Below are positions 1-64,000 of a stretch of DNA of 64,000 bases, in pieces; position 1 is the first letter of the stretch; each line of letters begins with the position of its first letter. The notes beneath the pieces were generated by a model. That model was not told the origin of the DNA, searched no databases, and saw nothing but the letters and a program-made list of their open reading frames with translations. Origin of the DNA: Knoellia flava TL1 (GTDB lineage Bacteria > Actinomycetota > Actinomycetes > Actinomycetales > Dermatophilaceae); assembly GCF_000768675.1 (NCBI RefSeq), contig NZ_AVPI01000077.1:1-64000 (forward strand), given 5' to 3'. The position numbers were made by a program, and so were the translations under genes.

Positions 1-1557
1 CGCGCCGACCGCAACGACCGCGCCGACCGCAACGACCGCGCGGACCGCGGCGACCGCGAGGGTCGCGACGGCGGCCGCCCGGAGCAGGAGTCCCGCGACT
101 CCCAGCGCGGGCAGCGTGAGCAGCGCGACTCCGACCGTCCCGCTCGCGAGCGTGACGACGAGCGCGGCGACCAGCGTGACCGTTCCGACCGCACGGATCG
201 CACCGACCGCGGCACCGCCTCGCAGAACGACGGCGGCGCCCAGGACGACGACGACGAGGGTGGCCGCAGCGGTCGCCGCCGTCGCAACCGCAACCGCAAC
301 CGCGACAAGCGCCGCGGACCGGTCCAGGGCGGCAGCGAGCCGAGCACCGAGAACGAGCCGCAGATCACCGAGGACGACGTCCTCGTGCCCGTGGCCGGCA
401 TCCTCGACATCCTCGACAACTACGCGTTCGTCCGGACCTCGGGCTACCTCCCCGGCACCAACGACGTCTACGTGCCGCTCGGCATGGTCAAGCGCAACGG
501 CCTGCGCAAGGGCGACGCCGTCGTCGGCGCGACCAAGGCCCCGCGCGAGGGCGAGGAGGCGCAGCAGCAGAGCGTCGGCTCGCGCAACAACCGCCAGAAG
601 TACACCCCGCTGGCGCGCCTCGACACGATCAACGGCATGAGCTCGGACGACGCCCGCAAGCGCGCCGAGTTCGGCAAGCTCACGCCGCTCTACCCGCAGG
701 ACCGCCTGCGGCTCGAGACCGACCCGACCAACCTCACGACGCGGATCATCGACCTCGTCGCGCCGATCGGCAAGGGCCAGCGTGGCCTCATCGTCGCCCC
801 GGCCAAGGCGGGCAAGACGATGGTCATGCAGGCCATCGCCAACGCAATCACGACGAACAACCCCGAGGTCCACCTCATGGTCGTGCTCGTCGACGAGCGC
901 CCGGAGGAGGTCACCGACATGCAGCGCGCGGTCAAGGGTGAGGTCATCGCCTCTACCTTCGACCGTCCGGCCGAGGATCACACGACGGTCGCCGAGCTCT
1001 CGATCGAGCGCGCCAAGCGCCTCGTCGAGATGGGTCACGACGTCGTCGTGCTCCTCGACTCGATCACCAAGCTCGGTCGCGCCTACAACCTCGCCGCCCC
1101 GGCGAGCGGTCGCATCCTCTCCGGCGGTGTCGACTCGGCCGCGCTCTACCCGCCGAAGAAGTTCTTCGGCGCCGCGCGCAACATCGAGAACGGCGGCTCG
1201 CTCACCATCCTCGCCACCGCGCTCGTCGAGACCGGCTCGCGCATGGACGAGGTGATCTTCGAGGAGTTCAAGGGCACCGGCAACATGGAGCTCAAGCTCG
1301 ACCGTGGCCTGTCCAACCGCCGCATCTTCCCGGCCGTGGACATCAACAACTCGGGCACCCGCCGCGAGGAGATCCTCCTCGCGCCGGAGGAGCTCAAGAT
1401 CATGTGGAAGCTCCGCCGCGTCCTCGCCGCGCTCGACAGCCAGCAGGGCATCGAGCTCCTGCTCGACCGGCTGCGCAAGACGAAGACGAACTACGAGTTC
1501 CTCAAGCAGGTCCAGCAGACCAGCTCGAACAAGCTCGAGGACGAGAGCGACGACTGA
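1..1557 (+). CDS. rho: Transcription termination factor Rho (5' partial)
   Basis: The frame is open from base 1, so the N-terminus lies outside the window; 518 residues are visible. Rho is the hexameric RNA-dependent ATPase/translocase that ends transcription of untranslated RNA. The first ~120 visible residues are a low-complexity Arg/Asp/Asn/Gln stretch (ADRND-like repeats), as in the long insertion of actinobacterial Rho. The RNA-binding fold follows (GYLPGTNDVYV), then Walker A APAKAGKT, a Walker B-like strand (VVVLLDSITKL) and the GVDSAALYPPKKFFGAAR loop of the ring interior. It ends in a conserved C-terminus plus a short acidic tail, and a strong hairpin follows. The identification is secure; only the true start is unseen. 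Confidence 0.97.
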   Translation, partial: RADRNDRADRNDRADRGDREGRDGGRPEQESRDSQRGQREQRDSDRPARERDDERGDQRDRSDRTDRTDRGTASQNDGGAQDDDDEGGRSGRRRRNRNRNRDKRRGPVQGGSEPSTENEPQITEDDVLVPVAGILDILDNYAFVRTSGYLPGTNDVYVPLGMVKRNGLRKGDAVVGATKAPREGEEAQQQSVGSRNNRQKYTPLARLDTINGMSSDDARKRAEFGKLTPLYPQDRLRLETDPTNLTTRIIDLVAPIGKGQRGLIVAPAKAGKTMVMQAIANAITTNNPEVHLMVVLVDERPEEVTDMQRAVKGEVIASTFDRPAEDHTTVAELSIERAKRLVEMGHDVVVLLDSITKLGRAYNLAAPASGRILSGGVDSAALYPPKKFFGAARNIENGGSLTILATALVETGSRMDEVIFEEFKGTGNMELKLDRGLSNRRIFPAVDINNSGTRREEILLAPEELKIMWKLRRVLAALDSQQGIELLLDRLRKTKTNYEFLKQVQQTSSNKLEDESDD

Positions 1558-1571
1558 GTCGTCCCGGTCCA

Positions 1572-1610
1572 CCGCGAGGCGGTCTCCCACGACGGGAGGC
1601 CGCCTCGCGG
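1572..1610 (+). terminator. Hairpin downstream of rho
   Basis: A 17-bp stem (CCGCGAGGCGG... paired with ...CCGCCTCGCGG, one G-T wobble) encloses the loop ACGAC 14 bases after the rho stop. There is no clear T-tract, as is usual in high-GC actinobacteria. It also lies downstream of the convergent permease gene, so it may act for both strands. Confidence 0.7.
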
Positions 1611-1672
1611 CATACGGGGCAGGAAAAAGGACGACGGCGTACGCCGGCCCGCTCAGAGCATGGAACCCGCGC

Positions 1673-3208
1673 TCAGCGCGGTCCCGGCTCCTCCGCCGTC
1701 TCGGTGCGGCGGCCGTAGCCGGTCGCGACGAGGTTGCCGGGGGCGAGGTGGGAGTGGCTGCGGCCGTAGCCGAAGTAGACGACGAGCCCGAGCGCGAGCC
1801 AGGCGAGGAAGCGCAGCCACGTGCCGACCGCCAGGCTCGCCATGAGGCCGACGCAGCTGAGCGCCGAGACGATGGGCAGGAGCGGCACGGCGGGGGTGCG
1901 GAACGGCCGGTGCATCCGGGGCTTCGTGCGCCGCAGGACGGCGACGGCGATCGAGACGACGAGGAAGGCGAAGAGCGTCCCGATGCTCACCATCTCGGCC
2001 AGCGTGTGGAGCGGCACGAAGGCGGCGAGGACGCACACGACGGCGGTCGTCACGACCGTGATCCGCAGCGGCGTGCGGAAGCGTGGCGAGATCGTACCCA
2101 CCGACGGGGGGAGGAGCCCGTCGCGGCACAGGGCGAAGCCGATCCGGCCCATGGCGACGATGTCGACGAGGATGACCGAGCTGAGGCCGGCCACCGCGGC
2201 GATCCCGATGAGGATGGACGCCCAGCCCATGCCGACCTGGTCGAAGGCGTCCGAGATGGGCGCGCCCTCACTGAGGCCGGAGTACTTCACCATGCCGGTG
2301 ATGACGAGGCAGACGGCGAGGTAGAGGAAGGTACAGATGAGCAGTGTGCCGATGAGTCCTCGCGGCATGTCCTTGGCCGGGTCCTTGGTCTCCTCGCCGA
2401 GGTTGGCCACGGCCTCGAAGCCGCTGTAGGCGAAGAAGACGATCGCGGCGGCGACGAAGACCCCGGTGACGCCGAAGGCGGTCGGCGTCGCACCCGTGAC
2501 CCACTGCCAGAAGGGCTGCTCGAGCCCCGTGGTCCGCAGGTCCTCCGACATCGGCTGCGACGGCGGGATGAAGGGGGAGAGGTTGGCGACCTTGACGAAG
2601 AAGATGCCGACGACGATGACGAAGACGCAGACCGACACCTTGATGGCGACGAGGGCGTTGGTCACCCACTTCGACTCACGGATGCCCACGGCGGCGACGA
2701 CCCCGAGGACGAGGGCGATCCCGAGGGCGCCCAGGTTGACGGTCGACTCCTCGCCGAAGAACGCCGTCGGCAGGTCGAACGCCTCCTGGAGGTAGCCCGA
2801 CCATCCCCGCGCCACCACAGCCGCACCGAGCGCGAACTCGAGGACGAGGTCCCACGCGATGATCCACGCGAAGATCTCGCCGATCGTCGTGTAGGCGTAG
2901 GTGTAGGAGCTGCCCGCCGTCGGGACGGCTGCCGCGAGCTCGGCGTAGCAGAGCGCGGCGAGCAGGCTGACGACACCGGCGATGACGAAGGACAGGACGA
3001 TGCCGGGTCCGGCGTAGTTCTTCGCGCCCGTGCCGGTGAGCGTGAAGATGCCGGTGCCGATGACGATGCCGATGCCGAACCCCATGAGGTCCTTGGCGGT
3101 GAGGCTCTTGCGCAGGCCGGTGTGCCCCTCGGGCGAGTCGTCACCCTGGCGCAGGACGGTCTCGACGTCCTTGGTCCGAACGATGCTCGTGTCGCCGGTC
3201 TCACCCAT
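1673..3208 (-). CDS. APC-family amino acid permease (cationic amino acid transporter-like)
   Basis: A 511-residue polytopic membrane protein of the amino acid-polyamine-organocation superfamily, closest in style to bacterial YfnA/CAT transporters that import amino acids by proton symport. Visible family marks are the TM1 helix break GIVIGTGIFTLTGTGA, the TM2-3 segment YAELAAAVPTAGSSYTYAY, and the intracellular loop NLGEETKDPAKDMPRG after TM6; about 12-13 hydrophobic segments can be counted. I chose the ATG at 3208 because TACGGT lies six bases upstream, matching the leaderless pattern of the window; the 48 codons upstream look non-coding. Substrate cannot be read from sequence. It converges on rho and diverges from rpmE. 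Confidence 0.88.
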   Translation of the reverse strand: MGETGDTSIVRTKDVETVLRQGDDSPEGHTGLRKSLTAKDLMGFGIGIVIGTGIFTLTGTGAKNYAGPGIVLSFVIAGVVSLLAALCYAELAAAVPTAGSSYTYAYTTIGEIFAWIIAWDLVLEFALGAAVVARGWSGYLQEAFDLPTAFFGEESTVNLGALGIALVLGVVAAVGIRESKWVTNALVAIKVSVCVFVIVVGIFFVKVANLSPFIPPSQPMSEDLRTTGLEQPFWQWVTGATPTAFGVTGVFVAAAIVFFAYSGFEAVANLGEETKDPAKDMPRGLIGTLLICTFLYLAVCLVITGMVKYSGLSEGAPISDAFDQVGMGWASILIGIAAVAGLSSVILVDIVAMGRIGFALCRDGLLPPSVGTISPRFRTPLRITVVTTAVVCVLAAFVPLHTLAEMVSIGTLFAFLVVSIAVAVLRRTKPRMHRPFRTPAVPLLPIVSALSCVGLMASLAVGTWLRFLAWLALGLVVYFGYGRSHSHLAPGNLVATGYGRRTETAEEPGPR

Positions 3209-3214
3209 CCCGTC

Positions 3215-3220
3215 ACCGTA
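3215..3220 (-). promoter_or_regulatory. Candidate -10 (TACGGT) for leaderless permease mRNA
   Basis: On the minus strand TACGGT is followed by six bases (gacggg) and the ATG at 3208. The spacing matches the other leaderless candidates in this window. No convincing -35 was found. Confidence 0.4.
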
Positions 3221-3313
3221 CGACCGTCGCGCCCTGTCCGCGCGTCGGCGGACGGGCATCCTGCGACGGAGGCCGACATCTCCTCGGCACCTGACGCGGA
3301 TGTCTCGCATCTT

Positions 3314-3329
3314 CCCGGTTGCAACCGGG
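3314..3329. promoter_or_regulatory. Perfect 16-bp palindrome, candidate operator
   Basis: CCCGGTTGCAACCGGG is a perfect palindrome about 105 bases upstream of the permease start and 234 bases upstream of rpmE. A dimeric regulator is a reasonable reader, but no family can be assigned. Confidence 0.45.
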
Positions 3330-3407
3330 CGCACCCGAGATTTCCGCGTCACCGACGCTCCGGCTCGCGCGGGGAATGCGTGTAGCGCTCCCGCCGTTTA
3401 GGGGAAC

Positions 3408-3427
3408 GTGTGCCTGCTCTGGCACAC
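3408..3427. promoter_or_regulatory. Inverted repeat GTGTGCC-N6-GGCACAC upstream of rpmE
   Basis: The seven-base arms are perfect and separated by TGCTCT. It is a candidate operator for rpmE, about 135 bases before its start. It resembles a CRP site only superficially, because the TGTG/CACA half-sites are two bases too far apart. Confidence 0.4.
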
Positions 3428-3562
3428 TTGTTCGCTGGACCGGTTCACGGCACGAACGCGTTTCCTGAGCATCGCCCTCACGAGCGGATGCAGGCGGGGC
3501 GCTCCAGGGTTTGCACCATCGTGGTGGGCCCGCCGACCCGGAGACATCCAAGGAGAAGCATC

Positions 3563-3778
3563 GTGAAGAAGGACATCCACCCCAGCTACGGCGAGACGAC
3601 CGTCACCTGCACCTGTGGCGCGACGTTCACGACCCGCAGCACGGCCCCCAACGGCCAGATCCACGCCGAGGTCTGCAGCCAGTGCCACCCGTTCTACACG
3701 GGCAAGCAGAAGATCCTCGACACCGGTGGTCGCGTGGCCCGCTTCCAGGCGCGCTACGGCAAGAAGGCCGACGCGTAG
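3563..3778 (+). CDS. rpmE: 50S ribosomal protein L31
   Basis: A 71-residue L31 starting at GTG 3563, preceded by AAGGAG with good spacing, beginning [20 protein letters not shown]. It is the zinc-binding (C+) form: the pairs CTC near residue 17 and CSQC near residue 38 supply four cysteines. The conserved [20 protein letters not shown] follows. Zinc-binding L31 can serve as a zinc reserve in bacteria that also carry a cysteine-less paralogue; no paralogue is in this window. It is followed by a strong hairpin and then prfA, an order common in bacteria. Confidence 0.97.
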
Positions 3779-3786
3779 CACCCCCG

Positions 3787-3830
3787 ATGCGCCGACCCGT
3801 CGATCCAGCACTGGATCCGGGTCGGCGCAT
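3787..3830 (+). terminator. Hairpin between rpmE and prfA
   Basis: The outer arms ATGCGCCGACCCG and CGGGTCGGCGCAT pair perfectly over 13 bp. An inner GATCCAG/CTGGATC stem extends the hairpin almost to a two-base loop. A short TTCGTG follows. This is likely the rpmE terminator, or an attenuator before prfA. Confidence 0.8.
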
Positions 3831-3873
3831 TCGTGTCTGCACCACCTGACCCCGCCGCCCGAGAGGTACCCCG

Positions 3874-4956
3874 ATGTTCGAGTCCGCCGCCGCCCTCGCC
3901 CAGGAGCACGCCGATCTCGAACGGCAGATGGGCGACCCGGCCGTCGCCTCGGACCCGGACCGCCTGCGTGAGGTCAACAAGAGGTATGCCGCGCTGGGAC
4001 CGACCGTGACGGCATACGGGGAGTGGGTCTCGGCGACCGACGACCTCGAGGCGGCGCGCGAGCTCGCCAGCGAGGACCCCGGCTTCGCGGCCGAGGTGCC
4101 GGCCCTCGAGACCGCCGCCGACGAGGCCGCCGACCGGTTGCGCCGTCTGCTCGTCCCGCGCGACCCGGACGACGACCGTGACGTCATCCTCGAGGTCAAG
4201 GCGGGGGAGGGCGGCGACGAGTCCGCGCTCTTCGCCGGCGACCTGCTGCGGATGTACCTCCGCTACGCCGAGCAGCGCGGGTGGCGCACCGAGGTCATCG
4301 ACGCGACGGAGACCGACCTCGGCGGCTACAAGGACGTCCAGGTGAGCGTCAAGGCGCGCGGCAACCCACAGCCCGGCGAGGGACCGTGGGCCCGCCTCAA
4401 GTACGAAGGCGGCGTCCACCGCGTCCAGCGCGTGCCCGTGACCGAGACCCAGGGCCGCATCCACACGAGTGCCGCGGGCGTCTGGGTCATGCCGGAGGCC
4501 GAGGAGGTCGAGGTGACGATCGACCCCAATGACCTGAGGATCGACGTCTTCCGCTCGTCCGGCCCGGGCGGCCAGAGCGTCAACACGACGGACTCCGCGG
4601 TGCGCATCACGCACCTGCCCACCGGCACCGTCGTCTCGTGCCAGAACGAGAAGTCGCAGCTCCAGAACCGCGAGGCCGCGATGCGCGTCCTGCGCGCGCG
4701 CCTGCACCAGATGGCCGTCGACGAGGCCAACGCCGCGAGCGCCGACATCCGCGCGAGCCAGGTGCGCACCGTCGACCGCAGCGAGCGGATCCGCACCTAC
4801 AACTTCCCGGAGAACCGGGTGAGCGACCACCGCACCGGCTTCAAGGCCTACAACCTCGACACCGTCCTGGGCGGCGAGCTCGACGCGGTCGTCGAGTCGG
4901 CGATGTCGGCGGACGAGGCCGCACGCCTCGCGGCACTGGGGGAAGGCACCGCGTGA
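3874..4956 (+). CDS. prfA: Peptide chain release factor 1
   Basis: A 360-residue class I release factor that reads UAA/UAG and triggers peptidyl-tRNA hydrolysis. The stop-codon-reading tripeptide is PVT in [15 protein letters not shown], the PxT form that defines RF1 rather than RF2. The catalytic GGQ is at residues 232-234 ([16 protein letters not shown]). Length is normal for RF1 and the ATG has a suitable upstream purine stretch. Its TGA overlaps the GTG of prmC, whose product methylates the glutamine of GGQ, so the pair forms a functional operon. Confidence 0.98.
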
Positions 4957-5810
4957 GAGACCTGCGCGACGCCGTCCGCGCCGCCGCCCGCACCCTCGCC
5001 GACGCCGGCGTCGGCTCTCCCGACCACGACGCGGTCGCCCTCGCGGCGCACGCCCTCGGCGTCGATCCCGGCGAGGTGAGACGGCGCATGGTCCTCGGCG
5101 GAGACGTCCCTGAGTCGTATGCCGGCCTCGTCGCCGAGCGCGCCCGTCGTGTCCCGCTCCAGCACCTCACCGGCCGGAGCTGGTTCCGCGGGCTCGAGCT
5201 CGAGGTGGGCCCGGGGGTCTTCGTGCCCCGGCCCGAGACCGAGGTCGTCGCCGGCTGGGCGATCGACGCGGTCCTCGAACGGGTCGCTTCCGGCGTCGTG
5301 AGTCCCGTCGTCGTCGACCTCTGCACCGGCTCGGGTGCCATCGCCCTCGCCGTGAAGTCCGAGGTTCCCGAGGCCCGGGTGCTCGCGGTCGAGGTGAGCG
5401 ACCTCGCCGTGGCGTGGGCGCAGCGCAACCGCGACCGGCTCGCGCTCGACGTCGAGGTCGAGCACGCCGACGCCGTCACCGCGCTGCCCGACCTCCACGA
5501 CGTCGACGTCGTCGTGTCGAACCCGCCCTACATCCCCACCACCGCTGAGCCGGTCGACCCCGAGGTGCGCGACCACGACCCGCACGTCGCGCTCTACGGC
5601 GGCAGCGAGGACGGGCTCGCGATCCCGCGGCTCGTCGCCGCCCGCGCGGCAGGCCTGCTGCGCCCCGGCGGGGTGCTCGTCATGGAGCACGCCGACAGCC
5701 AGGGCGAGTCGTTGCCCGCCGCGCTCCGGGCGAGCGGGTCCTGGTCGCACATCGAGGACCGGGCGGACCTCACGGGCCGACCCCGAGCCACCGTCGCGAC
5801 GCGCGCCTGA
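4953..5810 (+). CDS. prmC: Release factor glutamine methyltransferase
   Basis: A 285-residue SAM-dependent N5-glutamine methyltransferase that modifies the GGQ motif of release factors. The N-terminal helical substrate-recognition domain precedes the Rossmann fold. SAM motif I reads [14 protein letters not shown] and the catalytic NPPY sits at residues 190-193 (VVSNPPYIP). The GTG start at 4953 overlaps the prfA stop by four bases (GTGA), implying translational coupling. A terminator hairpin follows at 5841. Confidence 0.96.
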
Positions 5811-5840
5811 ACGCACCGACGAGGCGAGGCCCTCACAGCA

Positions 5841-5875
5841 CTGTGGCCCCCACCCGAACCGGGAGGGGGCCACAG
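5841..5875 (+). terminator. Hairpin downstream of prmC
   Basis: CTGTGGCCCCCACCC pairs with GGGAGGGGGCCACAG (one mismatch) around the loop GAACC, followed by CATTTG. It lies 30 bases after prmC and 16 bases before the stop of the convergent small ORF, so it may end both transcripts. Confidence 0.8.
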
Positions 5876-5891
5876 CATTTGCTCGACCTCG

Positions 5892-5966
5892 TCAGAGGAT
5901 GTACATCAGCAGAACGATGATCAGAAGAACACCGACGATCGTCCAGATGAGTCCGGAACCACGCAT
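5892..5966 (-). CDS. Putative 24-residue single-pass membrane peptide
   Basis: A very small ORF begins MRGSGLIWTIVG and ends in a run of Leu/Ile/Val/Met, enough for one transmembrane helix after a short basic N-terminus. GAGG lies eight bases before the ATG at 5966, a good ribosome-binding site. Its codons contain more A/T than the surrounding DNA. Glycine/tryptophan-led hydrophobic micropeptides of this kind occur in actinobacteria, but I do not recognise a named family. Function is unknown; it could also be a chance ORF. Confidence 0.5.
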   Translation of the reverse strand: MRGSGLIWTIVGVLLIIVLLMYIL

Positions 5967-6122
5967 GCGTTGCACCTCACTTGGATAGACAGGGACGAAA
6001 CGGTCCGACCCTACGCACACGCGGACCCCCACGACGATTCCGACGCTGACCAATTTCGGTCCGTCCTCGCAGGTCAGCCCGCAGCCGGGGTGCCCGCGGT
6101 CCCCGGCGAAGTGAGGCGGTCC

Positions 6123-6128
6123 TAGGCT
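6123..6128 (+). promoter_or_regulatory. Candidate -10 (TAGGCT) for leaderless tsaC mRNA
   Basis: TAGGCT is followed by gctccc and the ATG at 6135. The six-base gap places the transcription start at or next to the start codon, and no ribosome-binding site is visible. Confidence 0.55.
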
Positions 6129-6134
6129 GCTCCC

Positions 6135-6908
6135 ATGAGTCCGGTCTTCGACTGCACGACACCCGAGGGTCGGCAGGACGGCATCGCCAAGGCGAGTGCC
6201 GGCATCCGCCTCGGCGACCTCGTCGTCCTGCCCACCGACACGCTCTACGGCATCGGCGCCGACGCCTTCTCGCCCGACGCCGTCCAGCGCCTCCTCGACG
6301 CCAAGGGGCGGGGCCGCGAGATGCCGCCGCCGGTGCTCGTCGCGGACGTCCGGACGATCGACGGTCTCGCGACCGATGTCCCGGACTACGCGCGCGCCCT
6401 CATCGAGCGCTACTGGCCCGGCCCCCTGACGCTCGTCCTCAAGGCGCAGCCGTCCCTCATGTGGGACCTCGGCGACACCGGTGGCACCGTCGCGGTCCGG
6501 ATGCCGGACCACGAGGTCGCCCTCGACCTTCTCAAGGAGGTCGGCCCGATGGCGGTGAGCAGTGCCAACCGCACGGGCCATCCGGCCTCGCGCACCGTCG
6601 TCGACGCCGCGACCCAGCTCGGCGCCTCGGTCGAGTTCTACCTCGACGGAGGACCGGTGACGGGCGGGCTGGCGTCGACGATCGTCGACTGCACCCACGA
6701 CGAGCCGACCATCCTGCGCCGCGGGGCGATCGACGCGGACGAGATCCTGGCCCTCGCGGCCCAGCACCTAGAGTCGCCGGCAGACCCGTCGGCCGACACC
6801 CCGGCGGACACGTCGGACGACACCCCGGCGGACACGTCGGACGACACCCCGGCGGACACGTCGGACGACACGGCACCAGCACCCGAGGAGAGCAGCAGCG
6901 ATGAGTGA
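6135..6908 (+). CDS. L-threonylcarbamoyladenylate synthase (Sua5/YciO/YrdC family)
   Basis: A 257-residue protein whose first ~210 residues form a YrdC domain. The enzyme makes threonylcarbamoyl-AMP from threonine, bicarbonate and ATP for the t6A modification of ANN-decoding tRNAs. Visible marks are LPTDTLYGIGADAFSP near residue 33, the SSANRTG motif and the STIVDCT strand. The C-terminus carries an odd acidic tail with three perfect copies of TPADTSDD encoded by a 24-bp tandem repeat, ending EESSSDE. The last eight bases overlap glyA. A leaderless-type promoter precedes it. Confidence 0.93.
   Translation: MSPVFDCTTPEGRQDGIAKASAGIRLGDLVVLPTDTLYGIGADAFSPDAVQRLLDAKGRGREMPPPVLVADVRTIDGLATDVPDYARALIERYWPGPLTLVLKAQPSLMWDLGDTGGTVAVRMPDHEVALDLLKEVGPMAVSSANRTGHPASRTVVDAATQLGASVEFYLDGGPVTGGLASTIVDCTHDEPTILRRGAIDADEILALAAQHLESPADPSADTPADTSDDTPADTSDDTPADTSDDTAPAPEESSSDE
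6795..6866 (+). repeat. 24-bp tandem repeat, 3 units, in the tsaC tail
   Basis: The unit reads GACACCCCGGCG followed by GACACGTCGGAC, in three identical copies. It encodes repeats of DTPADTSD in the disordered acidic tail. Copy number could vary by slippage without changing the frame. Confidence 0.9.
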
Positions 6909-8175
6909 GACGTTCTACGGTTCCGACTTCGGGGCCCTCGAGGCCTTCGACCCCGAGATCGCCGGGGTCCTCGTCTCCGAGCTCGACCGGCTGCGCGGCG
7001 GCCTCCAGCTCATCGCCAGCGAGAACATGTCATCGCCGGCCGTCCTCACCTCGCTCGGTTCGACGCTGTCGAACAAGTACGCCGAGGGCTACCCGGGCCG
7101 CCGCTACTACGGCGGCTGCTCCGAGGTCGACAAGGCCGAGTCGCTCGCCATCGAGCGGGCGAAGGCGCTCTTCGAGGCCGACCACGCCAATGTCCAGCCG
7201 CACTCCGGCGCCAGCGCCAACCAGGCGGTCTACGGCGCGTTCATGTCGCCCGGCGACACGATCCTCGCGATGAGCCTGCCGCACGGCGGGCACCTCACCC
7301 ACGGCACGAAGATGTCGTTCTCGGGCAAGTGGTTCAACGCGGTCCACTACGGCGTCGACAAGGACACCGAGGACATCGACTACGACGAGGTCGAGCGCCT
7401 CGCCAAGGAGCACAGGCCCAAGGTCATCCTCGCCGGCGGCTCGGCCATCCCGCGCCTCATCGACTTCGAGTTCTTCCGCCGCGTCGCCGACGAGGTCGGG
7501 GCGATCTTCTGGGTCGACGCCGCCCACTTCATCGGGCTCGTCGCCGGCAAGGCGATCCCGAGCCCGGTGCCGCACGCCGACGTCGTGAGCTTCACGACGC
7601 ACAAGGTGTTGCGCGGCCCGCGCTCCGGCGCGATCGTGTGCAAGGAGGAGCACCGCGCGGCGATCGACAAGGCCGTCTTCCCGATGATGCAGGGCGGTCC
7701 GCAGATGCACACGATCGCTGCGAAGGCCACGAACTTCAAGGAGTGCGCCACCCCCGAGTACCAGGCCTACGCCAAGCAGGTCATCGCCAACGCGCGCGTC
7801 CTGGCCGAGACGCTGGGGGAGAAGGGCATCCGCCCGACCACCGGCGGCACCGACACCCACCTGTCGCTGCACGACCTCCAGCAGGTGCTCGTCACCGGCG
7901 CCGACGCCGAGGCGCGCTGCGACGCGGCCGGCATCACCCTCAACAAGAACGCGATCCCGTTCGACCCGCAGAAGCCCAACATCGCCAGCGGCATCCGCGT
8001 GGGCACGCCGTGCGTGACGACACAGGGGATGGGCGAGGACGAGATGCGCACCATCGGCGGGCTCATCGCCCGAGCGGTCGTCGACGGCGACGCCGACCCC
8101 GAGCACGCCGTCTCCAAGGAGGTGCGCGCGGAGGTGACCGACCTCGTGACGCGCTTCCCGGCATACGCCCGCTGA
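6901..8175 (+). CDS. glyA: Serine hydroxymethyltransferase
   Basis: A 424-residue PLP enzyme that interconverts serine and glycine and charges tetrahydrofolate with a one-carbon unit. Landmarks are LIASENMSSPAVL, NKYAEGYPGRRYYGG, the PLP-binding Asp-Ala-Ala-His (WVDAAHFIGL) and the PLP lysine K235 in FTTHKVLRGPRSG. The start overlaps the end of tsaC by eight bases in another frame, which suggests coupled expression. It ends just before a 23-bp perfect inverted repeat that separates it from the convergent sugar-transferase gene. Confidence 0.96.
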   Translation: MSETFYGSDFGALEAFDPEIAGVLVSELDRLRGGLQLIASENMSSPAVLTSLGSTLSNKYAEGYPGRRYYGGCSEVDKAESLAIERAKALFEADHANVQPHSGASANQAVYGAFMSPGDTILAMSLPHGGHLTHGTKMSFSGKWFNAVHYGVDKDTEDIDYDEVERLAKEHRPKVILAGGSAIPRLIDFEFFRRVADEVGAIFWVDAAHFIGLVAGKAIPSPVPHADVVSFTTHKVLRGPRSGAIVCKEEHRAAIDKAVFPMMQGGPQMHTIAAKATNFKECATPEYQAYAKQVIANARVLAETLGEKGIRPTTGGTDTHLSLHDLQQVLVTGADAEARCDAAGITLNKNAIPFDPQKPNIASGIRVGTPCVTTQGMGEDEMRTIGGLIARAVVDGDADPEHAVSKEVRAEVTDLVTRFPAYAR

Positions 8176-8179
8176 CCTT

Positions 8180-8252
8180 CGACTGATTGCCCGTTCCAGC
8201 GCTCCCGACGCCGGCACACGTCGGCGGTGGCGCTGGAACGGGCAATCAGTCG
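8180..8252. repeat. Perfect 23-bp inverted repeat between convergent genes
   Basis: The left arm (8180-8202) begins CGACTGATTGCCC and its exact reverse complement occupies 8230-8252, around a 27-base centre that itself can pair (CGCCG/CGGCG). It starts five bases after the glyA stop and ends 12 bases before the stop of the opposing gene, fitting a bidirectional terminator. Its arm sequence is related to the repeats at 37014-37088 and 38473-38521. Confidence 0.88.
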
Positions 8253-8264
8253 GTTTCTGGTCGG

Positions 8265-9677
8265 TCAGCTGGCGGCGCGGCCGCGACGACCGCGGCGCTC
8301 GTCGTCGGCTCGCTGATCGGCGGCGTCCTCGGCGGCCTCCCGGGCGAGCGCCGCGGCCTCCTCGGCCGACGGGTGCTGCGACGTGGGCTTGGTCCCCGAC
8401 GCCGAGAGCACGGTGAGGACGCTGCGACCGAGGACCTCGAGGTCGAGCAGCGGCGACATGTGCTTGAGGTAGTAGAAGTCGTAGGAGAGCTTCTCGATCG
8501 TCTCCTTCTCCGACGCGGCGTAGCCGTGACGCACCTGCGCCCAGCCCGTGATGCCGGGCCGGACGAGGTGGCGCTGGTCGTAGAAGGGGATCGCCTCGCG
8601 GTACTTCTCGACGAAGCTCACCTGCTCCGGACGCGGGCCGATGAGCGAGAGCTCGCCGCGCAGGACGTTGAAGAACTGGGGCAGCTCGTCGAGGCGGACG
8701 CTTCGCAGGAAGTGGCCCAGGCGGGTGATGCGCGGGTCGTCGCCGGTGGCCTGCCGGGCGCCGTGGGCCTCGGCGTCGTTGCGCATCGTGCGGAACTTGA
8801 AGAGCTCGACCATCTCGCCGCGGCGCCCGACCCGGACCTGGCGGAAGATCACGGGGGAGCCGTCGACGACCCGCACGAGCAGCGCGACGATGGCCACGAC
8901 CGGCATCCAGAGCGGGCTCGTCACGACGACGAGCACGAGGTCGACCGCGTGCTTGACGGGAAGGAACGGCAGCTTGCGCAGGAGGGAGGTCTCGATCTCC
9001 CAGCCCTCGGAGAGGTGCCCGAGGGGGACCCGGCCGGTGTGCTCCTCGTAGACCTCGTTGAGCGGGCGGACCTCGCGACCCGCGACCGAGGTGGCCGAGA
9101 CGTAGGCGGTGACCTCGCGCGACCAGCGGTCGCTGAGGTCGACGGTGAGGACCGTGTCGGGTGGCGGCGCGGGCAGCGGGCCGTGGGCCTCGGGGTCGAT
9201 GACGCCGACGACGCTGATGTGGGGCGACTCGTCGAGCTCACGCACGATCGCGTCGGCTGACGAGATGACGACGAGCCGCTCGGTCCACGGCCGCAGTCGG
9301 AGCACGAGCCGCATGAGGAGCACGAAGGCGAACCAGATCGCGAGCGTCGTGAAGAGGTGGGGCCGCGAGTAGTAGGGCCGGAGCAGGACGATCATGGCCG
9401 TGATGGCGAGGAAGGCGAAGAGCGCGCCGAGCGCGCCGCGCGAGTAGGTCGGCCGCGGCGGTCCCTGCGGCATGACCGCCGCGACGAGCGCATCGCCGAG
9501 GACGGCGCCGACGACGGCGATGACGAAGATCTGGCCGAGGCCGCGTCCCTGCGTCTGCGCGAGGACGGACTCGCTGAAGGGGTGGTCGTCGAAGCGCAGG
9601 AACGCCGCGACGACGAACGCGACGGCGAGGAGTGCGGCGTCGGCGCAGACCATGCCGACCAGGAGCCGCTGTCTCAT
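8265..9677 (-). CDS. Polyprenyl-phosphate hexose-1-phosphate transferase (WbaP/CpsE family)
   Basis: A 470-residue membrane enzyme that transfers a sugar-1-phosphate from a nucleotide sugar to undecaprenyl phosphate, the first membrane step of exopolysaccharide or cell-wall glycan synthesis. The N-terminal third has about four transmembrane helices and a middle region resembles a nucleotide-binding fold. The C-terminal sugar-transferase domain shows PVIFRQVRVGRRGE, FKFRTM, the catalytic Asp-Glu in RSVRLDELPQFFNVLRGE, and LIGPRPE. The tail is Ala/Arg-rich. I start at ATG 9677, where MRQRLLVG leads into the first helix. It is divergent from the ATP synthase operon. Confidence 0.9.
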   Translation of the reverse strand: MRQRLLVGMVCADAALLAVAFVVAAFLRFDDHPFSESVLAQTQGRGLGQIFVIAVVGAVLGDALVAAVMPQGPPRPTYSRGALGALFAFLAITAMIVLLRPYYSRPHLFTTLAIWFAFVLLMRLVLRLRPWTERLVVISSADAIVRELDESPHISVVGVIDPEAHGPLPAPPPDTVLTVDLSDRWSREVTAYVSATSVAGREVRPLNEVYEEHTGRVPLGHLSEGWEIETSLLRKLPFLPVKHAVDLVLVVVTSPLWMPVVAIVALLVRVVDGSPVIFRQVRVGRRGEMVELFKFRTMRNDAEAHGARQATGDDPRITRLGHFLRSVRLDELPQFFNVLRGELSLIGPRPEQVSFVEKYREAIPFYDQRHLVRPGITGWAQVRHGYAASEKETIEKLSYDFYYLKHMSPLLDLEVLGRSVLTVLSASGTKPTSQHPSAEEAAALAREAAEDAADQRADDERRGRRGRAAS

Positions 9678-9753
9678 GGCGGGAAGTGTATTCGGAGCGC
9701 GGGGGAGACTCCGGGACGCCCCGCGCGACAGGGCGTTTGGTCCCGCTCCCGCG

Positions 9754-9773
9754 CTTGTGATAGTTTTCACAAG
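9754..9773. promoter_or_regulatory. CRP/GlxR-type operator over the -10 of the atp operon
   Basis: CTTGTGATAGTTTTCACAAG is a 7-6-7 inverted repeat containing TGTGA-N6-TCACA, the consensus for CRP and for actinobacterial GlxR. Its six-base centre TAGTTT is itself a plausible -10 hexamer (the same hexamer precedes the MarR gene at 53137). It lies 30 bases upstream of the first atp-operon gene and about 77 bases from the divergent sugar-transferase start. A regulator bound here would cover the -10. Confidence 0.75.
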
Positions 9774-9803
9774 CCCCGGAACGACCTCGATGGAGAGCTC
9801 CCA

Positions 9804-10238
9804 GTGACTTCGAACCCCGCGCCCCGGACCCCGGTCCGGATGATGCTGCGAGGTGCTCTCGTCCCCGGGATGATCGCCCTTCCCGTCCTCGCCGGAACCG
9901 TCTGGGCGTATGCCGGTGAGCGGGCCGCGCTGTCGGCCCTCGCGGGTGCCGCGCTCGTCTTCGTCGTCCTCACCGTGGGCCTGCTCGGCATCACCGCCGT
10001 GGTCCTCGGCCCGGCCGCCACGTCGATGGCGGGCGCCGGCGTCGTCTACCTCGGGCAGCTCATCCTCGTCGTCGCCGCGGTGCTCGCGCTGCGTGGCGCC
10101 GACTGGCTCGACGGCCGCCCGTTCGCGCTCTCGGCGATCGCCCAGACGCTCGTCATGCAGGTCGGCCAGGTGGTCGGCTACGTCCGCGCGCGCCACGAGG
10201 TCGCGCCCGGGTCGCTCGACCGCGGAGGTGCCTCGTGA
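9804..10238 (+). CDS. ATP synthase protein I-like membrane protein
   Basis: A 144-residue protein with four hydrophobic helices and a short charged C-terminus, occupying the position of atpI upstream of atpB. ATP synthase I proteins assist assembly or ion supply of the c-ring but are not structural subunits. Sequence conservation is low, so the call rests on topology and context. The GTG start at 9804 follows GGAG at suitable spacing. Its TGA overlaps the next GTG by four bases. Transcription probably starts at the TAGTTT within the CRP-type site. Confidence 0.7.
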   Translation: MTSNPAPRTPVRMMLRGALVPGMIALPVLAGTVWAYAGERAALSALAGAALVFVVLTVGLLGITAVVLGPAATSMAGAGVVYLGQLILVVAAVLALRGADWLDGRPFALSAIAQTLVMQVGQVVGYVRARHEVAPGSLDRGGAS

Positions 10239-10531
10239 CCGAGGACCGTGAGCGCCCCGAGGGCGCCGACCGCAGGCTCCCCAAGGGCGTCGAGGGCCAC
10301 GAGCCCTTCGCCACGTGGCATGACGACCCCGAGCTCCCCAGCGCCACCGCACGGGCCGACGCGCTCGGTGCGACCGTCATCGCGTACCTCATCACCGGGC
10401 CTGCTGTCTTCGGTGCGATCGGGTGGGGAATCGACCGCCTCCTCGGCACCGGATTCGTCGTCGTGCTCGGGATCCTGGCAGGGATGGCCCTGTCGCTGTA
10501 CACCATCTGGCTCCGGTACGGTACGACGTGA
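10235..10531 (+). CDS. AtpZ/AtpI family protein
   Basis: A 98-residue protein with a hydrophilic N-terminal half and two transmembrane helices. The segment ADALGATVIAYLITGPAVFG leads into GWGIDRLLGT, the Gly/Asp-containing hairpin typical of the small AtpZ (ATPase gene 1) family encoded just before atpB. Members are proposed to help ATP synthase assembly or magnesium supply. It overlaps the preceding gene by four bases (GTGA) and is 85 bases from atpB. Confidence 0.78.
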   Translation: MTEDRERPEGADRRLPKGVEGHEPFATWHDDPELPSATARADALGATVIAYLITGPAVFGAIGWGIDRLLGTGFVVVLGILAGMALSLYTIWLRYGTT

Positions 10532-10616
10532 CGCCCCTGACCATCGGCCGCCGGCGACTCGCGTTCGAGCCGCGCACGCAGGGTGCCGCCATCACCATGA
10601 ACGAGGAGAACCACCT

Positions 10617-11435
10617 GTGATCCTGACTGCGCTCGCTGCAGGGACCACGACCGCCGTCGTCGCCGCCGATGAGGGCGGTGGTGAGTTCCACACCCCGACG
10701 CCCGACATCTTCTGGCTCCCGATCGTCGGTGAGGGCGACTGGGCCATCACCGAGCAGATGGTCTGGGGCGGCGTCTCGGTCCTCCTGCTCAGCGTCGTCA
10801 TGGTGGCCCTGTCGAAGAACGCCGCGGTCGTCCCGTCCAAGGGCCAGTGGTTCATGGAGGGTTTCTACAACTTCGCGCGCAACGGCGTCGCCCGCGACAT
10901 GATCGGCACCAAGCACTTCCTCAAGTTCGTGCCGCTGCTCTTCAGCCTCTTCTCGCTCATCCTCGTCAACAACTGGTTCGGCATCATCCCGCCGGTCATG
11001 AACCCGACGATGGGCCGGATCGGCTTCCCGATCGCGCTCGTCATCGTCGTCTACGTGGTCTACCACTGGATCGGCATCAAGAAGATGGGCCTCGGCGGCT
11101 ACTTCGCGCACATGGTCCCGGACGGGCTGCCCGGCTGGATCAAGCCGTTCATCATGCTGCTCGAGATCATCACGTACTTCATCACCCGGCCGCTCACGCT
11201 GGCCCTGCGACTCTTCGGCAACATGTTCGCCGGCCACATGCTCATCGTGCTCTTCGTGAGCGCCGGCGCGTTCTTCCTCACGCAGGGTGTCGTCTTCAAG
11301 CTGCTCTCGGTGCCGACCTTCATCATGGCCGCCGTGATGTTCCTCTTCGAGGCGCTCGTGCAGTTCCTGCAGGCCTACGTCTTCACGCTGCTCTCGGCGA
11401 GCTACATCGCCGGCGCGCTCGCCGACGACCACTGA
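10617..11435 (+). CDS. atpB: F1Fo ATP synthase subunit a
   Basis: A 272-residue Fo subunit a, which forms the proton half-channels next to the c-ring. The essential arginine is R198 in RPLTLALRLFGNMFAGH, and the C-terminal helix carries the usual polar residues (FEALVQFLQAYVFTLL). The GTG at 10617 follows GAGGAG by eight bases and is preferred over longer versions. It is the first structural gene of the atpBEFHAGDC operon. Confidence 0.96.
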   Translation: MILTALAAGTTTAVVAADEGGGEFHTPTPDIFWLPIVGEGDWAITEQMVWGGVSVLLLSVVMVALSKNAAVVPSKGQWFMEGFYNFARNGVARDMIGTKHFLKFVPLLFSLFSLILVNNWFGIIPPVMNPTMGRIGFPIALVIVVYVVYHWIGIKKMGLGGYFAHMVPDGLPGWIKPFIMLLEIITYFITRPLTLALRLFGNMFAGHMLIVLFVSAGAFFLTQGVVFKLLSVPTFIMAAVMFLFEALVQFLQAYVFTLLSASYIAGALADDH

Positions 11436-11554
11436 CGGTCGCCCGGCCCCCCGACTGCTCCACCACAACTTCATAGAACCGAACGCAACACCCCCGATAC
11501 CTCCGCCCGGCACACCGCCGGATGGACCCCCAGAAACACGAAAGAGGAATCATC

Positions 11555-11764
11555 GTGGAAGGCAACCTCTCGCTCGTCGGTTACGGCCTCGCGACCATCG
11601 GCCCGGCCATCGCCGTCGGCCTGATCTTCGCCGCCTACATCAACGGTGTGGCCCGTCAGCCCGAGGCCCGCAACCTCCTGCAGCCGATCGCCATCCTCGG
11701 CTTCGCGCTCGCCGAGGCGCTCGCGATCTTCGGCCTGGTGCTCTACTTCGTCCCCGGCGCCTGA
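11555..11764 (+). CDS. atpE: F1Fo ATP synthase subunit c
   Basis: A 69-residue hairpin proteolipid, slightly short for the family. Helix 1 carries the Gly/Ala-rich packing motif ([15 protein letters not shown]), the cytoplasmic loop is R34-Q35-P36, and the ion-binding carboxylate is E54 in [12 protein letters not shown]. The GTG at 11555 is preceded by AAAGAGGA. An in-frame ATG 11 codons upstream would add hydrophilic residues not expected in subunit c. Confidence 0.96.
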
Positions 11765-11821
11765 CCGACGCCCTAGCGGCGCACCCATCCTGAGATCCGG
11801 CACGAAGCACTAGGAGTACCC

Positions 11822-12487
11822 GTGCAGTTCACCGCCACCGCATCGTCGGTTGTTTCCTTGGCCACGGCCGAGGGCGCCAAGATGCCGCTCATCCCGCACA
11901 TCCCCGAGCTGATCTTCGGCCTCGTGATGATCGGGATCCTCTACTGGGTGGTGTCGACCAAGGTCGTCCCCAACCTGGAGAAGGCCTACGAGGAGCGCCG
12001 CGCCGCCATCGAGGGCGGCATGGAGCAGGCCGAGGAGGCCCAGGCCCAGGCCCAGGCAGCGAAGCAGCAGTACGAAGCCCAGCTGCACGAGGCCCGCACC
12101 GAGGCCAACGCCATCCGTGAGGAGGCGCGCGCCGAGGGTGCCTCGATCGTCACCGAGATGCGCGAGAAGGCCCAGGCGGAGGCGAGCCGGATCACCGAGT
12201 CGGCCAAGCGTCAGATCGAGGCCGAGCGCCAGCAGGCCGTGGTCTCGCTCCGCTCCGAGGTCGGCGCTCTCTCGACGACCCTCGCCAGCCGCATCGTCGG
12301 CGAGTCCCTCGAGGACGAGGTCCGCCAGAAGGGCATGATCGACCGCTTCCTCGCGGAGCTCGAGAGCGGCTCGGTCCGCCCCGAGAAGGTCGGCGCCACC
12401 GCCCCGGCCGCCGCTCCCGCGGCGGACCAGCCCGCGCAGGGCGAGCTCGACCTCGGCGCCGACGGCCCTGCAGGGCGGGACGCCTGA
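11822..12487 (+). CDS. atpF: F1Fo ATP synthase subunit b
   Basis: A 221-residue peripheral-stalk subunit. One N-terminal transmembrane helix (ELIFGLVMIGILYWVV) is followed by a long charged coiled coil (EEAQAQAQAAKQQYEAQLHE and onward) and a Pro/Ala-rich C-terminal tail beyond the normal end. The GTG start has AGGAG upstream. The TGA overlaps the ATG of atpH (ATGA-type), indicating coupled synthesis of the two stalk subunits. Confidence 0.95.
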   Translation: MQFTATASSVVSLATAEGAKMPLIPHIPELIFGLVMIGILYWVVSTKVVPNLEKAYEERRAAIEGGMEQAEEAQAQAQAAKQQYEAQLHEARTEANAIREEARAEGASIVTEMREKAQAEASRITESAKRQIEAERQQAVVSLRSEVGALSTTLASRIVGESLEDEVRQKGMIDRFLAELESGSVRPEKVGATAPAAAPAADQPAQGELDLGADGPAGRDA

Positions 12488-13296
12488 TGGCTGGCTCGTC
12501 CCGCGCGGCGCGGGCGGCCGCCGACAAGGCGCTCGCCGGTGCCCTCGAGGGCGTCGACCGCGCCGCCCTGGCCGAGGAGCTCTTCTCGATCGCGGCAGCG
12601 ATCGACGGCAACATCAGCCTGCGTCGTGCGTTCGCCGACCCGTCGCGGGAGGGGTCGGCCAAGCGCGACCTGGCCGAGCGCCTCTTCGGCGGCAAGGTGA
12701 GCGAGTCGGCCAACGGCGTCATCGGCGAGGTCGTCGCGCAGCGCTGGTCGTCCGAGGGCGACCTCGCCGACGCCGTCGAGGCCCTGGCCGTCCGAGCGCT
12801 CCTCGCGAGCGCCGAGAGGGCCGGTCGCATCGACGACGTCGAGAACCAGCTGTTCCGGTTCGAGCGGATCGTCGCGGCGAACACCGGTCTGCGCGACACC
12901 CTCTCGAGCCGCAACACCGACAGCGAGGGCAAGGCCGGGGTGGTGCGCCGCCTGCTCGAGGGCAAGGTCGCGCCCGAGACCCTGCGTCTCGCGGAGCAGG
13001 CCGTGCGCGTGGATCGGGGCCGTCGCCTCGACCGCGCGCTCGAGTCCTACCTCACGATGGCGGCCGACCGCCGCGAGGAGCTCACCGCCCTCGTCACCGT
13101 CGCCGTCGCGCTCGACGAGCGTCAGCAGCAGCGCCTCAAGTCGGCGCTGCGCTCGATCTACGGCAAGCCCGTGACCCTGCAGACGGTGCTCGACAAGAGC
13201 GTCGTCGGCGGCATCCGGGTCCAGATCGGCGACGAGGTCGTCGACGGCACGGTCGTGCGCCGTCTCGACACGGTGCGTCGCGACCTCGCCGGCTGA
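12487..13296 (+). CDS. atpH: F1Fo ATP synthase subunit delta
   Basis: A 269-residue delta subunit linking the peripheral stalk to the top of F1. At about 270 residues it has the longer form found in many actinobacteria rather than the ~180-residue proteobacterial form. The C-terminal signature region is visible (SALRSIYGKPVTLQTVLDKS, then VVGGIRVQIGDEVVDGTV). It overlaps atpF by one base and is followed by 109 bases before atpA. Confidence 0.94.
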   Translation: MAGSSRAARAAADKALAGALEGVDRAALAEELFSIAAAIDGNISLRRAFADPSREGSAKRDLAERLFGGKVSESANGVIGEVVAQRWSSEGDLADAVEALAVRALLASAERAGRIDDVENQLFRFERIVAANTGLRDTLSSRNTDSEGKAGVVRRLLEGKVAPETLRLAEQAVRVDRGRRLDRALESYLTMAADRREELTALVTVAVALDERQQQRLKSALRSIYGKPVTLQTVLDKSVVGGIRVQIGDEVVDGTVVRRLDTVRRDLAG

Positions 13297-13405
13297 CCGG
13301 ACCCCACGGCATACCGCCGTACTGCTCGACCACACCTGAAAAGCACGACGACAGACCACACACTTCGGCCCCACCGGGGGCTGTCAACCGAGGAGAAGAG
13401 ATCAC

Positions 13406-15043
13406 ATGACGGAGCTCTCGATCCGTCCGGAGGAGATCCGGGACGCGCTGGACACCTACGTCCAGTCCTACGAGCCCGGCGCGGCCTCCCGCGAAGAGGT
13501 CGGCCGCGTCAGCGACGCCGGCGACGGCATCGCCCACGTCGAGGGCCTGCCCTCGTGCATGACCAACGAGCTGCTCGAGTTCGAGGACGGCACGCTGGGC
13601 CTGGCGCTCAACCTCGACGTCCACAACATCGGTGTCGTCATCCTCGGTGACTTCTCCAAGATCGAGGAGGGCCAGCAGGTCAAGCGCACCGGAGAGGTCC
13701 TCTCCGTTCCCGTCGGTGACGCCTACCTCGGCCGCGTCGTCGACCCGCTCGGCAACCCGATCGACGGCATGGGCGACATCGCCAGCGACGAGCGCCGTGC
13801 GCTCGAGCTCCAGGCCCCCTCGGTCGTCCAGCGCAAGTCGGTCCACGAGCCGCTGCAGACCGGCCTCAAGGCCGTCGACGCCATGACGCCGATCGGCCGT
13901 GGCCAGCGCCAGCTCATCATCGGTGACCGCCAGACCGGCAAGACCACGGTCGCGGTCGACACGATCATCAACCAGAAGGAGTTCTGGGAGACCGGCGACC
14001 CCGAGAAGCAGGTCCGCTGCATCTACGTCGCCATCGGCCAGAAGGGCTCGACCATCGCGTCGGTCCGCGGCACCCTCGAGGAGGCCGGCGCGATGGAGTA
14101 CACCACCATCGTCGCCGCCCCGGCCTCGGACAGCGCCGGCTTCAAGTACCTCGCCCCCTACACCGGCTCGGCCATCGGCCAGCACTGGATGTACCAGGGC
14201 AAGCACGTCCTCATCGTCTTCGACGACCTGTCGAAGCAGGCCGAGGCCTACCGCGCCGTGTCCCTGCTCCTGCGCCGTCCGCCGGGCCGCGAGGCCTACC
14301 CGGGTGACGTCTTCTACCTGCACTCCCGCCTGCTCGAGCGTTGCGCGAAGCTCAACGACGAGCTCGGCGCGGGCTCGATGACCGGCCTGCCGATCATCGA
14401 GACCAAGGCCGGCGACGTCTCGGCCTACATCCCGACCAACGTCATCTCCATCACCGACGGCCAGATCTACCTCCAGGCCGACCTCTTCAACTCCAACGTC
14501 CGCCCCGCGGTCGACGTGGGTGTCTCGGTCTCCCGAGTCGGTGGTGCCGCGCAGACGAAGGCGATGAAGTCGGTCTCCGGTCGTCTCAAGCTCGACCTCG
14601 CCCAGTTCCGTGCGCTCGAGGCCTTCGCGATGTTCGCGTCCGACCTCGACCCGGCCTCCAAGGCCCAGCTCGCCAAGGGTGCTCGCCTCGTCGAGCTGCT
14701 CAAGCAGTCGCAGTCGGCGCCGTTCCCGGTCGAGGAGCAGGTCGTCTCGGTGTGGGCCGGCACGACCGGTCAGCTCGACGACGTCGAGGTGGAGGACATC
14801 CGCCGCTTCGAGGGCGAGTTCCTCGACCACCTGCGTCGCAGCAAGGCCGACCTCCTCGCCGCGATCCGCGAGACGGGCAAGTTCGAGGAGTCCACCGAGG
14901 AGGCCCTCAAGGCCGAGATCGACTCCTTCAAGAAGGGCTTCGAGCCCTCCAACAAGGAGATCGTCCCCGTCGGCGACGAGACCGAGAGCGGCGACGACGC
15001 CCTCGACTCCGCCCAGGAGCAGATCGTCAAGCAGAAGCGCTGA
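13406..15043 (+). CDS. atpA: F1Fo ATP synthase subunit alpha
   Basis: A 545-residue non-catalytic nucleotide-binding subunit. Walker A GDRQTGKT is at residues 173-180, with the strand [18 protein letters not shown] and the arginine-containing loop [15 protein letters not shown] further on. The C-terminus ends in a charged extension ([17 protein letters not shown]) as in other actinobacteria. GAGGAG precedes the ATG. A hairpin lies between it and atpG. Confidence 0.97.
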
Positions 15044-15049
15044 CCCGTA

Positions 15050-15082
15050 TGCCGGGTGGTCACCTCGCGTGACCGCCCGGCA
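15050..15082 (+). other. Intercistronic hairpin between atpA and atpG
   Basis: TGCCGGGTGGTCAC pairs with GTGACCGCCCGGCA (one wobble) around a five-base loop. There is no T-tract and the operon continues, so an mRNA-processing or stability element is more likely than a terminator. The left arm overlaps a GTATGCC word. Confidence 0.6.
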
Positions 15083-15168
15083 CGGCAGGCGCGGTCGCTC
15101 GACGGGCGGCCGGACGGCATACGAACTTTTCGCAGAGCAGCACCAGAAACCAAGGAAGGCGGAAACCT

Positions 15169-17546
<2,378 letters not shown>

Positions 17547-17567
17547 CCTTTCGTCGTGCACGATTCG

Positions 17568-17599
17568 CAGGGCCGATGCCGCGCGCGGTGTCGGCCCTG
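17568..17599 (+). other. Weak hairpin between atpD and atpC
   Basis: CAGGGCCGA pairs with TCGGCCCTG around a 14-base loop. It may attenuate or stabilise the mRNA. A candidate internal -10 (TAGACT, 17636-17641) follows, which could give atpC extra expression. Confidence 0.4.
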
Positions 17600-17671
17600 C
17601 GGCACACCGCGTCGGAGGCACTCCTCCGCCGCCGGTAGACTCCATCTCCACACCACTTCCCGGAGGAACAC

Positions 17672-17941
17672 GTGAGCCAGCTGCAGGTCGAACTCGTCGC
17701 CGCGGACCGCAAGGTCTGGGAGGGCGAGGCGAGCCAGGTCAGTGCCCGTTCCATCGAGGGCGAGCTCGGCATCATGCCCGGCCACACCCCCATCCTCGGC
17801 GTGCTCGTCGAGGGCGAGGTCAAGATCCACGGTGAGGGTGGTGTCCGCTCGGCGAAGATCGACGGTGGGTTCCTCTCCGTCGACCACGACCGCGTGACGA
17901 TCCTCGCCGAGGCCGTCGACGCCTCGGGCCTCAAGAGCTGA
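17672..17941 (+). CDS. atpC: F1Fo ATP synthase subunit epsilon
   Basis: An 89-residue epsilon subunit of F1, the rotor-foot protein that can inhibit ATP hydrolysis. Only the N-terminal beta-sandwich is present (SQLQVELVAADRKVWEGEAS, LGIMPGHTPILG); the C-terminal two-helix inhibitory arm is essentially missing compared with ~130-residue homologues, a shortening known in several actinobacteria. GGAGG precedes the GTG start. Confidence 0.94.
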   Translation: MSQLQVELVAADRKVWEGEASQVSARSIEGELGIMPGHTPILGVLVEGEVKIHGEGGVRSAKIDGGFLSVDHDRVTILAEAVDASGLKS

Positions 17942-17960
17942 CGCAGGGTCTGGTCACGAC

Positions 17961-18392
17961 ATGACGCCGATCGTCGCCGTCGAGCTGGTGCTCGCGGTGA
18001 CGCTCGCCCTCATGGTGGCGTTCATCGTCTACGTCTGGCTGCGCCGGCGGTGGATCGCCGGTGGCAAGCCGCTGCTGCTCTGCGCGATCAGCGCCGGACA
18101 GCACAGCCGGTGGCGCCTCGGTCTGGCCCGGATCTCGGGCGACCGGCTCGACTGGTTCTCGGTGGTCGGTCCGTCCCCCCGGCCGGCGCACTCGTGGGTG
18201 CGCCACGAGCTCGACCTCGGCGCGCCGCAGCGGCTCGGTGACGCCGTGCCGGGCCTGCCGCCGGACGCCGTGAGCGTCACCGGTCGCTCGTCCTCGCACG
18301 ACTGGGAGCTCGCCATGAGCCCAGCCGCCTACACCGCCGTGCGGGCCTGGCTCGAGAGCTCGCCGCCGGGCTACAACGTCAACGTCGCCTGA
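17961..18392 (+). CDS. DUF2550 family membrane-anchored protein
   Basis: A 143-residue protein with one N-terminal helix (VAVELVLAVTLALMVAFIVY), a basic RRR stop and a cytoplasmic beta-rich domain (HSRWRLGLARISGDRLDWFS). Placement directly after atpC is typical of DUF2550 in actinobacteria. It is likely co-transcribed with the atp operon (19-base gap). Function is unknown. Confidence 0.8.
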   Translation: MTPIVAVELVLAVTLALMVAFIVYVWLRRRWIAGGKPLLLCAISAGQHSRWRLGLARISGDRLDWFSVVGPSPRPAHSWVRHELDLGAPQRLGDAVPGLPPDAVSVTGRSSSHDWELAMSPAAYTAVRAWLESSPPGYNVNVA

Positions 18393-18428
18393 GCGAGGCG
18401 GCCCCGCGCCGCGCCGCCCGACCGCTCG

Positions 18429-19094
18429 TCAGTCGTCGTCGTCCATCGGGTCGTCGTCGGCCGGGACGGCCGGGCGCTTGACCGGTGCCTCGGCACGGCC
18501 GCCGCCGGGCTGCCAGAGCACGTCGCCACCGGCCCCGAGGTTGGCGACTCGGGCGAGGATGAAGAGCAGGTCCGACAGGCGGTTGAGGTAGGCCGCGGCT
18601 GTCGGGTTGACGCCGCCCTCGCCCTTGGCCGTCCCGACGTCGGTGCCGTGGGTCTCGATGGCCGCCCACGTCGCGCGCTCGGCGCGACGGACGACGGTCG
18701 TCGCCTGGTGGAGGTGGGCTGCGGCGACGGTGCCGCCGGGGAGGATGAACGACCGCAGCTTCTCGAGCCTGGCGTTCTGGGTGTCGCAGTCGGCCTCGAG
18801 CTCGTCGACCCACTCACGCCGGACCCGCAGCGGCGGGTACTCGGGATTCTCGACGAGCGGGGTCGAGAGGTCGGCGCCGACGTCGAAGAGGTCGTTCTGC
18901 ACCCGCCCGAGGATGGCCCGGACGTCGTCGTCGAGGGAGCCGGTCGCGAGGACGACGCCGATGACCGCGTTGGCCTCGTTGACGTCGGCGTAGGCGGCGA
19001 GGCGCGGGTCGGTCTTGCGGGTGCGGCTGAAGTCCCCGAGCCCGGTGGTGCCGTCGTCGCCGGTCCGGGTGTAGATGCGGGTGAGGTTGACCAT
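18429..19094 (-). CDS. Cob(I)yrinic acid a,c-diamide adenosyltransferase (PduO type)
   Basis: A 221-residue ATP:corrinoid adenosyltransferase that makes adenosylcobalamin, the cofactor of the MeaA-type mutase encoded at 20682. Motifs are the N-terminal TRIYTRTGDDGTTGLGDFSR (ATP site), SFILPGG, and the conserved region ERATWAAIETHG... NRLSDLLFILAR. The last ~35 residues are a Pro/Asp-rich tail outside the domain. The ATG at 19094 lies six bases after CAGGCT, a weak leaderless-type -10. It is divergent from the STAS gene. Confidence 0.93.
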   Translation of the reverse strand: MVNLTRIYTRTGDDGTTGLGDFSRTRKTDPRLAAYADVNEANAVIGVVLATGSLDDDVRAILGRVQNDLFDVGADLSTPLVENPEYPPLRVRREWVDELEADCDTQNARLEKLRSFILPGGTVAAAHLHQATTVVRRAERATWAAIETHGTDVGTAKGEGGVNPTAAAYLNRLSDLLFILARVANLGAGGDVLWQPGGGRAEAPVKRPAVPADDDPMDDDD

Positions 19095-19195
19095 GGCCCG
19101 AGCCTGCCAGATACCTTGACCGACTCTTTACCGGTGGCATGCCCGGGGTGTGGGGAGGGCCGCGTTCAATGGACGCCAGAGGAAAGGGGGGCAAC

Positions 19196-19558
19196 GTGGC
19201 CCACCGTCGACACCAGATCGTCACGCTCGACGAGCACCGTGACGCGTCCGGTCACCATGTCTCGCTGCGCGGGCGCCTCGACGTCCACTCTGTCCCCGAC
19301 CTGCGGATGGTCCTGCACCGGATCGTCGACGACGGCACGGACGACCTCCTGCTCGACCTCGCCGAGTGCGAGATCGGCGACGCCACCGGGTTCGGCGTCA
19401 TCGTCGAGTGCCTGCGGCGGGCCCGTCGCGGCTCGCGCGCCTTCTGCATCGTCGACGCCGACGACCGCACCCACCGCCTGCTCCGCCGCGCTCGGATGAG
19501 CCACGTCGTCGGACACGTCGACCCCGCCCACGCGGCGGTCGCTCCCGCCGCCGGCTGA
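19196..19558 (+). CDS. STAS domain protein (anti-anti-sigma factor-like)
   Basis: A 120-residue single STAS domain of the SpoIIAA/RsbV type, which normally binds and inhibits an anti-sigma kinase. Strands VSLRGRLDVHSVPDLR and DDLLLDLAECEIGDATGFGV are visible. The loop that usually reads D-S-S-G reads D-A-T-G, so the normally phosphorylated serine appears replaced by alanine. I start at GTG 19196, preceded by AGGAAAGGGGGG; upstream in-frame ATGs exist (19139, 19169). No cognate kinase or sigma gene lies nearby. Confidence 0.8.
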   Translation: MAHRRHQIVTLDEHRDASGHHVSLRGRLDVHSVPDLRMVLHRIVDDGTDDLLLDLAECEIGDATGFGVIVECLRRARRGSRAFCIVDADDRTHRLLRRARMSHVVGHVDPAHAAVAPAAG

Positions 19559-19579
19559 CCCGTCTGCCACGCTGTCGGG

Positions 19580-20623
19580 GTGACGACACCACCGGCGCCG
19601 CCGCCCGCCAGGCTGCTCGGGCTCGACGCCGCCCGTGGCCTCGCCGTCGTCGCGATGGTGGTCGCCCACGCCCTGCCCTTCGTCAGCGACCGCCTCTCCG
19701 AGGGGGCGACGTTCCTGCTCCTCCAGGTCAACGACCTCGCCTCGCCGCTCTTCGCCCTCGTCATGGGTGCCGCGGCGGGTCTCGTCCTCCCGGGGCCGTC
19801 GGTCGCGCGGGGGCTCGCCCGGGCCGCTGTCCGCGGCGTTGCGCTCATCGCCCTCGGCGTCGGGCTGGAGCAGCTCGACCACTGGGTCGCGGTCGTCCTC
19901 CACATCCTCGGGCTGCTCGTCATCGTCGGAACGCCGCTGCTCCTGCTCGGCTCGCGCTGGCTCCTCGGCATCGCGGTCGTCCTGCTCCTCGTCGCCCCGT
20001 CGGTCATCGAGGCCGTGACGAGGGCGGCCGGTGGCGAGGCTGGTGGCGCGGCGCCGACGGCCACGTGGGCCGGCAACCCGGTGGTCGAGTGGCTCGTCCT
20101 CAACACCCACTACCGGGTGCTGTCCCTGCTCCCGCTCTTCCTCGTCGGCGCGGTGCTCGCCCGCCGCGGGCTGCGCGACGAGCGGACGTCGTGGTGGTGC
20201 CTCATGGGCGGTCTCGCGCTCGTCTGGGCGAGCTTCGCGGCGGACCTGCTCGGCCACCCCGTCGTCTTCTCCGGCGACCACACGGACCAGCTCCAGGAGA
20301 ACGGCCTCGCGCTCGCGGCATACGGGCTCGTCATGGCGGTGTGGATCGGTGGCGAGGCGCGGGGAGTGCGGCACGTCGTCCTCGGTCCGCTCGCGGCCGT
20401 GGGCACGGTCGCGCTCTCGCTCTACGTGGCGCACGTGGCGCTGCTCGTGCCGGTCATCCCCGCGTTCCCGGACGGCGGCTGGCTGCCGTTCGTCCTCTTC
20501 GTCACGGTCAGCGTGGCCGCCGCGTTGGCATGGGCGCGGTTCGTCGGACGAGGTCCGCTGGAGGTGCTCCTCGACGCCATCTCGCCCTCCCGGCGGCCCC
20601 TCGTGACGGCCGACACTGCGTGA
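19580..20623 (+). CDS. Multispanning membrane protein, heparan-alpha-glucosaminide N-acetyltransferase/DUF418-like
   Basis: A 347-residue protein with about ten hydrophobic helices. The N-terminal GLDAARGLAVVAMVVAHALP matches the start of the DUF1624/YeiB-type acyltransferase superfamily (an L-D-x-x-R-G motif with a helix-embedded histidine), in which membrane proteins transfer acyl groups to extracytoplasmic glycans. The substrate is not readable. The GTG start lies 22 bases after the STAS stop; a short operon with STAS is possible. Confidence 0.65.
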   Translation: MTTPPAPPPARLLGLDAARGLAVVAMVVAHALPFVSDRLSEGATFLLLQVNDLASPLFALVMGAAAGLVLPGPSVARGLARAAVRGVALIALGVGLEQLDHWVAVVLHILGLLVIVGTPLLLLGSRWLLGIAVVLLLVAPSVIEAVTRAAGGEAGGAAPTATWAGNPVVEWLVLNTHYRVLSLLPLFLVGAVLARRGLRDERTSWWCLMGGLALVWASFAADLLGHPVVFSGDHTDQLQENGLALAAYGLVMAVWIGGEARGVRHVVLGPLAAVGTVALSLYVAHVALLVPVIPAFPDGGWLPFVLFVTVSVAAALAWARFVGRGPLEVLLDAISPSRRPLVTADTA

Positions 20624-20668
20624 GCACTCTCACCGCCTGAGACCCTGTCTCGTCTGCTGGCCCGCGGG

Positions 20669-20674
20669 TAGCGT
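20669..20674 (+). promoter_or_regulatory. Candidate -10 (TAGCGT) for leaderless meaA mRNA
   Basis: TAGCGT is followed by seven bases and the ATG at 20682. No ribosome-binding site is seen. Confidence 0.5.
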
Positions 20675-20681
20675 CGCCGAC

Positions 20682-22784
20682 ATGGCCGACGACCGCCCTG
20701 CAGCCCCCGACGCCGCTCCCGACGCTGCCGCTCCCGCTCGCCCCGAGCGCGACCGTCCTTGGGTCATGCGCACGTATGCCGGCCACTCCAGCGCCGCGGC
20801 GTCGAACGCGCTCTACCGCCGCAACCTCGAGAAGGGTCAGACCGGGCTCTCCGTCGCCTTCGACCTGCCGACGCAGACCGGCTACGACCCCGACCACGTG
20901 CTGGCGCGCGGCGAGGTCGGCAAGGTCGGTGTGCCGATCTCGCACATCGGTGACATGCGGGCGCTCTTCGACCAGATCCCGCTCGGCCAGATGAACACCT
21001 CGATGACGATCAACGCCACGGCGATGTGGCTGCTCGCGATGTACCAGGTTGCCGCAGAGGAGCAGGCCGAAGCCGCGGGCGAGGACCCGGCCACCGTCGT
21101 CAAGGCGCTCGCGGGGACGACCCAGAACGACATCATCAAGGAGTACCTCTCGCGCGGGACCTATGTCTTCGCGCCGGCGCCGTCGTTGCGGCTCATCACC
21201 GACATGGTGAGCTACACCGTCGCCGAGATCCCCAAGTGGAACCCGATCAACATCTGCAGCTACCACCTGCAGGAGGCCGGCGCGACGCCCGTGCAGGAGA
21301 TCGCCTACGCGATGTCGACGGCGATCGCCGTCCTCGACGCGGTGCGCGACGCAGGGCAGGTGCCTCAGGAGCGGTTCGGCGAGGTCGTCGCCCGCATCTC
21401 GTTCTTCGTCAACGCGGGGGTGCGCTTCGTCGAGGAGATGTGCAAGATGCGCGCCTTCGTCGAGCTCTGGGACGAGCTGACCCGTGAGCGCTACGGCGTC
21501 ACCGACGCCAAGCAGCGCCGCTTCCGCTACGGCGTGCAGGTCAACTCGCTCGGGCTGACCGAGGCCCAGCCCGAGAACAACGTCCAGCGCATCGTTCTCG
21601 AGATGCTCGCCGTCACGCTCTCGAAGGACGCCCGGGCACGGGCGGTCCAGCTGCCGGCGTGGAACGAGGCGCTCGGCCTCCCGCGCCCGTGGGACCAGCA
21701 GTGGTCTCTCCGCATGCAGCAGGTCCTCGCCTTCGAGTCCGACCTGCTCGAGTACGACGACCTCTTCACCGGGTCGACCGTCGTCGAGGCCAAGGTCGCC
21801 GAGCTCGTCGCCGGTGCCAAGGCCGAGATCGACCGCGTGCAGCAGATGGGCGGCGCGGTCGCCGCCGTCGAGAGCGGCTACATGAAGTCGGCCCTCGTCG
21901 CCTCGCACGCCCTGCGCCGCCAGCGCATCGAGGCGGGTGAGGACGTCATCGTCGGCGTCAACAGGTTCGAGACGACCGAGCCCAACCCGCTCACCGCCGA
22001 CCTCGACACGGCCATCCAGACCGTCGATGCCGGCGTCGAGTCGGCGGCGGCTTCGGCGGTGCGCGAGTGGCGCGAGCAGCGCGACGCCGACCCCGCCCGC
22101 CGCGACCGCGCGGCCGCGGCACTCACCCGGCTGCGCGAGGTCGCGGCCACCGACGAGAACCTCATGGAGGCCTCGCTCGAGTGCGCCCGCGCCGAGGTGA
22201 CGACGGGGGAGTGGGCCCAGGCCCTGCGTGACGTGTTCGGCGAGTTCCGGGCGCCGACCGGGGTCACCGGCTCGGTCGGTCTCACCGGCGGTGCGGCCGG
22301 GACCGAGCTCGCCGCGGTCCGGACGCGCGTCGCCGAGCTGCGCGACGAGCTCGGCGAGACCCTGCGCGTCCTCGTCGGCAAGCCCGGTCTCGACGGCCAC
22401 TCCAACGGCGCCGAGCAGATCGCGGTGCGGGCGCGCGACGCCGGCTTCGAGGTGATCTACCAGGGCATCCGGCTCACGCCCGAGCAGATCGTGGCCGCCG
22501 CCGTGTCCGAGGACGTCCACCTCGTCGGCATCTCGATCCTGTCGGGTTCGCACATGGAGCTCGTCCCCGAGGTGCTCGAACGCCTCCGCGAGGCCGGCGC
22601 CGGCGACATCCCGGTCATCGTCGGAGGCATCATCCCCGAGTCCGACGCCACCCGGCTCAAGGCCCTCGGGGTGGCCGAGGTCTTCACCCCGAAGGACTTC
22701 GGGCTCAACGACATTATGAGCAGGTTCGTCGACGTCATCCGCGAGTCACGGCATACGGAGACGGCGGAGCCGACCCCGGTCTGA
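20682..22784 (+). CDS. meaA: MeaA-type B12-dependent mutase (ethylmalonyl-CoA mutase family)
   Basis: A 700-residue adenosylcobalamin mutase in one chain, homologous to methylmalonyl-CoA mutase and to MeaA/Ecm, which converts ethylmalonyl-CoA to methylsuccinyl-CoA. The barrel domain begins at GLSVAFDLPTQTGYDPDH, with NTSMTINATAMWLL and GTTQNDIIKEYL following. The C-terminal B12 domain has the cobalt-ligand motif D571-x-H573-x-x-G576 (KPGLDGHSNGAEQ), then GISILSGSH and VGGIIPESD. Presence of ccr, epimerase and meaB at 37-41 kb favours the ethylmalonyl-CoA role, but methylmalonyl- or isobutyryl-type substrates cannot be excluded. It converges on the Eis-like gene with only 14 bases between stops. 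Confidence 0.9.
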   Translation: MADDRPAAPDAAPDAAAPARPERDRPWVMRTYAGHSSAAASNALYRRNLEKGQTGLSVAFDLPTQTGYDPDHVLARGEVGKVGVPISHIGDMRALFDQIPLGQMNTSMTINATAMWLLAMYQVAAEEQAEAAGEDPATVVKALAGTTQNDIIKEYLSRGTYVFAPAPSLRLITDMVSYTVAEIPKWNPINICSYHLQEAGATPVQEIAYAMSTAIAVLDAVRDAGQVPQERFGEVVARISFFVNAGVRFVEEMCKMRAFVELWDELTRERYGVTDAKQRRFRYGVQVNSLGLTEAQPENNVQRIVLEMLAVTLSKDARARAVQLPAWNEALGLPRPWDQQWSLRMQQVLAFESDLLEYDDLFTGSTVVEAKVAELVAGAKAEIDRVQQMGGAVAAVESGYMKSALVASHALRRQRIEAGEDVIVGVNRFETTEPNPLTADLDTAIQTVDAGVESAAASAVREWREQRDADPARRDRAAAALTRLREVAATDENLMEASLECARAEVTTGEWAQALRDVFGEFRAPTGVTGSVGLTGGAAGTELAAVRTRVAELRDELGETLRVLVGKPGLDGHSNGAEQIAVRARDAGFEVIYQGIRLTPEQIVAAAVSEDVHLVGISILSGSHMELVPEVLERLREAGAGDIPVIVGGIIPESDATRLKALGVAEVFTPKDFGLNDIMSRFVDVIRESRHTETAEPTPV

Positions 22785-22798
22785 CGCCTGCGCGGGGG

Positions 22799-24097
22799 TC
22801 AGAAGTGGGTCGCGCAGCGAGGCATCGGACCCCCGTCGGCCATGGCCGCGAACCGCTCGAGCGCGTCGGGTGAGCCGGTGACCCGCCCGGCGTCGACGAG
22901 GCCCTGGACCCGGACGCCGCCGAGGTAGAGCGCGCCCAGCGTCTCGACGTCGAGCTCGACGTCGGCCACGGTGTCCTCGGCCGCAGTCACGTCGGCGCGG
23001 CCGTCGGCGACCCCGACGGTGAAGAGCCCGTCGGCGTGCCGGAGCGGGTCGCGCACCCGCACCACGAGCACGTCGTCGGCGAACCACGGTCGCGCGGCGA
23101 GCGCCGCCGGAACGTCGAGCACCCGGACCCAGACGTGGTCGGGTCGCTGGCGCACCCGCACAACCCGGTGGTCCACGAGCGCGAGCGGGAGCGGGTCGAG
23201 GTTCGGGGTGTTGGCCACGGCGACCTCGGCGAGGTCGATGTCGGCGACGAACTGCCAGAGCGCCAGGCGCGCCTGCGGGGTGACGCCGATGAGGTCGCGC
23301 ACGCCCACCTCGTAGGCGTCGTCGACCTCCTTGACGGCCCAGACGACGAAGCCGTCCGGCTGGCCGTCGGCGTCGAGCCGGACCGCGATGCGCTGGGCGC
23401 GGTTCTCGCTCTGGTCCTCCCAGTCGTAGCCGCGCAGCCACGTCTCGTAGTAGCCGGGCCGTTCGAGGCTGCCCCGGGTCGCCTCGTGGAAGCGCCCGTA
23501 TGCCGTCCGCATCGAGTCCCAGCCCGAGCTCGCCTCGACGAGGACGACCCGGCCACCGTCGTCAACCGGACGCCGCAGCCGGAACTTCGCGGAGGTGTCG
23601 ATGCGCACCGACTGCTCGCTCGTGGCCACGCCGAAGCCGAAGCGCTGGTAGATCGAGCCCTCCGACGCCGTGAGGACGGCGACGGCGAGGCCGTCGCGCG
23701 CCGCCTCGTCGAGGTGCTCGGTCATGAGCCGGCGCATGAGGCCGCGACGACGGTGGGTCGGTGAGACCGTGACGTCGGTGACCATCCGCACGAGGAGCAT
23801 CGAGGCACCGGTGTTGAGGTGCTTGTCGAAGTAGCCGAACGTCGCGACCGGGATCGGCCCGGCGAGCGGGAGGTCCGGCTGCTCCCAGATCCCGCGCAGG
23901 ACCGCGCCCTCGCCTCGCTGGACCCCGAGCCACTTCTCGAGGTGCTCCTCGCTCGGGGTCTGCTCGTGGAACGAGCGGTGGACCGCCTCCACCCACCCGC
24001 GCACGCGGGCGCGGGTGTCCTCGGACTCGTCGTGCAGGTCGAGGGTGACGACGTCGAGGTCGCCGTTGCCGGTGTCGGTGTTGGTGTCGGAGCTCAC
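22799..24097 (-). CDS. Eis-like GNAT N-acetyltransferase
   Basis: A 432-residue protein with the three-part architecture of Eis: an N-terminal GNAT domain with the acetyl-CoA loop VSPTHRRRGLMRRLM, a second GNAT-like region, and a C-terminal SCP2-like domain. It ends in phenylalanine (CATHF), as expected for Eis, where the C-terminal carboxylate takes part in catalysis. Eis enzymes acetylate amines such as aminoglycosides or protein lysines; the substrate here is unknown. GTG 24097 is chosen because TTGGCT lies six bases upstream; a TTG at 24109 is the alternative. Confidence 0.87.
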   Translation of the reverse strand: MSSDTNTDTGNGDLDVVTLDLHDESEDTRARVRGWVEAVHRSFHEQTPSEEHLEKWLGVQRGEGAVLRGIWEQPDLPLAGPIPVATFGYFDKHLNTGASMLLVRMVTDVTVSPTHRRRGLMRRLMTEHLDEAARDGLAVAVLTASEGSIYQRFGFGVATSEQSVRIDTSAKFRLRRPVDDGGRVVLVEASSGWDSMRTAYGRFHEATRGSLERPGYYETWLRGYDWEDQSENRAQRIAVRLDADGQPDGFVVWAVKEVDDAYEVGVRDLIGVTPQARLALWQFVADIDLAEVAVANTPNLDPLPLALVDHRVVRVRQRPDHVWVRVLDVPAALAARPWFADDVLVVRVRDPLRHADGLFTVGVADGRADVTAAEDTVADVELDVETLGALYLGGVRVQGLVDAGRVTGSPDALERFAAMADGGPMPRCATHF

Positions 24098-24194
24098 GCC
24101 GTCAGCCAACCAGCCGCGTCGCGGCGCTGTCGACCGGATTCGTGGGCGGACGGCATACGGGCTCGTGGTCGGGGCGACGTGGGAAGGTGGGCGG

Positions 24195-24818
24195 GTGAGC
24201 GACCTGCACTGCCCGGCGACCCTGCTCGTGGCGCGGCACGGCGACGCCGGCTACCCGCACCCGGCCGTGCTCTCCGACGACGGCGGCTGGCTCACCGACA
24301 CTGGCCGCGCCCAGGTGCTCGAGCTGGCCGACTCGCTGCGCTCGCGCAACGTCGCGGCCGTCTACACGAGCCGGCTGCAGCGGGCGGTGGAGTCCGGGGT
24401 CGTCGCCGCCGAGGCGCTCGGTGTCGGGTCGCGCGTCGTCGACGGTCTGGAGGAGTTCTCCGTCGGTGCGCTCGCGGGCCGCGAGCACGACGACGCCGAG
24501 CTGCTCGGGGTCTTCGAGGCCTGGAAGGCCGGCCACCTCGGCACCGTCGTCCCCGGCGGGGAGAGCGGCCGGGCCGTCCTCGACCGCTACCGTTCCGCCC
24601 TCGAGGAGATCGCCGACCTCCACCGCGGCGAGACGGTGCTCGTCTTCACGCACGGCGGGGTGATGTCCTTCGCGGTCCCGCGGATGGGGCGCAACGTGCG
24701 CAGCGACCTCGCCGAGCAGCTCTACCTGCCCAACTGCGCGGTCGCCGAGGTCCTCGTCGACGCGGACGACGTCACCGTCGTCTCGTGGCCGGGCAGCACC
24801 GACCGTTCGGTGGTCTGA
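24195..24818 (+). CDS. Histidine phosphatase family protein
   Basis: A 207-residue phosphoglycerate-mutase-like phosphatase. The catalytic RHG is in LLVARHGDAGY near residue 14. YTSRLQRAVESG supplies the conserved arginine, EEFSVGALAG the acid residue and VFTHGGVMSF the second histidine. Substrates of such proteins range from sugar phosphates to nucleotides and cannot be read here. It is convergent with nucS (12 bases between stops). Confidence 0.9.
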   Translation: MSDLHCPATLLVARHGDAGYPHPAVLSDDGGWLTDTGRAQVLELADSLRSRNVAAVYTSRLQRAVESGVVAAEALGVGSRVVDGLEEFSVGALAGREHDDAELLGVFEAWKAGHLGTVVPGGESGRAVLDRYRSALEEIADLHRGETVLVFTHGGVMSFAVPRMGRNVRSDLAEQLYLPNCAVAEVLVDADDVTVVSWPGSTDRSVV

Positions 24819-24830
24819 CGAGCGGGTGCG

Positions 24831-25526
24831 TCAGAAGAGCCGGTGCTCGCTGTTGTCGATGCCCTTGAGGTCGTCGTAGTCGAGCACGACGCACCGGATC
24901 CCGCGGTCCTCGGCGAGGGTGCGCGCCTGCGGCTTGATCTGCTGGGCAGCGAAGATGCCGGTCACGGGTGCGAGATGGGGGTCGCGGTTCATGAGCTCGA
25001 GGTAGCGGGTGAGCTGCTCGACGCCGTCGATCTCGCCGCGTCGCTTGATCTCGACCGCGACGGTGGCACCCGAGGCGTCCTTGCAGAGGATGTCGACGGG
25101 GCCGATCGGGGTCATGTACTCGCGGCGGGTCAGGGTCCAGCCGTCGCCGAGCGTGGTGATGTGCTCGGCGAGGAGCTTCTGCAGGTGGGCCTCGACGCCG
25201 TCCTTGACGAGCCCCGGGTCGACGCCGAGGTCGTGGCTCGTGTCGCTGTGGACCTCGTGCAGGCGCACCCGGAGGCGGTCCTCGGACTTGGCGTGCTGGA
25301 CGACCCAGACGGCCGTGACCCCGTCGGCGACCTCGGACTCGTCGGGGTCGACCTCGGCCATCGCGCAGGGCGGCGACATCCAGTTGAGCGGCTTGTAGGA
25401 GCCGCCGTCGGAGTGGATGAGCACCGAGCCGTCGGCCTTGACCATGAGCAACCGGGTCGCGAGGGGGAGGTGGGCCGTCAGCCGCCCGTCGTAGTCGACA
25501 CTGCACGTCGCAATCACCACTCGCAC
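24831..25526 (-). CDS. nucS: Mismatch-specific endonuclease NucS
   Basis: A 231-residue homologue of NucS/EndoMS, which replaces MutS-MutL mismatch repair in most actinobacteria by cutting both strands at G-T, G-G and T-T mismatches. The N-terminal dimerisation domain ([17 protein letters not shown]) leads to the PD-(D/E)xK core, seen as [12 protein letters not shown] then [12 protein letters not shown]. The C-terminal DYDDLKG... EHRLF resembles a beta-clamp contact. The GTG start sits six bases after TAGGGT. Confidence 0.95.
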
Positions 25527-25532
25527 CGGGTC

Positions 25533-25538
25533 ACCCTA
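25533..25538 (-). promoter_or_regulatory. Candidate -10 (TAGGGT) for leaderless nucS mRNA
   Basis: On the minus strand TAGGGT, six bases (gacccg), then the GTG start at 25526. It matches the pattern of the other leaderless candidates. Confidence 0.5.
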
Positions 25539-25600
25539 ACGGTCTGCCCTTGCCCCGACCGCCGGGCCGGGCGCAGACTCGTGGTGGAGAGGGAAGTCCC

Positions 25601-26017
25601 GTGAGCTACCTGCCGCTCTACGTCGCAGCCACTGCCGGCGTCGTCGTCGCCTTCGACGCCGCGTATGCCGTGCTGCGCTACGCGACGACCGGTCACGCCC
25701 CGCGCCCCTACGACGCGCTCTCCGACCGGTGGGAGGCGTGGCGCGACTCGCGTCTGCCGGCCCCCGAGCCGGTGGAGCCCGACGTCCTCGCCGCCCACCT
25801 GCGCCGGCTCTCCGAGCAGCTGCGCACCGTCACCGAGAGCGCGCGACCGGCCAAGGCCCTGCACCAGCGGGCGGCGCTGCTCGCCTACGACGACGGGCTG
25901 CTGCGCGCCTGTCGCGAGCTCGGGGTGCCCGTGGCCGAGGGCGTGTCGAGCGGGATGAGCGCCCGCGAGCGGTTCGAGACCGAGTCCGCGCTCATGGGGT
26001 CCGGCTTCACCTGGTGA
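25601..26017 (+). CDS. Conserved hypothetical protein with N-terminal helix
   Basis: A 138-residue protein starting at GTG 25601, after GGAGAGGGAAG. One N-terminal hydrophobic helix (YLPLYVAATAGVVVAFDAAY) is followed by a soluble, mostly helical region with a DALSDRWEAWRDSR segment and a C-terminal half rich in Arg/Glu/Ala. The pattern suggests a membrane-anchored cytoplasmic protein. I do not recognise the family. It lies between nucS (divergent) and the dehydrogenase gene. Confidence 0.65.
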   Translation: MSYLPLYVAATAGVVVAFDAAYAVLRYATTGHAPRPYDALSDRWEAWRDSRLPAPEPVEPDVLAAHLRRLSEQLRTVTESARPAKALHQRAALLAYDDGLLRACRELGVPVAEGVSSGMSARERFETESALMGSGFTW

Positions 26018-26098
26018 GCGGCGGCCCCCACTCACGGTGAGGACTCTCACCCCGGGAGGCGGTCCACACGGCATACGGGGTCTGGGAGGATTCCGACC

Positions 26099-27877
26099 AT
26101 GTCACGCGAGTTCACCAGGGTAGGCGTCATCGGACTGGGCACCATGGGTGCCGGAATCGTGGAGGTGTTCGCGCGCAACGGGATCGACGTCGTCGCGGTC
26201 GACGCCGACGATGCGTCCGTCGAGCGTGGGCGCTCGTTCCTCGCGAAGTCGACCGGTCGCGCGCTCGAGCGCGGCAAGATCGACCAGGCCTCCCACGACG
26301 CCCTCCACGGGCACGTGACCTATGCAACGAGCTTCGAGGCGCTCGCCGACTGCCAGCTCGTCGTCGAGGCCGTGCCGGAGCACCTCGACCTCAAGAAGGA
26401 GATCTTCGCCGAGCTCGACGGCATCGTCGCCAAGGACGCGATCCTCGCGACGAACACCTCGTCGTTGCCGGTCACCGAGATCGCGGCCTCGACGAGCACC
26501 CCGATGCGCGTCGTCGGCATGCACTTCTTCAACCCGGCGCCGGTCCTCCAGTTCGTCGAGGTCATCCGCACCGTCATCACCGCCGACGACGTCTTCGAGG
26601 ACGTCAAGGCGCTCGCCGAGCGGCTCGGCAAGAAGCCGGTCATCGTCGGCGACAAGGCCGGGTTCATCGCCAACGCGCTGCTCTTCGGCTACCTCAACCA
26701 CGCGGTCTCGATGTTCGAGAGCCGCTACGCCACGCGCGAGGACATCGACGCCGCGATGAAGCTCGGCTGCGGCTACCCGATGGGTCCGCTCGCGCTGCTC
26801 GACCTCATCGGCCTCGACACGGCATACGAGATCCTCGACACGATGTACAAGCAGGGGCGCGACCGGCTCCACGCACCGAGCCCGATCATCAAGCAGATGG
26901 TCTCCGCGGGGCTCAAGGGTCGCAAGACGGGACGCGGCTTCTACACCTATGCCGCTGCCGGCTCGCCCGAGGTCATCGCCGACGCGCAGACACCGGTCAC
27001 CGGCCACGCCGAGGGCGTGACGCTGCGCGAGGTGAGCTCGGTCGGCGTCGTCGGCTCCGGCACGATGGCGACCGGCATCATCGAGGTGTTCGCCAGGGCC
27101 GGCAAGCAGGTCACCTACGTCGCGCGCACCGAGGAGCGGCTCACCGGCGTCCGCACCGCGATCGAGAAGTCGCAGGCGCGCGCCGTCGAGAAGGGGCGGG
27201 CCACCCGGGAGGAGGCCGACGCACTCCTCTCGCGTCTCCACCCGTCCACCTCGCGCTCCGACCTCGCCGAGGTCGACCTCGTCGTCGAGGCCATCGCCGA
27301 GGACCTCGACCTCAAGCAGGAGCTCTTCGCCGAGCTCGACAAGATCTGCAAGCCCGGCGCCATCCTCGCCACGACGACCTCGTCGCTGCCGATCATCGAC
27401 TGCGCCAAGGTGACCTCGCGTCCCGAGGACGTCGTCGGGATGCACTTCTTCAACCCCGCCCAGGTCATGAAGCTCGTCGAGGTCGTGCACACCGTGTCGA
27501 CCGGCGAGGACGTCGTCGCGACGATCCAGGAGCTGTGCCGCGAGATCGGCAAGCACCCGGTGACGTGCGGCGACCGCTCGGGCTTCATCGTCAACGCACT
27601 GCTCTTCCCCTACCTCAACGACGCCATCAAGATGCTGTCGGCGAACTACGCGAGCGCCGACGACATCGACACGGCCATGAAGACGGGCTGTGGCCTGCCG
27701 ATGGGTCCGTTCGAGCTGCTCGACGTCGTCGGGCTCGACGTCTCGCTCGCCATCGAGCGCGAGCTCTACACCGAGTTCCGCGAGCCGGGCTACGCACCGG
27801 CGCCGCTGCTCGAGCACCTCGTCACCGCCGGCTACCTCGGCCGCAAGACGGGCCGCGGGTTCCGCACCTACGCCTGA
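26099..27877 (+). CDS. Tandem-fused 3-hydroxybutyryl-CoA dehydrogenase
   Basis: At 592 residues this is two complete 3-hydroxyacyl-CoA dehydrogenases in one chain; single enzymes have about 285. Copy 1 has the Rossmann motif G12-L-G-T-M-G17, and its second strand ends in acidic VDADD, suggesting NAD. Copy 2 has G319-S-G-T-M-A324, and its strand ends YVARTEE, which could favour NADP. Both keep the catalytic HFFNP histidine and the TSSLP motif, and both end in a KTGRGF(Y/R)TYA helical domain. It would interconvert acetoacetyl-CoA and 3-hydroxybutyryl-CoA, feeding the Ccr route at 37 kb. AGGA precedes the ATG. Confidence 0.92.
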   Translation: MSREFTRVGVIGLGTMGAGIVEVFARNGIDVVAVDADDASVERGRSFLAKSTGRALERGKIDQASHDALHGHVTYATSFEALADCQLVVEAVPEHLDLKKEIFAELDGIVAKDAILATNTSSLPVTEIAASTSTPMRVVGMHFFNPAPVLQFVEVIRTVITADDVFEDVKALAERLGKKPVIVGDKAGFIANALLFGYLNHAVSMFESRYATREDIDAAMKLGCGYPMGPLALLDLIGLDTAYEILDTMYKQGRDRLHAPSPIIKQMVSAGLKGRKTGRGFYTYAAAGSPEVIADAQTPVTGHAEGVTLREVSSVGVVGSGTMATGIIEVFARAGKQVTYVARTEERLTGVRTAIEKSQARAVEKGRATREEADALLSRLHPSTSRSDLAEVDLVVEAIAEDLDLKQELFAELDKICKPGAILATTTSSLPIIDCAKVTSRPEDVVGMHFFNPAQVMKLVEVVHTVSTGEDVVATIQELCREIGKHPVTCGDRSGFIVNALLFPYLNDAIKMLSANYASADDIDTAMKTGCGLPMGPFELLDVVGLDVSLAIERELYTEFREPGYAPAPLLEHLVTAGYLGRKTGRGFRTYA

Positions 27878-27909
27878 CGCCCCGCACGCCCCGCACGCTC
27901 GGCGCGACC

Positions 27910-27938
27910 GGACGCCTCACCCTTCGGGTGGGGCGTCC
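27910..27938 (+). terminator. Hairpin between convergent genes
   Basis: GGACGCCTCACCC pairs with GGGTGGGGCGTCC (one wobble) around the loop TTC. It starts 33 bases after the dehydrogenase stop and overlaps the last codons of the opposing gene, so it can serve both directions. Confidence 0.75.
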
Positions 27939-28924
27939 TCGCGTCGGTGGCCCGCCGAGAGCTCCCGGAGCGCGTCGACGTCGATCGCGTCGCGCGCGGC
28001 GACCGCGACCCGGCACGCGGTGAGGGCGGTGAGCGAGGCGGTCCGGCGGCCGGACTCGAGGACGGCCCGCTCGCCGAGGACGGCACCGGGCCCGATCTCG
28101 GCCAGGGTCTCGCCGTCGACGTCGACCGCGAGCATGCCGTCGAGGAGGAGGTAGAGCTCGTCCGCGGCCTCGCCCTGGGTGGTGAGGCGCTCCCCCGCCT
28201 CGAGCCGGCGCGACTGCGGCGTGGTGCCGGAGCGCATGATCCGCACCGACAGCTCGCGCTCGAGGGCGCTCTCCACCTCGCTGACGAACGCGGGGGAGTC
28301 GGTGTCACCCCACGGCGTATGCCGTCCGAACGCCTCGGTGCTCCACCGCGGGTAGTCGATCGTCGCAGACTTCGACGTGAGCCGGCCCTCGGCGTCGTAG
28401 ACCCAGTGCCGGGGGAAGGGGCTCGCGCCGACGAGCTCCATCTCGCGGCGGCCGTCGGCGTGGAGGGTGAGGGCGAGGGTCGTCCACGCGGTGGGGGCGA
28501 GGTACTGGAGGTAGGGCGGGTGGCTCACCCGCCGGGGAGCGGGCACTCCGGTGCGCCCGCCGGCAGTCTGCTCGAAACGCACCGCCGTGTCGCCGATGGG
28601 CTCGGCACGCCGGCGATCGGGCAGGGCCATCGCGGCGAACGTGAGGTCCTTGGGCCCGAGCCGCACCGTCGTCGATCCGATCGCGCCGGAGCCGTCGTGG
28701 CCGTGGTCGACGACCCGCCCGTCCTCGACCTCGATCCAGGCGCTCAGCCGGTTGCAGAAGCGGGCCCGGTCGGCGGCGAGCAGCGAGTCGACGTCGTCGA
28801 GGTGGTCCGGCGGTGGGGCGTCGTAGTGCGCGAAGCCCACTTCGAAGGGGACGCGGTAGACCGATCCGGTCACGGACTCGCTCGGAATCCACGACACCGA
28901 TGTGACGGCTCCCTCGAGTCGCAT
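27917..28924 (-). CDS. Cyclic nucleotide-binding domain protein
   Basis: A 335-residue protein. The first ~215 residues are an unfamiliar globular region (VPFEVGFAHYDAPPPDHLDD). The C-terminal ~110 residues form a cNMP-binding barrel: SRRLEAGERLTTQGEAADELYLLLDGML, the ligand-phosphate cassette GPGAVLGERAVLESGRRTAS with its Gly-Glu and Arg, and the following strands. No DNA-binding domain follows, so it is not a CRP-type regulator. I use the ATG at 28924 with GGAGG just upstream; ATG 28948 is possible. It is divergent from the cyclase gene at 29044, suggesting an effector/producer pair. Confidence 0.82.
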   Translation of the reverse strand: MRLEGAVTSVSWIPSESVTGSVYRVPFEVGFAHYDAPPPDHLDDVDSLLAADRARFCNRLSAWIEVEDGRVVDHGHDGSGAIGSTTVRLGPKDLTFAAMALPDRRRAEPIGDTAVRFEQTAGGRTGVPAPRRVSHPPYLQYLAPTAWTTLALTLHADGRREMELVGASPFPRHWVYDAEGRLTSKSATIDYPRWSTEAFGRHTPWGDTDSPAFVSEVESALERELSVRIMRSGTTPQSRRLEAGERLTTQGEAADELYLLLDGMLAVDVDGETLAEIGPGAVLGERAVLESGRRTASLTALTACRVAVAARDAIDVDALRELSAGHRREDAPPEG

Positions 28925-29031
28925 CCGGCCTCCACGTCTCACGGACATCGCCTGTCCGCCCACGATACAAAGACCCGGTCGGGCTGTCCGGAGGTCACGG
29001 AAATCCGGCAGACAGCGCCCTGACCAGCGGA

Positions 29032-29037
29032 CATACT
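29032..29037 (+). promoter_or_regulatory. Candidate -10 (CATACT) for leaderless cyclase mRNA
   Basis: CATACT is followed by ggcgtc and the ATG at 29044. It has the same spacing as the other leaderless candidates but a C at the first -10 position. Confidence 0.4.
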
Positions 29038-29043
29038 GGCGTC

Positions 29044-31764
29044 ATGCCTTCCCTGCCGGGCGGGACCCTCACCCTGCTCTTCAGCGACATCGAGGGGTCG
29101 ACCTCGATGCTCCAGCGTCTCGGCGCGCGCTGGGGCGAGGCCCTCACGGCACACCGCGAGATCCTGCGGGCGACCTTCGCCGAGCACGACGGCCGCGAGA
29201 TGGGCACCGAGGGAGACAGCTTCTTCGTCGTCTTCACCTCGGCCCAGCACGCCGTGCTCGCGGCGGTGCAGGGCCAGCGGCGGCTGCTCGAGCACCGGTG
29301 GCCCGACGACTCGCCCCTCCGGGTCCGGATGGGCCTGCACACCGGCGAGCCGGAGCGCCACGGTGAGGGCTACATCGGCATCGACGTCCACCAGGCGGCC
29401 CGCATCGCCGCCACCGCCAGCGGCGGACAGGTCGTCCTATCGGCGGCGACCCAGGCGCTGGCCGCGAACGCCGCCGAGGACATCACGACGAGGGACCTCG
29501 GCCTCCACCGGCTCAAGGACCTGCCGGAGCCGGTGCACCTCTACGAGCTGTCGGCCCCCGGCCTGCCCGGCGACCACCCTCCCCTGCGGAGCCTCGGCAC
29601 CCAGGCCAACCTGCCGGCATACGCGAACGAGATCATCGGCCGCGAGCGGGAGGTGGACGACGTCACCGGGCTGCTCGAGGACACCCGCGCCCGGCTCGTC
29701 ACCCTCACCGGCACCGGTGGCACGGGCAAGACCCGGCTCGCGGTGGCGGTCGCGCGGGACCTCCAGGACCGGTTCCCGCACGAGATCATCTTCGTCCCGC
29801 TCCACACGGCCGACCGGGCCGCGCTCATGTGGTCGGGCATCTCCGAGGCCGTCGGCGCGCCGGTCGACGCCGAGGTCCTGCCGCACGAGCGGGTGAGCCG
29901 CTTCCTCGCCGAGCGCACCGCGCTGCTCGTCCTCGACAACCTCGAGCAGATCCCCGAGGCAGCGCAGGTCGTCGCGGACCTCCTCGCCGCGGCACCCGGG
30001 GTGTCCGTGCTCGCGACGTCGCGGCGGCCGCTCCACCTCGTCGACGAGCACCTCTACCCGGTCGCCGTCCTCGAGGTGCCCACGCCCATCTCCGGGAACG
30101 ACGTCGACTCCGCCCGGACCGGCGCGGTCGAGCTCTTCGAGCAGCGCGCCCGGATGGTGCGGCCGAGCTTCCGGCTCACACCCGACAACCTCGACACCGT
30201 CGTCACCCTCTGCCGGCGCCTCGACGGCCTCCCGCTCGCGATCGAGCTCGCCGCGGCGCGGTCGCAGCTCCTCAGCCCACGCGCGCTGCTCGCGCGGATC
30301 GACGACCGCCTCGGCGACCGGCTCACCGCCGGGCACCGGTCCTCGCGGCAGCAGACGCTCGCCGCGACGATCGCGTGGAGCTGGGACCTCCTCGACGACG
30401 ACAGCCAGCGGGCCCTGCGCCGGCTCGGTGTCTTCGCCGGACGCGTCGGGCTCGACGCGGTGCAGGTGGTCGTCGCGGACGAGGGGGAGGACCCCCTCGA
30501 CCTCGTCGCACACCTCGTCGACGTGAGCCTCGCCGAGATCGTCGAGGGACCCGACGGGGAGCCGATGGTGCTCCTCCTCGAGACGATCCGGCGCTTCGCG
30601 AGAGACCGCCTCGGCGACTCCGGCGAGCGTGACGAGGTCCGTCTCCGCCACGCGCGGTGGTGCCTGCACGTCGCCACGGGTATCAGCGCCCTGCTCACCG
30701 GTCCCCGCCAGATGACCGCCCTCGACCGGATGGAGGCCGTCGAGGAGGACATCCGGTCGGCGCTCGGCTGGTGCCTGGCGCCGGGACGGGTGACGACCCC
30801 GGAACGCCGCGACGTCGGGCTCGCGCTGCTGGAGCCGATGGACGCCTACTGGTACCGCTTCGGATACATCGCCGAGGGACGAGGGTGGCACGACCGCGCC
30901 CTCGTCGTCCTCGAGCAGGACGACGACGCCGACCCCGGACGACTCGTCGACGCCCTCCACGGCAAGGGGATCCTCGCGGTCCAGCAGAACGACCTGTCCA
31001 CGGGCTCGCAGGCGCTCGAGAGGGCACTCGAGCTCGCGCACCGCATCGGTGACCGCTTCCGCGAGTCGAGGGAGTCCAACAGCCTCGGGGTGGCCCGTCG
31101 CGAGGCCGGCGACACCGAGGGTGCGCGCGAGCTCATCCTGCGCAGCGCTGCCCTCGCGCGCGAGATCGGCGACACCCACCGCGAGGCCATCGCCCTGAGC
31201 AACGTCGTCCAGATCCACCTCGACTCCGGCGAGTACGCCGACGCCGTCGTGGCGGCCCGGCGCGCGGTCGAGGCAGACCGCGCCCTCGGCGACCCCTGGG
31301 GTGTGGCCATCAACCAGTGCAACCTCATCCCGGCCCTGCTCAACGCGGAAGGGCCCGAGGCCGCGAGGGAGCAGTTCGTCGCCGTCGCGCACGAGGCCGT
31401 GGCCCTCGGCGACGTCGAGCTGTCGCTCGACGTCCTCGACTCGGGCGCGTCCGTGTGGGCCGCCCTGGGCGAGGGGGCGCTCGCGGCCACCCTCCTCGGA
31501 GCCTCGGACCGGCAGCGCGAGGTCGCCGGCATTCCGCGCGCCGAGCCCGACCAGCGTCACCTCGACCGCTTCGTCGCGCCCGCCCGCGAGGCGCTCGGGC
31601 CGGTCGAGTGGGACCGGGCACACGCCCGTGGTGCCACGCTGGGCATCGAGGACGCAGTAGCCCGGGGAGTGGCCCACACGGGGGGTTTCCGCTCGTTCGC
31701 CGGACGTTCGGACCGTTCGTCAATAACGTTCGGCTCCCGACCAGTCGATGGGAGATCCTCATGA
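29044..31764 (+). CDS. Class III nucleotide cyclase - STAND ATPase - TPR protein
   Basis: A 906-residue three-part signalling protein. Residues 1-165 are a class III cyclase domain: metal-binding D15 (LFSDIEGST) and D58 (EGDSFFVVF), and GIDVHQAARI near 112-121 with R120. The consensus transition-state asparagine is replaced by H116 and the substrate-selecting lysine appears lost. Residues ~205-530 are a STAND/NB-ARC-like ATPase with Walker A GTGGTGKT (223-230), LLVLDNLEQIPEA and the GLPLAIELAAARSQLL motif. The remainder is TPR-like helices. No C-terminal LuxR helix-turn-helix is seen. Such proteins may sense ligands through ATPase/TPR and tune cyclase output. The stop overlaps the next gene (ATGA). 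Confidence 0.9.
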   Translation: MPSLPGGTLTLLFSDIEGSTSMLQRLGARWGEALTAHREILRATFAEHDGREMGTEGDSFFVVFTSAQHAVLAAVQGQRRLLEHRWPDDSPLRVRMGLHTGEPERHGEGYIGIDVHQAARIAATASGGQVVLSAATQALAANAAEDITTRDLGLHRLKDLPEPVHLYELSAPGLPGDHPPLRSLGTQANLPAYANEIIGREREVDDVTGLLEDTRARLVTLTGTGGTGKTRLAVAVARDLQDRFPHEIIFVPLHTADRAALMWSGISEAVGAPVDAEVLPHERVSRFLAERTALLVLDNLEQIPEAAQVVADLLAAAPGVSVLATSRRPLHLVDEHLYPVAVLEVPTPISGNDVDSARTGAVELFEQRARMVRPSFRLTPDNLDTVVTLCRRLDGLPLAIELAAARSQLLSPRALLARIDDRLGDRLTAGHRSSRQQTLAATIAWSWDLLDDDSQRALRRLGVFAGRVGLDAVQVVVADEGEDPLDLVAHLVDVSLAEIVEGPDGEPMVLLLETIRRFARDRLGDSGERDEVRLRHARWCLHVATGISALLTGPRQMTALDRMEAVEEDIRSALGWCLAPGRVTTPERRDVGLALLEPMDAYWYRFGYIAEGRGWHDRALVVLEQDDDADPGRLVDALHGKGILAVQQNDLSTGSQALERALELAHRIGDRFRESRESNSLGVARREAGDTEGARELILRSAALAREIGDTHREAIALSNVVQIHLDSGEYADAVVAARRAVEADRALGDPWGVAINQCNLIPALLNAEGPEAAREQFVAVAHEAVALGDVELSLDVLDSGASVWAALGEGALAATLLGASDRQREVAGIPRAEPDQRHLDRFVAPAREALGPVEWDRAHARGATLGIEDAVARGVAHTGGFRSFAGRSDRSSITFGSRPVDGRSS

Positions 31765-31976
31765 CGAACGACGACGCGATGCTCGCCCAGTGGTGGAACG
31801 CGCTGAGCGCCGAGGAGCAGCAGGAGGCCTTCGAGGCCGAGCGCACCGGCCAGCTCACGCCGCACCTGCAGGGTTCGCTCATGGGCGCCGGCATGTTCGG
31901 CTTCACGAGCGAGGTCAAGGAGAAGCCCGAGAAGGTGCCCCGCGCGCTGCACGACTTCCTCAAGATGCGGCACTGA
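31761..31976 (+). CDS. Small hypothetical protein coupled to the cyclase gene
   Basis: A 71-residue acidic protein (TNDDAMLAQWWNALSAEEQQ at the N-terminus) with no membrane segment. Its ATG overlaps the cyclase stop by four bases and has GGGAG upstream, so translation is probably coupled. Helix-forming residues dominate both ends; a Gly/Met/Phe-rich turn (GAGMFGF) lies in the middle. Family not recognised. A partner or accessory factor of the cyclase is a reasonable guess from position alone. Confidence 0.7.
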   Translation: MTNDDAMLAQWWNALSAEEQQEAFEAERTGQLTPHLQGSLMGAGMFGFTSEVKEKPEKVPRALHDFLKMRH

Positions 31977-32032
31977 GCACTCCTCCGGTCGCCCACCGGC
32001 CACGCCACCCGGACGGCCATGGCCGCTCTGGG

Positions 32033-32038
32033 TAGCCT
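32033..32038 (+). promoter_or_regulatory. Candidate -10 (TAGCCT) for leaderless mRNA of the flavoprotein gene
   Basis: TAGCCT, six bases (ccgcgt), then the GTG at 32045. No ribosome-binding site is visible. Confidence 0.5.
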
Positions 32039-32044
32039 CCGCGT

Positions 32045-34504
32045 GTGAGTGCAGCGCAGCGGCTCCCGGACCGGGCCCGTGTCGTCATCGTCGGTGGCGG
32101 CGTCATCGGCACCTCGATCGCCTACCACCTGGCGCACGAGGGGGTGACCGACGTCGTCCTCGTCGAGCGCGACCGCCTCACGAGCGGCACGACGTGGCAC
32201 GCCGCCGGCCTCATGACATGCTTCGGCACGACGAGCGAGACGCTGACGAACATCCGGCTCCACTCGCGCGAGCTCTTCGCGCGGCTCGAGGCCGAGACGG
32301 GTCTGTCGACGGGCTTCCGGCCCGTCGGCGTCATCGAGGCGGTGGGCGACACCGACCGCCTCGAGGAGTACCGGCGCGTCGCGACCTTCCAGCGGCGCCT
32401 CGGGCTGGAGGTCGACGAGATCGGCCCGAGCGAGATGGCCGCGCTCTTCCCGCACGCCGACATGGACGGGCTCGTCGCGGGCTTCCACGTGCCCGGCGAC
32501 GGACGGGTCAACCCGGTCGACCTCACGATGTCGCTCGCCCGTGGCGCACGCAACCTCGGGGTGCGCATCGTCGAGGGCGTGAGCGTCGGCGACGTCGTCA
32601 CCCGTGACGACGGCGCGCTGCCGCGCGTCACGGGCGTGCGCACGAGCGCGGGGGACATCGAGTGCGAGGTCGTCGTCAACTGCACCGGCATGTGGGCCCG
32701 CCAGCTGGGTGAGCGGCACGGCGTCGTCATCCCCAACCAGGCCGCCGAGCACTACTACCTCATCACCGACACGATCCCCGGCCTCGACCCCGACGGGCCG
32801 ATCTTCGAGGACCCCGCCCGCTACGGCTACTACCGCGAGGAGGGCGGCGGCATGATGGTCGGCCTCTTCGAGCCCGAAGCGGCCCCGTGGCGTCTCGACG
32901 GCATCCCCGAGAACTTCTCGTTCGGGACCCTGCCACCGGACTGGGAGCGCGTGGCGCCGGCGCTCGAGACCGCGATGTCACGCGTACCCGTCACGCTCGA
33001 CGCGGGCGTCCGCACGTTCTTCTGCGGTCCGGAGTCGTTCACCCCCGACCGGCTGCCGGCCGTCGGCGAGGCGCCGGAGCTGCTTGGCTACTTCGTCGCT
33101 GCGGGGCTCAACTCGGTCGGGATCCTCAGCAGCGGTGGCCTCGGACGCGTTGTCGCACAGTGGATCTCGAGTGGCCGCCCCGACGTCGACGTCACCGCGA
33201 TCGACGTCGCGCGCTTCCGGCCCCACCAGCTCCAGCGCGACTACCGCCGCGACCGCGTCACCGAGGTGCTCGGCAAGACGTATGCCGCCCACACGCCGGG
33301 CGTCGAGCTGATCGCCGGACGCGGCACCTTCGTCTCGCCCGTCCACGACGAGATGGTCGCCGCCGGTGCGAGGCTCAAGGACGTCTCCGGCTGGGAGAGC
33401 GCCGACTGGTATGCCGGTGACGGCCGCACGCCGCACCTCACCCCCTCGTGGGGTCGCCAGCCGTGGTTCGAGCGGTGGGAGGCCGAGCACCGGGCCGTGC
33501 GCGAGGCGGTCGGGGTCATCGACATGTCGTTCATGGCGACGTTCCGGGTGACCGGCGCCGACGCGGGTGCCGTGCTCGAGCGGGTGAGCGCCGGCCACGT
33601 CGACGGCGAGGTCGACCGGATCACCTACACCCAGTGGCTCGGTCCGGACGGCGGCATCGAGGCCGACCTCACCGTGACGAAGCGGGGGGAGGGGCACTTC
33701 CTCGTCGTCGCGTCCGACACCGCTCACGGGCGCACCCTCGCGTGGCTGCGCCGACAGGTCGGGGATGCCGACGTGAGCATCGAGGACGTCACCGAGGCCA
33801 CCGGGCAGCTCAACGTCCAGGGACCCCGGTCGCGCGACCTCCTCGCCACGCTCACGGACGCCGACCTGTCGACCGAGGCGTTCCCCTTCCGGACCGCTCG
33901 GACCATCACGGTCGCCGGCGTCGAGGTGCTCTGCGTCCGCATCACCTACGTCGGCGAGCTCGGCTACGAGCTCTATCTCCCGCGCCAGCACGCGGCCACG
34001 GTCTGGAGGGCACTGCGCGAGGAGGGCACGGCATACGGGCTCCTGCCGGTCGGGTTGCGGGCGCTCGGTTCGCTTCGCCTCGAGAAGGCCTACCGCGACT
34101 ACGGGCACGACATCGCCAACACCGACACGGTCGGCATGGCCGGGCTCGGGTTCGCCGTCGACCTCGACACCGACTTCTTCGGGCGCGACGCCGTCGTCGC
34201 CGAGCGCGAGCACCCGCGCCACGACAGGCTCGTCCAGGTGCTGCTCACCGACCCCGAGCCGCTGATGTTCGGCGCGGAAGTGTTGCTGCGCAACGGTTCT
34301 GCGGTCGGCGACGTGCGCTCGGCGTCCTACGGCTGGACCCTCGGCGGCGCGGTGGGGATCGCGTCCGTCACCGGTGACGGGCCGGTGACGAAGGGGTGGC
34401 TCGAGGAGGGGACGTGGGAGGTCGACGTCGCCGGGACGCGCGTGCCGGCGACGGTCTCACTGCGTCCGCTCTACGACCCGACGAGCGCGCGCGTGAGGGC
34501 CTAA
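32045..34504 (+). CDS. FAD-dependent dimethylglycine/sarcosine dehydrogenase-like protein with aminomethyltransferase domain
   Basis: An 819-residue two-enzyme fusion. The N-terminal DAO domain (1-~380) has the FAD motif VVIVGGGVIGTSIAYHLA and TTWHAAGL, where the histidine corresponds to the covalent FAD site of dimethylglycine and sarcosine dehydrogenases. The C-terminal half (~430-819) is a GcvT-like folate-binding aminomethyltransferase (VQGPRSRDLL, YVGELGYELYLP, GLRALGSLRLEKAYRDYGHD). The enzyme would oxidise N-methylated glycine and hand the one-carbon unit to tetrahydrofolate. It links logically to glyA but is not adjacent to it. The exact substrate is uncertain. Confidence 0.9.
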   Translation: MSAAQRLPDRARVVIVGGGVIGTSIAYHLAHEGVTDVVLVERDRLTSGTTWHAAGLMTCFGTTSETLTNIRLHSRELFARLEAETGLSTGFRPVGVIEAVGDTDRLEEYRRVATFQRRLGLEVDEIGPSEMAALFPHADMDGLVAGFHVPGDGRVNPVDLTMSLARGARNLGVRIVEGVSVGDVVTRDDGALPRVTGVRTSAGDIECEVVVNCTGMWARQLGERHGVVIPNQAAEHYYLITDTIPGLDPDGPIFEDPARYGYYREEGGGMMVGLFEPEAAPWRLDGIPENFSFGTLPPDWERVAPALETAMSRVPVTLDAGVRTFFCGPESFTPDRLPAVGEAPELLGYFVAAGLNSVGILSSGGLGRVVAQWISSGRPDVDVTAIDVARFRPHQLQRDYRRDRVTEVLGKTYAAHTPGVELIAGRGTFVSPVHDEMVAAGARLKDVSGWESADWYAGDGRTPHLTPSWGRQPWFERWEAEHRAVREAVGVIDMSFMATFRVTGADAGAVLERVSAGHVDGEVDRITYTQWLGPDGGIEADLTVTKRGEGHFLVVASDTAHGRTLAWLRRQVGDADVSIEDVTEATGQLNVQGPRSRDLLATLTDADLSTEAFPFRTARTITVAGVEVLCVRITYVGELGYELYLPRQHAATVWRALREEGTAYGLLPVGLRALGSLRLEKAYRDYGHDIANTDTVGMAGLGFAVDLDTDFFGRDAVVAEREHPRHDRLVQVLLTDPEPLMFGAEVLLRNGSAVGDVRSASYGWTLGGAVGIASVTGDGPVTKGWLEEGTWEVDVAGTRVPATVSLRPLYDPTSARVRA

Positions 34505-34567
34505 GACGATGCGCCGGCCGGCGGCCCTGAGGGTGTGACCCGGATCTCATTGAACGGTCCAGTAGTC

Positions 34568-34581
34568 GGGACCTATGTCCC
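34568..34581. promoter_or_regulatory. DosR/DevR-like box
   Basis: GGGACCTATGTCCC fits the GGGAC-N4-GTCCC core of the mycobacterial DosR (DevR) hypoxia box, here flanked by GTC and TGA. It lies 88 bases upstream of the membrane-protein start at 34670. A further GGGAC half-site follows at 34588. Presence of a DosR homologue cannot be checked in this window. Confidence 0.45.
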
Positions 34582-34669
34582 TGAAGCGGGACCCCTCGCC
34601 CACGCGACAGTGGTGGTGCCGGAAAAGGCACCCACCACACCGGGCACCAGCCCAGAAGGAAGTACCGCC

Positions 34670-35257
34670 ATGCGACGTCGCACCTTGGATGCACTGCTCA
34701 CGACGGGCGGCCTCATCGTCGCCATCGTCCTCCTCGTCGCAGGCGGACTCCTCTCGTGGGCCAACAACTTCGTCGACGACAACGTCCGGACGCAGCTCGC
34801 CGCGCAGAACATCTACTTCCCCGACAAGGGCAGCGAGCAGCTCGAGGACCCGGCCGTCAAGCCCTACCTCGAGAAGTACGCCGGTCAGCAGCTCCTCACC
34901 GGTGAGCAGGCCAAGGCCTACGCCGACCACTACATCAAGGTCCACCTCGACGCCTCGACCGGTGGCAAGACCTACTCGGAGCTGAGCACCATCTCGCGCG
35001 CCAACCCTGACGACGAGAAGGCTGCCGGCCTCGTCCAGCTCGCCTTCCGCGGCGAGACCCTCCGCGGGCTCCTGCTCAACGCCTACGCCTTCGGGACCAT
35101 GGGCAAGATCGCGATGTACGCCGCCTGGGCCAGCTTCGTCGGCGCCGCCGCGATGATCGTCCTCAGCCTCCTGGGCTTCCTCCACCTCCGCCGGGTCCCG
35201 GTCGAGGAGGAGGTGGGCGCCAAGGTCCGCCGGACCCCGGTGACCGCCACCGCCTGA
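34670..35257 (+). CDS. Two-helix membrane protein of unknown function
   Basis: A 195-residue protein. An N-terminal helix (LLTTGGLIVAIVLLVAGGLL) is followed by an extracytoplasmic region of about 110 residues (NNFVDDNVRTQLAAQNIYFP, then DPAVKPYLEKYAG and the conserved-looking ADHYIKVHL), then a second helix (AMYAAWASFVGAAAMIVLSLLG). Related actinobacterial proteins are often mislabelled as LigA-like dioxygenases; nothing in this sequence supports an enzyme. AGAAGGAAG precedes the ATG. A DosR-like box lies upstream and a strong terminator downstream, so it is probably monocistronic. Confidence 0.72.
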   Translation: MRRRTLDALLTTGGLIVAIVLLVAGGLLSWANNFVDDNVRTQLAAQNIYFPDKGSEQLEDPAVKPYLEKYAGQQLLTGEQAKAYADHYIKVHLDASTGGKTYSELSTISRANPDDEKAAGLVQLAFRGETLRGLLLNAYAFGTMGKIAMYAAWASFVGAAAMIVLSLLGFLHLRRVPVEEEVGAKVRRTPVTATA

Positions 35258-35262
35258 CCACG

Positions 35263-35319
35263 GCACGCACGACAGGGACGGTCCCGCAGCCCCAGCTGCG
35301 GGACCGTCCTCGTGCGTGC
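35263..35319 (+). terminator. Strong two-stage hairpin terminator
   Basis: The inner stem GGACGGTCCCGCAG/CTGCGGGACCGTCC is perfect over 14 bp around CCCCAG. Outer arms GCACGCACGA/TCGTGCGTGC extend it. It lies five bases after the membrane-protein stop. Confidence 0.85.
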
Positions 35320-35345
35320 GGGCACCGGGGCGCGACACTGGTGCC

Positions 35346-35645
35346 ATGCCCCGCGCCAACCGCCGTCGCCGCGACGACGTGCCCCTCGCCCTCGGCCGCC
35401 TGGGTCGTGGCACGACCACGACCGAGTCGTATGCCGGCCAGCGCTGGGCCGTGCGCCGGGTCACCGGGGAGTCGTCCGACCGGACCTACCTGTGCCCCGG
35501 GTGCGAGCAGGGCATCCCGCCCGGGGTGCCGCACGTCGTGGCCTGGCCGGAGGAGGGCGTCGGTGGTGTGGGGGACCGCCGCCACTGGCACTCGTCGTGC
35601 TGGACGGCGCGCGAGCGTCGCAGGCCGCCCGGCGCGTATCGCTGA
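35346..35645 (+). CDS. Small basic zinc-finger-like protein
   Basis: A 99-residue protein with a basic N-terminus (PRANRRRRDD) and a likely metal site formed by LCPGCEQGIPPGVPH and HWHSSCW (C-x2-C ... H-x-H-x2-C). A nucleic-acid or protein-interaction zinc finger is plausible. Homologues of this style are common, uncharacterised actinobacterial proteins. The start at ATG 35346 is uncertain, with no clear ribosome-binding site. Confidence 0.65.
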   Translation: MPRANRRRRDDVPLALGRLGRGTTTTESYAGQRWAVRRVTGESSDRTYLCPGCEQGIPPGVPHVVAWPEEGVGGVGDRRHWHSSCWTARERRRPPGAYR

Positions 35646-35688
35646 GCACCCCCTCGGTGCCGTCTAGGCTGCCGGACGTGGAGGCGAC

Positions 35689-37008
35689 GTGAACCTGAGC
35701 TGGGGCAAGAACTCGGTCCGCTCGTGGCGGGAGTACCGGCTGCGCCAGCGGGCCGCCCTGCGTGAGAGCAACCGGATCCACCACGAGGACGAGCACCTCG
35801 AGCGCCGGCTGCTCGCCGACCTCCTCGGGAGCGACGACCGTGACGAGGCCGACACGACGGCCGACGAGACGGAGGCGTCGTCCTCCGGTGGCGCGGCTCC
35901 GGCTCCGGCCACCGCGTCGTCCACGGCGTCGTCCACGGGCACGACCCAGTTCGGCGAGATGGGCCGGCCGATGAACAGGCAGTCGCCCTTCTACCTCGGC
36001 TTCGTCGGAGCGCTCGGCGCCCTCATCGCGATCGGCCTCTGGCACTCGCTCGGCCGCCTGGCCACGACGATCACCATCCTCGTCGTCGCGCTCTTCCTCA
36101 CGCTGGCGCTCAACCCGATCGTCGAGTGGCTCGGTCGTCGTGGTCTGCGCCGCTCGCTCTCGGTCGCCATCGTCTTCGTCGGCGTCATCGTGGTCTTCGT
36201 GCTGCTCGGGCTGCTCGTCTTCCCGCCGGTCATCACTCAGGGCACCCAGCTCGTGCAGGAGGCCCCGAGCTACGTCGACCGCATCCTCAACGCGCGGTGG
36301 GTCCAGGAGCTCGACAAGAACTACGACGTCGTCGACAAGATCAGCGAGGAGTTCAACAAGCGCCTCACCGACGAGAACTTCATCGGCTCGGTGCTCGGCG
36401 GCGTCCTCGGCGCCGGCCGCGCCGTCGTCAACGGCGTCTTCCAGACGTTCACCATCCTCATCCTCACGCTCTACTTCCTCGCGTCGCTGCCGAAGATGAA
36501 GCGCGTCGCCTACTCGATGGTCCCCGCCAGCCGCCGCAACCGCGTCGCGCAGCTGAGCGAGGAGATCATGCGCCGTACCGGCTCCTACGCCATCGGCCAG
36601 GTCGCCATCGCGACGGTCAACGCCGTCCTCAGCTACGTCATGATGAGCATTCTCGGCATCCCGTATGCCGCGGTGCTGGCCGTGCTCGTCGGCTTCCTCG
36701 GTCTCGTCCCCATGGTCGGCGCCACGCTCGGTGCCGCGCTCGTCTGCCTCGTGGCCTTCTTCGACGAGCCGCGGACCGCGCTCATCGCCGGCATCTACTA
36801 CCTGATCTACCAGCAGGTCGAGAACTACGTCATCGCGCCGCGCATCATGCAGCGCACGGTGTCGGTGCCGGGTGCGGTGACCGTCGTCGCGGCCCTGGCC
36901 GGTGGGACGCTGCTCGGCGTGCTCGGTGCGCTGCTCGCCATCCCCGTGGCGGCGGCGTTCCTGCTGCTCGTCGACGAGGTCCTCGTCCCGCGCCAGCGCC
37001 ACCAGTAG
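35689..37008 (+). CDS. AI-2E family transporter
   Basis: A 439-residue membrane protein of the AI-2 exporter (PerM/YdiK/TqsA-like) superfamily. A ~90-residue hydrophilic N-terminal region, rich in Arg/Glu then Ser/Thr/Ala, precedes about eight helices. The order is typical: two N-terminal hairpins (ALFLTLALNPIVEWL), an amphipathic middle segment (LVQEAPSYVDRILN), then the conserved C-terminal stretch GFLGLVPMVGATLGAAL and YYLIYQQVENYVIAPRIM. The substrate is not necessarily AI-2; some members are ion antiporters. GTGGAGG precedes the GTG start. It faces ccr across a 22-bp inverted repeat. Confidence 0.9.
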   Translation: MNLSWGKNSVRSWREYRLRQRAALRESNRIHHEDEHLERRLLADLLGSDDRDEADTTADETEASSSGGAAPAPATASSTASSTGTTQFGEMGRPMNRQSPFYLGFVGALGALIAIGLWHSLGRLATTITILVVALFLTLALNPIVEWLGRRGLRRSLSVAIVFVGVIVVFVLLGLLVFPPVITQGTQLVQEAPSYVDRILNARWVQELDKNYDVVDKISEEFNKRLTDENFIGSVLGGVLGAGRAVVNGVFQTFTILILTLYFLASLPKMKRVAYSMVPASRRNRVAQLSEEIMRRTGSYAIGQVAIATVNAVLSYVMMSILGIPYAAVLAVLVGFLGLVPMVGATLGAALVCLVAFFDEPRTALIAGIYYLIYQQVENYVIAPRIMQRTVSVPGAVTVVAALAGGTLLGVLGALLAIPVAAAFLLLVDEVLVPRQRHQ

Positions 37009-37013
37009 CCGAA

Positions 37014-37088
37014 CGACTTCTTGCCCATTCGCGCCGGTCCAGCTCGACGGTGACCCGTCGTGGGTTGGCGCGAATGGGCAAGAAGTCG
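37014..37088. repeat. Perfect 22-bp inverted repeat between convergent genes
   Basis: The left arm (37014-37035) begins CGACTTCTTGCCC and is matched exactly by 37067-37088, around a 31-base centre with its own CGACGG/CCGTCG pairing. It starts five bases after the transporter stop and ends 14 bases before the ccr stop. The layout is nearly identical to the element at 8180-8252, and the arms share CGACT--TTGCCC. Confidence 0.88.
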
Positions 37089-37101
37089 GGGTGGGTCGGT
37101 G

Positions 37102-38442
37102 TCAGTGGTCGCGGAAGCGGTTGATCTCCTTCTCGAAGCGGGCGCGCTTCTCGGGGTCGGAGACGCCGAGGCCCTCCTCGGGGGAGAGGGTGAGGACGCC
37201 GACCTTGCCTTGGTGGGCGTTCTGGTGGACGTCGAGGGCGGCCTGGCCGACCTCCTCCATCGTGTAGGTCTTCGACAGCGTCGGGTGGATGAGCCCGCGG
37301 TCGATGAGGGCGTTGGCCTCCCACGCCTCGCGGTAGTTGGCGAAGTGGGAGGAGAGGATGTTCTTGAGGTTCATCCAGAGGTAGCGGTTGTCGTACTCGT
37401 GCATGTAGCCCGAGGTCGAGGCGCAGGTGACGATGGTGCCGCCCTTGCGCGCGACGTAGACCGAGGCGCCGAAGGTCTCGCGGCCCGGGTGCTCGAAGAC
37501 GATGTCGACGTCGTGGCCGCCGGTGAGCTCGCGGATCTTCTTGCCGAGCCGCTGCCACTCGCGCGGGTCCTGCTGAGTGTTGTCGTCGTTCCAGAACCGG
37601 TAGCCCTCGGCGTTGCGGTCGATGATGAGCTCGGCGCCCATGTCGCGGCAGATCTGCGCCTTCTCGGGCGAGGAGACGACGCAGATCGGCGTCGCGCCGG
37701 CGGCGAGCGCCATCTGGGTCGCGTAGGAGCCGAGGCCGCCGGAGGCGCCCCAGATGAGCACGCGGTCACCGAGCTTGAGGGCGGCACCGTTCTTGGAGAT
37801 GAGCTGCCTGTATGCCGTGCTGTTGACGAGGCCGGGCGAGGCCGCCTCCTCCCACGAGAGGTGGGTGGGCTTGGGCATGAGCTGGTTGGCCTTGACGATG
37901 GCGAGCTCGGCGAGACCGCCGAAGTTGGTCTCGAAGCCCCAGATGCGCTGCTGCGGGTCGAGCATCGTGTCGTTGTGCCCGTCGGCGTCCTCGAGCTCGA
38001 CGCTGAGGCAGTGCGCGACGACCTCCTGGCCGGGCTTCCACTTGCCGACGCCGGGGCCGGTGCGCAGCACGACGCCGGCGAGGTCGGAGCCGACGACGTG
38101 GTAGGGCAGGTCGTGGCGCTTGGCGTACTCGGACGTGCGACCGTAGCGCTCGAGGAAGCCGAACGTGGAGACCGGCTCGAAGATCGAGGTCCAGACGGTG
38201 TTGTAGTTGATCGCGCTCGCCATGACCGCGACGAGGGCCTCGCCGGGGGCGAGCTCGGGGACGGGGACGTCGTCGACGTGGAGCGACTTGCGCGGGTCCT
38301 TGTCGCGCGAGGCGAGCCCCTCGAACATGTCCACCTCGTCCTTGTGGACCGTGACGGCCCGGTAGGTCTGCGGGATGGAGAGGTTCGCGTAGGTCTCCTC
38401 GGTGCGGTCCCCGCTGAGGATGGCGTCGCGGATCTGGTCCAT
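37102..38442 (-). CDS. ccr: Crotonyl-CoA carboxylase/reductase
   Basis: A 446-residue medium-chain reductase that carboxylates crotonyl-CoA reductively with CO2 and NADPH to ethylmalonyl-CoA. The CO2-pocket residues known from Kitasatospora Ccr are all present at matching positions: N81 (INYNTVW), F170-E171 (WGFETNFGG) and H366 (ILSSHFANY). The NADPH motif is WGASGGLGSYATQMA. ATG 38442 is chosen for its AAGGAG, giving the normal length. It is followed downstream by a convergent inverted repeat and preceded by the epimerase gene on the same strand. Confidence 0.95.
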   Translation of the reverse strand: MDQIRDAILSGDRTEETYANLSIPQTYRAVTVHKDEVDMFEGLASRDKDPRKSLHVDDVPVPELAPGEALVAVMASAINYNTVWTSIFEPVSTFGFLERYGRTSEYAKRHDLPYHVVGSDLAGVVLRTGPGVGKWKPGQEVVAHCLSVELEDADGHNDTMLDPQQRIWGFETNFGGLAELAIVKANQLMPKPTHLSWEEAASPGLVNSTAYRQLISKNGAALKLGDRVLIWGASGGLGSYATQMALAAGATPICVVSSPEKAQICRDMGAELIIDRNAEGYRFWNDDNTQQDPREWQRLGKKIRELTGGHDVDIVFEHPGRETFGASVYVARKGGTIVTCASTSGYMHEYDNRYLWMNLKNILSSHFANYREAWEANALIDRGLIHPTLSKTYTMEEVGQAALDVHQNAHQGKVGVLTLSPEEGLGVSDPEKRARFEKEINRFRDH

Positions 38443-38472
38443 GGGTCGTCGTGCTCCTTGAGGTCGGCTCTG

Positions 38473-38521
38473 CCAACGGGCAATGAAGTCGGGAACTGGC
38501 GCTGGAACTGGCAATCAGTGG
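38473..38521. repeat. Degenerate copy of the TTGCCC repeat family
   Basis: Two related units lie in direct orientation: AACGGGCAATGAAGTCGG (38475-38492), and a unit at 38498-38521 made of GGCGCTGGAAC then TGGCAATCAGTGG. The second matches the right arm of the 8180-8252 element with two differences. The epimerase stop codon lies inside it (TCA at 38515). Confidence 0.7.
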
Positions 38522-38970
38522 GCGGTGGAGGCGGGCTCGACGAGCTCGACGAGGATGCCTCCGGCGTCCTTGGGGTGGACGAAGTTGACGCGGCTGTCGG
38601 AGGTGCCGCGCTTGGGCTCGTCGTAGAGGAGGCGCAGGCCGCGGTCGCGCAGGGTGGTGCTCACCGCGTCGATGTCCTCGACCCGGTAGGCGACCTGTTG
38701 GACGCCGGGGCCGGAGCGGTCGAGGAACTTCGCGATCGTCGACTCGGGGGACAGGGGAGCGAGGAGCTGCACGTGCGAGCCGGAGTCACCGACGGCCATC
38801 ATCGCCTCGCGGACGCCCTGCTCCTCGTTGACCTCCTCGTGCGCGAGGGTCATCCCGTAGGTGTCGCGGTAGAACGCGATCGCCTCGTCGAGGTCCCGCA
38901 CCGCGACGCCGACGTGGTCGATCGCCGTGAAGAGCCCGGCGACCGCCGCCTGCCCGTGTGTCTCGCTCAT
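38515..38970 (-). CDS. mce: Methylmalonyl-CoA/ethylmalonyl-CoA epimerase
   Basis: A 151-residue vicinal-oxygen-chelate fold protein that inverts the C2 centre of methylmalonyl-CoA or ethylmalonyl-CoA. Metal ligands are seen in IDHVGVAV (His), SHVQLLAPL (Gln) and ILVELVEP (Glu); the second betaalpha repeat contains VAYRVEDIDAV. The ATG at 38970 has purine-rich AGG upstream. The stop lies in a repeat unit. Location beside ccr argues for a role with both C4 and C5 acyl-CoA substrates, as in known ethylmalonyl-CoA pathways. Confidence 0.93.
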   Translation of the reverse strand: MSETHGQAAVAGLFTAIDHVGVAVRDLDEAIAFYRDTYGMTLAHEEVNEEQGVREAMMAVGDSGSHVQLLAPLSPESTIAKFLDRSGPGVQQVAYRVEDIDAVSTTLRDRGLRLLYDEPKRGTSDSRVNFVHPKDAGGILVELVEPASTAH

Positions 38971-39081
38971 GGAGGGGAGCCTAGGGAGGGGAGCGCACGG
39001 CATACAGGTGTTGCGGGTGTGGTGATGGACACCTACGGGACATCGGTCACAGCGGGGGTGGGGCGCCGATGCGGCAGGAAC

Positions 39082-39087
39082 TAGCAT
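39082..39087 (+). promoter_or_regulatory. Candidate -10 (TAGCAT) for the thiolase gene
   Basis: TAGCAT lies 49 bases upstream of the thiolase GTG in a 166-bp divergent gap, leaving a leader of roughly 40 bases that contains GGAGG. No clear -35 was found. Confidence 0.35.
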
Positions 39088-39136
39088 CGGAGACGAACTG
39101 GGCGACCGGCCCGACACCGACGTTGGAGGATCCGCA

Positions 39137-40351
<1,215 letters not shown>

Positions 40352-40422
40352 CCCGCCGAGCGAGCCCGGCTGCCCGGGGCCGAGCCATCGCGACGCCTCG
40401 CACCGTCGACGTCCCCTCCCTC

Positions 40423-41367
40423 GTGTCCGACGCGAGGGAGGGGCGCTCGCGTGCGGTGGCCCGCCTCATCTCGCTCGTCGAGGACGGGCACCCCGCGCTG
40501 CCCGAGGTCATGGCGGCGCTGGCACCGCACACCGGCCACGCGCACGTCGTCGGCCTCACCGGGTCGCCCGGCGTCGGCAAGTCGACGACGACCGCCGCGC
40601 TCATCGCGGCGCTGCGAGCGCAGGGCAAGCGAGTGGCGGTCCTGGCCGTCGACCCGTCGTCGCCCTTCTCGGGTGGGGCGCTCCTCGGTGACCGCATCCG
40701 GATGGAGCAGCACGCCACCGACCCCGACGTCTTCATCCGCTCGGTCGCGTCGCGGGGACACCTCGGCGGGCTGTCGTTCGCGACACCGCAGGCATTGCGC
40801 GTCCTCGACGCCGCCGGCTTCGACGTCGTCCTTCTCGAGACCGTCGGCGTCGGGCAGTCCGAGGTCGAGGTCGCCGCACGCGCCGACACGACCGTCGTCA
40901 TCGTCGCCCCGGGCATGGGCGACGGCATCCAGGCCGCCAAGGCCGGCATCCTCGAGATCGGCGACGTCTTCGTCGTCAACAAGGCCGACCGCGACGGCGC
41001 CGACGACACCGTCCGCGACCTCAGGCACATGATCCAGCTCGGCAACCGCGAGCGCTCCGTCGACTGGCGGACCCCGGTGGTGAGGACCGTCGCGAGCCGG
41101 GCGGACGGCATACCGGATCTCGTGGAAGCGCTTGACGCACACCGCCGCTGGCTCGACGAGTCGGGCACGCTCGCGGCGCGGCGCAGCGAGCGGGCGCGGT
41201 CCGAGATCGAGGCCATCGCGCTCGCCGAGCTGCGCCGGCGGCTCGGGGGAGAGGGCGGTCTCGTCCCCGACGACCTCGCCTCCGCCGTCGCCTCCGGCGA
41301 GACCGACGTGTATGCCGCCGCGGAGCGCGTGGTCGGACGGGTCACCGGGGAGCCCCCGCCCGCGTAG
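40423..41367 (+). CDS. meaB: Methylmalonyl-CoA mutase-associated GTPase MeaB
   Basis: A G3E-family P-loop GTPase that protects and reloads B12 mutases. Motifs are Walker A GSPGVGKSTT, the MeaB-type LAVDPSSPFSGGALLGDRIRM, ETVGVGQSEVE, and NKADRDGADD (base recognition). GTG 40423 is the first ordinary start and gives 314 residues. Sequence resembling the usual family N-terminus (ATPRTVDVPSLV) continues upstream to an in-frame ATC at 40387, so the true start may be non-canonical. It acts with the mutase at 20682 and the adenosyltransferase at 18429. Confidence 0.93.
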   Translation: MSDAREGRSRAVARLISLVEDGHPALPEVMAALAPHTGHAHVVGLTGSPGVGKSTTTAALIAALRAQGKRVAVLAVDPSSPFSGGALLGDRIRMEQHATDPDVFIRSVASRGHLGGLSFATPQALRVLDAAGFDVVLLETVGVGQSEVEVAARADTTVVIVAPGMGDGIQAAKAGILEIGDVFVVNKADRDGADDTVRDLRHMIQLGNRERSVDWRTPVVRTVASRADGIPDLVEALDAHRRWLDESGTLAARRSERARSEIEAIALAELRRRLGGEGGLVPDDLASAVASGETDVYAAAERVVGRVTGEPPPA

Positions 41368-41370
41368 CGT
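41365..41370 (+). promoter_or_regulatory. Candidate -10 (TAGCGT) overlapping the meaB stop
   Basis: TAGCGT, whose TAG is the meaB stop, is followed by seven bases and the GTG at 41378. The spacing equals that before the mutase gene at 20682. Confidence 0.4.
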
Positions 41371-41377
41371 GGTGCGG

Positions 41378-43066
41378 GTGACACCTCCCGGCACGCGACC
41401 GACCCCCGTCATCCTCGTCCTCGGTGCGGAGTACCGGCAGGCGATGGTCGACGTCCTCACGATGCGCTACTCGGCGGAGTACGAGATCGTCGCGCCGGCC
41501 TCGATGGAGGAGGCGATCGAGGTCCTCACCGAGCTCAAGACCGGCAGCCGGCCAGTGGCCCTGGCCGCGTGCGAGTTCTTCGCCGGGGGCGAGAAGGCGA
41601 CCCACCTGCTCGCGAAGTTCCAGAAGTTCATGCCGACCGCGCGGCGGCTCGTCTACGTGCCGGTCGAACGCTTCCGCGGGTCGGTGGCCCAGCTGCGCGA
41701 GAGCCTCGCCGAGGGGCGGCTCGACCTCTACCTCATGCTGCCGCAGGGTGCCCGCGACGAGGAGTTCCACACGGCGATCTCGGAGACCCTCTCGGACTGG
41801 GCGCAGTCGGTGAACTACTCCGAGATCGACGGGACGCGGATCATCGCCGACGGGCCGTCGCCGGACCTCAGCCGGATCCGCGACTTCCTCGACCGGATGG
41901 GGCTGCCCAACACCGTGCACGCGCCGGACAGCCCCGCGGGCGTCGCCGCGCTCGCCGCGGCCGGTCCCGACGCCGTCATGCCGCTGCTCCAGGCGTCGAA
42001 CAGCGACGAGATCATCTCGAACCCGTCGAACGCCGACCTCGGCGCCGTGCTCTACGGGCGGCCCACGGACATCGGCGAGGACGCCGTCTGCGACCTCGTC
42101 GTCGTGGGCGCGGGTCCCGCGGGCCTCGGTGCCGCGGTCTACGCCGCGTCGGAAGGGCTCGACACGCTCGTCATCGACCAGGGACCGATCGGCGGCCAGG
42201 CGGGGACGAGCTCGATGATCCGCAACTACCTCGGCTTCCCGCGCGGCATCTCGGGGATGCGGCTCGCCCAGCGGGCGCGCTCGCAGGCGGTGCGCTTCGG
42301 CGCCCGCTTCCTCGCCGGGCACCAGGTGACCGGGCTGCGGATCGGCGAGGGCCCGGACGGCTCGCACGTCGTCGAGCTCGGCGACGACACCGTGCGCGGG
42401 CGGACCGTGCTCATCGCGACGGGGGTGGAGTACAGGCGGCTCGGGATCGACGCGCTCGAGGACCTCGTCGGCCGGGGCGTCAACTACGGCGCGGCGGCGA
42501 GCACCTCGCGCGAGGTCAAGCACAAGGACGTCTACGTCGTCGGCGGCGGCAACAGTGCCGGTCAGGCGGCCGTGCACCTCTCGCGCTTCGCCCGCAGCGT
42601 GACGATCCTCGTCCGGCGCGAAGGGCTGGCGGCGACGATGTCGAGCTACCTCATCCGCGAGATCGAGGGGAACCCGCGGATCACCGTGCGGCCGCGCACC
42701 GTCGTCACCGACGGCGGTGGCGAGGGGCGCCTCGAGTGGCTCACCCTCCACGACGTCGACGCCGGGACCGACGAGCGGGTCGAGGCGGCGGGTCTCTACC
42801 TGCTCATCGGCGCCGCGCCCATGTGCTCGTGGCTCCCCAACGACGTCGCCCGCGACGACCTCGGCTTCGTCCTCGCGGGGGCCGACACCCCGTGGCAGTC
42901 GTGGCAGGGTGGCCGGCCGCCGGAGCCCTTCGCGACGACCGTCCCCGGGATCTTCGTCGCCGGTGACATCCGCTGCGGCTCGATGAAGCGGGTCGCGTCG
43001 GCCAGCGGCGAGGGCGCGGGTGTCGTGCCGCTCGTGCACGCCCACCTGGCGCCGGACGCGGGCTGA
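41378..43066 (+). CDS. Pseudo-receiver / thioredoxin-reductase-like flavoprotein fusion
   Basis: A 562-residue protein. The N-terminal ~125 residues look like a response-regulator receiver (TPVILVLGAEYRQAMVDVLT), but the acidic pocket (usually DD) and phospho-acceptor Asp are not preserved. A linker of about 110 residues follows. The C-terminal ~310 residues are thioredoxin-reductase-like: FAD motif VVVGAGPAGLGAAVYAASEG, GGQAGTSSMIRNYLGFP, and NADPH motif VVGGGNSAGQAAVHLS. The redox C-x-x-C is absent; AAASTSRE stands where CATCDG is expected. It therefore should not reduce thioredoxin by the classical mechanism. The role is unknown. Confidence 0.85.
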   Translation: MTPPGTRPTPVILVLGAEYRQAMVDVLTMRYSAEYEIVAPASMEEAIEVLTELKTGSRPVALAACEFFAGGEKATHLLAKFQKFMPTARRLVYVPVERFRGSVAQLRESLAEGRLDLYLMLPQGARDEEFHTAISETLSDWAQSVNYSEIDGTRIIADGPSPDLSRIRDFLDRMGLPNTVHAPDSPAGVAALAAAGPDAVMPLLQASNSDEIISNPSNADLGAVLYGRPTDIGEDAVCDLVVVGAGPAGLGAAVYAASEGLDTLVIDQGPIGGQAGTSSMIRNYLGFPRGISGMRLAQRARSQAVRFGARFLAGHQVTGLRIGEGPDGSHVVELGDDTVRGRTVLIATGVEYRRLGIDALEDLVGRGVNYGAAASTSREVKHKDVYVVGGGNSAGQAAVHLSRFARSVTILVRREGLAATMSSYLIREIEGNPRITVRPRTVVTDGGGEGRLEWLTLHDVDAGTDERVEAAGLYLLIGAAPMCSWLPNDVARDDLGFVLAGADTPWQSWQGGRPPEPFATTVPGIFVAGDIRCGSMKRVASASGEGAGVVPLVHAHLAPDAG

Positions 43067-43077
43067 GCCGGACGGCA

Positions 43078-43083
43078 TACGGT
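43078..43083 (+). promoter_or_regulatory. Candidate -10 (TACGGT) within a GGCATAC word
   Basis: TACGGT, six bases (ggggtc), then the ATG at 43090. The hexamer overlaps a GGCATAC word at 43074. Confidence 0.4.
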
Positions 43084-43089
43084 GGGGTC

Positions 43090-43401
43090 ATGCTCGTCGC
43101 CTTCTCCGTGTCCCCGTCCGTCTCCGACGACCAGGGCGGGGTGACCGGACCGGTCGCCGAAGCCGTCCGTATCGTGCGCGAGAGCGGCCTCCCGCACCGC
43201 ACCGACGCGATGTTCACGACGATCGAGGGGGAGTGGGACGAGTGCATGGCCGTCGTCAAGGCCTGCGTCGACGCCCTCGCCGCGCGCGGCCCGCGCGTCG
43301 GTCTCGTCCTCAAGGCCGACATCCGTCCCGGCCGGACCGGTGAGCTCGAGGGCAAGCTCGAGCGCCTCGAGGCGACGATCGCCGAGCAGTCCGGGGCCTG
43401 A
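43090..43401 (+). CDS. Thiamine-binding protein (MTH1187/YqgV family)
   Basis: A 103-residue small ferredoxin-like fold protein: VAFSVSPSVSDDQGGVTGPV at the N-terminus, VRESGLPHRTDAMFTTIEGEWDE in the middle (the T-x-x-E-G-E/D-x-D/E ligand region of the family), and a long C-terminal helix. Members bind thiamine-type compounds and are thought to be part of its transport or sensing. No thiamine gene is nearby. Confidence 0.88.
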   Translation: MLVAFSVSPSVSDDQGGVTGPVAEAVRIVRESGLPHRTDAMFTTIEGEWDECMAVVKACVDALAARGPRVGLVLKADIRPGRTGELEGKLERLEATIAEQSGA

Positions 43402-43433
43402 CCGCTCCTCGCACGCGCCACCCGCGCCAAGAA

Positions 43434-43443
43434 GTTTCGAAAC
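43434..43443. promoter_or_regulatory. Palindrome GTTTCGAAAC upstream of the ABC exporter
   Basis: A perfect 10-bp, AT-containing palindrome about 100 bases before the permease start, in a strongly GC-rich gap. A candidate -10 (TAGCGT, 43489-43494) lies between it and the gene. Candidate operator only. Confidence 0.4.
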
Positions 43444-43542
43444 CGTCACGGTCGACGGGACTCCCTCGTCGGCACCGACCTGCGCGACTAGCGTGACCGG
43501 GTTGGCGTGAGGAACGGGGACGACGCAGGAGGAGCACCGGGC

Positions 43543-46500
43543 ATGTGGAAGGCGATCCGCTACCGCGGCGGCCAGTCCCTCGTCCTCGTCCTCATCTCCG
43601 CACTCGTCGCCACCTGCGCCGCCTTCGCGCCGCTCTTCTCGCGCTCGATCGACCAGGCCCTGCTGCGCGCCACGCTCGGGCGCCTCGAGCCGGCCGACCT
43701 CAAGCTCGGCGTCCTCGCGAGCCGCACCTCCGACCCCGAGCTCGCCGCGAGCGCGGTCGAAGCCGAGATCCCTCGGACGCTCGACGCGTGGTACGAGCCC
43801 GGCATCGCGATGACGACGGCCAACACCGACGTCGTGCCCATCAAGGGCAAGAAGCCCTCGCCGGTGCGGCTCGTCGCGCGTGATGAGGTCTGTGACCACC
43901 TCACTCTGAGCGAGGGCGCGTGCCCGGGCGGCGCCGAGGACCTGCTCGTGTCGGCCGCGGACGCGAAGGCCTGGGGCTGGAGGCTGGGGACGACCCTCGT
44001 CGTCCGCAACAGCGAGTCGCAGCCGCAGCCCTTCGTCGTCTCGGGCATCTACACCGCCAAGCCGGACCCGGACTACTGGCTGCGCACCGAGCTCCAGGGC
44101 AAGTCGGGCAAGCTCGTCGACTACGGCGACCTCGTCGACGCGGTGGACGACTTCGTCGTGGCGCCGGAAGGCCTCGAACGTGGCTGGACGGGAGCGCAGC
44201 TGTCGGTCGACTACCGGTTGCGGACGTCGACGATCACCCTCGACTCGCTCGCGGCTGCCGGTCGCGCGGTCGACGCCGTGCGCCCGCCGAGCCTCGCGAC
44301 GGTCGACAGCCCACTGCCGCGGATCGCGCAGCAGGTCGACGACGGCAAGGGCCTCGTCCGCCAGCTCGTGCCGCTGCTCATCGCGCAGCTCGTCGCCGTC
44401 GCGCTCGCCGTCCTCGTCCTCGTGGCGGGAGCCGCTGTCGCACAGCGCCGTCCGGAGATCGCGGTCGCGCGGCTGCGGGGACGCAGCCGGGACGCGAGCC
44501 GTCGCCTCGTCATCGCCGAGCTCGGTCTCACCGTCCTGCTCGGCCTGCCGCTCGGGGTGCTCCTCGCCGTCGGGCTGAGCGAGCTCGTGCGCCGGTTCGT
44601 CCTCCCGCCGGGCGTGCCCTTCGAGCTCGGCTGGCAGGTGCCGCTCGCCGCCGCCGTCGCCGGGCTCGCCTCGCTCGCGGTCGTGTATGCCGCCGCGCGG
44701 CCGGTCCTGCGCGAACCCATCGCCTCGCTCCTGCGCAGCGTCCCTCCGGCGACGACCTCGCGGCACCTGCGCGTCGGCGACACCATCCTCGTGGTCCTCG
44801 CCGCGGTCGGGGTCCTCGGCATCGTCACGGGCCAGATCACCGGACCGATGGCGATCCTCACGCCGACGCTGCTCGCGCTCGCCGCGGGCGCGCTCCTCGG
44901 GGTCGCGGTCGTCGTCCTCGCCACTCGCCTCGGCCGGCGAGCCCTCGGGCGCGGGCGCCTCGGGTCCGGTCTCGCCGGTCTCGCCATGGGGCGTCGTCCC
45001 ACGACCCGTCACGTGCTGCTCGTCGTCACGGCGGTCTCGGCGCTCGTCGTCTTCGCCGCGAACGCCGTCGCCGTGGCCGATCGCAACCGCGAGAACCGGG
45101 CCAAGGTCACGGTCGGCGCGTTCGCCGCGCTGCGCACCGGCTCCAAGGACCCGACCGCCGTCGCCCGGGTCGTCGACCAGCTACCGGCGGGACAGCGGGA
45201 GCACGCCATGCCGGTCGGCTTCGTCCAGCTCCGCGACCCCGACGCGACGACGACCCTCGCTGCCCGGCCCGACCAGCTGCGACGCATCGCCTGGGCGCCG
45301 CCGGCGCAGGTCGCACTCGACCTCGACGCGCTCTCGCTGCCCGACCAGGACCCCGTCCTGCTCGACGGCGACCGGCTCACCGCCCGGATCGCCTACGACC
45401 TCTCACCTTCCGGGTTCGGCTTCGGGCCGGCGCCGCAGGGGATCGACCCGAAGACGTGGGTGCCCGGCGCCGTCGACGCCACGCCGCTCCGGGTCGGGAT
45501 CACCGTGACGACCCCCGCCGGTGACGTGCTCACCCGGGACATCGCGACCCTCCCGTATGCCGGCCGCGGCACGGGAGCGGTCGACGCACCGATCCTGTGC
45601 CCCAACGGTTGCCGGCTCCAGTCGGTGTGGGTCCAGCTGGCGCAGGGCCAACCGCTCGACGCGGTGTCGGGTTCGGTCGACCTCTCCGGCTTCGCGCTCG
45701 ACGGCCGGTCGCTCGGCATCGACGACCCGTCCGGCTGGCTCAGGCCGCGGGGAGCCGCCGAGTCACCCAGCGGCGGAGGCGGCACGGTGATCGACCCCGC
45801 CACCGGGATGCCGATGGAGGTCGAGGGGCCTGCCGCGGACTCGATCTCGCTCGAGAAGGCGCCCGCGGGTGGGCTCCGCCTCACCTTCAGCAACACCGGG
45901 CGCAACGCGGCGGTGAGCCGGGCGGACGCCCCCGAGGTCGTCCCCGCGCTCCTGTCCGGCCGCATCCCCACGGGCGGGACCGCCGAAAGGTTCGAGATCC
46001 AGAGCCTCGCCGGCCGCACGACGCCCGCGACGGCGTCCCAGCGTGTCCCTGCCCTGCCCTTCGTCGGCAACCGTGGCGCGCTCGTCAACCTCGACCTCAT
46101 GCTGCGACTCGGCGGCAGGCTGCCGGCCTCCGGCTCGATGGAGGTCTGGATCGACGACGCCTTCCCGGGTGGGGTCGCTGGCGCCGAGCGCGCCCTGCGC
46201 GACCGGGGTGTCGAGGTCCTCTCGACTCGCTCGCTGCCCGAGAGCAAGCGCCTGCTCGACGAGTCGGCCACGGGGTGGGGGCTCCTGCTCGGTCTCTTCA
46301 CGGCCCTGCTGTCGCTGCTGCTCGCCGCGGTCATGCTCGTCGTCGTCGCGATGACGACTGGCCGGGTCGTCACCCGCGACATCGCGGCATTGCGCGTGGC
46401 CGGTGTCCCGGGACGCGACCTGCGCAGGGCCACGGTGCGTGAGGCCGTCGTGCCTGTGGGACTGGCGGCGGTCGTCGGTGGTGCCTGCGGTGTGGCAGGC

Positions 46501-46695
46501 GCGGTGCTCGCGATGCCGCTCATCCCGCTCTTCGACACCCCCGCGCCGGTGCCCGCCCTCGACCTCGCGCCGTCGTGGCTCGTCATGGGTGCCTCGTGGG
46601 CCGTGACGGTCGCGGTCCTCGGCGCCGTGGCCGCGCTCCTCGCGCTCCGGGCGTCGAGCCGCGGGGACATCGACCGACTGAGGGAGGCGTGGTGA
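43543..46695 (+). CDS. Large FtsX-type ABC transporter permease
   Basis: A 1050-residue membrane protein of the MacB/FtsX (type VII) permease class. One N-terminal helix (GGQSLVLVLISALVATCAAF) precedes a large extracytoplasmic domain of about 230 residues. A block of helices follows (QLVPLLIAQLVAVALAVLVL and onward), then a second large outer domain (~520-900), and a C-terminal block of helices ending WAVTVAVLGAVAALLALRA. One chain thus carries what is usually split between two permeases. AGGAGG ten bases before ATG 43543 fixes the start. The stop overlaps the first ATPase gene (GTGA). The substrate is unknown. Confidence 0.85.
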   Translation: MWKAIRYRGGQSLVLVLISALVATCAAFAPLFSRSIDQALLRATLGRLEPADLKLGVLASRTSDPELAASAVEAEIPRTLDAWYEPGIAMTTANTDVVPIKGKKPSPVRLVARDEVCDHLTLSEGACPGGAEDLLVSAADAKAWGWRLGTTLVVRNSESQPQPFVVSGIYTAKPDPDYWLRTELQGKSGKLVDYGDLVDAVDDFVVAPEGLERGWTGAQLSVDYRLRTSTITLDSLAAAGRAVDAVRPPSLATVDSPLPRIAQQVDDGKGLVRQLVPLLIAQLVAVALAVLVLVAGAAVAQRRPEIAVARLRGRSRDASRRLVIAELGLTVLLGLPLGVLLAVGLSELVRRFVLPPGVPFELGWQVPLAAAVAGLASLAVVYAAARPVLREPIASLLRSVPPATTSRHLRVGDTILVVLAAVGVLGIVTGQITGPMAILTPTLLALAAGALLGVAVVVLATRLGRRALGRGRLGSGLAGLAMGRRPTTRHVLLVVTAVSALVVFAANAVAVADRNRENRAKVTVGAFAALRTGSKDPTAVARVVDQLPAGQREHAMPVGFVQLRDPDATTTLAARPDQLRRIAWAPPAQVALDLDALSLPDQDPVLLDGDRLTARIAYDLSPSGFGFGPAPQGIDPKTWVPGAVDATPLRVGITVTTPAGDVLTRDIATLPYAGRGTGAVDAPILCPNGCRLQSVWVQLAQGQPLDAVSGSVDLSGFALDGRSLGIDDPSGWLRPRGAAESPSGGGGTVIDPATGMPMEVEGPAADSISLEKAPAGGLRLTFSNTGRNAAVSRADAPEVVPALLSGRIPTGGTAERFEIQSLAGRTTPATASQRVPALPFVGNRGALVNLDLMLRLGGRLPASGSMEVWIDDAFPGGVAGAERALRDRGVEVLSTRSLPESKRLLDESATGWGLLLGLFTALLSLLLAAVMLVVVAMTTGRVVTRDIAALRVAGVPGRDLRRATVREAVVPVGLAAVVGGACGVAGAVLAMPLIPLFDTPAPVPALDLAPSWLVMGASWAVTVAVLGAVAALLALRASSRGDIDRLREAW

Positions 46696-47564
46696 CAGGG
46701 CTCCCCGTGCTCACCGCCGGCCTGGTGCACATCTACCGGGCCGAGCACCACGACGTCGCCGCCCTCGCCGGGGTCGACCTCTCCGTGCAGGCGGGGGAGA
46801 TGCTCGCGCTCCTCGGGCCCTCCGGGGCCGGCAAGTCGACCCTCCTCACGCTCTTCGGCGGGCTGCTGCGCCCCAGCGCCGGACGGATACGAATCGGGGA
46901 CCACGAGCTGTCGCGCATGTCCGAGCCCGACCTCGACGCCCTGCGCGGGCGAGAGGTGGGCATCGTCCTCCAGGGCGCCTCGCGCAACCTCATCCCGCAC
47001 AAGACGATGCGCGAGAACGTCGCCTTCGCCCAGGGGTCGCGACGCTCGCGCGGCGACGTCGTGCCGGTGGACGAGGTGCTCGACCTCGTGCGGCTCGGGG
47101 AGCGCGCCGACCTGCCGCTGTCGTCGCTCACTCCGGGCGAGCTCCAGCGCGGCGCGCTCGCGGTCGCCGTCTCGACGAAGCCCGGCCTGCTCCTCGGCGA
47201 CGAGCCCACGAGCCAGCTCGACCACGACGCCCGAGACCAGGTCCTCCAGACCCTCGCCGACATCAACGCGACCTGGGGCACGACGGTCATCGTCGTCACC
47301 CACGACCCCGAGGTCGCGGCCCGTATGCCGCGCACCGTCACCATCCGCGACGGCCGGGTCGGCGCCGAGGGGCGCGAGGGCGAGGAGTTCGCGGTCGTCT
47401 CGGCCGACGGCTCCGTCCCGCTGCCGCCGCACGTGCTCGCCACCCTCACGCCCGGCACGCTCGTGCGGCTCGTCGAGTCGGACGCCGGCTGGACACTGGT
47501 GCGCGACGAGCTCGACGACATCGACGACATCGACGGGGAGGTGCCCGATGGGTCGGCACTCTGA
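46692..47564 (+). CDS. ABC transporter ATP-binding protein with degenerate signature
   Basis: A 290-residue ATPase subunit. Walker A GPSGAGKST, Q-loop VLQGASRNL, Walker B LLLGDEPTSQLD and switch VTHDPEV are intact. The signature LSGGQ is replaced by LTPGE (SSLTPGELQRGA), so one of the two composite ATP sites is likely non-hydrolytic. A C-terminal extension of about 60 residues follows the domain and ends in an Asp-rich tract (DELDDIDDIDGE). It overlaps both neighbours (4 bases with the permease, 17 bases with the next ATPase). Confidence 0.9.
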   Translation: MTGLPVLTAGLVHIYRAEHHDVAALAGVDLSVQAGEMLALLGPSGAGKSTLLTLFGGLLRPSAGRIRIGDHELSRMSEPDLDALRGREVGIVLQGASRNLIPHKTMRENVAFAQGSRRSRGDVVPVDEVLDLVRLGERADLPLSSLTPGELQRGALAVAVSTKPGLLLGDEPTSQLDHDARDQVLQTLADINATWGTTVIVVTHDPEVAARMPRTVTIRDGRVGAEGREGEEFAVVSADGSVPLPPHVLATLTPGTLVRLVESDAGWTLVRDELDDIDDIDGEVPDGSAL

Positions 47565-48261
47565 GCAGCACCGGACGTTCGGGCGTCGCAGCACGGCCGA
47601 GGCGTCCGGGACGTCACGCGCTCCCGAGGGGTTCGTCGACGTGCGCGGTGTCGGGGTGGCCTACGGCGACGTCACCGCCCTCGAGGAGGTGTCGCTGTCG
47701 GCGCGCCCGGGCGACTTCCTCGCCGTCACGGGTCACTCCGGAGCCGGCAAGACGAGCCTCATCAACGCCATCGCCGGCATTGTCCCGCTCGCCTCCGGCG
47801 AGGTCGACCTCGGCCGAGGCGCCACCCAGCGTCGCGACCCGAGCGCCGTCGCGATCATCCCGCAGGGCAACGGTCTCGCGAGCGTGCTCACGGCATACGA
47901 GAACGTCCTCGCCCCGCTCCGCGCGCGAGGTCTCGCGCCCGACGAGGCGGCCACGCGCGCGACGGAGGCGCTCGCTGCCGTCGGTCTCGGGGAGTCGGGC
48001 ACGCACCTCGTCGAGGAGCTGAGCGGTGGTCAGCAGCAGCGGGCCGCGGTCGCGCGCGGGCTGGCCATCGACGCCCCGGTGCTCCTCGCCGACGAGCCGA
48101 CGAGCGAGCTCGACCACGACAACCGCGAGCGCGTCCTCGACCTCATGCGGGCCCGGGCGGACGCCGGTGCGGTCGTCATCATGGCGACGCACGACCCTGA
48201 GGCGGCAGCCCGCGCGGACGTCGTCATCGAGCTCGACGACGGCCGCGTCGTCGGAGGCTGA
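47548..48261 (+). CDS. ABC transporter ATP-binding protein
   Basis: A 237-residue ATPase subunit with canonical motifs: Walker A GHSGAGKTS, signature LSGGQQQRAAVARG, Walker B VLLADEPTSELD and switch ATHDPEA. The N-terminal ~28 residues are a polar extension. Together with the preceding ATPase it should form a heterodimer with one canonical and one degenerate site, serving the single large permease. A perfect 14-bp hairpin ends the operon. Confidence 0.92.
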   Translation: MGRHSEQHRTFGRRSTAEASGTSRAPEGFVDVRGVGVAYGDVTALEEVSLSARPGDFLAVTGHSGAGKTSLINAIAGIVPLASGEVDLGRGATQRRDPSAVAIIPQGNGLASVLTAYENVLAPLRARGLAPDEAATRATEALAAVGLGESGTHLVEELSGGQQQRAAVARGLAIDAPVLLADEPTSELDHDNRERVLDLMRARADAGAVVIMATHDPEAAARADVVIELDDGRVVGG

Positions 48262-48266
48262 CCGTG

Positions 48267-48301
48267 CCTGCCGGACGTGGCTGGCGGCCACGTCCGGCAG
48301 G
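48267..48301 (+). terminator. Hairpin ending the ABC exporter operon
   Basis: CCTGCCGGACGTGG pairs perfectly with CCACGTCCGGCAGG around a seven-base loop. It lies between convergent stops (48261 and 48313) and may act for both. Confidence 0.85.
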
Positions 48302-48312
48302 AGGTGCGGTGC

Positions 48313-49398
48313 TCAGCCGAGCGCGATCCTCACGACCTGACCGCCGCCGGGCAGCACGCTGCCGGTGGTGACGAAGGCGTTCGATCCGCGGATCGCCACG
48401 CCGTAGGGGGCGAAGAGGCCGGCGGCCACCGTGGCGTGGCTCGAGCCACCCTTCGTGACCTTGGCCAGGCGTCCGATCGGGCCGCCCAGGAGGCCGTTCT
48501 CGGCGATCTCGACGGCATACAGGCTTCCGTCACCGGCGAAGGCGAGCGAGGTCACGTTGGTGAGGCCGGTGGCCCACTTCGTGGGCGTCGAGCCGGGGAC
48601 GACCCGCCAGACCGACGACGACCCTTTCTCGAACGGGTAGCCGACGAGCTGGCTCACGTACCACGCGCCGTCGGGACCGCGGACGACGTCCGTCGGCACT
48701 GCGTCGGCCGGGAAGCCCGGGAACGGTGCGGCGGGCGCGAAGGCCGGGACCGGCGGGAGCGTCGCGACGGTGGTGTCGTTGGTGCGCACGACCGCGTTGG
48801 CGCCGGCGTCGGCCACCACGTAGGTGTTGCCCCAGCGGGCCAGACCGACCGGGTTGCTGTCGAGGTCGGTGCCGTCGGGGTTCTCCGAGGTCTCGTAGGC
48901 GACGAGGTCAGCCTCGCTCCGGAGGGTCGTGGAGCGCAGGTCGCCGGTGAGCACGTGGCCCAGCCAGGCGCCGGCCAAGCCGAGCGCGTCACGGAACTCC
49001 GGTGGAGCGCCGAGACCGATGGTGACGGCGAAGCGCGAGTTGCCGGTGAAGGCGATGTCGGACGGACCGGTCGCGTCCTGCTCGTTGGCGACGGAGGGCA
49101 GGCCCGTGACGACGCGGCTCACCGAGCCGTTGCCGTTGACCCGGGCGATGCTGCCGGAGGGCCCCACGCAGGACTCCCCGAACTCGGGGTGCTCGGCGCA
49201 CGCGCCGTCACCACCGACACCCGCCTCGGCGACATAGAGCTGGCCGCCGGGCGAGAAGGTGAGCTGGCGTGGGCTGTTGAGGCCGGAGGCCACGGGGACG
49301 GGGGCGCCGTTCGCGTGGGCCGCCGCGGGGGCGAGGAGGGCGACGGAGGTCGCGAGTGCGGTCCCGATGGCCGCGAAGCCGAGTGTCCTGGACGTCAT
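48313..49398 (-). CDS. Secreted ScyD/ScyE family beta-propeller protein
   Basis: A 361-residue exported protein. A signal peptide (MTSRTLGFAAIGTALATSVA, continuing to a likely cut after AHA) is followed by NHL/six-blade-propeller-like repeats: SGLNSPRQLTFSPGGQLYVA, PSDIAFTGN, AWYVSQLVGYPFEKGSSSVW, VTSLAFAGDGSLYAVE. The family is named after scytonemin-cluster proteins, but members are widespread and mostly uncharacterised. GGAG precedes the ATG at 49398. It is monocistronic by context. Confidence 0.88.
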   Translation of the reverse strand: MTSRTLGFAAIGTALATSVALLAPAAAHANGAPVPVASGLNSPRQLTFSPGGQLYVAEAGVGGDGACAEHPEFGESCVGPSGSIARVNGNGSVSRVVTGLPSVANEQDATGPSDIAFTGNSRFAVTIGLGAPPEFRDALGLAGAWLGHVLTGDLRSTTLRSEADLVAYETSENPDGTDLDSNPVGLARWGNTYVVADAGANAVVRTNDTTVATLPPVPAFAPAAPFPGFPADAVPTDVVRGPDGAWYVSQLVGYPFEKGSSSVWRVVPGSTPTKWATGLTNVTSLAFAGDGSLYAVEIAENGLLGGPIGRLAKVTKGGSSHATVAAGLFAPYGVAIRGSNAFVTTGSVLPGGGQVVRIALG

Positions 49399-49503
49399 GG
49401 AGGTCTCCGCTCGGATGGGGGGGATTGCGGACCCCAGCCAGCATCCTCTCGGCCCCGCACCCCGATCGGCGATCGACGCAAAACCGCCCACCTGGGCCAC
49501 TCC

Positions 49504-50847
49504 TCAGCGCCGGGCGAGGAGCGCCTCGATCTCGGGGTGCGCGCGGCGGTAGCCCTCGAGCAGAGCCCGCGCGGTCGACACCGAGTCGACGAGCGGGTGC
49601 AGCGCGAAGGCCTTGAGCGCCGCGTTCGGCGAGCCGGTCGCTGCCGCCTCGATGACGAGGCGCTCGACGGCCTTGACCTCCTGCATGAGGCCGAGCATGT
49701 GTCCCTCGACCGGCGCGAGCCGCTGGGGCGTGGGTCCGTCGCGGTCGACGACGCACGGGATCTCGACAACCGAGTCGGACGGCATACCGGGGACCGCGTC
49801 CCTCGCGCGCACGTTGAGGATCATCGACGAACGCTCACCGCGGCTGATGGCGGCCATGATCGCGAGGGCGACGCCCTCGTAGCCGCCGCCGGCGACGTCG
49901 GCCTCGTCGCGCGACTCGTCCTCGGCGCGGGCCTCCTGCATGTAGGTCGCGTCCCGCTGCTCGCGCACCCGGTGCCACTCGGCGGCGGCGCCCTCGGGGT
50001 CGGTCCCCACGCTGGCGTAGAAGGCGTCCTGCTGGTCGCGCAGGAACTCGCCGCGGGTCTGCGGCGCCGCGGTGATCGCGGACCGGGCCTCGCGCGAGTA
50101 GTAGTAGTAGTAGAGGTACTCGTTGGGGATCGAGCCGAGGGCGGCGACCCACTCGGGACCGAAGAGCCGTCCCTCCTCGAGCGTCGCGAGCGCCGAGGGG
50201 TCCGCGAGGAGGCGGGGGAGGTGGTCGGTGCCGCCGACGCGCAGCGCCCGCAGCCAGCCGAGGTGGTTGAGCCCGACGTAGTCGATGTCGGTCGTGGCCG
50301 GATCCAGGCCGAGCGCCCCGATCGCCCTGCGCGCCAACGCGATCGGCGAGTCGCAGATGCCGATGACGCGGTCACCGAGGACGGACTGCATGGCCTCGGT
50401 GACGATGCCCGCGGGGTTGGTGAAGTTGATGAACCACGCGTCCGGCGCGACCTCACGGGTGCGCCGGGCGATGTCGAGGGCGACGGGGACGGTGCGCAGC
50501 GCGTAGGCGAGGCCACCGGGTCCGGTCGTCTCCTGGCCGATGACTCCGAGGTCCAGGGCGACCCGCTCGTCGCGGGTGCGGCCCTCGAGCCCGCCGACCC
50601 GGATCGCGGAGAAGACGAAGTCGGCCCCGCGCAGGGCGTCGTCGAGGGCGGTCGTGCTCGTGACCCGCGGCGCGTCCGGGTGGCCGGAGCCGAGCTGGTC
50701 GAGGACGAGGGTCATCGCGCGCAGCCGCGCCTCGTCGCGGTCGTGGAGCACGACCTCGGTGACCCGCCGGTCCGACTCGTCGCGGAGCAGGGCTCGGTGC
50801 ACGAGCGGGACGCGGAAGCCGCCCCCGCCGAGGATCGTCAGCCTCAC
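49504..50847 (-). CDS. Family 4 glycoside hydrolase (6-phospho-beta-glucosidase type)
   Basis: A 447-residue NAD- and metal-dependent glycosidase. The NAD motif is LTILGGGGFRVPLV at the N-terminus. FINFTNPAGIVTEAM is the GH4 signature, and the metal ligands are the cysteine in GICDSP and the histidine in GLNHLGW. GH4 enzymes cleave mostly 6-phosphorylated or plain glycosides by oxidation at C3. The GTG start overlaps the stop of the DeoR gene (GTGA) and has GGAGG upstream. The DeoR/PfkB neighbours indicate a sugar-utilisation module without a visible transporter. Confidence 0.92.
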   Translation of the reverse strand: MRLTILGGGGFRVPLVHRALLRDESDRRVTEVVLHDRDEARLRAMTLVLDQLGSGHPDAPRVTSTTALDDALRGADFVFSAIRVGGLEGRTRDERVALDLGVIGQETTGPGGLAYALRTVPVALDIARRTREVAPDAWFINFTNPAGIVTEAMQSVLGDRVIGICDSPIALARRAIGALGLDPATTDIDYVGLNHLGWLRALRVGGTDHLPRLLADPSALATLEEGRLFGPEWVAALGSIPNEYLYYYYYSREARSAITAAPQTRGEFLRDQQDAFYASVGTDPEGAAAEWHRVREQRDATYMQEARAEDESRDEADVAGGGYEGVALAIMAAISRGERSSMILNVRARDAVPGMPSDSVVEIPCVVDRDGPTPQRLAPVEGHMLGLMQEVKAVERLVIEAAATGSPNAALKAFALHPLVDSVSTARALLEGYRRAHPEIEALLARR

Positions 50848-51602
50848 GCGACCTCCACCTCCACACCGCGGTCGCGGCACTCGTCGAGAATGAGCGGGTC
50901 GGCGCCGGCCGAGGTGACGAGCACGTCGACCTGGTCCACGCGGCACACGCGCAGCGTCCCCGACCCCGGGATCTTGTGTCCGTCGGCGACGACGACGACC
51001 TCGCGGGCGGCGGCGATGAATGCCCGCTTCACCGTCACCTCGACGAGGGTCGAGTCCATCACCTGACCGCCGCTCGCGATGCCGCTCGTGCCGATGAAGG
51101 CGCGGTCGACGCCGATCTGGTGCACGGCGTCCTCGGTGAGCACGCCGACGAGCGAGTGGTAGGACCGGCGGAGCATGCCGCCGAGAAGGATGAGCTCGAC
51201 GGACTCGTCGTCGCGCAGCGCGTCGAGGACGGCGAGGCTGTTGGTGACGACGGTGATCGCGCGCCCGCGCAGCTCTCGGGCGAGTCGGGCCGTCGTCGTG
51301 CCGATGTCGAGGGCGACGACCTCGCCGTCCCGCACGCGTGCCGCGGCTGCGACGGCGACGCGGGCCTTGGCCTCGGCGTGGGCGCGTGCGACGTCGTCGA
51401 AGGGGTGGAGCCGGTCGGGGTCGCCGGTCGTCACGGCGGCGCCGCCGTGCACGCGGGTGAGGACGCCGGCGCGGTCGAGCTGCTGCAGGTCCCGGCGGAT
51501 CGTTGAGGGACTCACGTCGAGCGCGCTCGACAGCTCGCTCACCGAGACGGTGCCGACGTCGCGCACCCGGGCGACGATCTCGCTGTGCCGCTGCACCCTC
51601 AC
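50844..51602 (-). CDS. DeoR/GlpR-type transcriptional regulator
   Basis: A 252-residue regulator. The N-terminal helix-turn-helix is visible (VSVSELSSALDVSPSTIRRD) followed by LTRVHGGAAV. The C-terminal DeoR sensor domain (VVALDIGTTTARLAREL, GVDRAFIGTSGI) binds phosphorylated sugars. The start is uncertain: GTG 51602 or 51596, or ATG 51629. It is co-transcribed with the GH4 gene and divergent from the PfkB kinase; the intervening AT-rich and tandem-repeat elements are likely its operator. Confidence 0.92.
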   Translation of the reverse strand: MRVQRHSEIVARVRDVGTVSVSELSSALDVSPSTIRRDLQQLDRAGVLTRVHGGAAVTTGDPDRLHPFDDVARAHAEAKARVAVAAAARVRDGEVVALDIGTTTARLARELRGRAITVVTNSLAVLDALRDDESVELILLGGMLRRSYHSLVGVLTEDAVHQIGVDRAFIGTSGIASGGQVMDSTLVEVTVKRAFIAAAREVVVVADGHKIPGSGTLRVCRVDQVDVLVTSAGADPLILDECRDRGVEVEVA

Positions 51603-51617
51603 ACCGGGCAAGGTACC

Positions 51618-51632
51618 AAAAGTGAGCATTTT
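51618..51632. promoter_or_regulatory. AT-rich imperfect palindrome between DeoR and PfkB genes
   Basis: AAAAGTGAGCATTTT is an AT-rich island in very GC-rich DNA, 16 bases upstream of the DeoR start. It is a candidate promoter or operator element. Confidence 0.4.
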
Positions 51633-51682
51633 CGACCACGCCTGCGCACGTCGCCGGCAGCCACGCACATGTGGCGCAGAGA

Positions 51683-51702
51683 AACGCGCAAGAACGCGCA
51701 AG
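51683..51702 (+). repeat. Two tandem AACGCGCAAG decamers, candidate DeoR operator
   Basis: AACGCGCAAG occurs twice head to tail and is followed at 51707 by CTTGCG in inverse orientation. It lies just upstream of the PfkB GTG at 51723. DeoR-family operators often consist of short direct repeats about one helical turn apart. Confidence 0.5.
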
Positions 51703-51722
51703 CCGGTCTTGCGGAGACGGCG

Positions 51723-53024
51723 GTGACGGGCCACGATGACGAGGTGCCGGTGGACCAGACGTTTGACCCGCTCGCCTCGCTGAGGCGTGCTGGCGACCCC
51801 GAGGTCGACGTCTTCGTCCAGGGCACCGTCTTCCTCGACATCATCTTCACCGGGCTCGCGGCGATGCCCAAGAGCGGCACCGAGGTGTGGGCCGACGGCA
51901 TGGGATCGTGCCCGGGGGGGATCGCCAACCTCGGCGTCGCCGCGGCACGGCTCGGACTCAACACCTCGATCGGGGCGGCGTTCGGCGACGACGACTACGG
52001 CGAGTTCTGCTGGCGCTCCCTCGAGGAGCAGGAGGGGATCGACCTCTCCCGCTCGCGGCGCTACCCGCACTGGCACACCCCGGTCACGGTGTCGGTCTCG
52101 GTGCACGGAGACCGGCGGATGATCACCCACGGGCATGCGGCGCCGGAGTCGGCCACCGACATGATCGGCGCCGTGCCGCGGGCCCGCTCGGTGCTGCTCG
52201 ACCTCGACGCCGAGCGTCCGCTGGGCCAGGGCCACCCCGAGCGCGAGTGGGCCGATGTCGCCGCAGCCGGTGGAGCGCTGCTCTTCGCCGACGTCGGCTG
52301 GGACCCGACGGGGGTGTGGTCGCCGCTGCTGCTCACCCAGCTCGAGGAGTGCCACGCCTTCATGCCCAACTCGGTCGAGGCGATGGCCTACACGCGCACC
52401 GACTCCGCCCACGACGCGCTCTATGCGCTCGCCGACCTCGTGCCGCTCGCCGTCGTCACCAACGGGCGCGAGGGGGCGGTGGCGATCGACTCCGGGACGG
52501 GCGAGGAGGCCGTCGTGCCGGCGCTGCGCGTCGAGGCGATCGACCCGACCGGCGCCGGCGACGTCTTCGACGCCGGGATGCTGGTCGGCACCCTCGCCGG
52601 CTGGCCGCTCCTCGACCGGATGAACTTCGCGACCCTCTGCTCGAGCCTGGCCGTCCAGGAGTTCGGCGGGTCGCTCGCCGCGCCGGGCTGGGGCGACATC
52701 GCGGACTGGTGGCACAGGGTCCGCCGCCAGCCGACGTCGAACGCCGCGGCCCGATCGGTGCAGCGCCGCTTCTCCTTCCTCGACGACCTCGTCGCCGACG
52801 TCCCCTGCGGAGCGGTGCGTCGAGCGGCCGCGACGATCGCCAAGCTCTCCGACGCCCAGGTCGCCAAGCTCTCGGACGCCCAGGCCGCCTCGGACGCGGC
52901 CGGCCAGGGTGCCGGGGCTCCTGCCGCCGCGGAGCCGCTGCCCGCGGACCCGGAGCAGCACGTCCCGCGGACACCCGCCGCAGGAGCACCCGTCACCACC
53001 CTGCCTCTCAACGAGACCCCGTGA
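51723..53024 (+). CDS. PfkB-family carbohydrate kinase
   Basis: A 433-residue ribokinase-like sugar kinase. The N-terminal segment (VDVFVQGTVFLDIIFTGL), the Gly-rich GSCPGGIANLGVAAARLG and the C-terminal anion hole with catalytic Asp DPTGAGDVFDAGML are clear. About 100 residues after the kinase core are unusual: a polar region with IAKLSDAQ/VAKLSDAQ repeated, then an Ala/Pro tail. GTG 51723 with GGAG upstream is preferred; an in-frame ATG at 51669 would place the operator-like repeats inside the gene. The sugar is unknown; DeoR and GH4 neighbours suggest glycoside-derived hexose. Confidence 0.88.
   Translation: MTGHDDEVPVDQTFDPLASLRRAGDPEVDVFVQGTVFLDIIFTGLAAMPKSGTEVWADGMGSCPGGIANLGVAAARLGLNTSIGAAFGDDDYGEFCWRSLEEQEGIDLSRSRRYPHWHTPVTVSVSVHGDRRMITHGHAAPESATDMIGAVPRARSVLLDLDAERPLGQGHPEREWADVAAAGGALLFADVGWDPTGVWSPLLLTQLEECHAFMPNSVEAMAYTRTDSAHDALYALADLVPLAVVTNGREGAVAIDSGTGEEAVVPALRVEAIDPTGAGDVFDAGMLVGTLAGWPLLDRMNFATLCSSLAVQEFGGSLAAPGWGDIADWWHRVRRQPTSNAAARSVQRRFSFLDDLVADVPCGAVRRAAATIAKLSDAQVAKLSDAQAASDAAGQGAGAPAAAEPLPADPEQHVPRTPAAGAPVTTLPLNETP
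52839..52886 (+). repeat. 24-bp tandem duplication in the PfkB tail
   Basis: Two adjacent 24-bp units (GCCAAGCTCTCCGACGCCCA... and GCCAAGCTCTCGGACGCCCA...) differ at two positions. They encode AKLSDAQV and AKLSDAQA in the non-catalytic tail. Confidence 0.85.
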
Positions 53025-53136
53025 ACCGCGCCGCACCGCGCGGGTCGCACTCCTCGCCGGCGCCGGCCTCGCCCATCGGGTCGGAGCGGGAGGGACGTTC
53101 TCCCGGTCGCGACGTCGGCGTGCGGTGACGGGCGGC

Positions 53137-53142
53137 TAGTTT
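53137..53142 (+). promoter_or_regulatory. Candidate -10 (TAGTTT) for leaderless MarR mRNA
   Basis: TAGTTT, six bases (gctcct), then the GTG at 53149. The same hexamer lies in the CRP-type site before the atp operon. Confidence 0.5.
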
Positions 53143-53148
53143 GCTCCT

Positions 53149-53685
53149 GTGCCCAAGGACCTCAGGCTGCCCTTCGACCCGATCGCCCGTGCCGGTGACC
53201 TCTGGCGCGCTCGGTGGGGCGAGGGCAGCCGCTCGCGCCCCATGGTCACGGCGACGTCGATCATGCGCGTCCAGCAGCTGCTCATCACCGAGTTCGACGC
53301 CATCGCCGGGCGCCACGGCCTGACCTTCGCCCGCTACGAGGCGCTCGTGCTCCTTGCCTTCAGCCGCGAGGGCCGGCTCTCGATGGGCCGCATCGGCGAG
53401 CGGCTCATGGTGCACCCGACGAGCGCGACGAACACGATCCAGCGCCTCGTCGCCCAGGGATTCGTCGAACGGGTCCCCAACCCGCAGGACCGGCGCGGCG
53501 CCATCGCTGTGATCACCGACACCGGGCGGGCCGCGATGGAGGCGACGACCGCCGACCTCGAGTCGGCGGACTTCGGGCTCGGGATGCTGTCGCCGGAGGA
53601 GCAGGACGCGCTGTTCTCGCTGCTCAGGGGTGTGCGCGTGGCCGCCGGAGACTTCGTCGAGGGGTCGGAGGAGCACACGTCCTGA
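53149..53685 (+). CDS. MarR-family transcriptional regulator
   Basis: A 178-residue winged-helix regulator. A basic/aromatic N-terminal extension (LPFDPIARAGDLWRARWG) precedes the dimer helix. The DNA-binding helix is LSMGRIGERLMVHPTSATNT and the wing is RVPNPQDRRGAIAVITDTGR with the Asp-Arg-Arg typical of MarR. Ligand and targets are unknown. The 21-bp palindrome at 53798, before the next operon, is a possible target. Confidence 0.92.
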   Translation: MPKDLRLPFDPIARAGDLWRARWGEGSRSRPMVTATSIMRVQQLLITEFDAIAGRHGLTFARYEALVLLAFSREGRLSMGRIGERLMVHPTSATNTIQRLVAQGFVERVPNPQDRRGAIAVITDTGRAAMEATTADLESADFGLGMLSPEEQDALFSLLRGVRVAAGDFVEGSEEHTS

Positions 53686-53705
53686 CCGGTCGCGGGGGCG
53701 TCGTC

Positions 53706-53746
53706 GAGGGCCGGAGGAGGCCGTGGCCGCTCCTTCCGAGGCCCTC
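53706..53746 (+). terminator. Imperfect hairpin after the MarR gene
   Basis: GAGGGCCGGAGGA pairs with TCCTTCCGAGGCCCTC with a bulge around a GC-rich loop. ATTT follows a few bases later. Confidence 0.5.
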
Positions 53747-53797
53747 GGGGATTTGGCCCCGGCGTCCGTCGTTTGTCATGGTTGAGGGAAGCCCGTG

Positions 53798-53818
53798 ACC
53801 GAAATGAGACATTTCGGT
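53798..53818. promoter_or_regulatory. Perfect 9-3-9 palindrome, candidate operator
   Basis: ACCGAAATG and CATTTCGGT are exact reverse complements separated by AGA. It lies 30 bases upstream of the membrane-protein ATG at 53848 and is AT-richer than its surroundings, fitting a repressor site over the promoter or leader. Confidence 0.65.
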
Positions 53819-53847
53819 CCGTCCCTGATGCAACCAAAGGACCACGC

Positions 53848-54501
53848 ATGCCCACGCTCGCCAAGCGGGTCGCCGGTGGCCTCCTCGCCCTCCTGGGCGT
53901 GGTGCTCACCGCCGTCGGCCTCTGGTACGCCCTCCACCTCGGAGGAAGCGGAACCGCGACCTTCAGCTCGCCGGCCTCCGGCACGACGCCGGTGCTCGTC
54001 CCCCAGACCGTGCTCAACCGCGTCGACGGCGACGTCACCGTGACCGCCACGCCGCGCAGCGGGGGGACCGTGTGGCTCGCCGCAGCCGCACCCTCGGACG
54101 CGAAGGCCGTACTGGGCACGACCGCCCACACGACGGTCACCGGGGTGAGCACGCGCCCGTGGCAGCTCCGGACCGAGAACACCGGCACCGGCGCCGCACC
54201 GGCGCTCGCCGGCACCGACGTGTGGCGCAACACCGAGACCGGCAACGGCGCGGTGACGATGACCATCGAGCAGGAGAACGCCCCCGAGACCGTCATCGCG
54301 CAGGCCACGAAGGGCCAGATCGAGCGCGTCGACGTCACGTGGGAGCGCAAGTCCTGGTTCGTCCAGTCCGTCATCGCTGCCCTCGTCGGCCTCTTCCTCC
54401 TCCTCAGCGGTCTCAGCCTGCTGTGGAGCACCCGCCGTCGCCGCAACGCGACGCCGACCACCGACACCCTGCCCGCAACGCGCGTGGAGGAGAACGCATG
54501 A
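53848..54501 (+). CDS. Two-helix membrane protein of unknown function
   Basis: A 217-residue protein with an N-terminal helix (VAGGLLALLGVVLTAVGLWY), a ~145-residue extracytoplasmic domain rich in Thr/Gly/Ala/Val (TVTATPRSGGTVWLAAAAPS), and a C-terminal helix (VIAALVGLFLLLSGLSLLW) with a basic cytoplasmic tail. Beta-strand-like alternation suggests an extracytoplasmic beta domain. AAAGG precedes the ATG. The gene overlaps the lipoprotein gene by four bases (ATGA), so both are made together. Family not recognised. Confidence 0.72.
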   Translation: MPTLAKRVAGGLLALLGVVLTAVGLWYALHLGGSGTATFSSPASGTTPVLVPQTVLNRVDGDVTVTATPRSGGTVWLAAAAPSDAKAVLGTTAHTTVTGVSTRPWQLRTENTGTGAAPALAGTDVWRNTETGNGAVTMTIEQENAPETVIAQATKGQIERVDVTWERKSWFVQSVIAALVGLFLLLSGLSLLWSTRRRRNATPTTDTLPATRVEENA

Positions 54502-55505
54502 GAATCCCGACGACCCGCCGCGCGATGACCACCCCCGTCGTCGCCCTCCTGTCCGCCCTCGCGCTCACCGGCTGCGGCGTCGGCAACGCCGTCGTCGGCG
54601 TCCACGACGCCCCCGCGGAGCGCACCGACGTCGCGCCGCTCAACGTCGACGGCGCCACGAAGGTCGCGAGCCGCGTCCTCGACGCCGCTGTCGCGGCCCG
54701 TGCCGCCAAGGGCGCCGAGGCCGGCAAGGCCCAGGGCGCCATCCTCGCGGGCGCAGCCCTGGCGCAGGCGCAGGCCGCGACCAAGCTGGGCACCGTGGCC
54801 GCCTCCGACCCCTTGCAGAAGGCCACCGACCCGCAGGTCGTCGCGGTCTCGAAGGGCAAGGCGTGGCCGCGCGCGATCCTCGTCGGCACCCTCGACGAGG
54901 CGAGCAAGACCCAGACGCTGCACGTCCTCCTGTCGAAGGCGCCCGCCGACCCCTTCAAGATCCATGCCTCGGTCCCGATGCTCGCCGGCACGAGCGTTCC
55001 GGCCATGGGCGACCTCGCCTCGGGCGCGCCACTCGTCGGTGCGGACGACAAGGCCGGCGCACCGATCGCTCCCTCCCAGGCCCTCGCGGCGTATGCCGGT
55101 GGGCTGGCCTACCCGAAGCCCGTCGCCAACCCGGCGGTCGGCACCAAGGACGCCTACGCGAACGCGCTGCGCACCTCCGCCGCAGCGCAGGTGAAGTCGC
55201 TCGGCAAGCTCGCATACTTCAGCCAGGTGCACACGCCGTCCGAGGCGTTCACCCTCGCGTTCCGCCTCGCGGACGGTGGCACGGTGACCTTCGGCCAGCT
55301 GGCACGACGTGACGTCATCTCGACGAGCAAGGCCGCGAAGGAGCTCGTCATCCCCGCGCCCTACAGCAAGCTCGTCGGCAAGACGAAGGCCAGCAGGAGC
55401 CTGACGATCACGAGCCTCGAGAGCGTCGTCATGGTCGTGCCCGCCAAGGGAGCCGCGACGACCGTCGGGGCGGACGAGCAGATGGTCTCCGCGACGGCCC
55501 AGTGA
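54498..55505 (+). CDS. Putative lipoprotein
   Basis: A 335-residue exported protein with a signal peptide (VVALLSALALTGCGVG) and a lipobox LALTGC, so it is likely lipid-anchored. The mature part is Ala-rich, with a central helical stretch (AAVAARAAKGAEAGKAQG) and a C-terminal soluble domain (AYFSQVHTPSEAFTLAFRLA). Translation is coupled to the preceding membrane protein, suggesting that the two act together at the outer face of the membrane. No family recognised. A strong terminator follows. Confidence 0.75.
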   Translation: MRIPTTRRAMTTPVVALLSALALTGCGVGNAVVGVHDAPAERTDVAPLNVDGATKVASRVLDAAVAARAAKGAEAGKAQGAILAGAALAQAQAATKLGTVAASDPLQKATDPQVVAVSKGKAWPRAILVGTLDEASKTQTLHVLLSKAPADPFKIHASVPMLAGTSVPAMGDLASGAPLVGADDKAGAPIAPSQALAAYAGGLAYPKPVANPAVGTKDAYANALRTSAAAQVKSLGKLAYFSQVHTPSEAFTLAFRLADGGTVTFGQLARRDVISTSKAAKELVIPAPYSKLVGKTKASRSLTITSLESVVMVVPAKGAATTVGADEQMVSATAQ

Positions 55506-55519
55506 CCACGGCGTCGCTT

Positions 55520-55558
55520 CCGACCCGACCTCTCGCCCCGGGCGCGAGGTCGGGTCGG
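55520..55558 (+). terminator. Hairpin with T-tract after the lipoprotein gene
   Basis: CCGACCCGACCTC and GAGGTCGGGTCGG pair perfectly over 13 bp around a GC-rich 13-base centre, followed by CCTTTG. It is the most canonical terminator in the window. Confidence 0.88.
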
Positions 55559-55578
55559 CCTTTGACAGAATCACTTCC

Positions 55579-56580
55579 ATGAGCAGCACCCCCACCCCTC
55601 CCTCGGGCGCGCGAGGCGCCATCGACCTCTCGGCCCTCGGCCGTGGCGCCGCCACTGCGGGCCAGGCCGGACCCGCCGGCTCGCCGACCGGTGCGGCCGG
55701 CGCGACTGGTGCCCCGGGACCGACAGGCCTTCCCGACGGGGTGCTCGTCGACGTCACCGACGCGACGTTCTCCGAGGTGATGAACCGGACCCTCAAGGTC
55801 CCCGCCGTCCTCGTCCTGTGGTCCTCTGCCCACGAGCAGACCGTCGGTCTCGCCGAGCGGGTCGCCGCCGCCGCGGCCCGCCTCGAGGGACGCGTCTTCG
55901 TCGTGTCGGCCGACGTGCAGACCTCGCCGGGGATCCTCCAGGCCTTCCAGCAGGTCATCGTCCAGGCCTTCGGCCAGCTCACCGTCCCGGTGACGTTCGG
56001 CCTCCTCCAGGGCCAGCCGGTGCCCCTCTTCCCGGGCATCCCGCCGGACGAGGAGATCGGTCTCGTGCTCGACCAGCTCGTCCAGGCCGCGGTCCAGAAC
56101 GGCATCACCGGCCGCGTCGACCTCGGTCCGGCCGCCGGCGCCGACCTCGACGACGAGTTGCCGCCCCTGCCGCCCCTCATCCAGGAGGCCTACGACGCGA
56201 TCGACCGCGGTGACCTCGAGGCCGCTGCCACGGCATACGAAAAGGCGCTTGCCGCCGACCCGAAGGACCACGAGGCAGAGCTCGGTCTCGCGCAGGTGCG
56301 GCTCATGCAGCGGACCGACGGCATCGACGCCCAAGCGGTCCGCGCCGCGGCCGCGGCCTCGCCGGAGGACGTCGACGCGCAGATCGCGGTCGCCGACCTC
56401 GACGTCCTCGGTGGTCACGTCGCCGACGCGTTCACCCGCCTCATCGACACCGTCAAGGCGACGGAGGGCGACGAGCGCGACCGGGCCCGCACCCATCTCC
56501 TCGAGCTGTTCAACGTCGTGGGCAACCACGACGAGCGCGTGCGCAAGGGCCGCACCGCGCTCATGAACGCGCTCTTCTGA
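55579..56580 (+). CDS. Thioredoxin-fold/TPR co-chaperone-like protein (YbbN/CnoX type)
   Basis: A 333-residue protein. A Gly/Ala/Pro-rich ~50-residue N-terminus precedes a thioredoxin fold (VPAVLVLWSSAHEQT; cis-Pro region TVPVTFGLLQGQPV). C-terminal TPR-like helices follow (IQEAYDAIDRGDLEAAATAY). The thioredoxin C-x-x-C is replaced by SSAH, so no disulfide chemistry is expected; in the family such proteins act as holdases or client-transfer chaperones. It is followed after one base by an esterase gene. Confidence 0.87.
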   Translation: MSSTPTPPSGARGAIDLSALGRGAATAGQAGPAGSPTGAAGATGAPGPTGLPDGVLVDVTDATFSEVMNRTLKVPAVLVLWSSAHEQTVGLAERVAAAAARLEGRVFVVSADVQTSPGILQAFQQVIVQAFGQLTVPVTFGLLQGQPVPLFPGIPPDEEIGLVLDQLVQAAVQNGITGRVDLGPAAGADLDDELPPLPPLIQEAYDAIDRGDLEAAATAYEKALAADPKDHEAELGLAQVRLMQRTDGIDAQAVRAAAAASPEDVDAQIAVADLDVLGGHVADAFTRLIDTVKATEGDERDRARTHLLELFNVVGNHDERVRKGRTALMNALF

Positions 56581-56581
56581 G

Positions 56582-57634
56582 GTGCCGCCCAAGCTCCTCG
56601 ACGACCACGTCCGCTTCCGCTACCCCGCGAGCGACGACGTGGTCGCCGTGATGCTCGACTGCGATCCGGTCATCCGGGGGTCGCGCGAGCTCGCCCTCGT
56701 CGGCGACCAGTGGGAGCTCGCGCTGCCGCGCCCGGACCTCCAGCGCATGGAGTACCGCTTCACCGTCACCCGCACGCTCCCCACCGGCCTCGGCATGGAG
56801 ACGGTGCTCGACCCGGACAACCCGGTGACCGTCGAGACCGCCTTCGGCTCGCGCTCGGTCATGGAGATGCCGGGGTATGCCGTCCCGTCCTGGCTGTCGG
56901 CCCCTGCCGTCGCGGGGACCCTCACCCCGATGGCACTCGAGGGCGAGACCGCCGACGACGTGCCGGTGACAGTGTGGGCGCCGGAGGGGACGGACGGGCA
57001 GCCGCTGCCGCTGCTCCTCGTCCACGACGGACCGGAGTACGACCAGCTCGCGTCGATCATCCAGTTCAGCGCCGCCAAGATCGCGGCCGCCGAGCTGCCG
57101 CCGCACAGGGTCGCCCTGGCACACCCGGTCCTGCGCGACGCGTGGTACTCCGGCTCGCCGAAGTACCTCCGGACCATCGCGGGGCAGGGCATCGCGCGCC
57201 TGCACGAGCACGGGCCGATCGACGGGCCGGTCGTCGTCATGGGCGCGAGCCTCGGCGGGCTCACCGCGCTACTCGTCGGGCTGCTCGACGTCCCCGAGAT
57301 CGGTGGTGTCTTCAGCCAGTCCGGCTCGTTCTTCCAGGCGCGGCACGACGGGCAGGAGAGCGACTACAAGTACTTCGGCCGCATCTCGCGGCGCGTGCAG
57401 GAGGTCATCGACACCCGTGAGACCGCACGGCCGCTGCGGATCGGCATGACGTGCGGGGCGCTCGAGGAGAACGCGGCCAACAACCGCGACATGGCCGCAG
57501 CGCTGCGCAGGGCAGGTCACGACGTCACGCACGTCGAGGTCGCGGACCTGCACAACTACACCGCGTGGCGGGACGCGCTCGACCCACATCTCACGCAGGT
57601 GTTGCGCGACCTGTGGGGGGACGCGCAAGGATAG
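56582..57634 (+). CDS. Enterochelin-esterase-like alpha/beta hydrolase
   Basis: A 350-residue serine esterase. An N-terminal carbohydrate-binding-like beta domain (~1-110) precedes the esterase D fold: PLLLVHDGPEYDQLAS, then the nucleophile elbow GASLGG with S223, FSQSGSFF, and a C-terminal His region (VEVADLHNYTAWRDAL). The GTG start begins two bases after the preceding stop, implying an operon. First of an esterase-esterase-ATP-grasp trio; the substrate is unknown. Confidence 0.85.
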   Translation: MPPKLLDDHVRFRYPASDDVVAVMLDCDPVIRGSRELALVGDQWELALPRPDLQRMEYRFTVTRTLPTGLGMETVLDPDNPVTVETAFGSRSVMEMPGYAVPSWLSAPAVAGTLTPMALEGETADDVPVTVWAPEGTDGQPLPLLLVHDGPEYDQLASIIQFSAAKIAAAELPPHRVALAHPVLRDAWYSGSPKYLRTIAGQGIARLHEHGPIDGPVVVMGASLGGLTALLVGLLDVPEIGGVFSQSGSFFQARHDGQESDYKYFGRISRRVQEVIDTRETARPLRIGMTCGALEENAANNRDMAAALRRAGHDVTHVEVADLHNYTAWRDALDPHLTQVLRDLWGDAQG

Positions 57635-57639
57635 GGCCC

Positions 57640-58386
57640 ATGCCCCAGGCCGAGGTGTTCCTCCCCGTGCCGGGTCACGACGCCCAACTCAGGGTGGTGC
57701 GGCACGGCCATTGGGGCCGACCGCTGCTCGCCTTCCCCAGCGAGGGTGGGAGCGCCGGGGACTTCGAGGCCAACGGCATGCTCGACGCCGTGCGCGACCT
57801 CGTCGACGCCGGCCGGGTGAGCATCTTCGCGGTCGACTCCATGGACGGCTTCACGTGGTCGGACAACACCGTTCCGACCGACGAGCGGGCGGCCCGCCAC
57901 GGCGGCTACCAGGCATGGCTCGACGAGCAGGTCGTTCCGTGGGTCGCGGGCGAGACCGGCGGGACGCTCGACCTCATCACCTTCGGGGTCTCGCTCGGGG
58001 CCTACCACGCCGTCCAGTTCGCGCTCCAGCGCGCCGACGTCGCAACCCTCGCGATGGGCTTCTCCGGCAACTACGACCCGACGACGTGGAACTCGTGGGG
58101 CGACCTCGGTGACGCGACCTACTTCGCCAACCCCGCGGCATACGTGCCGGGTCTGCACGGCGACCACCTCGAGTGGCTGCGGTCGCGGCTCTCGGTGCTG
58201 CTCGTCGTGGGGGAGGGGCCCTTCGAGGTGTCGCCGACGCAGTCGCTGCCGCAGACCCGCGCCTTCGCGGAGGTGCTGGCGCGACAGGGGATCCGTCACG
58301 AGCTCGACGTCTGGGGGCACGACAGCGCGCACGACTGGCCGTGGTGGCGCCGCCAGCTCGCACACCACCTGCCACGGTTCGTCTGA
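57640..58386 (+). CDS. Alpha/beta hydrolase (esterase family)
   Basis: A 248-residue single-domain hydrolase. LLAFPSEGGSAGDFE lies in the oxyanion region and the nucleophile is S118 in FGVSLGAYHAV. The acid and histidine are probably in VVGEGPFEVSP and WGHDSAHDWPWWRRQL. It starts five bases after the previous esterase and is probably translated from the same mRNA. It resembles small putative esterases that occur beside ATP-grasp proteins in actinobacteria, but I cannot assign a substrate. Confidence 0.82.
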   Translation: MPQAEVFLPVPGHDAQLRVVRHGHWGRPLLAFPSEGGSAGDFEANGMLDAVRDLVDAGRVSIFAVDSMDGFTWSDNTVPTDERAARHGGYQAWLDEQVVPWVAGETGGTLDLITFGVSLGAYHAVQFALQRADVATLAMGFSGNYDPTTWNSWGDLGDATYFANPAAYVPGLHGDHLEWLRSRLSVLLVVGEGPFEVSPTQSLPQTRAFAEVLARQGIRHELDVWGHDSAHDWPWWRRQLAHHLPRFV

Positions 58387-58470
58387 CCCCTCACCCACCT
58401 GCCCCGACCGCACCCACCACGACCCAGCGCACCGACCGGACCACCGCAGCACCCGACGAAGGGAACGCAC

Positions 58471-59736
58471 ATGGCACCGAAGACCGACCACCTCATCGGG
58501 CTCCTGCTCGGCGCGGAGGACGACTGGCCCACCGCCTTCGAGGCGTTGGCGAGGCGGCTCGGGGTGATCCGCACGGCGGACGGTGCCGACCACCGGGTGA
58601 GCTCGGAGCGGCTGACCATCGAGCCCTTCAACCTGCGCGACAAGCCCCGGCACGACCTCGTCATCGACCGGCTGGCGCACTGGTACTACCACCCCCGTGA
58701 GTGGCTCAAGAAGGTCTCGCTCATGGACGACGTCTACCTGCTCAACAGCCCGTTCACGTTCCAGTCGATGGAGAAGCACTCGGCCTACTGCGCGCTCATG
58801 CGGCTCGGGATGCACGTGCCCGACACCGTGCTCGTCCCCTACAAGAACCCCGTCGACAACGCGCGGTGGGCCTACACGTCGAGCCGCTACAACAAGAGCT
58901 TCGACCTCGACGCCATCGCCGACGAGCTCGGCTACCCGATGTTCATGAAGCCCTTCGACGGCGGCGCCTGGCGCGGTGTGTCGATGATCAAGGACCGCGA
59001 GGCGCTGCACCACGCCTACGACGACTCCGGCGAGATGCTCATGCACCTCCAGAAGGCCGTCGACGGGTTCGAGGTCTTCGCCCGCGCGCTCACCATCGGA
59101 CCCGAGACGATGACGATGAAGTTCCAGCCCGACGAGCCCATGCACAACCGGTATGCCGTGGAGCACGGCTTCCTCGCCGAGGAGACCGGTCGCGAGGCGG
59201 TCACCATCGCCCAGACCGTCAACGCCTTCTTCCGGTGGGAGTTCAACTCCTGCGAGATGCTCGTGCGCGACGGCGTCGTCTATCCCATCGACTACGCCAA
59301 CGCCTGCCCCGACGTCGCCGTGACCTCGCTGCACTACTACTTCCCGTGGGCGATGAAGGCGCTGCTGCGCTGGTCGATCTTCTGCACCGTCACCGGTCGC
59401 AAGGCGCGGACCCAGGTCGACACGGACCCGTGGTTCGCGATCGCCGACGACGAGGGGCTCGACTACTCGGCCAAGCTCACGGCATACCAAGGCCTGGCGG
59501 ACGACCACTTCGAGACCGAGCGCTACCGGGAGTTCTGCGAGACCTCGCTGCCGCACGTCGACGAGATGGTGCACGAGTGGGTCGGGTCCGAGGAGTTCCG
59601 CACGCTGCTCCAGACGACGATCCACCAGACCTACCCGCCGCACGAGTGGGAGAAGTTCGAGGGCCACTTCGGTGGGTTGCTCGGCATGTGGCTGAGCGAC
59701 GAGCAGCACCGGCTGGGCTCGCGAGCCGACGCCTGA
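58471..59736 (+). CDS. ATP-grasp (RimK-like) protein
   Basis: A 421-residue protein with ATP-grasp features. The adenine/phosphate-binding lysine region is YPMFMKPFDGGAWRGVSMI, with EVFARALTIGPETMTMKF and the metal-binding stretch EMLVRDGVVYPIDYANACPDV following. An N-terminal ~85-residue domain (HWYYHPREWLKKVSLMDD) and a C-terminal helical region are family-specific. ATP-grasp enzymes join a carboxylate to an amine or thiol through an acyl phosphate. With two esterases upstream, a small-peptide or amide-bond pathway is conceivable. GAAGGGAA precedes the ATG. The last codons run into a GGGCTCGCGAGCC word shared with the downstream repeat. Confidence 0.78.
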   Translation: MAPKTDHLIGLLLGAEDDWPTAFEALARRLGVIRTADGADHRVSSERLTIEPFNLRDKPRHDLVIDRLAHWYYHPREWLKKVSLMDDVYLLNSPFTFQSMEKHSAYCALMRLGMHVPDTVLVPYKNPVDNARWAYTSSRYNKSFDLDAIADELGYPMFMKPFDGGAWRGVSMIKDREALHHAYDDSGEMLMHLQKAVDGFEVFARALTIGPETMTMKFQPDEPMHNRYAVEHGFLAEETGREAVTIAQTVNAFFRWEFNSCEMLVRDGVVYPIDYANACPDVAVTSLHYYFPWAMKALLRWSIFCTVTGRKARTQVDTDPWFAIADDEGLDYSAKLTAYQGLADDHFETERYREFCETSLPHVDEMVHEWVGSEEFRTLLQTTIHQTYPPHEWEKFEGHFGGLLGMWLSDEQHRLGSRADA

Positions 59737-59741
59737 ACGCT

Positions 59742-59818
59742 CCCGGGCTCGCGAGCCCGGGTGCCGCTCCCGAGCCTCGTCAACGGGGCTCGGGGGCGGC
59801 ATGAGGGCTCGCGAGCCC
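59742..59818. repeat. Hairpin repeat, copy A
   Basis: It begins with a 20-bp perfect palindrome CCCGGGCTCGCGAGCCCGGG. A stem TGCCGCTCCCGAGCC/GGCTCGGGGGCGGCA (one wobble) around TCGTCAACG follows, and the element ends with GGGCTCGCGAGCCC-type sequence. It lies between the ATP-grasp stop and the end of the DUF559 gene and matches copy B (60809-60884) closely. Confidence 0.85.
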
Positions 59819-59823
59819 ATCGC

Positions 59824-60744
59824 TCAGGCGGCGGCGAGCAGACCACGGATACGGGCAACGAGTGCCTCCGGCCGCCTCAGGTCGCTCCACGTCACCCGGA
59901 CGACCCGGAACCCGGCGGCCCGCAGCCGGTCCTCACGGCGCTTTTCCTCGATGAGGGCACGCCTGCCGTCGAGGCCGTCGTACTTGACTGCACCGTCGAA
60001 CTCCACCACGACGCGCTCGCCGACGAGGAAGTCGACACGTCCCATGAAGCCGTCGGCGTCGCTCAGCGAGACCTGTGACCGCACGTCCAACCCCGCCCCG
60101 ACAAGGATGAGGCGCGTCCGCGTCTCACCGGGGGACTCGCACGACGGGTCCACGGCCGCGATGGCGCCGCGCGCCTGACCCGTGCGATAGCGCACCGCGA
60201 GCTCGACCAGGCTCTGGGACAGTGCACTGACGGTCGTCATTCCACGCTTGAGTGCGGCGTCCATGGCGACCACGCCGGCCTCCACGCCGCTGCCGACAGC
60301 GGTGAGCACGCACGCGTCCGGCACGCTCACTGAGGTGGCCGTTGGGTGGGAGATGAGCGCGCGCTGGGCCGCGGTGGCCACGTGGACGTGGTGCCCGGTC
60401 CGGCGCTTGCTCGTCCGCACGGCCGCGACGACATCGACCACGGAGGTGTCCACCGCGAACAGGGGCAGGCCGAGGAGGGCGAGGGCGGCGTGGTGCGAGG
60501 CGAGCCACTGCGGGCGGTCGACGAGCACCCCACGGACAGTCAGCTCGTAGCGTGTGTGCGCCGGTGCCGCCTCCCACACCGACGTCTCGACGAGCAGGCC
60601 TGGCCTGATCCGGTGCAGGCTCCCCGAACGCACCGAGGCCTCGAGCACGCCGGGCGTCACGTGCGCCGCGAGGGCGAGGCGTCGCGTGACGAGCCCTCGG
60701 TGGTCGCGGGCGAGTCGGGCAAGGGAGTGGGGCAGGTGGCTCAT
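59824..60744 (-). CDS. AbiEi-like N-terminal / DUF559 (Vsr-like nuclease fold) protein
   Basis: A 306-residue protein. The N-terminal part is a helix-turn-helix of the AbiEi antitoxin type (GLVTRRLALAAHVTPGVLEA, RSGSLHRIRPGLLV). The C-terminal ~110 residues resemble the DUF559/very-short-patch-repair fold: SPGETRTRLILV, GFMGRVDFLVGERVVVEFDG, EKRREDRLRAAGFRVVRVTW, with Glu, Asp and Glu-x-Asp at PD-(D/E)xK-like positions. No AbiEii-type toxin is adjacent. ATG 60744 is chosen because the frame further upstream runs through hairpin-repeat copy B. It is flanked on both sides by that repeat, which hints at mobility. Function unproven. Confidence 0.78.
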   Translation of the reverse strand: MSHLPHSLARLARDHRGLVTRRLALAAHVTPGVLEASVRSGSLHRIRPGLLVETSVWEAAPAHTRYELTVRGVLVDRPQWLASHHAALALLGLPLFAVDTSVVDVVAAVRTSKRRTGHHVHVATAAQRALISHPTATSVSVPDACVLTAVGSGVEAGVVAMDAALKRGMTTVSALSQSLVELAVRYRTGQARGAIAAVDPSCESPGETRTRLILVGAGLDVRSQVSLSDADGFMGRVDFLVGERVVVEFDGAVKYDGLDGRRALIEEKRREDRLRAAGFRVVRVTWSDLRRPEALVARIRGLLAAA

Positions 60745-60808
60745 CCGCTCAGGGTGCTCCAGATGCCGCCCGACGCCGCGGCGTTCTCCACAGGGAGCCC
60801 GAGACGGC

Positions 60809-60884
60809 GGGGCTCCCGAGCCCCACATGCTGCTCCCGAGCCTCATCAACGAGGCTCGGGAGCAGCATGTGGGCTCGCGAGCCC
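60809..60884. repeat. Hairpin repeat, copy B
   Basis: It starts with GGGGCTCCCGAGCCCC, then a perfect 21-bp stem (left arm 60824-60844 beginning CACATGCTGCTCCC, right arm 60851-60871) around ATCAAC, and ends with GGGCTCGCGAGCCC (60871-60884). It lies between the DUF559 start and the pgm stop. The stem differs from copy A by paired changes, indicating that the structure is maintained. Confidence 0.87.
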
Positions 60885-60909
60885 GGTCGTTCACCTTTGC
60901 GGGTATCGC

Positions 60910-62570
<1,661 letters not shown>

Positions 62571-62574
<4 letters not shown>

Positions 62575-64000
62575 CGTTCCTGCTCCTCGATCGCCGGGGT
62601 GGGGATGGTGACGGTGCGGTGCCGCATCTTCGACGCCGTCCCGGGGGCGGGCACGTCGTCGCGGACCGACTGCTGCGGTGCCGGCGGGCGGGTCGGCGCC
62701 GGCTCGGCGACCGGCTCCTCCGTCGTGTCCTCCGTCGCGTCGGCGGCGTCATGGGCGTCCTCGCCACCCTCCTCGACGACGGGCGCGAGGTAGAGGGCGG
62801 TGAGCCCGGCCAGCCGCACGACGACGTGCCAGGGCTGCGAGTTCCACGGCTCCTCGACGGCGTCGAGGACGAGGTCGGCCTGGCTGGGGGTGCCGTGCTG
62901 GTCGTAGCCGCTCGTGTCGAGGACGACCTTCCACTGTCCACCCGACGGCACACCGACGCGCAGCCACTCCTTGGCGTCGCCGCCGAAGTTGACGACGCAC
63001 GCGACGACGTCGCCGCCCTGTCGCGACGGCTCGGCGAAGCGGACGAAGGAGTAGGTGTTGCCGCCGTTGTCGTCGGCGTCGAGCCACTCGAACCCGGCGG
63101 GCTGGCTGTCGAGCGCCCAGAGCGCCGGGTGCTCGCGGTAGACGCGGTTGAGCTCCTTGACGAGGTTGTGCACGCGGTAGTGCGCCGGCTGGTCGAGCAG
63201 CCACCAGTCGAGCGACTTGCCGTCGGCCCACTCGCTCGGCTGCGCGAACTCGCAGCCCATGAAGAGCAGCTGCTTGCCCGGGTGCGCCCACATGTAGGCG
63301 AGGAACGCCCGCACGGTGGCGAGCTGGTCGGTGCGGTTGCCCGGCGCCTTGTTGACGAGCGAGCCCTTGCCGTGGACGACCTCGTCGTGGCTGATCGGCA
63401 GGACGTAGTTCTCGCTGAAGGCATACATGAGCGCGAAGGTGAGCAGCCCGTGGTGGTGCTGGCGGTGGTAGGGCTCCTCGCCGAGGTAGCGCAGCGAGTC
63501 GTTCATCCAGCCCATGTTCCACTTGAGCCCGAAGCCGAGGCCGCCCTCGCTCGTCGCCCTGGTGACACCCGGCCACGACGTCGACTCCTCGGCGATCGTC
63601 ACGATGCCGGGGACCCGCTTGTATGCCGTGGCGTTCGTCTCCTGGAGCAGCCCGATCGCCTCGAGGTGCTCACGGCCGCCGTGGACGTTGGGCAGCCACT
63701 CGCCGTCCTTGCGCGAGTAGTCGAGGTAGAGCATCGAGGCGACGGCGTCGACGCGCAGCCCGTCGACGTGGAACTCCTCGAGCCAGTAGAGCGCGTTGGC
63801 GACGAGGAAGTTCCGCACCTCGAGGCGGCCGAAGTCGAAGATGTGCGTGCCCCAGTCGGGCTGGTCGCCGCGCCGCGGGTCCGGGTGCTCGTAGAGGGGG
63901 AGCCCGTCGAAGCGGGCGAGCGCCCATTCGTCCCGCGGGAAGTGCCCGGGCACCCAGTCGAGGATGACGCCGATCCCGGCCTGGTGCAGGGTGTCGACGA
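62571..64000 (-). CDS. glgB: 1,4-alpha-glucan branching enzyme (5' partial)
   Basis: The frame stays open to the window edge, so the N-terminal carbohydrate-binding domains are missing; about 475 residues are visible. GlgB moves alpha-1,4 segments to alpha-1,6 positions in glycogen. Catalytic residues of the GH13 barrel are the Asp in [16 protein letters not shown], the Glu in [12 protein letters not shown], and the Asp in [14 protein letters not shown]. After the C-terminal beta domain there is an unusual ~70-residue acidic, then Pro-rich tail ([20 protein letters not shown]). It overlaps pgm by four bases. Confidence 0.95.

Follow-up and report, generated by a model that had tools for sequence, protein, structure and literature searches.

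The window analysed here, a stretch of 64,000 nucleotides of Knoellia flava TL1 DNA (contig NZ_AVPI01000077.1, positions 1 to 64,000), carries on the minus strand a gene for a protein of 306 aa (59824-60744), a predicted fusion of an AbiEi half and a Vsr-like nuclease half (AbiEi-Vsr). At this locus the nuclease gene stands alone, with no AbiEii (DUF1814) toxin gene, between an ATP-grasp-like gene on the left (58471-59736, plus strand), which is found in 9/9 Knoellia genomes, and the phosphoglucomutase gene pgm on the right (60910-62574, minus strand; TIGR01132 above cut-off). Two elements of one and the same type, 1a, border it: element A (59745-59818; core 59746-59817, 72 bp) lies where the ATP-grasp gene and the nuclease gene converge, between their 3' ends, and element B (60810-60884), whose core spans 60811-60883 (73 bp), lies between the start of the AbiEi-Vsr gene and the 3' end of pgm. 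In element A an outer palindrome is followed by a 10-nt spacer, a split inner palindrome with GTCAAC at its centre, a second spacer and again the outer palindrome. The end word GGGCTCGCGAGCCC is exact at both ends of A (59745-59758 and 59805-59818) and at the right end of B (60871-60884), while the left end of B reads GGGCTCCCGAGCCC (60810-60823), with one mismatch; GCTCCCGAGCCTC is exact at 59766 in A and at 60832 in B. As single strands the two elements fold with energies of -43.9 (A) and -47.8 kcal/mol (B), and none of 200 dinucleotide shuffles folded as well (z -8.5 and -11.0, respectively). Genome-wide, the 14-mer occurs at 7 places; its reversed control is absent. Coordinates, end words and folding confirm the two hairpin copies that a preliminary description had placed here. 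The additional word GGGCTCGCGAGCC that it reported within the final codons of the ATP-grasp gene (59715-59727) is real too; it lies outside the 72-bp register and may be a chance occurrence or a remnant. Loosely matched words alone (up to 3 mismatches, in the window) are not above chance, with 29 found and 31.5 expected, and a search of Rfam returned only two miRNA matches, both far under the gathering scores.

In the structural model of the window protein (pLDDT 94), residues 5-199 are predicted to adopt the AbiEi antitoxin fold and residues 200-306 a fold like that of Vsr and the EDxHD homing endonucleases, the structure matches being I-Bth0305I (Z 11.8), Vsr (Z 10.3) and AbiEi (Z 10.0). Among the structure matches listed there is no HUH fold, which alone excludes nothing, and a PDB sequence search with the window protein gave nothing significant. 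The Pfam profiles AbiEi_4, MTES_1575 and DUF559 match the protein under their cut-offs, and PADLOC AbiEi models match 29/30 family members. An alignment of 30 members contains 16 invariant columns; 14 of the 16 are charged or polar, and 14 fall within residues 200-306. Among the residues, E207, D238, E248, D250, K254, E267, K268, R270 and E271 are invariant. The catalytic residues of EDxHD homing endonucleases are E, D, x, H and D. With I-Bth0305I and Vsr the window protein would share the fold of the nuclease domain, but it differs from both in the fused AbiEi DNA-binding half and in the free-standing position of its gene between repeats, where no intron or intein was noticed. Upstream of the gene, between its start and element B, lies a DnaA-box-like motif, TTCTCCACAGGG (60784-60795), and a TCCACA/TGTGGA box is present within 140 nt upstream of 111/143 family genes versus 2/84 window ORFs. 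Autoregulation by AbiEi proteins has reportedly been published. The AbiE type IV toxin-antitoxin systems (AbiEi; Rv2827c) are similar in the AbiEi fold, here modelled for residues 5-199, and in that AbiEi binds inverted repeats, which are 23 bp long (PMC7319586); they are unlike the window locus in their adjacent AbiEii toxin gene, in lacking the extra nuclease domain, and in that the repeats described here flank the gene on both sides and are dispersed.

The layout of the type 1 elements is nearly fixed. In a search pattern admitting 70-74 bp, the length is exactly 72 bp in 74/80 copies, with poorly conserved spacers, and a wider pattern (56-84 bp) gave 49 copies, of which 44 measure 72 bp, three 73 bp, one 67 bp and one 61 bp; the four palindromic words of the 72-bp layout are spaced about 19, 22 and 19 bp apart (counted by hand). 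Across 44 type 1a copies the outer and the inner words pair, and the 10-nt spacers pair at about the level of chance (the largest excess, 2 s.d., concerns one of ten pairs), so that the compensated stem differences noted earlier hold for A and B and do not extend to the family. Within species the spacers of type 1 are 43-50% identical versus a random expectation of 28-30%; because they are near random even there, the majority of type 1 copies seem to be old, retaining the words alone, and judged from these sequences their divergence looks like binding-site constraint more than recent copying.

Dispersal was found for four repeat types in Knoellia, and genome-wide searches bear out the dispersed, MITE-like hairpin repeat bracketing one gene that had been proposed. 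In the window's genome, 12 copies of the GGCTC type, A and B included, go with the window gene (C77), and there are 6 copies of the GGTTC type, two of which bracket the C34 paralogue. In genome G000 the type 2 pattern matched 7 times, at 6 places, and the type 3 pattern 19 times, at 18 places, with no match in controls. Over 78 nt, type 3 copies are 92% identical in G005 (9 copies) and 84% in G000 (17 copies), and 78% between the two species; their flanks are 54-57% identical. Sister species differ in copy number, with values of 0 to 17. Of 68 type 1 elements that are not at the gene, 52 have no type 1 counterpart at the corresponding position of another species and 16 share their place with an element there; in two of these 16 cases the word type has switched, with both flanks homologous. 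The family-wide pattern also matched in G183 and G011, but with HMM E-values of 0.07-0.5 these matches were not accepted as elements, and at two loci with 16-mer matches (L017 in G026, L018 in G023) inspection by eye found no element.

These features could also be read, although we consider it rather unlikely, as those of a regulator or chromosome organiser whose binding sites are the repeats, the two at the gene being its operators; the dispersed copies would be selected and would change with the protein, the nuclease would serve defence or repair, and the repeats would be immobile. Such a reading accommodates the near-fixed four-word layout of 72 bp with its poorly conserved spacers, which is like an operator array, the more so as Rv2827c binds four inverted repeats (PMC7319586), as well as the type 1 words kept between spacers near random within species, the element kept at orthologous sites while its word switches, and the DnaA-box-like motif upstream of the gene. 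Binding alone, however, needs no agreement over the whole length of type 3 such as is seen within both species, the copy number of 0 to 17 between sister species is harder to accommodate, and the downstream copy, which starts at a median of 13 nt past the stop of the family gene, would be superfluous for an operator.

The association with the gene extends well beyond the window. At 99/143 distinct Actinobacteria loci, the family gene lies between two similar, mostly palindromic repeats with a flank-to-flank score of at least 40, and at 44/143 there is no repeat pair at this threshold (ten repeated loci were taken out before the count, L124 was excluded everywhere, its direct score of 800 being a short-contig artefact, and L198 was excluded for a flank of less than 150 nt). 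The threshold is reached by 1/249 control ORFs at the named loci, by 0/81 window ORFs and by 7/298 ORFs of the other fetched loci, four of the seven being family genes. Because the ORF controls include spurious GC-rich frames, random intervals were added as a control, and 19/3,000 of them reach it (8/1,500 and 11/1,500). With 400-nt flanks, 8/10 of the window genome's own family genes pass, three of them barely (41, 43 and 43) where random window intervals score up to 48; with 500-nt flanks 9/10 pass, the difference being L262, and L266 is a gene fragment without a repeat pair.

The sequence of the repeat follows that of the protein. Over 83 loci, repeat and protein similarity are correlated with a Mantel r of 0.54 (permutation maximum 0.074), a value that is raised by orthologous genes at a single locus, for which joint inheritance would suffice. 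A repeat is shared by 25/25 pairs with a protein similarity of at least 0.7, by 22/129 between 0.5 and 0.7 and by 0/3,249 below 0.5. Each of the C77 and C34 paralogues (62% identity) has a dispersed repeat of its own on both sides, and two more paralogues in the window's genome are bracketed by types 2 and 3. In a genome of another genus (G176), 8 element matches were listed first and the best homologue was then found exactly between two of them. G007 carries a type 1a element and no close gene homologue (best 40%), and the same holds for G003 and G006 with a type 1b element (best 32 and 30%). The repeat follows the protein lineage and the bracketing is recurrent; therefore the enzyme, rather than a passenger, is likely to be the agent.

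Downstream of the ATP-grasp gene, the AbiEi-Vsr gene is missing in 5/9 Knoellia genomes, and in the four that have it at this site a type 1a element lies upstream in 4/4. The training set of the element HMM came in part from this same site in the genomes G000, G001, G004 and G005, and the matches of the HMM there arise by construction; the five close relatives at other loci are outside the training set. The comparison with relatives supports the empty site envisaged earlier as far as the absence of the gene goes, and resolved no base-exact empty site. The comparison with G008 and G004 gave one clear shorter site, C26 in G008, again with no base-exact junction; G008 has a GGTTC-like element at C67, and G004 another palindrome at C67 and C61. 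Homing alone, in which the nuclease cuts a solo element, the element-gene-element unit recombines in, and the solo elements are older host or mobile DNA, would leave element-gene-element units beside solo elements as its expected trace; the nearest nuclease fold is that of the homing endonuclease I-Bth0305I, and G007 and G003 have other palindrome types at the same intergenic site. We nevertheless hold it to be highly improbable, as a solo element of the same type without the gene was not seen at the window site in any Knoellia genome compared, and the dispersed type 3 copies, which resemble one another closely and lack the gene, would be left unexplained. Nor is the gene well described as cargo of a MITE pair moved by some transposase, the view of the preliminary description. 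The dispersed repeat and the absence of the gene from five genomes would agree with it, as would two other genes (M23-peptidase-like and LysE-like, named from translations) that likewise lie between two elements. Different repeat families, however, are recurrently found with the same protein family, the target duplications that were to be looked for show no excess over shuffled pairings among 44 type 1a elements (k 3-6, offsets 0-8), and the gene proves to be the regular partner of a repeat that tracks its lineage, which makes an unrelated cargo quite improbable.

The elements are mostly found just past gene 3' ends. For type 3, a coding-looking gene end lies within 60 nt on the same (left) side in 23/26 copies and on the other side in 4/26, and for type 1 within 60 nt on either side in 62/80, where random window positions are near a gene end in 6.7% (one side) or 13% (either side) of cases. 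Given this position, and that A and B are strong hairpins, the repeats might be transcription terminators spread by a general process, with the nuclease gene merely among them. As regards position, the alternative of ordinary terminators, named earlier as one that would refute the cargo layout, agrees in part with what is seen, but it leaves the tie to the gene unexplained: the bracketing of the AbiEi-Vsr family and not of neighbouring ORFs and the paralogue-specific pairing would remain without a cause, neither A nor B is followed by a T-run on inspection by eye, and the type 1a copies, as a family, are not continuous hairpins. We therefore regard terminators as an improbable explanation.

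We favour, with a probability of roughly 0.58, the reading that the window locus is one copy of a REPtron-like repeat-plus-enzyme pair with an enzyme unrelated to RAYT. The bracketing, paralogue-specific pairing, dispersal and near-fixed architecture are computed here, as are the species-specific sequence drift and the presence or absence between species. In the mechanism that we propose, the AbiEi-type winged-helix half would bind the repeated words, so that the gene-adjacent copy would double as operator of the gene. The Vsr-like half would nick or cut the element, which would then be spread, converted or maintained through repair or strand transfer out of other copies; new sites would arise near gene 3' ends, and rarely the whole element-gene-element unit would spread in this way. 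The AbiEi-Vsr protein would accordingly bind its cognate repeat, probably cut it, and be what makes it spread or persist. The chief rival to this reading is a role of the repeats as binding sites or as terminators. In wider terms, we see an even chance that AbiEi-Vsr proteins are a large and hitherto overlooked class of selfish nucleases in Actinobacteria, with each clade recognising, cutting and propagating a palindromic element of its own through homing- or transposition-like copying beside gene 3' ends, a second and unrelated origin of the REPtron; on the same reading, each clade having its own element, several independent pairs would exist per genome.

A large unassigned gene family (AbiEi antitoxin/DUF559 in profile libraries) is thereby tied to a concrete DNA partner, and Actinobacteria would gain repeat-plus-enzyme pairs of a kind that in the open literature searched was found described with HUH transposases only. 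Among the literature matches listed, DUF559 or AbiEi proteins were never linked to dispersed palindromes, and no paper had DUF559 and AbiEi together. Should the wider proposal be true, many genomes would harbour several parallel selfish or domesticated systems shaping gene 3' ends, and the annotation of AbiEi-Vsr proteins as antitoxins would be misleading. The several paralogue-repeat pairs in one soil bacterium make binding, cutting and spread testable by simple swaps.

REPtrons (RAYT/TnpAREP with REP), as described in two sources (PMC8266576; PMC3733652), consist of a single gene that has palindromic repeats of its own type on either side, with dispersed solo copies between genes, and occur as several repeat families per genome, each co-evolving with its own enzyme. 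The system described here is like them in the gene flanked by its own dispersed repeat and in the several enzyme-repeat pairs per genome. It differs in that the enzyme is predicted to combine AbiEi and Vsr-like nuclease folds (residues 5-306) in place of an HUH/Y1 tyrosine transposase, the HVH of the window protein varying among the 30 aligned members, in that type 1 is a 72-bp four-word array and not a 20-40 bp hairpin like REP, in the absence of a GTAG/CGTC tag from the type 1a flanks (the other types were looked at by eye), and in its occurrence in Actinobacteria, unlike the REPtrons compared. With MITEs the elements share that they are short, dispersed, palindromic and non-coding, unlike MITEs they gave no target duplication in the search of type 1a and their partner gene does not encode a known transposase, and the sole regular coding partner found for the elements is the AbiEi-Vsr gene.

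The AbiEi-Vsr nuclease gene (59824-60744, minus strand) is bracketed by two palindromic elements: A, in the gap where the ATP-grasp and nuclease genes converge at their 3' ends, and B, which separates the nuclease gene start from the 3' end of pgm. The two hairpins, their shared words and the additional outer word that falls within the final codons of the ATP-grasp gene (59715-59727), as reported in the preliminary description, are all present in the sequence, the additional word being out of the 72-bp register. Both A and B fold far better than shuffled sequences, and GGGCTCGCGAGCCC is found at 7 places across the 3.56 Mb genome (reversed control, 0). The genome-wide hairpin search that had been proposed, carried out with a single pattern built from the two outer words, yielded 12 complete elements in the genome of the window, 12 in G001, 6 in G002, 17 in G005 and one each in G004 and G007, with none in the remaining Knoellia genomes (G003, G006 and G008) or in any control. 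The pattern matches in 9 of 186 genomes of the bacterial family, and outside Knoellia the only real-looking case is G176, from another genus (8 matches); the matches in G183 and G011 do not look like real elements.

Eighty type 1 elements were gathered (77 from Knoellia, 3 from G176), comprising both word types, GGCTC (type 1a, as in A and B) and GGTTC (type 1b). Their length is exactly 72 bp in 74 of the 80 when 70 to 74 bp are permitted, and in 44 of 49 elements when 56 to 84 bp are permitted, with an outer palindrome, a 10-nt spacer, a split inner palindrome (TCRA centre), a second 10-nt spacer and an outer palindrome in this order. The type 1a words pair across the element, and its spacers show little or no pairing beyond chance. 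Since the length is fixed and the spacers are free, this architecture suggests protein sites spaced along double-stranded DNA.

A protein search of the window's genome gave ten matches. With an element HMM, to which four of the nine sites concerned had supplied sequences, type 1 elements were found to adjoin 9 of 9 close relatives of the nuclease gene (at least 56% identical; weakest E 0.015) and 0 of 21 more distant paralogues (E up to 1), which have flank repeats of their own instead. When the 400 nt on each side of a gene were compared, a repeat common to both sides (flank score of at least 40) was present at 39 of 54 loci. The comparison was extended to the best 80 loci among the matches listed in a scan with one genome per species (Knoellia, Kribbella, Rhodococcus, Ornithinimicrobium, Cellulomonas, Rothia, Gordonia and others). 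Nine of these 80 duplicate loci that were in the set before, and one was dropped for a short flank; 55 of 79 reached the threshold, against 1 of 249 control ORFs from the same loci. After removal of ten repeated loci, 143 distinct family loci were left, with scores of at least 40 in 99, at least 50 in 83 and at least 60 in 73, while random intervals reached 40 in 8 of 1,500 cases in the window and 11 of 1,500 in the named loci; some high-scoring pairs are not clean hairpins, a few of them consisting of tandem or G-rich repeats. In the 83 loci the repeat has a median length of 79 nt, and the median distance is 96 nt from the end of the upstream copy to the start codon and 13 nt from the stop to the downstream copy, the best alignment of the pair being direct in 39 and inverted in 44. 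Confidence in the association of family genes with their own repeats is itself high. Two other genes, named by reading their translations, also lie between two elements, either by chance or as cargo: an M23-peptidase-like gene in G005 (L086 3203-4070) and a LysE-like gene in G002 (L121 2313-2979).

The repeats are specific to their proteins. Repeat similarity tracks that of the proteins (Mantel r 0.54; at most 0.074 in permutations), a correlation that comes partly from orthologues at one locus. The two members of a protein pair have a repeat in common in 25 of 25 pairs at similarity of at least 0.7, in 22 of 129 at 0.5-0.7 and in 0 of 3,249 below. Within the window's genome, GGCTC-type elements go with the gene of the window (contig C77) and GGTTC-type elements with its 62% paralogue on C34, bracketed by 2 of the 6 copies; the C33 gene is bracketed by type 2 repeats (7 pattern matches at 6 places) and the C2 gene by type 3 repeats (19 at 18 places; controls 0 for both). 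Of the 8 GGTTC copies in G001, 2 bracket its C192 gene. For G176, the 8 element matches were listed first and the best homologue (52%) was then placed exactly between two of them, a prediction that held. The window also contains, at 3318-3353 (minus strand), a palindrome of type 2 (GACGCGGAAATC...CCCGGTTGCAACCGGG), the kind that brackets the C33 gene.

The ATP-grasp gene is present in 9 of 9 Knoellia genomes and is followed by the nuclease gene in 4 of 9 (G000, the window's own, G001, G004 and G005). In G002, G003, G006, G007 and G008 no nuclease gene turned up up to 1.5 kb away from the ATP-grasp gene. The latter is directly succeeded by pgm in G003 and G006; in G005 the next gene within the available stretch is not pgm. 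An element lies upstream of the nuclease gene in all four carriers and downstream in G000 and G005 only. At the same intergenic site, G007 and G003 have solo palindromes resembling repeats that flank other family genes (scores of 50 and 40, with no shuffle above 28), and the palindromes of G008 and G002 have no clear match among the flank repeats. At two loci downstream of the ATP-grasp gene (L030 and L031, of G007 and G002), small genes resembling a toxin-antitoxin pair by eye take the nuclease gene's site. Two family genes (G001:C192:5396-6299 and G004:C1:793648-794551) match as two segments that differ in frame or are separated by a gap, with elements still adjacent, and are perhaps decaying copies.

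An AlphaFold2 model of the nuclease protein from a 30-row alignment (pLDDT 94.2) predicts two halves: residues 5-199 resemble the AbiEi antitoxin of S. agalactiae (Z 10.0), whereas residues 200-306 resemble I-Bth0305I, a homing endonuclease (Z 11.8), and Vsr (Z 10.3); a match to TnsA (Z 6.8) may reflect only a common arrangement. Fourteen of the 16 invariant columns fall in residues 200-306, and of 30 members 29 match PADLOC AbiEi, 23 Pfam AbiEi_4, 12 DUF559 and 12 MTES_1575. AbiEi is described as binding inverted repeats and autoregulating, and its M. tuberculosis homologue as binding four inverted repeats (PMC7319586). The dispersal and architecture of the elements, the bracketing, the specificity, the presence and absence of the gene and the predicted fold are computational results; from them we infer, with a probability of about 0.6, that the AbiEi-Vsr protein would bind its repeat, cut it and spread it. 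A TCCACA/TGTGGA motif occurs in the 140 nt preceding 111 of 143 family genes, versus 2 of 84 window ORFs (60784-60795 for the window's nuclease gene), mostly as TTNTCCACAG and, where two occur, usually 29 bp apart. This motif, which we take to be DnaA-box-like, could link expression of the family genes to replication.

REPtrons (a RAYT gene with REP repeats) likewise consist of a gene bordered by palindromes with which it co-evolves (PMC8266576, PMC3733652). The organisation is the same, a family gene between its own palindromes, but the AbiEi-Vsr enzyme is not related to that of REPtrons, and the system therefore stands outside that family. Its way of life has precedents; neither its enzyme class nor its element architecture is known to have one. 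No earlier link of DUF559 or AbiEi proteins to dispersed palindromes was found among the papers listed in searches of open-access literature.

Over 78 nt, type 3 copies are 92% identical within G005 (9 copies) and 84% (lowest 69%) within G000 (17 copies), and 78% between the two, with 60-nt flanks at 54-57% in the same alignment; most of the type 2 copies read are nearly perfect palindromes, about 60 nt long. This close similarity, together with the near-perfect palindromes, speaks for spread inside each species. Type 1 looks older, because its spacers are only 43-50% identical within species (random expectation 28-30%), with inner parts at 82-84%. Interior identity is higher within than between species (1a, 0.667 vs 0.589; 1b, 0.706 vs 0.608), exceeding all 500 permutations. 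Twelve of the 80 type 1 elements adjoin a family gene. The remaining 68 comprise 16 whose matching position in another species also carries a type 1 element and 52 for which this is not so. Two of the shared sites, homologous on both flanks, differ in word type, with GGCTC in one species and GGTTC in the other, a switch that points to conversion, re-insertion or selection on the words. Of the traces of insertion suggested for follow-up, no target duplication was found for type 1a, and looking for empty sites in G008 and G004 yielded a single shorter site and no exact junction.

With gene ends called from open frame and third-position G+C rather than gene calling, a coding-looking gene end lies within 60 nt on the left of 23 of 26 type 3 copies and on the right of 4 of 26, and on either side of 62 of 80 type 1 elements (the rates at random positions of the window are about 7% for one side and 13% for either). 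A terminator role is possible, as is tolerance of insertions near gene ends. Two intergenic sites of type 1 elements in the window's genome carry another palindrome, CTCGCCTTGTGTGCCTCA...TGAGGCACACAAGGCGAG, in G004 (Knoellia sp. Soil729; L240 at about 1705-1750 and L242 at about 1712-1757), without a match among the flank repeats compared. Finally, TATGCCG (often GTATGCCGTCCGC), a further short intergenic motif, occurs within 60 nt of type 3 copies, on the right in 11 of 26 and on the left in 1 of 26 (L320-L345), and also near some type 1b flank repeats.
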